NCBI GenBank assembly: GCA_016928095.1
Contig: JAFGLL010000017.1
Coordinates: forward strand, 1 to 34,276
Source of the DNA: Thermoplasmatota archaeon
Lineage (GTDB): Archaea > Thermoplasmatota > Penumbrarchaeia > Penumbrarchaeales > Penumbrarchaeaceae
Direction of reading: 5' to 3'
Length of the DNA: 34,276 nt
Made by a program: the position numbers and the translations under genes. Below the pieces are notes generated by a model. The model saw only the letters and a program-made list of their open reading frames with translations, had not been told where the DNA came from and searched no databases. The first letter of the stretch is position 1. Each line of letters starts with the position of its first letter. Positions 1 to 34,276 of the stretch are shown in pieces.

Positions 1-1
1 T

Positions 2-1513
2 ATCCAATTCGTTTCCGGCTGCGGGGAGCAGTCGATGTCCACCCTGTCGGTGGACATACTTGCCTACGACCAGGCCCAGGAGGGTGATATCAAGGCCGAG
101 GACCTTCTGAGGTTCGAACAGATCTGCACCCAGGGGATCCAGCACGAGCTCATGTACCTGGTGGATGGCAAGAACGATCCAGGGAGGGGCATAGTATGGT
201 TTCCCGGGGACCAGGATGTTCACCCATGGCTGACCTCATGGGGCCTGCTGACCTTCCAGGATGCTATAGATGCTGGATTCGTGATCGACCCCAAGATCAT
301 CTCCGACATGCAGCTGTGGCTCTCCAAGCAGCAGGAGAGCGACGGAAGCTTCAGGTTCCCGGACTGGGGTCTCTACGAGACGACGAACCCCATCCTGCAG
401 GCCAAGAAGGTCTCGACCACTGCATACATAAGCAGAGCACTCCTCTACTCCGGATACGACAGGTCATCTAGTATCATAACGAAGGCGATGTCATACATTT
501 CCGGCAATGTTAGAGCGTCCGAGAACTGGGATGACCCCTACACTCTCTCGCTCGCCCTGATCGCCCTGGAGATGGGAAGAGGCGATACGCAAACAAGGAG
601 CGATCTTGCATCCCGCATCTCCGAACTGGCACGGACCGATGAGAACGGTGATATCTACTGGTCGACCGACAACAGCATGATCTCCGACGGAGAATCGGGA
701 TATTATGGAAGATGGTCCAACGGCAAGACGATCGAATGTACGGGGTATGCCATCATGGCGCTGGAGGCAAGAGGAGGCTACATGGGCATCACCCAGAAGG
801 CCGTAAGTTATCTTCTGAACCACCGCTCCAACCTGGGAGGTTTCTCTTCCACCCAGGACACGGTTGTCGCATTCCAGGCGCTGAAGTCCTTTGGCAAGTT
901 CAGCATAGAAAGCATGGACATTACCGTGGACGTGAACGGCGAGACAGTGGACACGGTCCACATGGACAAGGAGAACAAGGACATGACCTTCCTCATAGAC
1001 CTCAGGGGGCACCTTGCGAACACTATGGAAGTGAAGCTCGCGTCGAAGGGAGCCGGTAATGTGATGTACCAGGTCTATCTCGAACAGTATCTCCCTTGGA
1101 ACATTATCGGAGAGGACGAGCCCCCCGAACTGGATCTGCAGGTTACCTACGACACCACGAGCATAAAGGTCAACGACCATATAAACGCAAGCGTGGAACT
1201 CACTTACAACGGGGATGCAGTGCAGGTCAGGATGGTCGTCATCGATCTCAGGGCGCCGGTTGGGTTCTCGTTCGAGGCCTCCGACTTCGAGGCAATAGAC
1301 GAGCAAGGTATCATAGACTTTTTCGAGATCTCCGACAGGCAGTGCCTGGTATACATCGAGAGCCTTGACAAAGGTGTTTCCGTAAAGTTCGATTACAGGC
1401 TGAGAGCGAATAAGGTGATCGAGGGCAGCGTTCAGGACGTGGCGGTCTGGGACATGTACAACACCGATCTTCGATCGGAGGAGCCACCGGTCACGTTCAC
1501 ATCGATCGAATAG
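2..1513 (+). CDS. Alpha-2-macroglobulin family protein, C-terminal part (5' end outside window)
   Basis: The reading frame is open from the first bases, and residues encoded at 17-31 read GCGEQ, the thioester motif of complement C3/alpha-2-macroglobulin proteins. In that family the Cys and Gln form an internal thioester that covalently traps attacking proteases. The first ATG (base 35) lies just after this motif, so it is an internal Met and the gene starts upstream of the window. About 300 residues follow with the alpha/alpha-toroid pattern of the thioester domain (WLTSWGLL, STTAYISRALL, ECTGYAIMALEA), then a CUB-like strand segment and a C-terminal receptor-binding-like domain from about residue 375 (PPELDLQVTYD). 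No membrane anchor is seen at the C terminus, so an N-terminal lipid or membrane anchor would have to lie upstream. The protein presumably acts outside the membrane. Family assignment is strong; the physiological role is inferred. Confidence 0.9.
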   Translation: MQFVSGCGEQSMSTLSVDILAYDQAQEGDIKAEDLLRFEQICTQGIQHELMYLVDGKNDPGRGIVWFPGDQDVHPWLTSWGLLTFQDAIDAGFVIDPKIISDMQLWLSKQQESDGSFRFPDWGLYETTNPILQAKKVSTTAYISRALLYSGYDRSSSIITKAMSYISGNVRASENWDDPYTLSLALIALEMGRGDTQTRSDLASRISELARTDENGDIYWSTDNSMISDGESGYYGRWSNGKTIECTGYAIMALEARGGYMGITQKAVSYLLNHRSNLGGFSSTQDTVVAFQALKSFGKFSIESMDITVDVNGETVDTVHMDKENKDMTFLIDLRGHLANTMEVKLASKGAGNVMYQVYLEQYLPWNIIGEDEPPELDLQVTYDTTSIKVNDHINASVELTYNGDAVQVRMVVIDLRAPVGFSFEASDFEAIDEQGIIDFFEISDRQCLVYIESLDKGVSVKFDYRLRANKVIEGSVQDVAVWDMYNTDLRSEEPPVTFTSIE

Positions 1514-1547
1514 ACATCTGGAAGGCCATCAGTATATGGATGGTAGG

Positions 1548-1733
1548 TTACTCCTCATCCCAGTCTTTTCTCTTTTTCGACCTCCTGGTGAGCACTACAA
1601 GTCCGATGGCAGACCCATAATCGGTCAGATATACCAGAGGCAGGAATAAGGCATTTTCCTTCTGGGCCCTGATGATATTACTGCCGGTCCTGATCCTGCC
1701 AAGCAGAGAGAGAGAGATAGCAGATATGTCCAT
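1548..1733 (-). CDS. Possible small basic/acidic-tailed protein (61 aa), unknown
   Basis: A 61-codon minus-strand frame starts at MDISAISL and ends in RRSKKRKDWDEE. It has the parts of an expressed gene: a TATA-like CAATATATGG (minus strand, about 1769-1778), a GGGGAGAAGA Shine-Dalgarno-like stretch, then the ATG at 1733. A moderately hydrophobic stretch (about residues 30-49) precedes a basic cluster and an acidic end. The ending resembles the cytoplasmic tails of the large anchored proteins in this window, which contain DWDD. It could be a small membrane protein, the decayed 3' end of a larger surface-protein gene, or a chance frame. The frame is open further upstream but would then overlap lemA antisense. 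No function can be assigned. Confidence 0.35.
   Translation of the reverse strand: MDISAISLSLLGRIRTGSNIIRAQKENALFLPLVYLTDYGSAIGLVVLTRRSKKRKDWDEE
1564..1575 (+). terminator. T-rich tract after the alpha-2-macroglobulin-like gene
   Basis: TTTTCTCTTTTT lies about 50 bases after the stop codon at 1513. Archaeal transcription often ends at such T-runs without a hairpin. The tract overlaps the 3' end of the possible minus-strand small gene, so it may simply be coding sequence there. Confidence 0.3.
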
Positions 1734-1830
1734 TTCATGTTCTTCTCCCCCCAAATCAGATGCTGGCCATATATTGGGCGGCATGATAATAAAGTGTGGG
1801 AAAACAAGGTTGATGGTCCTAACATTTTGA

Positions 1831-1838
1831 TTATATAA
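1831..1838 (+). promoter_or_regulatory. TATA box of the lemA-TPM operon
   Basis: TTATATAA is centred about 25 bases before the ATG at 1860. This spacing puts transcription start at or next to the start codon, so the mRNA is probably leaderless; no Shine-Dalgarno sequence is present. Confidence 0.65.
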
Positions 1839-1859
1839 TAGTTCGAACATTGTCCGCTC

Positions 1860-2429
1860 ATGCAGATGAAAGCCGGGGCAACCATTGGAATAGCGGCCGC
1901 TGTTGTGGTCTTCCTGATCATACTGATATCGACGATCTGGACCATCAGCACATACAATAAACTTGTCAAATTGGAAGAGGGGGTTGACGGGAAATGGGCA
2001 CAGGTAGAGAACGTGTATCAGTACAAGATCGACCTGATCCCCCAACTGGTGACCACCGTAGAGGGTTATCAGGAGTTCGAATCCTCGACGCTTGTGAACA
2101 TCACAGCATTGCGGTCCAGATGGATGGAGGCCTCGGATGACGAGGAGGAGCAGCTGGATATATCGAACCAGCTTGATACGGCATTAAGGTCGATCATACT
2201 TACCTACGAGAATTACCCTAACCTTCAATCGATCCAAGCGGTGAGCGACCTCATGGTCTCTCTGGAGAGCGTGGAGAACCAGATAAAGGTCGAGAGGATG
2301 AGATACAATGAAGAGGTTAGGGACCTCAATACGAAGATAAAGCAGTTCCCCGCGGTGATAGTCGCCAACACGTTCGGGTTCGAGGAGAGGTCCTACTTCG
2401 AGAGCAATTTCGCTCCAGACAATCCGTGA
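1860..2429 (+). CDS. lemA: LemA family membrane protein
   Basis: This 189-residue protein has an N-terminal membrane helix (about residues 7-28) and then a long alpha-helical part. The hallmark start of the LemA domain, STYNKLVKLEEGVDGKWAQV, directly follows the helix, and further family signatures follow (YQYKIDLIPQLV, YENYPNLQS, RYNEEVRDLN and FPAVIVAN near the C terminus). Length and layout match LemA proteins. The family's molecular function is unresolved; most of the protein is thought to form an antiparallel helical bundle. The next gene encodes a TPM-domain protein 12 bases downstream, and lemA-TPM pairs are common in bacteria and archaea, which supports a shared envelope role. A TATA box 25 bases upstream suggests a leaderless bicistronic transcript. 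Confidence 0.92.
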   Translation: MQMKAGATIGIAAAVVVFLIILISTIWTISTYNKLVKLEEGVDGKWAQVENVYQYKIDLIPQLVTTVEGYQEFESSTLVNITALRSRWMEASDDEEEQLDISNQLDTALRSIILTYENYPNLQSIQAVSDLMVSLESVENQIKVERMRYNEEVRDLNTKIKQFPAVIVANTFGFEERSYFESNFAPDNP

Positions 2430-2441
2430 TAGTGATGTATC

Positions 2442-3143
2442 ATGAGATGGCATCCCTTAGTGGCAATCGTTCTCCTCCTGCAGGTAATACCGGTCTGGGC
2501 ATTTGCGGGACCATCCTACCCCAAGCTTGAATATTACGTGACCGACCAGGTGGGGGTGTTGACCGTTAATGACATATACGATATCGAGGACCTCTGCCTG
2601 GAGGTGGATAACGGGACCGGGTGCGAGATCGCGGTCCTGATCGTGAACACCACACAGCCTGACGGCATTGACCTTTTCGCCGTGAAGACCTTCGAGGAGA
2701 GCGGGATAGGCAAGGAGGGGCTGGACAACGGTCTTCTCCTCATGATATCGGTTTCCGAAAAGATGTGGAGGATCGAGGTCGGGTACGGTCTGGAGGGAAT
2801 ACTGCCCCCTATAAAGGTGAACCAGATCGCAGAGGACAATCTGGAGCCGTTCCTCGAGGAGGGGAACTACTATGAGGGGATCCTTTATACCGTGGCTTTC
2901 CTCGGCGAGGAGATCCTTGACAATTGGGACGGACCTGTAGAAAAAGAGAAGGAACCCTGGTACCCCATACCGTTCATACCACTTCTCTGGTGGCAGCTCC
3001 TGATAGTGGTCCTGATCGCTTTAGCGGTGTTCGTTGTCACAGGAGGACGGGTCCTGTTCTTCGCTGGCGGTCTCTTCAAGGGTGGAGGTGGAGGCTTCGG
3101 CGGTGGTAGGTCCGGAGGCAGCGGCGCCCGGGGAAGGTTCTAA
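2442..3143 (+). CDS. TPM domain (YgcG-like) secreted/membrane protein
   Basis: This 233-residue protein has a signal peptide (about 1-22), a TPM domain (about 28-160), a single membrane helix (about 184-202) and a glycine/arginine-rich C terminus (GGGGGFGGGRSGGSG). TPM features include YVTDQVGVLT at the domain start, EIAVLIVNTT, GIGKEGLDNGLLLMIS and the RIEVGYGLEG strand. The TPM domain (also called TLP18.3/Psb32/MOLO-1) is placed outside the membrane, and some plant members have phosphatase activity. It lies 12 bases after lemA and is probably co-transcribed with it. The Gly-rich tail is typical of the family. No catalytic role can be read from the sequence. Confidence 0.9.
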   Translation: MRWHPLVAIVLLLQVIPVWAFAGPSYPKLEYYVTDQVGVLTVNDIYDIEDLCLEVDNGTGCEIAVLIVNTTQPDGIDLFAVKTFEESGIGKEGLDNGLLLMISVSEKMWRIEVGYGLEGILPPIKVNQIAEDNLEPFLEEGNYYEGILYTVAFLGEEILDNWDGPVEKEKEPWYPIPFIPLLWWQLLIVVLIALAVFVVTGGRVLFFAGGLFKGGGGGFGGGRSGGSGARGRF

Positions 3144-3194
3144 GAATATTTTCAGATCTATATTGCGATCATTGTCCGGAGGAAGAAAAATATT

Positions 3195-3210
3195 GGGGGC
3201 CGAAGCCCCC
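3195..3210 (-). terminator. UUCG-tetraloop hairpin with T tract between convergent genes
   Basis: On the minus strand a perfect 6-bp GC stem (GGGGGC/GCCCCC) closes a TTCG loop and is followed by AATATTTTTCTT. It sits about 38 bases after the stop of the minus-strand surface-protein gene and 51 bases after the stop of the plus-strand TPM gene. The stem, exceptionally stable loop and T run resemble an intrinsic terminator, mainly for the minus-strand gene, though the hairpin is present on both strands. Confidence 0.6.
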
Positions 3211-3248
3211 TTCGTGGGGTAGGTGGTGAGATCAGATATGTTTCCCCT

Positions 3249-6200
3249 CTATTGCTCGATCAGGTCATCCCAATCGATATCATCCTCATCCATGATCCTG
3301 CCTGCAACAACACCATCAGGTCTAAGCCCTACGTCAAAATCCTCGTAATATACATTGATCTTCTTTCTCTGGGCCGCTGTCAGCATTGATAACGCCACGA
3401 CCGCACCTATCACGATCAGGACCAATACGGCTATCAGAACGAACCAGATCGAGTGGTCCGCAGGTTTATCCGTCCCGGTCGATGCAGTGATCACATGGCT
3501 GCTGGCCTCTGGCAAATAAATATAGAGGGTAGCTCCGTCCTCACCAACAATAACGTAGAAGAACGGTTCGTCCCCCGACATCTGCTCTGGATCGCTCACG
3601 AACCGGTAGGGGACCTGTAAACCGTCGACGGTCACTTTAAGGTCCTCGGGTTTGTTGATGTCGAACAATCCACGATCAAGGACAATTGAGAATATTCGGT
3701 CCTCGCCGCTCTCGGAATCGATATCCACCTCGACATACCCCTTCCGGCCCTCGACGAAGGTCACAGTGAAACCACTATCGTAGGTATCGACGTTGAAGGA
3801 GGGTGCGGAACCGTCTGTACCCTGTCCGAAGGTCGCCGTCGCAGCTACCTTTGTTCTGTTTGGGGCCCCCGAACCAACCACAAGGGTCAGGACGCTCGTC
3901 GATGGATAGGTCACCGTGTGGTTCGTGGATGCCGTCGTGATGTAGTAGTAATACGTCCCTGCAACGAAAGAGGTGGAAAATGTACAGGCTACACCGCTCG
4001 TGTAGGTTCCCCTTGCTACGTTCATCGAGAAGTTCTGGTAACCGGAACCGCTTCCGTACAAAATATGGATCTTCACATATGACGGCACGTCCCCGTCGGC
4101 ATCGGTATAGGTGATGGTGAAGTAAACGGTACTATTGGCTACCTGAGAGGTCGGCAACACCATGAGGTTGGTGAGCGTTGGCGCACGGTTCTGCTGGGGT
4201 AGACCCGGCGCCGCTACGGAAATGGTGGATATACCGCTCGAAGGCAGTCTTGTGGTCCAATTCCCGGAGGCGGTCTGGAAATAGTAACTGTAGTTGCCAG
4301 CGGAGAGCTTTATCGTGACCGATGCAGTCACACCATATAAGTAGCTGCTTCCTGACCAGGTCATGTTGTAAGAGGTATATGCCTGGCTGGACTGGATCGG
4401 ATTGATAAATAGCTTCACGTGTAGCGGTGCATCGCCATCCCGGTCGGAATAGATCACGGTGAATGTGATATTTGAACTGGCGGTCGGTCTCGAAGGTGAA
4501 TACGATCCGCTCGAGAGAACTGGACTATGGTTTCCTGGAGTTGTAGGGGTCAGGGTCAAGTTGTACCAGCTACCCGGGGGGAGCCTTGCATGGGACCCGT
4601 TGGAATATGTACTGAACGAGTACCCGAACCTACTTTCGAAAGTGGTAACGAGCCTGAGTGTTATGGATGCGGTAACACCTGTATTGTAGTTCGTCCCAGT
4701 TACCGTCATGTTGTAGGTATTCATGGTCGGAGTATCGATCCAGGGCTGTCCGATAACGAGGTTCACGAAGAGCGGTGCGTCCCCGTCCCTGTCAGCATAT
4801 GTCACCGTGAAGGTGACGTTATGCCCTTCTATAGGACTCGTGGGAGAATGCGAACCGGAGGAAAGCTGTGGGGGACTATCTTGAGGCGGTGGGACAACGG
4901 TCCCATTACTAACGGTCAAGGTCAAGAGACTTTCTTCAGGGAACTGGATAGTATAATTGCTCATATAAGCTGTAAAAGAATAACAGTGGCGAGAAGCGGC
5001 CAGTTCGAGTTTTGTGTAGTATTTTATACCAGTTGTAATATTGCCATGCCCCTTTGTCATCATGATGGGGTCGCCGGTTCCATATGTGGGAAGGTTCAAA
5101 CGGACAGAATTTGGTGTCACCTGGCCATTCGGATCGAAGTATATCACTGAAAATGTAACGGTATCATTTGAAGTTGGGTCCTGAGGTGAATGGCCACCGC
5201 TTGAAAGGTATGGATACCTAGGCGGGGGCGAGCTCCCATTACCGACAACGAACATATTTGTCGATGATGTTGAACGGGCTCCATGAATATCCCATCCTGT
5301 AAAGAAATAATAGTACGATCCATTGGAGGGTGCATTGATCATTGCCGAACAGTTCACTCCTCGAGTGACATTACCCGAACCGATAGTGACATTCACAACG
5401 GTATAGTTCGCAGGGTGATCTGATGGATGATAAGTAAGCAAAACCCTCAGCGGAGCGTCGTCGTCTGCATCAGTGTACATGACCCAGAATGTCATATTCT
5501 GGCCTGTAGATGGGGTGGCTGGTGAAAAGCCAGCTCCGGAAAGATCGGGATCCGAATTCTGAGGTCCAGAACTGGACACGTATAGAGTAAGCATTCCTTG
5601 TGGTGGCAGGTTGACGACATCGTTCTTGGAAGTCCTTGTGGTGAACCGGTATTCATAGTACCCTGTGTCGAACAGAAGAGACTTTGCATAAGCTACCCCT
5701 GAAGAGAAGTTGGACCCGGAACCCGTCATATTGTATGTCAGATATTGGGAATTGGGGACATCGTAAATGTAAAGGTTCACGTACATTGGAGCGGTACCAT
5801 TCGAATGCTTGTACATTACCGAGAAATTAACTCCTGTCGAATTATCTGGTCTTGCAGGAAGATATGTACCATTGTAAAGCTGGGGACCGGTCACCTTTGA
5901 TCGGACCGAGATGGTTTTTGTTCCATTCAATGGATCGCGCGCACCCTCTCTGAGGACATTCAGGGTATTATAGTAATAATAATGTATGCCTGCAGCAAGG
6001 TATGAAGTGTAATAGAATTCGACTCCTGTGGAATAATTCCAGTTCATGGTTCTGTTCTCTGTCATATTGAAGGAAGTCGACCCTATCACGACCGATACAG
6101 AAAGCGGAGTGTCATTATCGGTGTCCGTATACCATACCGTGAAATTGAACAGAGTATCGGTATATCCCGTGGAGGGGCTCACCGACGCATTTGTGAGAGT

Positions 6201-6311
6201 GGGGGCACTGGCCCTCGTCGGTTCAGCATTCGTTCCGGTGAAGACGATCACCGCAGAAGCCAACATGAACAATATCAGTCCGAGGGAGTAGGTTCTCTTC
6301 CAGGAAAGCAT
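3249..6311 (-). CDS. Large surface protein with seven Ig-like repeats and C-terminal membrane anchor
   Basis: This 1020-residue protein has a signal peptide (MLSWKRT then a hydrophobic core), seven repeats of roughly 90-115 residues, a distinct domain of about 120 residues, one membrane helix near residue 970 and a cytoplasmic tail ending DEDDIDWDDLIEQ. Each repeat opens with a pattern like SSGSYSP and continues into a beta strand ending YxDxDGDAP (for example DRDGDAPLHVKL), resembling bacterial Ig-like or PKD-type folds. N-glycosylation sequons (NxS/T) are very frequent. Start choice: the ATG at 6311 is preceded by GGTG with 5-base spacing; an alternative ATG at 6326 would add five residues. 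It is probably an S-layer-like or adhesive surface protein; no enzyme motif is seen. It is transcribed divergently from the ATPase/TPR regulator. Confidence 0.85.
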   Translation of the reverse strand: MLSWKRTYSLGLILFMLASAVIVFTGTNAEPTRASAPTLTNASVSPSTGYTDTLFNFTVWYTDTDNDTPLSVSVVIGSTSFNMTENRTMNWNYSTGVEFYYTSYLAAGIHYYYYNTLNVLREGARDPLNGTKTISVRSKVTGPQLYNGTYLPARPDNSTGVNFSVMYKHSNGTAPMYVNLYIYDVPNSQYLTYNMTGSGSNFSSGVAYAKSLLFDTGYYEYRFTTRTSKNDVVNLPPQGMLTLYVSSSGPQNSDPDLSGAGFSPATPSTGQNMTFWVMYTDADDDAPLRVLLTYHPSDHPANYTVVNVTIGSGNVTRGVNCSAMINAPSNGSYYYFFTGWDIHGARSTSSTNMFVVGNGSSPPPRYPYLSSGGHSPQDPTSNDTVTFSVIYFDPNGQVTPNSVRLNLPTYGTGDPIMMTKGHGNITTGIKYYTKLELAASRHCYSFTAYMSNYTIQFPEESLLTLTVSNGTVVPPPQDSPPQLSSGSHSPTSPIEGHNVTFTVTYADRDGDAPLFVNLVIGQPWIDTPTMNTYNMTVTGTNYNTGVTASITLRLVTTFESRFGYSFSTYSNGSHARLPPGSWYNLTLTPTTPGNHSPVLSSGSYSPSRPTASSNITFTVIYSDRDGDAPLHVKLFINPIQSSQAYTSYNMTWSGSSYLYGVTASVTIKLSAGNYSYYFQTASGNWTTRLPSSGISTISVAAPGLPQQNRAPTLTNLMVLPTSQVANSTVYFTITYTDADGDVPSYVKIHILYGSGSGYQNFSMNVARGTYTSGVACTFSTSFVAGTYYYYITTASTNHTVTYPSTSVLTLVVGSGAPNRTKVAATATFGQGTDGSAPSFNVDTYDSGFTVTFVEGRKGYVEVDIDSESGEDRIFSIVLDRGLFDINKPEDLKVTVDGLQVPYRFVSDPEQMSGDEPFFYVIVGEDGATLYIYLPEASSHVITASTGTDKPADHSIWFVLIAVLVLIVIGAVVALSMLTAAQRKKINVYYEDFDVGLRPDGVVAGRIMDEDDIDWDDLIEQ

Positions 6312-6354
6312 TGCATCACCTTTCATATACTATCCACTTCACCTCTCGAGACCG

Positions 6355-6362
6355 TATATATA
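6355..6362 (-). promoter_or_regulatory. TATA box for the seven-repeat surface protein gene
   Basis: TATATATA (minus strand GGTATATATACGG) predicts a transcription start near 6333. That leaves a leader of about 22 bases before the ATG at 6311, enough to carry the AAAGGTGAT ribosome-binding sequence. Confidence 0.6.
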
Positions 6363-6427
6363 CCTCATCCAGTTCTATTCAGAAATTATACCAAGGTCAA
6401 AGAAAATATACCATGGACCACAAAACC

Positions 6428-6435
6428 TATTTATT
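6428..6435 (+). promoter_or_regulatory. TATA box for the winged-helix/ATPase/TPR gene
   Basis: TATTTATT is centred about 27 bases before the ATG at 6459, consistent with a leaderless transcript. The site is about 70 bases from the divergent TATA box of the surface-protein gene, so one regulator could act on both. Confidence 0.5.
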
Positions 6436-6458
6436 GATCGATCGAACATACCAAAGCA

Positions 6459-9197
6459 ATGGGAACAGAGATAGGGGCACTCAGGGTCCCGGTTCAAAAA
6501 AGGATAATGATACTGCTTTGGGACCATCTATATTCAGAGGAAGATTACGAAGTCCCTGAGATAATATCCCAGATGGGTATCGGCAAGGAACTTGGCCTCA
6601 GGCAAACGCATGTCTCCCGGGCCATGTCTGAGCTATCCAATGAGGGGCTCGTCAGGTCCCGGACCGCCCACATCAGAGGCATGGACAGGCGAAAGAAGGT
6701 GTATTTTCTCACACAGAAAGGGATCGAAGAGACCAAACGCTCGATCGAAGAACTCCAAGCAAAGTATATTCCGGTGAGGGGCAAGGACAGGACATTGAAA
6801 CTGCTTCCGATCAGCAAGGTCTTAAGGTCCATCGGAAGATCGAAAGAAAAAGACCCGACCCTCCATGAGCTGTTCACGAGATATTTCGATGGGAGCGAGG
6901 TCGATCTATCCAAGGGTGACCTATCAACGATCGGACCGAAGAGACTGCCAGTGAACCCGCATTTCTACGGTAGGAACTCCGAACTCGAGATCATATCCAC
7001 TGCAATTGATCAAAAAGGTAAGATATTGCTCTGCATCGTTTCCATTGCCGGTCAGGGGAAGACAAGTCTCCTGTCCCATTTCGCTTCCAAGGTAAAGGAT
7101 AGACCTCTTGCCTGGACCAATATCGATGAATGGACCAGACCCATGAACGTTTTGGAGGACTGGGCGCTCATGCTCGATAGGCTGGGGTCCTCAAAAACGT
7201 TGGAATACCTCAGGGGTCCGAAGGAACCCACTCTGGACAGGACGGTCTCCCTGGTCATCAAGGAGCTTCAAGGAACGGGATCCATCCTCATTCTGGACGA
7301 TCTGCATAAGAGCTCCGATGTCCATGAACTGATCGCTATGTTGAAGCAGAGGATCCCACCAGATACCGATGCCACCATCATCATCGGGACCAGAAAAAGA
7401 CCCGAGTTCTATGGAAGGAAGGACACATATGAAGGGGGGAGGGTCGTTGAGATCGAACTGAGAGGGCTTGACGAGAAGAGCGCTTACAAGCTTCTGAGAG
7501 AGAGGGGGGTCCCTGAAGAAGAACATGCTCTTGCGTATAAAATGACCCGGGGTCATCCGCTGGCGCTGGAATTGTATACAACCGGTTTCGATCTCGATGG
7601 ATATCTCTGGGAGGAGGTCACAAGAGGTTTGACCTCCAAAGAACGAGAAATACTGGACCTTGCCAGCATCTACCGTCAACCGGTCACTGCCGAAGCCTTC
7701 TTTTTCGAAGGGAAACCCGAATTCGAACTCCTGCATAACCTGACGGACAAGGTCCTCCTCAGGCGGTTCGACGATGGTACCTACGGAATTCACGATATCC
7801 TGAGGGAGCATCTCAGAGACTCTTTAACGGCGGATGAAATTTCCCAGAATCTCGAAGTTGCACTCGCTTTCCTCCTGAAAAGAGGTTCCGACAGGGACCT
7901 TCTCCATTACATCGGATTGCTATCCGAACACGACAGGAAGGAACTTAGCAGCGTAATTCTTAAAGAAGGCGATCTCCTGGTAAGCAAAGGCCATGATCAT
8001 ATACTCAAACTGGTCACCAGGATCGACCCGCATTCGTTGAAAGGACTTGATATAGCCAGGTATCTTATCCTTTTCTCGGATCTGAACATCAAGGAAGGTG
8101 ACACCGATGCTGCCAAAGGAAAGCTGGATCGAGCCCTGGAGGTATGCGACCAGTACCTAAAAAATGCCAAGGATGAGAACAGGAGGACCGAGGTCCTGTC
8201 ACTGGTCTCCAGGGCCCTTTATAGATCTGGGGAGATCTCCAGATCAAAAGGCATTCATGCGGAAGCACTTGAGGCCCAGATGAGGAACGTCGCATACAAC
8301 AGGAAATACGGGAACAGGGCAGAATTGGGAAAGGCTCTGAACAACCTAGCCCTGGCATATCTGGACAGGGGTGAGGTGGACAGCGCGCTTGGATCGCTAT
8401 TGGAGGCAAAAAGCGTTCTGGAAGAGAGCGGGGACCCGAGTTCGAGAGCGTTCGTGGAAGCTTCCATAGCCGATGTCCATATAATGAAAAGGGATCACAA
8501 GAAAGCGCGGAAATATCTTGAGAGAGCCTCCTCATTCCGTTCCAAGCTCCCTGCCATCCATGGTAAATTGAAGAGAAGGACCGGTCTCTGCTGGTCGAAA
8601 TTGGAAGGTTACATCGAAGCCTCCAATGATCTCCGGGAAGCTTATTCATCGTTCGTGGAAGCAGGGGACAAGGAAACCGCTCTCTGGGTTCTGCTGGACC
8701 TTCATATGGTAGCAAGGGCTCGAAATGACATAGGCCAGGCCCTCGATCACCTCGATCGTGTGTCCAAGGGGATATCCGACATGAAGATTTCGACCCAGCA
8801 GAAGAATGAACTGATCCTTCAATGTGCGAAGCTCAGATTTGAAATGACAGCCCAGGAAAATGCTGGTAAAATAGGCCCTGCGGCAAGGGAGCTTGTAGAG
8901 ATCGTCATCGATACAATGGAACCAAAACGCTCCATACTTTATCTTGATGTTCTTATAAAGGAGACCAGAAGAATCGAACAGATACTTCCCGTTCTGGAGG
9001 ATTTCGAGAGGCTCTCATGGCAAAAAGGCGACAGGAATGGTTCTATAGTCATTTCCCTGCGCAGGGCTTCCCTTCTCCTTGAGATAGGCAGAACAGAGGA
9101 GGTGCGGAAACTGCTCGGGACGGTTATCGACAGAGCGCGGAAAGCAGGGTTCAGGAAGGCGATCATGAAAGCCGAGGAGCTGCTTCTCCAGGTATAG
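6459..9197 (+). CDS. STAND-type regulator: winged helix, P-loop ATPase, TPR repeats
   Basis: This 912-residue cytoplasmic protein has three parts. Residues about 10-100 form a MarR-like winged helix (ISQMGIGKELGLRQTHVSRAMSEL as recognition region, then a basic wing and FLTQKGIEE). Residues about 165-420 form a P-loop NTPase of AAA_16/NACHT type, with FYGRNSEL at the start, Walker A AGQGKTS (K201) and Walker B SILILDDLHK (D280/D281). The remainder is helical with TPR-like repeats, clearest at about residues 560-780 (ALNNLALAYLDRGEVDSALG). STAND proteins usually act as signal-gated oligomeric switches or transcription regulators. The DNA-binding head suggests transcription control; the divergent surface-protein gene is one possible target. 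The ligand is unknown. Confidence 0.85.
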   Translation: MGTEIGALRVPVQKRIMILLWDHLYSEEDYEVPEIISQMGIGKELGLRQTHVSRAMSELSNEGLVRSRTAHIRGMDRRKKVYFLTQKGIEETKRSIEELQAKYIPVRGKDRTLKLLPISKVLRSIGRSKEKDPTLHELFTRYFDGSEVDLSKGDLSTIGPKRLPVNPHFYGRNSELEIISTAIDQKGKILLCIVSIAGQGKTSLLSHFASKVKDRPLAWTNIDEWTRPMNVLEDWALMLDRLGSSKTLEYLRGPKEPTLDRTVSLVIKELQGTGSILILDDLHKSSDVHELIAMLKQRIPPDTDATIIIGTRKRPEFYGRKDTYEGGRVVEIELRGLDEKSAYKLLRERGVPEEEHALAYKMTRGHPLALELYTTGFDLDGYLWEEVTRGLTSKEREILDLASIYRQPVTAEAFFFEGKPEFELLHNLTDKVLLRRFDDGTYGIHDILREHLRDSLTADEISQNLEVALAFLLKRGSDRDLLHYIGLLSEHDRKELSSVILKEGDLLVSKGHDHILKLVTRIDPHSLKGLDIARYLILFSDLNIKEGDTDAAKGKLDRALEVCDQYLKNAKDENRRTEVLSLVSRALYRSGEISRSKGIHAEALEAQMRNVAYNRKYGNRAELGKALNNLALAYLDRGEVDSALGSLLEAKSVLEESGDPSSRAFVEASIADVHIMKRDHKKARKYLERASSFRSKLPAIHGKLKRRTGLCWSKLEGYIEASNDLREAYSSFVEAGDKETALWVLLDLHMVARARNDIGQALDHLDRVSKGISDMKISTQQKNELILQCAKLRFEMTAQENAGKIGPAARELVEIVIDTMEPKRSILYLDVLIKETRRIEQILPVLEDFERLSWQKGDRNGSIVISLRRASLLLEIGRTEEVRKLLGTVIDRARKAGFRKAIMKAEELLLQV

Positions 9198-9247
9198 GTT
9201 ACCTTCTCCCAATTATATTGGATCCCTGTGAGCCAAGATCTGAACGA

Positions 9248-9475
9248 TCATTCCTTGTATTGATCCCGGACATCCTCATCCTCGATATCCTCGTCGTACT
9301 CGTCGCTGTCGTTAAACTCATCCGTTTCCCAGCTCCCTGGATCGACCTGTGCCATGACCAGGAACGGATACCTCCACACGGACAGAGCCCTTAAAAGATG
9401 CTGTGTGGTGGAGGCTTTCGTTACCCTGGTTCCGTTGTAAAGCCTTATTCTGTATTCCGAGATCCTGTCATGCAA
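9248..9475 (-). CDS. Possible small protein with acidic tail (about 75 aa, non-ATG start)
   Basis: The minus-strand frame ending at 9248 is open and has coding-like content: RLYNGTRVTKASTTQHLLRAL, then PFLVMAQVDPGSWETDEF and an end rich in Asp and Glu (DEYDEDIEDEDV). No ATG opens the frame; TTG at 9475 is one candidate, and GTG or an internal ATG (a 35-residue product) are others. A near-palindromic TATA-like CTTTATAAGG lies at 9481-9490, too close for a leaderless start at 9475. No function is recognised. The acidic end resembles the cytoplasmic tails of the anchored proteins here. It may be real, a remnant, or chance. Confidence 0.35.
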   Translation of the reverse strand: MHDRISEYRIRLYNGTRVTKASTTQHLLRALSVWRYPFLVMAQVDPGSWETDEFNDSDEYDEDIEDEDVRDQYKE

Positions 9476-9537
9476 TTGAACTTTATAAGGAAACACCGAA
9501 CAGTCTATATCCCATGGTAAGGTATTTACTGGACAAG

Positions 9538-9544
9538 TTATATT
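9538..9544 (+). promoter_or_regulatory. TATA box for the small lipoprotein gene
   Basis: TTATATT is centred 25 bases before the ATG at 9566, with no ribosome-binding sequence in between, consistent with leaderless expression. Confidence 0.55.
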
Positions 9545-9565
9545 CACCCCGGGGGTAGAACTCTC

Positions 9566-10108
9566 ATGAAGCTGCAAATGTTGGTTCCGATCGTCCTGTT
9601 GGCTGCGGTAGCATTCTCCGGATGTCTGGGTGGAGGAGACGGAGGCGACGATCAACCTGAATACACGGTGATGAGCGATACGATGGACCTGTCCGGAACA
9701 CAGACGGGATTGGCACAGGCAACGCCTGTGGACATTTTTGCCGTTGTCCCCGTTCTGCTCGAGTATGATACCGTCATCAAGATGCAGGTGAACATATCCG
9801 TTCTGGACAACGACGTGGATACCGAAGCCGACTCTGTTGGTACGATCGAACTCAATGAGGTCGTTACTGAGGGGGAAGGCAACTCCACCACCATTAACGG
9901 AGGCAATACACCTGTCACTCAGCAGCTTGTCGTCGAATGGCAGAACGGAGAGTACCTCTCATCCAGCTGGGAGATATACATACCTGTTACCATGAATGCT
10001 GGAGCGGACCAATGGCCGGGCCCCTTCATCTGGAGTGGGGTGCCCGACAGGGGTTTCTCTTATTCAATTCAGATCACCATCGAATACCATGCCCAGAACG
10101 AGGAGTGA
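9566..10108 (+). CDS. Secreted lipoprotein, unknown function
   Basis: This 180-residue protein starts with a signal peptide and lipobox-like FSGC followed by a Gly/Asp linker (LGGGDGGDD). This is the usual layout of an archaeal lipid-anchored Cys protein facing outward. The rest is predicted beta-rich (TVIKMQVNISVLDND, QLVVEWQNGEYLSSSWEIYI, YSIQITIEYHAQ). It contains several sequons. No known domain is recognised. It has its own promoter and is followed by another small membrane protein gene with its own TATA box. Confidence 0.8.
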   Translation: MKLQMLVPIVLLAAVAFSGCLGGGDGGDDQPEYTVMSDTMDLSGTQTGLAQATPVDIFAVVPVLLEYDTVIKMQVNISVLDNDVDTEADSVGTIELNEVVTEGEGNSTTINGGNTPVTQQLVVEWQNGEYLSSSWEIYIPVTMNAGADQWPGPFIWSGVPDRGFSYSIQITIEYHAQNEE

Positions 10109-10123
10109 AATTATAAGGCAGAA

Positions 10124-10131
10124 TTATATAT
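10124..10131 (+). promoter_or_regulatory. TATA box for the small two-helix membrane protein
   Basis: TTATATAT is centred about 26 bases before the ATG at 10154, again consistent with a leaderless transcript. Confidence 0.55.
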
Positions 10132-10153
10132 CATACCCATCCTGACGACCCTC

Positions 10154-10393
10154 ATGTCGAACAAAGCAGCATGGGTTTCGCTCATTTGCGGTATATTGGC
10201 TTTTCTCCTCGTACCGATCGGACCTTTCCTTGCGGTAATTGCAATAATTGCGGGTTTCATCGGCCGTAAGAAAAAGCAGGCAAGGACTGTTGCTACCATA
10301 GGTCTTGTGCTTGGGATCGTATGGTGGGTGATCGCCATACTCGCCTTCGTACTGGTTTCCGTTCTGGGTCTTTTAGGCAGTATCGTTCTTTAA
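10154..10393 (+). CDS. Small membrane protein, DUF4190-like
   Basis: This 79-residue protein has two hydrophobic segments (about 7-35 and 48-78) separated by a basic loop, GRKKKQART. The pattern SLICGILAFL, then small-residue helices and a second VATIGLVLGI motif, matches the DUF4190-type fold common in prokaryotic small membrane proteins. Its function is unknown. No coupling to neighbours is evident beyond being downstream of the lipoprotein gene. Confidence 0.75.
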   Translation: MSNKAAWVSLICGILAFLLVPIGPFLAVIAIIAGFIGRKKKQARTVATIGLVLGIVWWVIAILAFVLVSVLGLLGSIVL

Positions 10394-10552
10394 AGACCAT
10401 CTGAAATAACAGTAGTTCACTCACTTTTTCATTATGATCTGGTACACTGGGCCACCAGCTAACGTTTCCATGATGGTAAAGTACTTATGTCTAATGTTCA
10501 AATGGAAATATTTCCTCCTAATCAGGAGAGGTTAAAAAAAAATTAATAAAAA
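10394..10552. other. Non-coding stretch with palindromes and an A-rich run
   Basis: This stretch holds a T-run at about 10424-10428 that could end the upstream membrane-protein transcript. It also has a perfect 12-base palindrome GGAAATATTTCC (10504-10515), an adjacent CTCCT/AGGAG inverted repeat (about 10515-10528) and an A-rich run (10533-10552). The A-rich run is T-rich on the minus strand and would suit termination of a minus-strand transcript. No protein-coding frame is convincing on the plus strand. Confidence 0.5.
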
Positions 10553-10690
10553 TCAATCCTCAGGTTCGAAGAGTTCTTGAACCTTTTCTGGCAAGCGTTT
10601 CAGAGAATATCCAATGTGTGGGAATTTACGTCTACTCCAAGACCGGTCAGATAGCGGATGGTGAGAATAATTTTTGCAAACGAAAACCAT
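10553..10690 (-). CDS. Possible 45-residue basic protein, unknown
   Basis: A minus-strand frame runs from ATG at 10690 to TGA at 10553. It encodes a basic, then mixed-charge peptide containing SWSRRKFPHIGYSLKRL and ending PEKVQELFEPED. An in-frame stop directly precedes the ATG. The stop is followed on the minus strand by TTTTTATTAATTTTTTTTT, a plausible archaeal terminator, and a TTTACTTATTT box lies about 24 bases before the ATG. Codon third positions are AT-rich compared with neighbours, which could mean foreign origin or that it is not a gene. The final codons coincide with an imperfect hairpin (AGGTTC/GAACCT, 10562-10584). Confidence 0.35.
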   Translation of the reverse strand: MVFVCKNYSHHPLSDRSWSRRKFPHIGYSLKRLPEKVQELFEPED

Positions 10691-10773
10691 TTATCGCAGA
10701 GAGGAAATAAGTAAAGTACTGATGATGGGGCGAGGATAGATTGGATACCGAGAAGAAGGAGGTCAGGAACCCT

Positions 10774-12372
10774 ATGAACATCGAGCCCTCGCCCATATCC
10801 CTAGTGGTCCCGTGCTATTTGCGAAACAGGGAGGATGCGGACAAACTGGACCGGCTTTTATCGTCCGCTATTTTGCAAACACTGCCCTTCGACAATGTCA
10901 TAATAGTTGACGATGGCAGTGAGTTCCGATCCGAATGTCAACTGGAGAATGTGGTCCTCATAAGGCTACGGGAGAACTCTGGTCCGGCAAGAGCCCGCAA
11001 CGTTGGCATGGAAGAAGCTCTGAAGAGAGGGGGCGAGATCATCTTCTTCACTGACCATGACTGCATCCTTGATCCTGAGTGGTCATCGAAGATGGTGGAG
11101 TCCATGAAAAGGAATTCCGTCCAGGCCGCCGGCGGAGTCACTCTTGCATATGGCAAGACACTCATAGACGAGTTCCATGACCTCAACAGGACCCACCATG
11201 GAATTCTAGGTTCGGCCGGGGAAAAATATGTTGATTACCAGCCCACGTGCAATTTTGCCATAACCGACAGGGTAGCCAGGGAGTACAAGTTCGATGAGAA
11301 CTTCACCGTGGCCGCAGGGGAAGATGTCGATTACTGTCTGCGGGTCAGAAAAAGATACAGGATCGGTTACTGCGAGGATGCTGTGGTCCGTCATGATTAC
11401 GGATACCGAAACAGCATCAGCGGATCGAAAAGCTTCATCAAGATGTTCAAAAGGTACCGGGAGTCCCTTTTTATCCTGTTCACTCTGCATTCGGACTATT
11501 TTGGGGAACCCTATGCTCCGCCTCCACCGTTCAAGAGTATGATATATGATCTGGTAAGGTATGTTATACCAATTCCAAATCACGCGGACAGGAACTCGGG
11601 GATCTTGATATTTTATGTGGTAAAGAGCATGATGTCGGGGTACATCAAGAATGTCCTGCACTTCATGGGTAAAGTGGATCGGATCTCGAGGATCCCTCCT
11701 TTTCTTTTATTGAAGACCATCGAGTATTCCATATCCTACTGGCATGAGCCAAAGGTGGGTCTTTTCAAGAACTATAAACATCAGCTGACATTTCAGATAA
11801 CTCCGAAAAAAGAAAATAGCGGTCAGAAATACAGGACATGCGTTGGACCCGAAAAGGAGAGAATTCCGGTGGAGCTGGTCCTGAAGGGCATCAGGGACAT
11901 GGCCCGGTACCTGAGCAAGGTGACCGTAAGCGGGGAGGAACCATTCATCTACTGTGACGATGTGCTGCGTGTTGCGTGCCTCACGGCCGAGCTTGGAATT
12001 CCTATGACCGTCGCTGCGAACGGATGTCCACCGAGAGGAAAGTTCCTCTCCGAGATGAAGCGTCTCCAAGGGAACCTTGTCATCTCCACGGATACACCGG
12101 ATGGTAGGTGGAGCATCGGAACTGACAACGGAAATGCTTCCGGACAGACATTTAACGATCCCGGTACGGCTGTCAATGCCAGGGAAGAGTGTTCATCTCA
12201 CAACGTCCGAGGTTTCGCATGGTTAAACATTATCATTCTGCCCGATGGCGATGTTGTGAAATATTTTGAACATCGTAACCCTAAGATATTAGGGAACCTG
12301 AGGGAGGACGATCTGATACCCATATTGTCTTCACGACGGGCAAATAGGACCATGAGGGAGCTGAAGAGATGA
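10774..12372 (+). CDS. Family 2 glycosyltransferase fused to a radical-SAM-like domain without cluster cysteines
   Basis: The 532-residue protein begins with a GT-A fold family 2 glycosyltransferase: ISLVVPCYL, the nucleotide-binding IIVDDGS (D46/D47), a DHD metal motif (D94-D96) and AAGEDVDYCLRVR (GED, 182-184). A linker leads to a second domain from about residue 350 whose order resembles a radical SAM barrel with SPASM-like end: VTVSGEEPF in place of the GGEP loop, AELGIPMTVAANG, NLVISTD, and IILPDGDVVKYF followed by ILGNLREDDLIPIL. The CxxxCxxC cluster motif is absent (only one Cys near the expected place), so the domain probably has no iron-sulfur cluster. Start: ATG at 10774 with GGAGGT ten bases before it; TTG at 10741 would add 11 residues. 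The stop overlaps the next gene's start (ATGA), implying coupled translation. The role is probably surface-glycan assembly. Confidence 0.8.
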   Translation: MNIEPSPISLVVPCYLRNREDADKLDRLLSSAILQTLPFDNVIIVDDGSEFRSECQLENVVLIRLRENSGPARARNVGMEEALKRGGEIIFFTDHDCILDPEWSSKMVESMKRNSVQAAGGVTLAYGKTLIDEFHDLNRTHHGILGSAGEKYVDYQPTCNFAITDRVAREYKFDENFTVAAGEDVDYCLRVRKRYRIGYCEDAVVRHDYGYRNSISGSKSFIKMFKRYRESLFILFTLHSDYFGEPYAPPPPFKSMIYDLVRYVIPIPNHADRNSGILIFYVVKSMMSGYIKNVLHFMGKVDRISRIPPFLLLKTIEYSISYWHEPKVGLFKNYKHQLTFQITPKKENSGQKYRTCVGPEKERIPVELVLKGIRDMARYLSKVTVSGEEPFIYCDDVLRVACLTAELGIPMTVAANGCPPRGKFLSEMKRLQGNLVISTDTPDGRWSIGTDNGNASGQTFNDPGTAVNAREECSSHNVRGFAWLNIIILPDGDVVKYFEHRNPKILGNLREDDLIPILSSRRANRTMRELKR

Positions 12373-13727
12373 GCAAAGTGGCGAATGGGACCCCGAGGGG
12401 GAAAAAGAAGTCACGTCGCGGCAAGACGTTCTACATAAATTGTTCAGGTTGCGCCCGAAGCGGAATGAACGCCGAGAAGATCAAGAACTATCTGATCAAG
12501 AACGACCTAATTATGGTCGATGCTGTGGAAAGGGCTGATCTCATTCTGATGCTCACATGCGGACTTCCCACATCCACCCCTCATGAGTTGAAGGTGATTC
12601 AGGAGTACAAGAAACTCAAGGGAGAGATCATCATATGCGGCTGTCTGCCTGCAATGGAACCGGAAAGACTGGCAGAGGTCTTCGACGGCAGAACGGTCAT
12701 TACGAAAGAGCTGGAAAGGATCGACGAAATTTTCCCTGACCTCCGTTACAAGTTCAAGGATATGGATGATACGAACAGATTGTTCACGGAAGGCCACTAT
12801 CATCAATACAGCAGAGATGCCAAGATCCCGATCACGGCCTTATTCCTTGAATCCTTCGCATATTTCGTCAGAGGTCTGCAAAGGATCGTCCTCAATGTAA
12901 TTGAATATGAGGTGAAGATGCCATTTCTTGAGCGGACTGGCCTCCCGAGGTTGATAGAGGTGGACCCGGATGGATACTCCATAAGGATATCATCGGGCTG
13001 TCTGGGGAATTGCAGCTACTGCGCGATAAAGGATGCGATAGGCAGGTTAAGGAGCAAATCCCCTGATGATATACTCGAGGAGATAAGGATCGCAATATCG
13101 AAGGGAGAATACAGGATATCCTTCGTCAGTGACGATGCCGGTGCTTACGGTCTGGACATAGGTACGAACCTCGTCTCCCTATTGAAGAGGGTCCTTGAAG
13201 AGGACGAGAGGATACAGATAGAGTATCTGCAGGACGTACATCCTCAATATCTGTGCAGGTTCGGGGATGAGTTCATCGAGCTGGTCAGGACAGGGAGGAT
13301 CAAGAGCCTTCAGACCGCGGTCCAATCCGGAAGCGAGAGGGTCCTCAAGCTCATGAACAGGCCCCTCGATGTCGAGGAATACAAAACGATCATCAAGAAA
13401 ATGAAAAAAGCCTATCCGGCGATCAGGATCAGGACGCAGATGATCGTCGGATTCCCGTCCGAAACGGAAAAGGACTTCGAGGAAACGGTCAGACTGCTCA
13501 GGGATTGCCACTTCGATCAGACGGATGCATACCAATATCATGAATACAGCTCTTGCGATTCGAAAAAGATATTTCCGAAGATCCCCAAGGAGACCATGGA
13601 AGAAAGACAGAGGATCCTGCTGGACATGGGAAGGCCGCGGATGATCATCTTTTCGAGGATCAATATCAAGAGGGTTCTACAGCAGATCGCATTCATGCTC
13701 GGATTATGGAAGGAGCCCAAATATTGA
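12369..13727 (+). CDS. Methylthiotransferase-like radical SAM protein, no clear TRAM domain
   Basis: This 452-residue protein matches the MiaB/RimO/CDKAL1 layout. The N-terminal UPF0004 domain has its cysteines in context (INCSGCARSGMN, MLTCGL, ICGCLPA), and the radical SAM motif is SGCLGNCSYC (C211, C215, C218), followed by VQSGSERVLKLMNR and QMIVGFPSETEKDFEET. Two features are unusual. About 50 extra residues, partly hydrophobic (ITALFLESFAYFVRGL), sit between the two domains. The C terminus lacks a recognisable RNA-binding TRAM domain and ends in an amphipathic stretch. Normal family members methylthiolate tRNA or ribosomal protein S12. Here the ATGA overlap with a glycosyltransferase gene and the glycan-export neighbourhood suggest another substrate, perhaps at the membrane. 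Family is firm; substrate is inference. Confidence 0.85.
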   Translation: MSKVANGTPRGKKKSRRGKTFYINCSGCARSGMNAEKIKNYLIKNDLIMVDAVERADLILMLTCGLPTSTPHELKVIQEYKKLKGEIIICGCLPAMEPERLAEVFDGRTVITKELERIDEIFPDLRYKFKDMDDTNRLFTEGHYHQYSRDAKIPITALFLESFAYFVRGLQRIVLNVIEYEVKMPFLERTGLPRLIEVDPDGYSIRISSGCLGNCSYCAIKDAIGRLRSKSPDDILEEIRIAISKGEYRISFVSDDAGAYGLDIGTNLVSLLKRVLEEDERIQIEYLQDVHPQYLCRFGDEFIELVRTGRIKSLQTAVQSGSERVLKLMNRPLDVEEYKTIIKKMKKAYPAIRIRTQMIVGFPSETEKDFEETVRLLRDCHFDQTDAYQYHEYSSCDSKKIFPKIPKETMEERQRILLDMGRPRMIIFSRINIKRVLQQIAFMLGLWKEPKY

Positions 13728-13807
13728 TGCAGGTGATCGATCCGATATCCGGAAGGATGCTATCTTCGCAACCGTTGGTCCATCGAACAGGGTCGATCGG
13801 TCCTATC

Positions 13808-15055
13808 TTACCTGGCAACCATCAAGAACCCGTGTTCCGTCAGGCTGAGCCCATCCTCCTCGAAATAGTCATCCGAGATCAGGTCCGCTCCCGGTAATTG
13901 TCTGGACCAATCCCTTATCTTGTCCGGGGTGAAGATCATGTGATGATCCCATACCCTATTTGGAAGAGGTTCTATCGGGACATGCGCGATGAGCAACGCA
14001 CCTGTCCTGTCCCAGAGGTTCCTCAGTGCATGCAGAGAACTGTCATCACACGGCAGGTGTTCGAGGACATCATTGATCATTACCACATCCGAGGTGGGTA
14101 CCTTACTGACGTTATCAGTGATGTCAAGGTCGATGAAACTTATCGGGCTGCAATGTTTGCATTTCAACGATCTATTCACCATCTGTTTCCCGGAAAGACC
14201 ATTATCGGATGCAATGATATTCGAGATGTCCAGATCGAAAAGATCTTCCCTGGACAACGATCTAAGCAGAAGAGGGAATTGAGCCACATTAGTCCCGACA
14301 TCATGCAGTGATATCGGTGATCTTCTTACGATGTCCGAGATCGTTCTGATCTCCAGATAATATACCCTGCTGAAATATTCGATATGGTCATAACCTTCCG
14401 TGTAGATCTCCTTGAGGCGATAGGTGCTCCGATCATACCTGTGTTCCCGGAACTTCTCGACGTAAAGTTCATGACTGTTGCGATATTTGGTAAATTGAAG
14501 CTCCTCGGGCGGGATCCCAAGCATCTCGGACAGCACCTCATTGTCCGCAAGGCACAGGGGTACTCCCGAGCAAAAGTCTAGAAGTTCAAGCTCTTTCAGG
14601 CCGTGTTTCCTGCCAAATGCCTGCAGTTCATACAGCGTGATCGCATCCCTTGACTGGTTAAGTATGTCCTTGCGTGTACTCACATATTCCTTTCTGGGAG
14701 AGATGAACAGACCTGAAAGATCGCCAGGACCTCTTATTAAAAGTCCCCGAAAATGTGTTGTATCGACCGGGAGAACATCGAGATCATCCGTTCCAAGGAC
14801 ATTTTGCAGAGCCCTCAGATGATCGATGTTCGTTGCACCGACAACGGTGAACACCCTTTTGTTGAAATTGCACCAGTCGTAATCATTGTAAACTTGGAAT
14901 GGAAGTGTGTTCAATATAGACCTTATCGATCCCGCAAAAGACCTTCTTGCCCTTTCCGCTCTGATATATGCATGTCGGTTCATGACCGATCTTACAGGAT
15001 GCCTTAATATGGGCTTCCATCTTGGCAATTTTTCAGAAATGGGTTCTTTCGACAT
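13808..15055 (-). CDS. Class I SAM-dependent methyltransferase with unassigned N-terminal half
   Basis: This is a 415-residue protein. The C-terminal half (about 245-415) reads as a Rossmann-type methyltransferase: LHDVGTNVAQFP as a degenerate motif I, DLFDLDIS, and VVMINDVLEHLP as the motif IV region, then ALLIAHVPIEP. Motif I lacks the usual GxGxG. The N-terminal half (about 60-200) matches nothing I recognise; it holds VVGATNIDHLRAL and FCSGVPLCLADNEVLSEML. It is convergent with the methylthiotransferase-like gene (80 bases apart) and lies within the glycan cluster, so methylation of a surface sugar is a reasonable guess. ATG at 15055 follows GGATGAGAAGGAT, with a TATA box about 75 bases upstream. 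Confidence 0.75.
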   Translation of the reverse strand: MSKEPISEKLPRWKPILRHPVRSVMNRHAYIRAERARRSFAGSIRSILNTLPFQVYNDYDWCNFNKRVFTVVGATNIDHLRALQNVLGTDDLDVLPVDTTHFRGLLIRGPGDLSGLFISPRKEYVSTRKDILNQSRDAITLYELQAFGRKHGLKELELLDFCSGVPLCLADNEVLSEMLGIPPEELQFTKYRNSHELYVEKFREHRYDRSTYRLKEIYTEGYDHIEYFSRVYYLEIRTISDIVRRSPISLHDVGTNVAQFPLLLRSLSREDLFDLDISNIIASDNGLSGKQMVNRSLKCKHCSPISFIDLDITDNVSKVPTSDVVMINDVLEHLPCDDSSLHALRNLWDRTGALLIAHVPIEPLPNRVWDHHMIFTPDKIRDWSRQLPGADLISDDYFEEDGLSLTEHGFLMVAR

Positions 15056-15402
15056 ATGATCCTTCTCATCCTACCCGTTTTTTCGGTGTATGCTCCAGGA
15101 AGTTGACACAAGAAGTCGTGAGATACTATTTATACCAACCTCCAGGTCAGGTCATCCGGGAGTGTCTCATCCCACGGATGAATGGTGTACAGGACCCGGG
15201 ATGTTCATGAACCTTGCCCGGGAGTGGGACCACCAGGGGGGGAACGTTTTTGTATTCCTTGGATGTTGATGCCACACACATAATGGTCCAATCGATACCA
15301 AGACACCTGCTCGATGTGAGGCTGGATCCCTCAACGCTTTGGCTCTACGGCCCGGTGCACCCAGTGGTCCAAAATATCAAATAGACCAGGCCTTTTAGAT
15401 AC
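15056..15402. other. Divergent intergenic region between methyltransferase and exporter genes
   Basis: It contains the minus-strand TATA box at 15127-15134 and, near 15370-15380, an AT-rich AAATATCAAAT that could serve the exporter permease gene. I see no convincing coding frame, RNA gene or repeat in the remaining roughly 230 bases. Confidence 0.5.
15127..15134 (-). promoter_or_regulatory. TATA box for the methyltransferase gene
   Basis: TATAAATA on the minus strand (GGTATAAATAGT) predicts a start near 15105 and a leader of about 50 bases carrying a Shine-Dalgarno-like GATGAGAAGGAT just before the ATG at 15055. The long leader differs from most genes here, which look leaderless. Confidence 0.5.
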
Positions 15403-16272
15403 ATGGCACTTGGGCCCGATCGAAAAGGGGAAACCTATGTGAAAACGACCACCGAACCGATACAGATCATTAAGAACAGGAGAGGATTGTTCCACATAAA
15501 CCTGAAGGAGCTCTGGTTTTACAGGGAGATGCTTCTTTTCCTCACCTGGAAAGAGATCACGATCAGATACAGGCAAACCTTGCTTGGAGCTTTGTGGGCT
15601 GTGATCCAACCGCTTTTTCTATCTATCATTTTCACGGTGATCTTTGGTAACATCGTCAGTATATCCTCTGTGGACGTCCCCTATCTTCTATTCACTTATG
15701 TCGGGCTCATTCTATGGACCTACTTCTCGAACACGCTTACCTACGCCTCTATGAGCCTTGTATCCAACGCAAACATCCTTTCCAAGGCTTACTTCCCCAG
15801 GATATTGCTACCTCTCAGCGTATGCCTGGTGGGGCTGCTCGACTATGCAATAGCAGTGATCCTCATTTTCGTTTTCATGATCTACTTCAATATACCCCCC
15901 ACACCATGGCTCGTCTTCATGATGGTCCCTCTGTTCTTGACATTCCTGCTCGCTGCAGGCATCGGGTTCTTCCTCTCCGCGATATGCGTGAAGTACAGGG
16001 ATGTCAGATATGCAACCCCGTTCCTGATACAGATGCTGTTCTTCGTGAGCCCGATATTCTATCCTGTGCATATCTCCGAAGGGTGGTTTGGAAAGGTTCT
16101 GCTTTTCAACCCTCTCACTGGCATCATGAACGCCCAGAGAGCATGTATAATCGACCATACAACGATAGATTGGCTGTCTCTCTTTACAGCCACCTGTATT
16201 ACGCTCATTCTTTTCATCGGCGGTGTGCTCTATTTCAGCAGATACGACCGGGAATTCGCGGATGTGATATGA
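15403..16272 (+). CDS. ABC-2 type polysaccharide exporter permease (Wzm/TagG-like)
   Basis: This 289-residue membrane protein has about six membrane segments. The family entry sequence is LKELWFYREMLLFLTWKEI then IRYRQTLLGALWAVIQP, which is diagnostic of O-antigen/teichoic-acid exporter permeases. FGNIVSISSVDVPYLLFTYVG and the late FVSPIFYPV followed by LLFNPLTGI also match. It would form the channel that exports a lipid-linked glycan using the ATPase encoded immediately downstream (the stop at 16272 is 7 bases from that ATG). The start may be ATG 15403 or GTG 15439, both before the conserved region. It fits the glycan cluster with the glycosyltransferase fusion. Confidence 0.93.
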   Translation: MALGPDRKGETYVKTTTEPIQIIKNRRGLFHINLKELWFYREMLLFLTWKEITIRYRQTLLGALWAVIQPLFLSIIFTVIFGNIVSISSVDVPYLLFTYVGLILWTYFSNTLTYASMSLVSNANILSKAYFPRILLPLSVCLVGLLDYAIAVILIFVFMIYFNIPPTPWLVFMMVPLFLTFLLAAGIGFFLSAICVKYRDVRYATPFLIQMLFFVSPIFYPVHISEGWFGKVLLFNPLTGIMNAQRACIIDHTTIDWLSLFTATCITLILFIGGVLYFSRYDREFADVI

Positions 16273-16278
16273 TTGGAA

Positions 16279-17532
16279 ATGCCCCTGATAGAGGTCAAGA
16301 ACCTTTCCAAGCTATACGTCATCGGTAGAAAACAGCAGTACCATCGGCTTACCGAGAGCATAACCATGTTGATGTCCCATCCCGTCAGGACCATAGGGAT
16401 GGCTACCGCCAAGAAGCCGACGATATGGGCACTGAAGAACGTGTCGTTCAATGTGAACAGAGGGGAAGTTGTTGGCATAATAGGGGCGAACGGTGCTGGC
16501 AAGAGCACACTGCTCAAGATACTTACACAGATCACCTATCCCACCGAAGGAGAGGTCCGGCTCAGGGGGAGAGCCGGGGCCCTTCTTGAGGTGGGTACCG
16601 GGTTCCACCCTGAACTTACCGGACGGGAGAACATTTACCAAAATGGCGCGCTTCTTGGTATGAAAAAGAGAGAGATCGACAAGAAGTTCGATGAAATAGT
16701 GAGGTTTTCCGAAATGGAAAAGTTCATTGACACTCCCGTAAAGAGATATTCCAGCGGGATGTATGTTCGGTTGGGATTCGCTGTGGCCGCCCATCTTGAA
16801 TCCGACATACTCATCGTGGACGAAGTGCTTGCAGTAGGAGATGCCAGGTTCCAGAAGAAGTGCCTGAGGAAGATGAAGGATGTGAGTGAAGGCGGAAGGA
16901 CCGTTCTGTTCGTTAGCCACGATCTAACATCGATCAAGAGGTTGTGCAGCAGGACGATCCTGTTGAAGGATGGCAGGTTGATCTCGGATGGCGACACTGA
17001 AAAGGTGATATTCGATTACGGGGGCGATATCAAGGATACCACCTTGAAACGGGATTGGAAGGATCATGGGGAGGCACCGCAGAACGGATCTGCAGTTCTT
17101 CTTGGTGTCAGGATATGCAATGAGAATGGCGAGGATCTCACCGAACTCACAACAGATACACCCTTTGGGATCGAGATAAGATACCTGGTGAAGCAAGAGC
17201 AGGTCCATCCGGGATTGTCTCTGACATTGCACGATACCTGGCATTACCCGATCTTCAATACATTCAACAATCATGAACCGAAATGGTATGGACGAACATC
17301 TCCCCCTGGCATCTACAGGAGCATATGTATGGTCCCGGGAAAATTATTGAACAGCGGATGGTTCAGCATTTCCGTAAGGCTCATGGGGAAGGAGCACTCC
17401 GATTCCAGATTGGTACCAGAGGTGCTGAAGCTTGAGATCCTTGATGGGCCCCTTGTGAGGGGGGACTACACCGGTGACTATCATGGTGTCCTACGACCGC
17501 AGCTCGAATGGATAACCCGGAAGAAGGAATGA
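16279..17532 (+). CDS. ABC exporter ATPase with C-terminal glycan-binding-like domain (Wzt/TagH-like)
   Basis: The nucleotide-binding domain (about 1-235) has Walker A GANGAGKST (about residues 69-77), signature YSSGM (157-161), Walker B ILIVDEVLAVGD (177-188) and switch His in VSHDL. The insertion LEVGTGFHPELTGRENI is typical of polysaccharide and teichoic-acid exporters. A C-terminal domain of about 180 residues (from GSAVLLGVRI) resembles the Wzt C-terminal beta-sandwich, which in bacteria recognises the modified end of the O-antigen. A recognition domain here suggests that the exported glycan carries a terminal mark, possibly made by the nearby methyltransferase. ATG at 16279 is preferred; an in-frame TTG at 16273 abuts the permease stop. 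Confidence 0.93.
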   Translation: MPLIEVKNLSKLYVIGRKQQYHRLTESITMLMSHPVRTIGMATAKKPTIWALKNVSFNVNRGEVVGIIGANGAGKSTLLKILTQITYPTEGEVRLRGRAGALLEVGTGFHPELTGRENIYQNGALLGMKKREIDKKFDEIVRFSEMEKFIDTPVKRYSSGMYVRLGFAVAAHLESDILIVDEVLAVGDARFQKKCLRKMKDVSEGGRTVLFVSHDLTSIKRLCSRTILLKDGRLISDGDTEKVIFDYGGDIKDTTLKRDWKDHGEAPQNGSAVLLGVRICNENGEDLTELTTDTPFGIEIRYLVKQEQVHPGLSLTLHDTWHYPIFNTFNNHEPKWYGRTSPPGIYRSICMVPGKLLNSGWFSISVRLMGKEHSDSRLVPEVLKLEILDGPLVRGDYTGDYHGVLRPQLEWITRKKE

Positions 17533-17704
17533 ACTTATTTCTGATAAATACCCGGCGACCAGATGGTCATGCGAATTACGGGTTTGGAATGCGGTGTGTT
17601 GTTGATCAACTTCCACCGATCTTCGAGATGTTTGCTACTGATCCTTGTATAGTAACCCCTCTATGATCTCCCTCTCCCAAGTATGTTTGGTCTACATCCA
17701 AACA

Positions 17705-17713
17705 TTTATTATT
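17705..17713 (+). promoter_or_regulatory. TATA-like box for the MscS gene
   Basis: TTTATTATT in ACATTTATTATTAATCC is centred 21-24 bases before the ATG at 17730, consistent with leaderless transcription. The rest of the gap after the ABC ATPase (17533-17700) shows nothing notable. Confidence 0.45.
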
Positions 17714-17729
17714 AATCCTTGCGATTTGG

Positions 17730-18575
17730 ATGGGGGGCTTGAACATTACAGCTGATATTCTGAAAACAATAGGGGACGCCCTGGATTACAAGATACCTGG
17801 CCTGGGGGTAAAGGTCGCGATGGTCATGATCGCCATATTGGTCTTGATCCTGGGGATCTTCGCGATAAAGATCATAGTGGCGTTATTCAAGAAGGTTTTG
17901 AAGAGGGGGAAGATGCCAGAGCTCATGGCAGACTTCCTGGGTAAGTTCGTGAGCGCTATACTGAACATTATGCTGCTCCTGCTCGTGCTTGGATTTCTCG
18001 GGGTCAAGATCGATGGAGTGTTCATCGGATTGTCTGCCGTGATCGGTCTGGTCCTCGCATTCGGCATGCAGGATACGCTCAACAATATTTTCGCCGGCAT
18101 ATGGCTGGCCACACTCCGCCCGATAAATATCGGCGAGGTCGTGGAGGTGAACGGGATGAAGGGAAAGGTGGCCGGTCTGAGTGTACTGGTCACCGAACTC
18201 GTGACCCCGGACAATACCCATATAACCATACCCAACAGTCAGGTATGGGGGTCGCCGATCAAGAACGACACAAGGATGCCCACCAGAAGGGTCGATGTTG
18301 ATGTCGGGATAGCCTACAAGGAGGACATATCCAGGGCTGTCCAGATAGCCATGGACATGCTGAAAGGCAACAAGATGGTAATGGGTGACCCCGCTCCGGA
18401 TGTCGTCGTGACCAGTCTCGGGGATTCTTCCGTGAACCTTCAGCTCAGGGCATGGACCAGGACCGAGGATTACTGGACACTGAGAGGTTGGATTGCAAAG
18501 AACATAAAGGACGTCTACGGAAAGGAAGATATCAATATACCCTTCCCGCAGTTGAGGGTCCACATGGATGTGTGA
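17730..18575 (+). CDS. mscS: Small-conductance mechanosensitive channel, MscS family
   Basis: This 281-residue protein has three membrane segments in the first 130 residues. The pore-lining helix precedes the conserved FGMQDTLNNIFAGIWL, and the beta domain follows with RPINIGEVVEVNGMKGKV, ITIPNSQVWGSPI and a C-terminal alpha/beta part with DINIPFPQLRVHM. Length and order match MscS, which opens under membrane tension to release solutes during osmotic downshock. The next gene (gamma-carbonic-anhydrase-like) starts 4 bases after the stop and is probably co-transcribed. Confidence 0.93.
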   Translation: MGGLNITADILKTIGDALDYKIPGLGVKVAMVMIAILVLILGIFAIKIIVALFKKVLKRGKMPELMADFLGKFVSAILNIMLLLLVLGFLGVKIDGVFIGLSAVIGLVLAFGMQDTLNNIFAGIWLATLRPINIGEVVEVNGMKGKVAGLSVLVTELVTPDNTHITIPNSQVWGSPIKNDTRMPTRRVDVDVGIAYKEDISRAVQIAMDMLKGNKMVMGDPAPDVVVTSLGDSSVNLQLRAWTRTEDYWTLRGWIAKNIKDVYGKEDINIPFPQLRVHMDV

Positions 18576-18579
18576 ACCT

Positions 18580-19110
18580 ATGGGCATCTACAGGTTCGAG
18601 GACAGGGTGCCCCATACAGGTGAGGGCACCTTCGTCTTCGATACGGCAGCAGTCGTTGGAGATGTTTCACTCGGGTGCGATGTGTATGTTGGACCCGGAG
18701 CCGTGGTGAGAGGCGACTATGGGACCATCATCGTCGGGGACCGTACTTCCATAGAGGAGAACGTGGTGATACACGCCCGTCCGGGGGAGCGGACCATCAT
18801 AGGGAACGACGTCACACTTGGGCACGGCTGTGTTATCCATAACTGCACCATCGAGGACCTTGCGGTGATAGGAATGGGGTCCGTGGTCTCGGACTATGCT
18901 GTTGTCGGTAAGTGGGGGGTCGTAGCGGAAGGGGCGGTGGTGAGGGCGAAGAGCGTTGTCGAGCCTGGAACGGTAGTTGCAGGGGTTCCCGCGAGACCGG
19001 TGAAGAAGGTAGATGATGAATTCATGAGTACATGGACCGGGTTCAAGGCTATATACCCCGATCTTGCGCGCAGATATCCCGGATCCCTGGAAAGGATAGA
19101 CCGTCATTGA
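18580..19110 (+). CDS. Gamma-carbonic-anhydrase-like hexapeptide-repeat protein
   Basis: This 176-residue left-handed beta-helix protein has hexapeptide repeats (VVGDVSLGCDVYVGPGAVVRG and similar). The three zinc-ligand histidines of the family are in place: NVVIHA (H65), LGHG (H82) and CVIHN (H87), counting from ATG 18580. This supports metal binding, as in Cam/YrdA/CaiE-type proteins; whether it hydrates CO2 cannot be told, because many relatives show no such activity. The C-terminal helix (EFMSTWTGFKAIYPDLARRYP) fits trimer packing. An alternative ATG at 18568 overlaps the MscS gene by 8 bases; 18580 gives the more usual N terminus (MGIYRFED). It is likely co-transcribed with mscS. Confidence 0.88.
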   Translation: MGIYRFEDRVPHTGEGTFVFDTAAVVGDVSLGCDVYVGPGAVVRGDYGTIIVGDRTSIEENVVIHARPGERTIIGNDVTLGHGCVIHNCTIEDLAVIGMGSVVSDYAVVGKWGVVAEGAVVRAKSVVEPGTVVAGVPARPVKKVDDEFMSTWTGFKAIYPDLARRYPGSLERIDRH

Positions 19111-19244
19111 TCGGTCCTGAACGCCTTCGATCCCGGCGTGATCAGGAGATAGTGCCCTGACCAAAGAGCAATAGATGCATGGTGTCGGAAAAGAACAATT
19201 AGAATGTGCCCCATGACGTTCCATTGAGAACATGGAGTGATGAA

Positions 19245-19631
19245 ATGGAAGGTCCAGTAGAGCTTTGGGACGACATCGAGGAGTTCTTCGAGAAGGTGCG
19301 TGTAAGAAGGAGGCAGTTCACGGGCGGGGATATCGAGGATGAGATCGCCCTCAGGGGAAAGACCATGCTATACCTCATGGACGAGGCCTATGATATGATG
19401 GATGAGAACCTTCAGAAGATATACGAGAGGATAATGGATGGCGTCTATGACCTTGGACTCGGTGCCAGGGGTGACTTTGACGATGTGGCGGATGGTATCA
19501 GGGGACTCAGGGAGCATATCGAGGAGAAGAGAAAAAATATCAAGGACGAGAACGACAAATACGGTGAATCGGAGCTGCTGGACGAGATACAGGAGAGATT
19601 GTCGAACATCAGGAGGAAACTGAAGGATTGA
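19245..19631 (+). CDS. Small acidic helical protein, unknown
   Basis: This is a 128-residue, strongly charged, mostly helical protein with no membrane segment or cysteine. It starts MEGPVELWDDIEEFF and ends in a coiled-coil-like stretch (LREHIEEKRKNIKDEND, then LLDEIQERLSNIRRKL). The ATG at 19245 is chosen because GGAGTGAT lies 3 bases before it; an in-frame GTG at 19206 would add 13 residues without support. The gene is convergent with the protease gene, with only 2 bases between stop codons. No function is recognised. Confidence 0.75.
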   Translation: MEGPVELWDDIEEFFEKVRVRRRQFTGGDIEDEIALRGKTMLYLMDEAYDMMDENLQKIYERIMDGVYDLGLGARGDFDDVADGIRGLREHIEEKRKNIKDENDKYGESELLDEIQERLSNIRRKLKD

Positions 19632-19633
19632 AC

Positions 19634-22600
19634 CTACCATTCTTCAAGGTCCTCATCCTTGAGCCCGTATCCATCCTCATCGATATCAATATCGTCCAGC
19701 TCATCATCCTCGTCATCCCAATCGACCGTGCGTATATCCTCCCTTTTCATGAACCATATCAACACTGCCGCGGCAAGAAGGACCAAAAGGACAACGAGAG
19801 CTATGAGGATGATGACGGTCCATGAGCGCTCCTCCTTAGTGGGGCCGACATCTTCTTCCGTGTCGGGAGGGTCCGTTACCCATACCCTGTGAGACACGTT
19901 CCTTGTATTGCCGGAGCTGTCCGTCACTGTGAGGTCGAACGTGTAGTTACCGGTGTCATCGAAAAATAACTGGACCCCTGCACCTTCCAGTTCCATCCAC
20001 CTGAAACTTACACCGTATTCGTTCAGGAAATTTATCTTCCACTGATATGAGGAAGCGTTCAGGGGATCCCCGGAATTATCGGTGAAGTCCGTGTAAAGCT
20101 CCAATCTCTCACCGAATATCACCTGTTTCGGTCCCGAGATACCGCCGGTAGGGGGGGTGATGTCCCTGACGGATATCGAGAACGTCTTGACATCGGAATT
20201 GCCGGATGGGTCCTCGACCATCAGTCTTCCAAAATATTCACCCGGATCCGGGAATACGACAGTGGTCTCCCACCTGCTGGAGTAATGAACGAAATCATGA
20301 ACCCCGGTAAAGGTCCAGTTATACACCGCGCACCTGTCCAATGATGTGCAGGGACCGTTGTCCCTGGTTCCACTGGATGAATACTCGACCGCGGTATCCT
20401 CATCGACAATGAAGCTTCCTTCATAGGATATTTCTGGTGAGGTGGTATCGACCACGATAAAAGCAAGCTCCGTTGATGCCTTGTTCCTGGCCGGATCCTC
20501 AACCGACAACTTGATGGTGTGAACACCCAGCTGCTCGATGTCGATATGGAAGTTCTCGCCTTCACCGAACCTCCTCTCGCCCGTTGGCATCACGAGTTCC
20601 CATGTTTGACCGCTGATGATCATGAAGTCGGGGTCGATGCCAAGGTCATAGGATACAGAAGTGATATCGATCCCCTCTTCCGAGGCCTCGACGGTGGTAT
20701 TGAACTCCTCTATCACGGGTACGGGAGACAATGTATCCAGTGTGAATTCGTACCCGACGGTGGTCGGGCCTGCACCATGATCGTCGTATCCCACAAGCTT
20801 CACACTGTTGTATCCTTCGTATAGATCGAGGGACAGACCGAATATACCGGACTGCCCGGCCGTGGTCTCGTTCTGTATGATGCCGTTAACATGCAGTTCG
20901 ATCCTGGAGAGAGGGTCGACCTTTCCCAGAAGGTTCGAATAATGGGCAACATTGGTTATGCGGTCGGGATAGGATCCCCATATCAGGACCGAGGGCCCTA
21001 TATTGTCCACGGAAAAACCGGAGAACTCCGACCATTCGCCCGTATTGGGGACCTCGTCCGTACCCCTGGCCCTGATGATCATATTATCAAGGTTCCCCGG
21101 GCCCCCAGCTTCCATCCTCGTGTCCCAGACGAAGATCGGACCCGTGGAATTTCCGGCTGCCACCCAGTTTCCGTTATCATTGGCAATACCGTCCCTGTCC
21201 CGATCGTTATAATATTGGACCTCAACACGTTCAAGGTCATCGTCACCGTCGAATTCAATGGTTGAGTTCCCGGCGAGGGTGAAGGGTTCGTTGATCAGGT
21301 CCAGTGATGGTGGCGTCATATCCATTGGAGTACCAAACGCCCAATGGGACGGGGATGACACGTTGCCATCCTCCCAGACAGACGATACCCTGAAGTAGTA
21401 TCCGACACCGTCAGCGAGGCCGGTCACCTCCGTGTAGTTCCCACTGTTATCGGTATCGAACAGCTCGATCCAGTTCTCCATACCATGGTCCAGTTCCAAT
21501 GGTGTACGGTTCATGAATATCCTGTGATGGTCCAGTTTCACACCCCCCGTCCTCTTCCAGCTGAGTCCCACTGCGTTACCATCTACCCGAGCCTCTGCAA
21601 CGAGATCCGTTGGAGCGCGGGGGGAGGATGTATTTATTTCGAGACCGAACTGTCCGTAATACAGGTAGCCGAGATAAGGATCCCGGACCCTCAGGATCAC
21701 ATGACCATTGATCCTCATCTCCTCGGAAACGTAGAAGAGCGAGGAATAGTTGCCATCGCCCGCGATGTCATCGCCCTGAGACGGGGACCCCTTATCGTTG
21801 AGCTCGCGCCATCCGAGATCGGACCCCTCGATCGACCATTCCACATCGGTTCCGGGAACCGATCTACCCTTGAAAGTGATCGTATCGCCAATCGAGTACA
21901 CCAGATGGTTCTCGGGAAGGTACCACAACCCTGCATGTGTCGGCTTTTTTGCATAGGCTGTTGCCTGATAGAAGTATTCGAACAGGGAATTCGAGTACCA
22001 GGCATAGATCGTGTCCTCGGGCTCGACATAGAGTCTGTATTGCTCATCGGTGCTTGTATTCGATGTCCTGATGCTTCCGACGAACGAACCATACTCGCCC
22101 TCCTCAAAGAGGGTCACGGTCTTTCCAAGGGGTTGTGATGTGGATGTGATGTTAACCTGGATGCTGGCCGAACCGATCAGGTCCTTTCCTGTAAGCCGGA
22201 TCTGTATGAGGCTGTCATCCGTCGAATAGAACTGTCTGTCGAAGACCATGGAGTTTGTGATGAACTCGGTGATGTTCCCCGACGCCACGATGGCGAAATG
22301 CTGAGGGCCTAATGGAACGTTGGCTGCACGGACCTCCATCTTCCACCAGCCCATTGACGGGTCAGGGATCGTCACTCCTTCCACGGGGTTCAGGTCATCC
22401 TTGGTATCGTTGAATGGTGCGCTGATATCGTTCCCGTGGTAGATCGTCCCGTCGGGTGCGATTAGGACCAGGTCGAGATCGTTCACCAGCTGTTTGCCGG
22501 AGAAGTAGGAGCCGGGATGGTCGCTCCATGCGAGCGTCACCCTCAGTTCTTCGTTGGAATTGACCCTGAACACCCTGCTGAAGTTCTGACCTGTCGAAAG

Positions 22601-24385
22601 CCCGTCCCAGTTGTTCTCGTAAGTGAGCTTCCCCTGGTCAGGGTAAAGAGAGGCCTTCATATTCACACGCCCCCATCCCTGGTCGTTGTCGGGACGGGAG
22701 TTGATCTCCTGGGTGGTCGGGTTCGAGCTCCCGTACTGCCCGGGGGTCATGTCAACGGCGCCGTTGATGAGGGTTGCTTTCACTAGGGAGGCGAGGATAC
22801 GGTCCTCCCCCATGGTCTGGTCGTAGTACTGCCTGACGAGGGCTGCCGTTCCCGCGGTTATCGGGGTGGACATCGAGGTCCCGCCCATGTAGAGATAATC
22901 CGTATTGTAAACACCCCATCCGGTGATCGAGCCGGGTACGGATGACCTGGTCGAGAGTATGTTGGTCCCGGGTGCGACCACATCTGGCTTGAGCCTGTTG
23001 TCAAGTGTGGGGCCTCTCGATGAGAATGCTGCAAGTCCATCAGCATTGTTGGAGACATGATCGTTGCGAACAGGGTTCATTGGATATCCCCATCCCTGTC
23101 CCCATGTCCCCTGCAATCCTCCGGAAGATCTGACGTTCTCCGAAGCGCCCACTGTCAAAGCGGATTTTGCCGTTGCCGGAGGTGATACGGAACCTGGATC
23201 GATCTTGCCGTCCTGGGGTGAGGTATCGGTCCCATCGTTCCCCGCAGAGAAGAGAATGAGCTGATCGGGATAATGGAACATCGACCAGTCGACATCGTAG
23301 CTTTCACTCGTGTAGCGGCCCCAGAAGTAGCTTCCGTCCGAGCCCCAGCTGTTGGTGTGAACCCGGGCTCCAAGGTCATATGCCTGTTTGAAGAGATCGG
23401 ACAGGTTGCCCGGTGTAGCCAGTGTATCGGAATCCGTTGCAATTCCCTGAAAGACGATGGTGGCATTCGGTGCCATTCCCTGTATGCTGCCGCCGGAGCT
23501 GGAACCGTCACCGGCCACAGAACCTGCCACATGTGTGCCGTGACCGTAACCGTCATCGGGGGAGGTTCCGGCCCAGTTCCGGAATATCACCCTGTTGTCG
23601 AAGTCGTCATGGATGTCCCCGGTCACGTTGTGAGCATCGACGCCTGTGTCAAGTCCAGTGTCTGCAATGGCCACCGTCTGGCCCGTCCCGTCAAGACCAC
23701 CGATCGATCGGACCGTGTCCACATCGAGTATCCCCGATGATATCTCATTCATCAATACGTGTTCTGCAAGGGGCTCCACCCATTTCACATCCGTTATCGA
23801 TGCCGCTCTCATAAAATCCAGGGTTCTGACATGATATCTGGTGAGTGATGATCGCTCGGTGGGGCCCAGTTCAGACAGGGCTTCAAATGCATCATCGGAG
23901 GGATAGAAGGTCTCGACCACCATGGTGCTGAAGTGGTCCGATAGTTCTCCTTCTTGAAGGACCTCCCAGATAACCGGTGACAGTTTCATGGAGGACGGCA
24001 GGGGAATGTGGCGGATATCCTCTCCATAGAGATGGTCTATGCTCTTCGTTCCATCCCTCACCACGAACGCGTTATCAGGGAGGTAATCTAGCAACGTCAT
24101 ACCGAGCTCTCTCAACATTTCGATGTCCGTCTCCTGTATGATATGATCGAACTGGACTATGTGGTAGGGAGTCGTATCATCCTCTGGGATGTAGGGGAAG
24201 AACAAGGTCACCTCCTTCATGTCGATAGGACCCCTTAGGGTCCAAAGGAGAGGATGCTCCTTGACCTGTAACGGATCGTATGCTCCGGCCGTCGTTATGA
24301 TCGATAAAGTTGAAAGGAGCACTGTTGCAGTGAAAAGTATCGATGCGATCCTTGAATTGACCGAGCCGCCATCGCCAGTTCCCAT
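19634..24385 (-). CDS. Giant membrane-anchored subtilisin-like (S8) protease
   Basis: The protein has 1583 residues. After a signal peptide and a propeptide-like region comes an S8 catalytic domain with Asp in AIADTG (D242), His in GYGHGTHVAG (H282), oxyanion Asn in FSAGNDG (N383) and Ser in GGTSMSTP (S504). A jelly-roll domain as in KP-43-type proteases follows (about 588-705), then further beta domains, a fibronectin type III domain (about 921-1018), PKD/Ig-like domains, one membrane helix (about 1521-1545) and a very acidic cytoplasmic tail containing TVDWDDEDDE. All catalytic residues are present, so it is probably an active cell-surface protease for peptide feeding or surface-protein processing. 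Start: ATG 24385 gives a good signal peptide; the frame stays open to an ATG at 24541 but the added residues look non-coding. Confidence 0.92.
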   Translation of the reverse strand: MGTGDGGSVNSRIASILFTATVLLSTLSIITTAGAYDPLQVKEHPLLWTLRGPIDMKEVTLFFPYIPEDDTTPYHIVQFDHIIQETDIEMLRELGMTLLDYLPDNAFVVRDGTKSIDHLYGEDIRHIPLPSSMKLSPVIWEVLQEGELSDHFSTMVVETFYPSDDAFEALSELGPTERSSLTRYHVRTLDFMRAASITDVKWVEPLAEHVLMNEISSGILDVDTVRSIGGLDGTGQTVAIADTGLDTGVDAHNVTGDIHDDFDNRVIFRNWAGTSPDDGYGHGTHVAGSVAGDGSSSGGSIQGMAPNATIVFQGIATDSDTLATPGNLSDLFKQAYDLGARVHTNSWGSDGSYFWGRYTSESYDVDWSMFHYPDQLILFSAGNDGTDTSPQDGKIDPGSVSPPATAKSALTVGASENVRSSGGLQGTWGQGWGYPMNPVRNDHVSNNADGLAAFSSRGPTLDNRLKPDVVAPGTNILSTRSSVPGSITGWGVYNTDYLYMGGTSMSTPITAGTAALVRQYYDQTMGEDRILASLVKATLINGAVDMTPGQYGSSNPTTQEINSRPDNDQGWGRVNMKASLYPDQGKLTYENNWDGLSTGQNFSRVFRVNSNEELRVTLAWSDHPGSYFSGKQLVNDLDLVLIAPDGTIYHGNDISAPFNDTKDDLNPVEGVTIPDPSMGWWKMEVRAANVPLGPQHFAIVASGNITEFITNSMVFDRQFYSTDDSLIQIRLTGKDLIGSASIQVNITSTSQPLGKTVTLFEEGEYGSFVGSIRTSNTSTDEQYRLYVEPEDTIYAWYSNSLFEYFYQATAYAKKPTHAGLWYLPENHLVYSIGDTITFKGRSVPGTDVEWSIEGSDLGWRELNDKGSPSQGDDIAGDGNYSSLFYVSEEMRINGHVILRVRDPYLGYLYYGQFGLEINTSSPRAPTDLVAEARVDGNAVGLSWKRTGGVKLDHHRIFMNRTPLELDHGMENWIELFDTDNSGNYTEVTGLADGVGYYFRVSSVWEDGNVSSPSHWAFGTPMDMTPPSLDLINEPFTLAGNSTIEFDGDDDLERVEVQYYNDRDRDGIANDNGNWVAAGNSTGPIFVWDTRMEAGGPGNLDNMIIRARGTDEVPNTGEWSEFSGFSVDNIGPSVLIWGSYPDRITNVAHYSNLLGKVDPLSRIELHVNGIIQNETTAGQSGIFGLSLDLYEGYNSVKLVGYDDHGAGPTTVGYEFTLDTLSPVPVIEEFNTTVEASEEGIDITSVSYDLGIDPDFMIISGQTWELVMPTGERRFGEGENFHIDIEQLGVHTIKLSVEDPARNKASTELAFIVVDTTSPEISYEGSFIVDEDTAVEYSSSGTRDNGPCTSLDRCAVYNWTFTGVHDFVHYSSRWETTVVFPDPGEYFGRLMVEDPSGNSDVKTFSISVRDITPPTGGISGPKQVIFGERLELYTDFTDNSGDPLNASSYQWKINFLNEYGVSFRWMELEGAGVQLFFDDTGNYTFDLTVTDSSGNTRNVSHRVWVTDPPDTEEDVGPTKEERSWTVIILIALVVLLVLLAAAVLIWFMKREDIRTVDWDDEDDELDDIDIDEDGYGLKDEDLEEW

Positions 24386-24434
24386 GAGTGTCCACATCCA
24401 ATATAGCGGTGCTGCAACCGAGAAAGTAATGGGG

Positions 24435-24442
24435 TTATATAA
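24435..24442 (-). promoter_or_regulatory. TATA box for the protease gene
   Basis: A perfect palindromic TTATATAA (AGTTATATAACCC on the minus strand) predicts a transcription start near 24411, giving a leader of roughly 26 bases to the chosen ATG at 24385 and supporting a start inside the longer open frame. Confidence 0.5.
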
Positions 24443-24551
24443 CTGGGTTGGCCCTAAAATATCACTACATGGGTCATATCGGTCGATCGACCGGTCTTCC
24501 ACGGCTACGATGGATCGATCGGCGTCAGTATACACGGTCATCTATCAGAGG

Positions 24552-25001
24552 TCAATAATCTGGCAGATCCTTTTGAACTGGCTCGTCCAGAGTACCCCGG
24601 TACCTGATGTAGGTAAGCTTGATGCCGTCAGGGATCTCGAATGTCACCCAGAATACCTTCTTCGTATTGGCGTCCACCCGGATCGTATCGATCCTCCTCA
24701 GCGTCGTACCGTTGGCGAGATAACTTCCGATGACCTCGGTCACGTTATCATCCGCATAGAAGGAACCGGGCGCGATAGTGAGGTCCAGGTCCTTGTTCTT
24801 GTTCTCGAGCTCAACCTGCACGTACACGAAGTGATGGCCCTCGGAGGCGTTCACCCCATTTGGGTTCGGAGATGTCAGGTTGGTGTGGACATCCATCACC
24901 CTGAAGTTAAGTTCCGGGTCCACCACCTCATCTACACATCCCGCAAGGATACCGGCCCCGATCACCAAGAGGGCGAGTCCTATCATGTAAATTGCTTTCA
25001 T
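24552..25001 (-). CDS. Lipoprotein, DUF4352-like
   Basis: The 149-residue protein starts MKAIYMIGLALLVIG, with lipobox LAGC at residues 18-21. A strong Shine-Dalgarno AGGAGGAAGG lies just before the ATG at 25001. The mature part (NFRVMDVHTN, FVYVQVELENKNKD, FYADDN, VFWVTFEIPDG) has the order of DUF4352/telokin-like immunoglobulin folds, which are usually outward-facing and of unknown role. The frame continues upstream to an ATG at 25103, but that would bury the signal peptide. It lies between the Fic gene and the protease gene on the same strand; a shared transcript with the protease gene is possible but the protease gene has its own TATA box. Confidence 0.85.
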   Translation of the reverse strand: MKAIYMIGLALLVIGAGILAGCVDEVVDPELNFRVMDVHTNLTSPNPNGVNASEGHHFVYVQVELENKNKDLDLTIAPGSFYADDNVTEVIGSYLANGTTLRRIDTIRVDANTKKVFWVTFEIPDGIKLTYIRYRGTLDEPVQKDLPDY

Positions 25002-25184
25002 TTTCCTTCCTCCTGCTACTATCTTCATCTTCACATCTGCTCCTGTACCGGATCGCTCGTTTATTTCAATTCCGTTATCGGGTATATCCGCCTGTTCATA
25101 CATCTCCTTTTCACATTTACATTGACATCATGCTTCTATTTGCTTGTATTGATATGAGAATTCTGTTGCGGTAATGAGAGAGAA

Positions 25185-25199
25185 AGGACGGAAGGTCCT
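25185..25199 (-). terminator. Weak hairpin plus T-rich tract after the Fic gene
   Basis: AGGAC/GTCCT forms a 5-bp stem with a 5-base loop, followed on the minus strand by TTCTCTCTC, about 12 bases after the Fic stop. It is plausible but weak as a terminator. Confidence 0.3.
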
Positions 25200-25210
25200 C
25201 AGTCCCATCT

Positions 25211-26380
25211 TCACTCATCAAGCGCGGGTCCATGTGGTGTCTTCCGGGTAGAGGGGATCTGCGACATCTCGAAGAAACGCCTGATGGAACCTATCTTCTC
25301 CAACGCTTCCACGGGAACCTCCACATGAAGCTCCCTGACCAATGACATGAACCACATCAGCACGTCCATGATGTCGATCAGCTCCTCATCTGACAGGTCC
25401 TCCATCCCTTCGAGGGCCTTCGTCTGGAAGGACATGATGACATCCTCGTAATCGGTTATCATCTTGAGCGCAAGAAGTTCAATGAACGGGCGGGGGTCAC
25501 CCTCATCGGCCATCTTGAGCCTCTTCAGATATTCCTCCCTGTCGGACATTTCTATGATGAGAGGGGGGTATCCACTCCTTTGTAGAATGAAGTTCATGAG
25601 CTCCCTTGCCACCCTTCCGTTCCCGTCGACGAAGGGATGGATCTGGACGAATCGGTAATGGAAGATACATGCAAGTTCGAAAACTGTCAGACCGTCCGGG
25701 TTCTCGCGGTACCAGTCTATCAGCTCCCTCAATTCGTCCTCGACGAAAAGGGCAGGGGGTGGATCGAGGGAGCTTCCCACCACACCCACATGTATCCTCC
25801 TCATGGTCCCCGCCTGGTCATCGTCTATATTCCTCTGGACCAGGGAATGGACCTTCTTGACAAGGTCGATGGTGATGTCGGACCTGTACGACCTGATGTA
25901 GCGGTGAAGACGTTTGAAGTTCTCTATCTCGTGGATCTCTCGAAGCTTTTTCCCCCTGGGAGCGATCCCGTCCTCGAGTACCAGGGCCGCTTCAACGAGG
26001 GTTAGCGTATTCCCCTCGATGGCAGTGGTATGGTGGATGTATCTCACCATCAGATCATCCTGGTACTTCTCGAGTTCGGACGGATACAGGTCCTCGAGAT
26101 ACGTGCTGTAGAAGTTCCTGACCATGGCAAGGTATATCGAATAGAAACCGGAAAGGTATCTCATGTTCGTATCCTTCGCCTCCATATAGACCCGGTACAG
26201 AACAGCTTTCAGGTCCATGAGCTCCCTGAAGAACTCGGTCCTCTCCTCGAGTACCTTCTGGTCCAAATCGACCGGACCGACGGACCTCTCGAACCTCTTC
26301 TTCTTTCCCTTGTAGGACGAGGTCGCAGAGACATAGAGGTATCTGTTACCCTTCACGGTCCTTTCCTTTACGGATACCAT
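25211..26380 (-). CDS. Fic domain protein with N-terminal inhibitory motif
   Basis: This 389-residue cytoplasmic protein has the Fic core motif HPFVDGNGR at residues 248-256, a complete match to HPFx(D/E)GNGR, so it should be able to transfer AMP or a related group from a nucleotide to a protein hydroxyl. An N-terminal inhibitory motif of the [S/T]xxxE[G/N] type is visible as TTAIEG (118-123), where E122 would block ATP binding; this makes it an auto-inhibited class II Fic protein. The flap region RIHVGVVGSSLDPPPALF also fits. The C-terminal extension is helical. A TATA box 25 bases upstream suggests a leaderless mRNA. There is no adjacent antitoxin gene, as expected for self-inhibited members. 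The target is unknown. Confidence 0.92.
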   Translation of the reverse strand: MVSVKERTVKGNRYLYVSATSSYKGKKKRFERSVGPVDLDQKVLEERTEFFRELMDLKAVLYRVYMEAKDTNMRYLSGFYSIYLAMVRNFYSTYLEDLYPSELEKYQDDLMVRYIHHTTAIEGNTLTLVEAALVLEDGIAPRGKKLREIHEIENFKRLHRYIRSYRSDITIDLVKKVHSLVQRNIDDDQAGTMRRIHVGVVGSSLDPPPALFVEDELRELIDWYRENPDGLTVFELACIFHYRFVQIHPFVDGNGRVARELMNFILQRSGYPPLIIEMSDREEYLKRLKMADEGDPRPFIELLALKMITDYEDVIMSFQTKALEGMEDLSDEELIDIMDVLMWFMSLVRELHVEVPVEALEKIGSIRRFFEMSQIPSTRKTPHGPALDE

Positions 26381-26400
26381 GAAACGTGCAGGTTATCCCC

Positions 26401-26409
26401 TTTAATATC
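26401..26409 (-). promoter_or_regulatory. TATA box for the Fic gene
   Basis: GATATTAAA on the minus strand is centred 25 bases before the ATG at 26380, the spacing seen at other leaderless genes here. Confidence 0.55.
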
Positions 26410-26567
26410 GCTTTCGCTCTGAATTTTAAGGCCCAAGGGGGATAACCGTGAGAAAAAATGCTCTTAGGGGGGCGCACCAGATACTTGGCTTATGCACATG
26501 TGAACGGCCATTTCTTCATGAGCGGGACCCTGTTAAATAATCTCCGACCCATGCTTGACCGAGGCGT

Positions 26568-26666
26568 ATGGAGGCACTGTGGAAGAGGCTGCTGCTGCTC
26601 CTTGCAATGGGAGTCCTGCTTACCTTGATGCTGTTCCCTATCGTAAAAGGCCAAGTTCCGGATACT
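26568..26666 (+). pseudogene. Possible orphan signal-peptide remnant of a secreted-protein gene
   Basis: An ATG at 26568 opens a frame whose first 29 residues look like a textbook signal peptide (MEALWKRLLLLLAMGVLLTL, then ending VKGQ). A GTTAAATAATC box is centred about 31 bases upstream. After about 33 residues the frame runs antisense into the 3' end of the minus-strand J-domain gene and stops resembling a protein. The simplest reading is that promoter and signal peptide survive from a gene whose body was lost. A chance frame or a short secreted peptide are alternatives. Confidence 0.35.
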
Positions 26667-26669
26667 CCC

Positions 26670-28505
26670 CTAATATCTACCCGTGACCTTCAGTATCCTG
26701 TCCTGCAGGTCCCGCTTCTCCTCGTCCATGAGAATGCTCTTTGCGGCGTTTATCTCCCTCATCTTATTATGGGCCTCGTCAATATCGAAGTCCTCTTTGT
26801 GCATGACCTTATCGGGGTGGTATTTCGCAGCAAGTGTCCTGTATGCTCTCTTGATCTCCTTCGCAGATGCTTTCCTGTTGACCCCCAATGTTCTGTAACA
26901 GTCCACCTCGTGGATCCTTGTGGAGACGTCGAAATGCCTCAGGATCTCTATCATCTGCTCCCGGTCTTCGTGTGATATACCGTGGGTCTGATGTTTCTTC
27001 CAAACATATAAGGCCACCATCAGGAACATCAGGAAGACCACCACAAGGATGGAGACCAGAAGGACCACCATCCTCCTCTGTATCTCGTCGACATCATCGG
27101 CAGATGTCTGTTCAAGAGTGATCCAGCCCATGTCCGTCGTGACACCGGGTTCAACGATCACTGTGGTGTTGAACCCGGTAAAGCCGATCTTATTGACACT
27201 TAATAGATACGAACCAGCTTCTGTCGAGATGTTGAAAGCCCCCCCCCTGTCGGACCTGTCACTCCTGTTGTTCTCAAGGCTCACCCTCAGGTTGGATAGG
27301 AAATTGCCGTAATTGTCAACCACGAAACCCCGGACCCATCCCGTATCGGTCGTGTTGAAGGTCCAGGTGAGATCCATCAATCCATTCCCAGAACGGTCCC
27401 TTCCCGACATCGTGACGGTGTATCCCGTTCCATATCCCAGGGACCAGTTGCGCACAATGTCTATCTGACCTCCGTTAACGGTTACATTAACTGGTATACC
27501 GTTCACATATACCTCGATCGATCCGGGAACGAGCGTCTCGGATGTTGCGATCCATATAGACGCATCGACCCCAACATCGTCCCCCTGGGGGTGACACTGG
27601 ACCACATAGGGAGCGAAAGTATCCACCTCCACCGACAGTGTCACGGTCCTTATGTTACCCGCTTTGTCGAATGCCGTTACCCTTATCTCGTGGCGGCCGT
27701 CCGCAACACTCTGGTACTCGTGAGGGGCAGGTTCCTTGTAGGAATATGGTTGTGTGGAATCCATCTGCACCTCGAAATAGGAGATCCCTGAAAGCGCGTC
27801 ATCCCCGTCCCACGAGACCCGAACGGTTGAGCTATTCAGACCCTCTTCGTCATCGGGGGAGAGGACCTCCAGATCGGGCCTCTCCCTATCAAGTACGATC
27901 TCTCTGTTCGAGGCGAGGGAGTTCCCTGCCCGGTCGAATGCTCTTATCTCGTAGATGTGCTGGCCGTCGTATTCGAGCGACACTATCTCTCTGTTGGCAC
28001 TCCCCTTATCCACCCATTCCCCGCCGTCCAACCTTGTTTCTACATGGTCCATTCCCGAGCCATTGTCCGTTGTTATCCATTCCATCATCACAGGATCCAG
28101 GTTCGTGAAGAGTGTTGCGGTCTGTGTGAACTGAACATTGGGATCGCAGGTGTCAATGCGGAACGATACGGATACGGATGCATCCTCCCCGAACCCGTTC
28201 ATGCATCTTACTGAAAGGTCATGATACCCCTCCGACAGGCCATTTAGCAGAGCAGTTGTCTCATTTCCGACGGAAATGTAGGGAGCAAGGTCAAGGCTGT
28301 ATTCGCTGGTGATGTTCTCATCATTGTTTTCGAACTTCCATATCGCTTCCATTGTCGTGTCGTTGTAGGCCTTGTCGTTCTCGGGAAATGTTATCACCAC
28401 GAACAGGGCGGTCCTTGTCGGATCGGGTATCGCCTGGACCGGGAGTGTGGAGAGCAGAAAGCACAATGAAAGAAATATTGAGAGTATGGGTGCAAAACTC
28501 CTCAT
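26670..28505 (-). CDS. Membrane protein with extracellular Ig-like domains and cytoplasmic C-terminal DnaJ (J) domain
   Basis: The 611-residue protein has a signal peptide (MRSFAPILSIFLSL...), then beta domains with repeated FDRAGN/FDKAGN ends (about 45-300). A Big_5-like domain (about 300-388) and a carboxypeptidase-regulatory-like domain (about 390-465, GFVVDNYGNFLSNLRV) follow. Next come one strong membrane helix (about 479-502), a basic stop-transfer KK, and a J domain (about 536-600) with YRTLGVNRKASAKEIKRAYR and the essential HPD (563-565) in YHPDKV. J domains stimulate the ATPase of Hsp70 (DnaK). Topology puts the J domain in the cytoplasm and the Ig-like part outside. Start: ATG 28505 lies 25 bases from a TATA box; an ATG at 28541 is in frame but less likely. 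It is paralogous in its last five elements to the gene upstream. Confidence 0.88.
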   Translation of the reverse strand: MRSFAPILSIFLSLCFLLSTLPVQAIPDPTRTALFVVITFPENDKAYNDTTMEAIWKFENNDENITSEYSLDLAPYISVGNETTALLNGLSEGYHDLSVRCMNGFGEDASVSVSFRIDTCDPNVQFTQTATLFTNLDPVMMEWITTDNGSGMDHVETRLDGGEWVDKGSANREIVSLEYDGQHIYEIRAFDRAGNSLASNREIVLDRERPDLEVLSPDDEEGLNSSTVRVSWDGDDALSGISYFEVQMDSTQPYSYKEPAPHEYQSVADGRHEIRVTAFDKAGNIRTVTLSVEVDTFAPYVVQCHPQGDDVGVDASIWIATSETLVPGSIEVYVNGIPVNVTVNGGQIDIVRNWSLGYGTGYTVTMSGRDRSGNGLMDLTWTFNTTDTGWVRGFVVDNYGNFLSNLRVSLENNRSDRSDRGGAFNISTEAGSYLLSVNKIGFTGFNTTVIVEPGVTTDMGWITLEQTSADDVDEIQRRMVVLLVSILVVVFLMFLMVALYVWKKHQTHGISHEDREQMIEILRHFDVSTRIHEVDCYRTLGVNRKASAKEIKRAYRTLAAKYHPDKVMHKEDFDIDEAHNKMREINAAKSILMDEEKRDLQDRILKVTGRY

Positions 28506-28525
28506 CGTAAGCTTCAAAGCTTGTA

Positions 28526-28537
28526 GATATTTAAAGG
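28526..28537 (-). promoter_or_regulatory. TATA box for the shorter J-domain protein gene
   Basis: CCTTTAAATATC on the minus strand is centred about 26 bases before ATG 28505. It lies in the 46-base gap after the stop of the larger paralogue, so the second gene has its own promoter even though the genes are adjacent. Confidence 0.55.
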
Positions 28538-28551
28538 TCACCGGATAACGG

Positions 28552-31500
28552 TCATAGCTCCCGGTCCAGCAACGAAATGTCGTAGGCCTGTCTCCTCACA
28601 GGGTCCAGCAATGTATCCTTGGCCTCGTTGAGCTCTCGCATCATCGCGTGTATCTCCTCGGCGGACATGTCCACACCGGAGGCCTGCAGTTTGTCAGGGT
28701 GGTACAAATATGCCAAACTGCGGTATACCTTCTTGATCTCGGCCGACGACGCTGCTCGTTCCACACCCAGCACCGAATAATAATCGGGGGAGCCGCTGTA
28801 ATCGTATATCTCAAAGTCACTGCCATCATCCTCTTCCATCTCGATATAGGCAGGGGTCTCCCCTTGCGGGCCTCCATCCTCTATGAAGAACTCGACCTCG
28901 GACGACCTCCTCCTGCGTATGACCAGAACAAGCAGGAAGACCAACAGGACCAGGACCAGAACGAGAGACAACGAGACCAACACCATGATCGCAGACCGAT
29001 CCCATGTATCCTCTCTTGACAGTCTGATGGTCCCGAGGTCCAAAAGCTCCCCTGATCCAACGGAGAACTCGATGGAATTCGATCTGTAACCGGACCTCTC
29101 TACTTTTATGATATGACCACCAGGGGCCACATCGATCTTGAAAAGACCTGCATCATCCGTCACGACCATCCAGTCATCGTCCAATGTGACAACAGCGTTC
29201 TTCATGGGTCTTCCGTCATCTCCCTGGACCACTCCAGTGACGGTGCCCCATGGGATCGTCGAGAACTGCCATTCGGACCTTTTCAAGCGGTTCCCGGCCA
29301 GGTCATACCCGTCCACGGAGACCTTGTAAGTTGAGCCATGGATCAGAAGACCGTTCTTGTTCAATGTCAGACGGTTCCCTTCCCAGGAGAGGTTCCCGGA
29401 AACGCCTTCCACGGTGAACTCCACCGTACCTGCGAGCATCTCCTCGGAGAATACGGCGTATATCTCGGTATCCAGAGGGATCTCGTTCCCTGTAGGCCAC
29501 CGATCGATCACCTCCGGAGCTGTCCAGTCCACACTGACGGTCCACTTCACGGTCCGGATGTTCCCGGCACCGTCCGTTGCATCCAGTTCGATGTTGGAGG
29601 TTCCCTGCTCGAGCTTCAGTGTGAACAGTGTGGCTGTTCCCGGTAGGCTGTAATACTGACCGTTGTGCATGACACGGTAGGAGGAGACACCGGACAGACC
29701 GTCCACGCATACCCATTCGAGCTGAATATCATGATCGTTCGTGTGTACAACGGAACTGTTCTGTGGTTGGATGCTCGTCAGGACCGGGGCCTCTGTATCA
29801 TGGATTATGGTCAAACCCATGACCCGGGCGTTCCCCGCCAGGTCCACGACCTCGAGGTTGAATGTGATCCTCTCCCCGACAAGCTTCAGCGATACATGGT
29901 CCTCATATATCGGTCCTGACCACTCACCCTCATTCAAACGGTACCTGGAATGGGCGATCTCCCCAACGGTATCAACGGCGCTCCAGGATACCACGAACGA
30001 GTCCTGGTTGGTGAAGACCGGGTCGTAATGCTTCAGCTGGACCTCTGGCGGGGAGACATCGATGTGAAATGATACACTGCTTTCCGCGGTCATCCCTGCA
30101 CCGTTGACCGCAGCCACTCGTGCAAGGTGGGGACCGGGCGGGAGCCCAATGAGAAGGTATCCTGTCTCAAGTTCGACGGGTAAAAAAGGCCCATTATCAA
30201 GGGAGAAATAATAACCGACCACCCCCGACCCATCATCGGTTCCCTCCCATGAGAATTGAACGTTCCCGGTGTTCAACCACTCATCGTTCAAGGGGTGAAG
30301 GATATTGAGTACGGGTCCCGTATCGTCCGATCTGCCGGACACGATATCGGATGGTTCTCCGGGTCCCAGGTCATTGTAGGCCCTTACCAGATAATGATAT
30401 CTTTTGCCCGGATCCACATTCCCGTCATCGAACTCAAGGGTGGAACCATTCGTTGTTTGATAGAAGAATATATGTCTTGTGTCATTACCTCTATATATCC
30501 TGTATCCCAGGATATCCTGGTCCATCACATATTCAGGCGATCCCCATGCGAGCCTTATGGACCCGTTCCCCATTGACGCTGTAATATTTCGGGGGGATGA
30601 TATCAATGTTATCGGAGAATATGCAAGAGGTCGAGAATCCTTCAGGTCCCCGCCTTCGATCTTGTAATAGGAGTCGACGATGCCATCCCCATCATCGTCG
30701 GGTCGGTTCTTGTCAGAATAGTAGTTCCCGTGCTCCTTGATATCGTACCATCTGCCCGAGATGGAATCATCATAGACCTGGAGACGGAAGGTGAAGTAAT
30801 CCGTATTGGTCCCTCTGTTCAGGATGAATGCGTTGTTAATGTAATATCCCGAGGAGTCTCCAGTGGCCCTGATGGCATGGTTCGAATTTTGGTAGAAAAG
30901 ATTGAGTTTCACCTCGGAAGACCTGCTTTCATGAAGGCAGAGGCCAAAATTATTGTTGCGGATGGTGTTGTTGATCAATAGAGAACCGTGGGATGCGACG
31001 AGGTCCATCCCGATGTCCGTCCTCGATATCGTGTTGTTGGCGAAGATGGACCCACAGGATGAGATGCAGACGATCCCCTGTCCCGTACTTTCCACCTTGT
31101 TTCCCTCGATGCAAAGGTCATCGCATTCGTGGAGCGACATCGCTTCTCCAGGCAGATCATACAGGCTGTTCCCGCTTATCTTGAGGTCTCTGGAGGCCAA
31201 CAGGTTCATACCCCGATCAACCAGTTCAAGATAGCAATCCGAGATCGAAGAGTTATGCATTCCGAGAAATTCTATTCCGTTCCCCGGACCATTGAAAGTG
31301 CATCTGGATACGTCGACCATCGAAGAATCGGACATGAGGATCGAGTTGAGGGAGTTGTTCATCATCTTAGAACCGGATATGATCACCTTGCTCACGTTGG
31401 ACCCGCAAAAACCCAATTCCGAATCCTTGAACAAGCAATCATCGAATGTGATGTTGGCCGAGTGCTGTAAAATGATCCCCATCGGTGCTCTCCATGTCGA

Positions 31501-32904
31501 AAATGTCTCGAATGCAATGTCCTCCGAGCCTCCCACCAGAAGATTGCAGAATTCGTTGTAGGCCACCTTGCTGGATAGGAATCGGACGCCCGATGAACCC
31601 ATAACAACGATACCCACCTCCACTCCGTAGATGTACTGGTCAAGGAACTTGACATCGGTTGAGCATATGACGAATATCTGTCCGTAGGAGCTGGTGAACA
31701 CCCGCCCCTCGAGATCCTCCCCGTTCAGGTACAATATGTGTCTCCCTTCGTAAGTATTGTCGAGATCGACATATTGCGAGGTATAGAGGGGCATATCCCG
31801 TGTCCCCCACCCATCAACAACTGACCCGAAGGTCAGACCTCCATTGTATAAGGAGTTCGATAGGAACTCATTGTAATACGACCCCTCACCGACCCTGATG
31901 GCCGTGGACCTGTCCCCCGAATTCACTTGATCGCCGGTAATGCTGTTCCCTTTGGAACCCAGCAGTATGATGCCTTCATGTTCTTCAGTACAGATATCGC
32001 AGTTCTGGATGGTGTTGTCATGGCTCTCTTCAAGGAGGATACCTGTTGATGGGTAGATAAGGGTGGTATCCTGGATGGTGTTGTGATGGGAGTCCACAAC
32101 GTGAATGCCGTATTCGCTGGAGCCGATGGAATTTTGAGATATGTTCGTGTATGAACAGGAACTGAGGGACATCCCCTCGGTCAACGAAGATCCGATATCA
32201 TTTCTCAATATCTCCAACCGGGCTGAACCGATGATCAAGATGCCTGTACCCGCATTGTCGATATCATTGTCCAGGACCATAACATCGGAGCAGTTGAAGA
32301 CCTGGAAGGAATTCCTGACATCGTTGAAGGTCGAACTCTGAAGCGTTATATTCGGTCCTGAGTTGTTGATCCTGACCCCAAAACCGGACCCTTCCGAGTG
32401 CTTCGCATTATCGATGATCATGTTGCTTGTCCTGTTCAAACTGATGCCGTTCTCGTTGCCGTTCATGGTCATGTTGAAGACGGTCCCGTTGGAGCAATTT
32501 CGCAGGAAAAGGGCTCCCGTCTCCGTATCCAGGACCTGAGGATCAACGTTCGAGGAGTTTGTCAATGTGCAGTTGCTGATCACGAAGTGGACATCGGTGT
32601 TCTCTATCCTGATACAGTTCGATCCGTGTTTGGCATCTATCATGAACTTATCTATTATGTAAGGGTCCGATGCAGAGCCGCTTCCGTTCCAATCCTCGCT
32701 CGAGGCCGTCGAGGCGAACTCCGAGTTGCCATCGATCAAGATCGCGTCATGGTCCGTGAGAGTTGTGAAGAGCGGTGTACCAGGTCCATGAGCATCTGAT
32801 CGAACGTTGGTAAGAGTAACCAAAAGCAAGAGAACTGCCATCGAACACGCTAGGGAACGAAGGACCCTCTTCACCTCCCTGGGTGAAAACAGGTTATTTT
32901 CCAT
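28552..32904 (-). CDS. Membrane protein with beta-helix (NosD-like), Fn3 and Ig-like domains and cytoplasmic C-terminal DnaJ (J) domain
   Basis: The protein has 1450 residues. An N-terminal hydrophobic segment (about 16-36) acts as signal. A right-handed parallel beta-helix with NosD/PbH1-type repeats follows (about 70-760; many N-x-I...S-x-x-N-x-I turns such as GNSLYDLPGEAM). Then come a fibronectin type III domain (about 768-860), Ig-like domains ending DLAGN or DGAGN, a Big_5-like domain (about 1128-1218), a carboxypeptidase-regulatory-like domain (about 1220-1294), a membrane helix (about 1305-1329) with RRRR stop-transfer, an acidic linker and a J domain (1374-1450) with HPD at 1402-1404. 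Beta-helices of this type often bind or cut polysaccharides; no catalytic residues are obvious. Start: ATG 32904 precedes the signal segment; the frame extends to 33063 but that part overlaps repeats and the tRNA flank. Confidence 0.88.
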   Translation of the reverse strand: MENNLFSPREVKRVLRSLACSMAVLLLLVTLTNVRSDAHGPGTPLFTTLTDHDAILIDGNSEFASTASSEDWNGSGSASDPYIIDKFMIDAKHGSNCIRIENTDVHFVISNCTLTNSSNVDPQVLDTETGALFLRNCSNGTVFNMTMNGNENGISLNRTSNMIIDNAKHSEGSGFGVRINNSGPNITLQSSTFNDVRNSFQVFNCSDVMVLDNDIDNAGTGILIIGSARLEILRNDIGSSLTEGMSLSSCSYTNISQNSIGSSEYGIHVVDSHHNTIQDTTLIYPSTGILLEESHDNTIQNCDICTEEHEGIILLGSKGNSITGDQVNSGDRSTAIRVGEGSYYNEFLSNSLYNGGLTFGSVVDGWGTRDMPLYTSQYVDLDNTYEGRHILYLNGEDLEGRVFTSSYGQIFVICSTDVKFLDQYIYGVEVGIVVMGSSGVRFLSSKVAYNEFCNLLVGGSEDIAFETFSTWRAPMGIILQHSANITFDDCLFKDSELGFCGSNVSKVIISGSKMMNNSLNSILMSDSSMVDVSRCTFNGPGNGIEFLGMHNSSISDCYLELVDRGMNLLASRDLKISGNSLYDLPGEAMSLHECDDLCIEGNKVESTGQGIVCISSCGSIFANNTISRTDIGMDLVASHGSLLINNTIRNNNFGLCLHESRSSEVKLNLFYQNSNHAIRATGDSSGYYINNAFILNRGTNTDYFTFRLQVYDDSISGRWYDIKEHGNYYSDKNRPDDDGDGIVDSYYKIEGGDLKDSRPLAYSPITLISSPRNITASMGNGSIRLAWGSPEYVMDQDILGYRIYRGNDTRHIFFYQTTNGSTLEFDDGNVDPGKRYHYLVRAYNDLGPGEPSDIVSGRSDDTGPVLNILHPLNDEWLNTGNVQFSWEGTDDGSGVVGYYFSLDNGPFLPVELETGYLLIGLPPGPHLARVAAVNGAGMTAESSVSFHIDVSPPEVQLKHYDPVFTNQDSFVVSWSAVDTVGEIAHSRYRLNEGEWSGPIYEDHVSLKLVGERITFNLEVVDLAGNARVMGLTIIHDTEAPVLTSIQPQNSSVVHTNDHDIQLEWVCVDGLSGVSSYRVMHNGQYYSLPGTATLFTLKLEQGTSNIELDATDGAGNIRTVKWTVSVDWTAPEVIDRWPTGNEIPLDTEIYAVFSEEMLAGTVEFTVEGVSGNLSWEGNRLTLNKNGLLIHGSTYKVSVDGYDLAGNRLKRSEWQFSTIPWGTVTGVVQGDDGRPMKNAVVTLDDDWMVVTDDAGLFKIDVAPGGHIIKVERSGYRSNSIEFSVGSGELLDLGTIRLSREDTWDRSAIMVLVSLSLVLVLVLLVFLLVLVIRRRRSSEVEFFIEDGGPQGETPAYIEMEEDDGSDFEIYDYSGSPDYYSVLGVERAASSAEIKKVYRSLAYLYHPDKLQASGVDMSAEEIHAMMRELNEAKDTLLDPVRRQAYDISLLDREL

Positions 32905-32978
32905 ATTATAATTTTTGGTGCATATGTGCCGGAGACATGATCGTGGGAAAATTGTCCATTGTGATGAATAAGACCATG

Positions 32979-33017
32979 GTTCACTGCGTTCACTCTGCAG
33001 ATTATGGGCCCATAGGG
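32979..33017 (+). repeat. Direct repeat copy A (contains a copy of the tRNA 5' end)
   Basis: This 39-base unit starts GTTCACTGCGTTCACTCTG and ends ATGGGCCCATAGGG. It matches copy B with two mismatches and carries the first 12 bases of the tRNA-Arg (GGGCCCATAGGG) with no tRNA body after it. It lies just upstream of the large J-domain gene. Confidence 0.8.
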
Positions 33018-33028
33018 CATGAAAAGGA

Positions 33029-33036
33029 TTTATAGA
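33029..33036 (+). promoter_or_regulatory. TATA box of tRNA-Arg
   Basis: TTTATAGA (in GGATTTATAGAG) is centred about 31 bases before the mature tRNA 5' end, giving a short 5' leader. It lies between the two repeat copies; copy A has no equivalent box at the same distance. Confidence 0.5.
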
Positions 33037-33075
33037 GTTCACTGCGTTCACTCTACAGATCATGGGCCCATAGGG
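33037..33075 (+). repeat. Direct repeat copy B (overlaps the tRNA 5' end)
   Basis: This is the second 39-base copy, offset by 58 bases from copy A, ending at the twelfth base of the tRNA. Within each copy the block GTTCACT itself occurs twice, nine bases apart. The segment ATGGGCCCAT is a perfect 10-base palindrome. Confidence 0.8.
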
Positions 33076-33137
33076 TAGCCTGGATATCCTGCTGGCCTTC
33101 GGAGCCGGTGACGAGGGTTCGAATCCCCCTGGGTCCG
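33064..33137 (+). tRNA. tRNA-Arg (anticodon TCG)
   Basis: This 74-base cloverleaf was folded by hand. Acceptor GGGCCCA pairs with TGGGTCC (one G-T), with discriminator G at 33137. The D arm is GGGT/TCCT with loop AGCCTGGATA. The anticodon stem is CTGGC/GCCGG with loop CTTCGGA, giving anticodon TCG at 33099-33101 (reads CGA). The variable loop is four bases, and the T arm is GAGGG/CCCCC with loop TTCGAAT, including one A-C mismatch. No CCA is encoded and no intron is seen. The mismatch and short variable loop are slightly unusual, so the exact fold should be confirmed, but the identity is well supported. Confidence 0.88.
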
Positions 33138-33138
33138 C

Positions 33139-33149
33139 TTTATCTTTTT
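33139..33149 (+). terminator. T-rich terminator after tRNA-Arg
   Basis: TTTATCTTTTT starts one base after the tRNA discriminator and its following C, as is usual for archaeal tRNA genes. Confidence 0.5.
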
Positions 33150-33256
33150 GATCGATCTTTATGAACTAATTGAGATTTCTTCTTCCCCTTTTCCGTTATA
33201 ACTACTAAAAAATCCATTTTCCTTCCAGGTATCGTCCATACTGTCCGATCCACCGG

Positions 33257-33277
33257 TATAGTTAGGGAAAACCCTAA
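33257..33277 (+). promoter_or_regulatory. TATA-like box overlapping/adjacent to inverted repeat, candidate operator of the peroxiredoxin operon
   Basis: TATAG (33257-33261) is followed at once by the perfect inverted repeat TTAGGG-AAAA-CCCTAA (33262-33277). The repeat would lie between the TATA box and the predicted transcription start (about 33284), the place where an archaeal repressor blocks polymerase loading. A regulator binding here could control the peroxiredoxin and ferritin-like genes in response to oxidants or metal. Confidence 0.45.
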
Positions 33278-33320
33278 TATGTTAATAATCCATTCCGGAA
33301 GCTACCCCGAGGTGGAAAAA

Positions 33321-34004
33321 ATGAGTGATGAAAAGGAACAATACAGAATGCCATTGATCGGAGATACGGCACCTTCTTTCAAAGCAAAGACCACGATGGG
33401 AGAGATCAACTTCCCTGACGATTACAAGGGAAAATGGGTGATACTCTTCAGCCACCCTGCTGACTTCACGCCGGTGTGCACCACCGAGTTCATGACGTTT
33501 GCATCCATGCACAAGGATTTCCAGGCCCGCAACTGTGAGCTGATCGGTCTGTCCATCGACAGCATCTATGCACACATTGCCTGGTTGAGGACCATCAAGG
33601 AGAAGATCGAATTCAGGGGCATGAAGAACGTCGAGGTTATGTTCCCGGTTATAGAGGACATCAAGATGGACGTCGCCCACAAGTTCGGGATGCTCCAGCC
33701 CAACGCTTCCACTACACAGGCGGTGAGAGCGGTCTTCATAATGGACCCTGAGGCGAAGGTCAGAGCTATCCTTTACTATCCCCTGTCGAACGGAAGGAAC
33801 ATGGACGAGGTCATGAGGCTGCTTATGGCAATGCAGAAATCCGACGCGGAGAAGATCGCCACGCCTGCCAATTGGAGACCGGGAGACGATGTCATCATCC
33901 CCCCGCCCGGTTCCTGCGGTATGGCCAAGGAGAGGGTGGAAAAGGCAGAGCCCAATAAATACTGTCTCGATTGGTTCATATGCTTCAGAAAGGAATCCAA
34001 GTGA
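33321..34004 (+). CDS. Peroxiredoxin, Prx6/archaeal thioredoxin-peroxidase type
   Basis: The 227-residue protein reduces peroxides through Cys53 in the conserved PADFTPVCTTEF context, with the usual catalytic Thr50 and an Arg at 136 (AVRAVFIMD). The long C-terminal extension with PPPGSCGM (C199) and KYCLDWFIC (C215 and C221, six apart) matches archaeal Prx6-clade enzymes such as the Aeropyrum pernix thioredoxin peroxidase, in which a C-terminal Cys resolves the peroxidatic one. Start: ATG 33321 has GAGGTGG six bases upstream; an in-frame ATG at 33279 adds 14 residues and overlaps the likely promoter. It is followed 12 bases later by a ferritin-like gene, an oxidant/iron defence pair. Confidence 0.95.
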   Translation: MSDEKEQYRMPLIGDTAPSFKAKTTMGEINFPDDYKGKWVILFSHPADFTPVCTTEFMTFASMHKDFQARNCELIGLSIDSIYAHIAWLRTIKEKIEFRGMKNVEVMFPVIEDIKMDVAHKFGMLQPNASTTQAVRAVFIMDPEAKVRAILYYPLSNGRNMDEVMRLLMAMQKSDAEKIATPANWRPGDDVIIPPPGSCGMAKERVEKAEPNKYCLDWFICFRKESK

Positions 34005-34016
34005 GAGGTGAAAGCA

Positions 34017-34276
34017 ATGGGAACGAAAGGTCGAGCAATAGTCGGTCTGGATGTTGAAGAGGTCATCAAGGTGCTGAACAAAGCACTCGCGGACGAATGG
34101 CTGGCATACTACCAGTACTGGATAGGTTCGAAGGTACTGGTGGGTCCTATGAAGGGCGAGATAGAGGCCGAACTGATAGAGCACGCAAATGATGAACTGA
34201 GACACGCGGACATGCTGGTCCAGAGGATAACACAACTCGGAGGCACTCCGATCCTCACGCCAGCCGAATGGATGAA
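34017..34276 (+). CDS. Ferritin-like (Dps/bacterioferritin-like) protein, 3' end outside window
   Basis: The first 86 codons are present. A Shine-Dalgarno GAGGTGA lies six bases before the ATG. Helix A has NKALADEWLAYYQYW and helix B has EAELIEHANDELRHADML, placing a Glu and an ExxxxxxH-type set (EHANDELRHAD) as in di-iron ferritin-like and archaeal Dps-like proteins. Such proteins oxidise and store iron, often using peroxide, which fits the upstream peroxiredoxin with which it is probably co-transcribed. Subfamily (DPSL or bacterioferritin) cannot be fixed without the C-terminal half. Confidence 0.85.
   Translation, partial: MGTKGRAIVGLDVEEVIKVLNKALADEWLAYYQYWIGSKVLVGPMKGEIEAELIEHANDELRHADMLVQRITQLGGTPILTPAEWM

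Follow-up and report, generated by a model that had tools for sequence, protein, structure and literature searches.

J-domain proteins determine where Hsp70 works. Sec63 is a polytopic example with its J domain in the ER lumen and with Brl/Sec-contact domains, and disassembly by Hsp70 and J proteins is also well known, as in the case of auxilin. DjlA acts on membrane clients together with DnaK, for which its transmembrane (TM) helix and its J domain are both required (PMC11709261). DjlB and DjlC are membrane J proteins that serve the Hsp70 HscC at the plasma membrane (PMC8215388), and an archaeal J-domain/ferredoxin fusion, DnaJ-Fer, has been described in Thaumarchaeota (PMC3564930). A first-pass annotation of the DNA studied here stated that known membrane J proteins have small outer parts or none, and the literature we found on the prokaryotic ones agrees; our searches, partial in their coverage, returned no description of archaeal or ectodomain-bearing membrane J proteins. 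We know of no described membrane J protein that matches the design of ectodomain, TM helix and J domain reported below.

The window (the whole 34,276-nt stretch of Thermoplasmatota DNA that was analysed) contains two tandem minus-strand genes, P0001 and P0002, which are separated by 10 nt. In each product, a signal peptide and a large ectodomain are followed by a single membrane helix, basic residues and, at the C terminus, a J domain (Table 1). Pfam, hydropathy and AlphaFold2 agree with the original reading of two adjacent genes that combine an ectodomain, a single membrane helix and a J domain with intact HPD. For P0002, the start at 32904 (Met54) that had been chosen is more likely than the longest-ORF start at 33063, because the signal peptide then falls at the N terminus.

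Table 1. Features of the P0001/P0002 locus (window positions; aa, residue numbers of the protein concerned).
Feature	Position	Strand	Remarks
Fic gene, neighbouring the pair	25211..26380	-	HPFVDGNGR motif
P0001, 623-aa membrane J protein	26670..28541	-	GTG start; alternative start Met13 at nt 28505
P0001 Ig-like beta-sandwich domains, outside (aa 44-307)	27621..28412	-	Big_13 match 277-308; AlphaFold2
P0001 Big_5 (aa 307-397)	27351..27623	-	Pfam
P0001 carboxypeptidase-regulatory-like domain (aa 403-471)	27129..27335	-	Pfam
P0001 membrane helix (aa 491-511), then YVWKKH	27009..27071	-	Hydropathy, AlphaFold2
P0001 juxtamembrane cytoplasmic linker (aa 516-546)	26904..26996	-	87% identity, same-genus orthologue
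P0001 J domain, HPD intact (aa 547-614)	26700..26903	-	Pfam, alignment
P0002, 1503-aa membrane J protein	28552..33063	-	Likely start Met54 at 32904
P0002 probable signal peptide region (aa 54-90)	32794..32904	-	Hydrophobic stretch aa 64-82
P0002 right-handed beta-helix, NosD/Beta_helix type (about aa 95-800)	30664..32781	-	Pfam, AlphaFold2
P0002 fibronectin type III domain (aa 822-910)	30334..30600	-	Pfam
P0002 Ig-like region, homologous to that of P0001 (about aa 915-1180)	29524..30321	-	
P0002 Big_5 (aa 1180-1269)	29257..29526	-	Pfam
P0002 carboxypeptidase-regulatory-like domain (aa 1274-1348)	29020..29244	-	Pfam
P0002 membrane helix (aa 1362-1382), then RRRR	28918..28980	-	Hydropathy
P0002 J domain, HPD intact (aa 1427-1495)	28579..28785	-	Pfam, alignment

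Against a curated cut-off of 27.8 bits, the DnaJ family scores 64.8 bits in P0001 (7.9e-18, aa 547-612) and 59.4 bits in P0002 (3.6e-16, aa 1427-1495), and in both proteins the J domain is preceded by a single strong helix (mean KD hydropathy 3.34 and 3.43, respectively). Big_5 and CarboxypepD_reg exceed the Pfam cut-off in both, and P0002 alone matches NosD (4e-46), Beta_helix (1.7e-43) and fn3 (9.3e-11). Pfam thus confirms the order first proposed for both proteins (Ig-like, Big_5, carboxypeptidase-regulatory-like, helix, J), with the NosD-like beta-helix and Fn3 confined to the larger. For P0001, AlphaFold2 predicts beta-sandwiches, a long helix (481-519) and a J domain of four helices (pLDDT 83.5); for residues 90-910 of P0002, it predicts a right-handed beta-helix (pLDDT 80.6). 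A fold search with P0001 returned only generic Ig, cadherin, S-layer and adhesin matches with low TM-scores, which do not indicate a ligand. P0002 is not a NosD equivalog (TIGR04247, 89 bits vs 300), and nosF and nosY were not found among the main neighbouring ORFs scanned.

Because the genome is a fragmented MAG of 124 contigs, we considered whether separate surface and DnaJ-like genes have been misjoined here, or whether the J-like sequence arose by chance. The chance of such an artefact is negligible, because the fusion is conserved across genomes: independent MAGs carry it in other genera of the family (L048, L057, L076 and L078), and a same-genus orthologue of P0001 is found in L050. Neither ORF contains stops or frameshifts, there is no sign of a chimera, the HPD motif is invariant and the J-domain E-values are strong. 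The two dangers raised with the first-pass annotation, an assembly or frameshift error and a fusion missing from related genomes, are thereby both answered. A recent chance fusion of a DnaJ gene is likewise rejected, because the J-domain tree places these domains outside the DnaJ clade (98/91 support) and they form families in which HPD is invariant. Within that tree, the J domains of P0001 and P0002 are not each other's closest relatives.

The surface-protein-with-J-tail design recurs in several versions among relatives of this archaeon. The archaeal assignment of the MAG is based on ribosomal S28e; a search of it for an archaeal SSU gene gave no 16S. Eleven J genes are present in its genome, at least seven of them encoding membrane proteins, and all of the extra J domains fall outside the supported DnaJ clade. 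In our survey, which covers this archaeal phylum, class members have 2-12 J genes per genome, and the other listed members of the phylum 0-3. J frames of at least 600 aa make up 20 of 62 non-canonical J frames in the class vs 0 of 55 J frames outside it, a purely descriptive count that omits the canonical DnaJ of the class from the first figure and is uncorrected for relatedness. Another order carries a separate 2495-aa protein with beta-helix, fn3, TM and J segments. A single-sequence scan of the genome contigs with P0002 gave one J match, an irrelevant one (L044). This class-wide expansion, with its several unrelated ectodomain types, had gone unnoticed in the first-pass annotation.

N-X-S/T sequons, which are enriched in ectodomains, do not occur in the cytoplasmic part of either P0001 or P0002, and basic residues follow the membrane helix (KK in P0001, RRRR in P0002). 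Together with the signal peptide, these sequence features strongly support a cytoplasmic location of both J domains and speak against their lying outside the membrane, which had been a concern at the outset. P0001, P0002 and all aligned sisters keep HPD, Tyr25 and basic residues at 26 and 36 (E. coli DnaJ numbering), with the exception of L093, which differs only at residue 25. With HPD present and scores above the curated cut-off, both are J-domain proteins (PF00226), and their layout is that of class C membrane-anchored members, which share only the J domain and otherwise have other domains and a TM segment. They are not class A or B proteins of the DnaJ/CbpA type, as they contain no G/F, C-terminal client-binding or zinc finger Pfam domains; the DnaJ NCBIfam models align to the J part only and score far below cut-off. 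Identity with DjlA is also rejected (equivalog model 40.8 and 27.1 bits vs 162; no TerB).

Based on these data, we propose that P0001 and P0002 are probably class C co-chaperones anchored in the membrane, which bring DnaK to its inner face at sites set by their ectodomains. The signal peptide would export the large N-terminal part, and one helix would cross the membrane, leaving the J domain at the C terminus in the cytoplasm, where it is expected to recruit cytosolic DnaK and to trigger its ATPase, so that Hsp70 would be loaded on clients beside the inner membrane face. The outer beta-helix and Ig-like parts may set location by binding the envelope, whether glycans, the S-layer or partner surface proteins. 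The likeliest job would be to make or remodel proteins of the surface and the membrane, as a standing local station and not as a ligand-triggered switch. We favor this proposal because the J domains score above cut-off and keep HPD, the fusion recurs, and the genome, for which the absence of DnaK had been a worry, has two DnaK genes, one of them with a clade-typical zinc-ribbon tail and the other of a plain form. It is also favored by the number of J genes in the genome and class, by the J-less paralogues described below, by the precedent of DjlA, and by the conservation of the J domain (83% identity between genus-mates) and juxtamembrane linker (87%) above that of the ectodomain (64%); a motif, (G)HED..I., in L076 and L078 relates to the P0001 linker.

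An exported FKBP prolyl-isomerase lipoprotein gene adjoins five of the six loci of a sister polytopic-J family, and a giant archaeal-pilin-N/CARDB protein is adjacent in five loci of the L060 family. These surface-protein contexts favor the co-chaperone proposal, and the FKBP neighborhood, as genomic context, leans toward surface-protein folding or export over ligand-gated signalling. The window pair's own neighbors (Fic, subtilase and peroxiredoxin) do not directly indicate export and no translocon gene adjoins the pair, both of which weaken the proposal. Fic orthologues do adjoin membrane-J genes in L050 (90% identity) and in L057, from another genus (65%), but we take a functional tie between Fic and J genes as a lead only. 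The L060 family also neighbors a coiled-coil zinc-ribbon protein and, given the auxilin precedent, its surroundings would suit a device in which the J domain brings Hsp70 to dismantle membrane-attached assemblies at ectodomain-marked places such as filament bases or division rings. As the window pair has no adjacent filament or coat gene, we consider this role quite unlikely.

The carriers are long, beta-rich exported proteins, and a folding helper flanks the polytopic-J family; the J tail might serve only while such a protein is being slowly exported, by recruiting DnaK to the protein itself or to partners exported with it, and have no later role. We judge this very unlikely. A C-terminal J domain is synthesised last, and so comes too late for its own co-translational export, and paralogues of equal length lack one. 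These J-less paralogues, in the same genome, have the same order of ectodomain parts and a membrane helix but end in short tails; the J tail is therefore an added module.

The first-pass annotation called the pair surface receptors or adhesins and suggested that ligand engagement could recruit Hsp70, both of which are inferences. In a ligand-gated receptor, a glycan or partner cell bound by the beta-helix/Ig part would cluster the protein or change its orientation and thereby control whether the J domain can reach DnaK, passing a signal from outside in through Hsp70 clients. The type-I receptor layout with its conserved juxtamembrane cytoplasmic element is consistent with such a role, as are the different ectodomains, each kept across species, on the same J output, a diversity that could suit receptors equally well and so weakens the co-chaperone proposal. 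The P0002 beta-helix, moreover, resembles polysaccharide-acting enzymes and tailspikes. Nevertheless, no recurring signalling partner genes lie beside the pair, a J domain by itself has no known on/off switch, and the ectodomain order exists without J too, as structural surface proteins would show. We therefore regard a receptor role for the pair as unlikely, and similarly doubt that the class as a whole possesses an outside-in Hsp70 receptor system in which cytoplasmic J domains link varied sensing or adhesive ectodomains to one or two DnaKs; if true, that system would have no described counterpart. In genus g2 (L076 and L078), an intact-J protein stands in tandem with a paralogue that is retained although its J domain is degenerate and lacks HPD; in the window, both J domains are intact. 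That retention also weakens the co-chaperone proposal, and some family members may act without Hsp70.

Several families in this archaeal lineage combine hundreds to more than 1000 outward-facing residues with a conserved J domain on the inner side, alongside two DnaKs. Whether archaeal Hsp70 serves the cell surface, a question on which we found nothing published, thereby becomes testable. Natural J-plus and J-minus paralogues of one surface protein allow the comparison.

Among known systems, DjlA and Pam18 are closest in topology, and both are without large ectodomains. DjlA likewise has one TM helix and a C-terminal cytoplasmic J domain, but its periplasmic N-terminus is short and it contains a TerB-like domain, whereas P0001 and P0002 have ~450 to 1300 residues outside and no TerB-like domain by Pfam. 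Pam18/Tim14 is similar in that a membrane-anchored J domain positions Hsp70 at the membrane, and the g2 tandem may recall Pam18/Pam16; Pam18, however, is small and translocon-bound, a link not seen for these archaeal J proteins, and Pam16 has a full-length degenerate J domain whereas that of g2 ends before HPD. DjlB and DjlC are tail-anchored proteins that carry an HPE motif and lack an ectodomain, in contrast to the HPD and huge ectodomains found here. Sec63, whose chains are weak PDB sequence matches of the J domain, also places Hsp70 at protein translocation from the membrane, but its polytopy, lumenal J domain and Brl/Sec-contact domains are all absent from P0001 and P0002. NosD (NosDFY) has the same right-handed beta-helix Pfam family as P0002 and works with NosF and NosY, whereas in P0002 the beta-helix is combined with other modules in a TM-J protein. 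DnaJ-Fer is another archaeal J-domain fusion, described with neither ectodomain nor TM segment, both of which P0001 and P0002 join to an intact J domain.

P0001 and P0002 lie in tandem 10 nt apart on contig C62, part of an archaeal MAG of 2.8 Mb and 96% completeness. The product of the first starts with a signal peptide, runs through Ig-like domains, Big_5 and a carboxypeptidase-regulatory-like domain to a single membrane helix, and ends in a J domain; the second repeats this order and gains a NosD-type beta-helix and Fn3 at its outer end. The first-pass annotation had read the order from the Ig-like domains to J, and this outer-end difference, from the sequence, and both readings hold: the Pfam J matches exceed the curated cut-off (E-values 7.9e-18 for P0001 and 3.6e-16 for P0002), the invariant HPD motif is unbroken in each, and AlphaFold2 models are consistent with the Pfam architecture. 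For P0001 (pLDDT 83.5) the model shows beta-sandwiches, a helix spanning 481-519 and a J domain of four helices; for residues 90-910 of P0002 it shows a right-handed beta-helix (pLDDT 80.6). Identity with the NosD equivalog is ruled out (89 vs 300 bits).

The fusion recurs in related genomes, which rules out an artefact. An orthologue of P0001 in the same genus (G001) keeps its architecture; the ectodomain is 64% identical, the J domain 83% and the juxtamembrane linker 87%. Three other genera (G003, G005, G006) encode beta-helix/Ig/Big_5/CarboxypepD/TM/J proteins of 1291-1542 aa. P0002 was not found beside the G001 orthologue; the tandem pair is therefore not universal. A different order of the class (G010) has a 2495-aa beta-helix, fn3, TM and J protein, in which about 145 residues continue beyond the J domain.

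A search of the window's own genome with a window-type profile recovered paralogues (L107, L110) whose inner tails are short, for example 'ILRGARGRRGGIEEE' and 'SYRARDHDIPEE'. Because these keep the ectodomain order and the TM helix, one kind of surface protein occurs with and without J, and the J domain is an added module. That it is a tail for the carrier's own biogenesis strikes us as very unlikely. In genus g2, a paralogue gene stands in tandem upstream of an intact-J gene, and its tail ends after J helices I-II, before HPD. This remnant is alike in both species (L076, L078), and no remainder of J follows it in any frame there.

The sequence features of these proteins indicate that the J domains sit inside the cell, as first proposed: signal peptides are joined, in all ten sampled membrane-J proteins, by basic residues (KK, RRRR, RR) directly after the TM helix, strongly acidic ectodomains and more N-X-S/T sequons than shuffling predicts (10 vs 4.7 +/- 1.8 in P0001; 23 vs 16.0 +/- 3.7 in P0002). 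The cytoplasmic parts of P0001 and P0002 hold no sequons; a few sister proteins have one or two on the inner side.

Two DnaKs, each adjoining a DnaJ, are present in the window's genome. One (L012) carries a C-terminal extension, and the other (L013) is without it. Such extensions, with zinc-ribbon-like CPxC motif pairs within K/E-rich linkers, occur in six class genomes (L012, L117, L118, L119, L120, L121), with two motifs in the window's genome, G003, G005, G010 and G011 and three in G008. A DnaK frame of comparable length (740 aa) occurs outside the class, in G035.

We lean towards P0001 and P0002 being membrane J proteins that bring in Hsp70 for the biogenesis or remodelling of surface or membrane proteins. 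The cytoplasmic J domain would recruit DnaK and trigger ATP hydrolysis, and the ectodomain would set the site of recruitment. A receptor in which ligand binding gates the J domain is an unlikely reading, and a device for disassembly is less likely still.

The window's genome holds eleven J genes, at least seven of them encoding membrane proteins by hydropathy (P0001, P0002, L060, L095, L088, L067, L087). By sequence outside J, the membrane-J families are the window, L060, L095, L088 and six-helix polytopic types, with orthologues in other genomes; the L088 type also occurs in G010. Across the phylum surveyed, the 12 class genomes covered carry 2-12 J genes each vs 0-3 in the other members listed; within the fully listed sample of those others, no J frame is longer than 515 aa. 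Because class assemblies are mostly fragmented and incomplete, counts of absence are lower bounds; some J genes lie at contig ends. A J tree of 89 rows gathers the canonical DnaJ domains into a single group (support 98/91), outside which fall all extra J domains, whether from membrane or from small soluble proteins; with 68 columns and many unresolved forks, the number of membrane-anchoring gains is not readable from it. The J domains of P0001 and P0002 do not pair in this tree. Most extra J domains have a longer post-HPD loop and an 'M..xNxAK.xL' helix III.

The polytopic-J gene, whose six-helix product has its J domain at the end, adjoins an exported FKBP-domain lipoprotein gene (c7) at five of six loci; none was seen at the sixth (L071). 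At most loci L060-family genes have two neighbours, c5 for a giant archaeal-pilin-N-terminus/CARDB protein and c6 for a zinc-ribbon coiled-coil protein, and the L088 family adjoins a polytopic membrane protein (c3) at 6/6. A Fic gene follows the window-type J gene in G000, G001 and G005 (65% identity for the G005 orthologue; the genome has only two Fic genes). Since Fic enzymes can AMPylate Hsp70, as FICD does BiP (PMC4739761), this adjacency in two genera offers a thin but testable lead to a possible DnaK-modifying enzyme. Elsewhere in the window are an archaeal alpha-2-macroglobulin-type gene and a subtilase that is probably a surface protease.

Coordinates of the membrane-J genes, their neighbours and the extended DnaK
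Feature	Location	Strand	Remarks
P0001	window 26670-28541	-	623 aa
P0002	window 28552-33063	-	start probably at 32904
Fic gene	window 25211-26380	-	HPFVDGNGR and TAIEGN (inhibitory-helix-like) motif
Alpha-2-macroglobulin-type gene	window 35-1513	+	TED and receptor-binding domains; may extend past window start
Subtilase	window 19634-24541	-	1635 aa; PKD-like and fn3-like regions
DnaK with C-terminal extension (L012)	G000:C97:26760-28475	+	zinc-ribbon-like motifs
FKBP-type prolyl isomerase lipoprotein gene (c7)	L067:7861-8781	-	beside six-helix membrane J gene
FKBP-type prolyl isomerase lipoprotein gene (c7)	L058:2697-3704	+	beside six-helix membrane J gene
Giant pilin-N/CARDB protein gene	L060:1-4020	-	L060-family flank
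Zinc-ribbon coiled-coil protein gene	L060:6394-7869	+	L060-family flank
Paralogue gene upstream of intact-J gene, g2	L076:3-1994	+	
Paralogue gene upstream of intact-J gene, g2	L078:673-4374	+	
2495-aa J protein (G010)	L093:1496-8980	+	

Judged by sequence, P0001 and P0002 fit the definition of class C membrane J proteins. They are not DnaJ/CbpA. Nor are they DjlA, being without TerB and scoring far under the DjlA model's cut-off. We found no literature description of archaeal membrane J proteins bearing ectodomains, in a search that lay outside the large J-domain architecture surveys (one example is Barriot et al. 2020, which PMC8215388 cites). DjlB and DjlC are tail-anchored, according to a review (PMC8215388). 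DjlA itself offers a precedent, as a TM-anchored J protein that acts with DnaK on membrane clients and requires both TM and J (PMC11709261). The g2 tandem of intact and remnant J resembles, by analogy only, Pam18 beside Pam16, whose J is degenerate.
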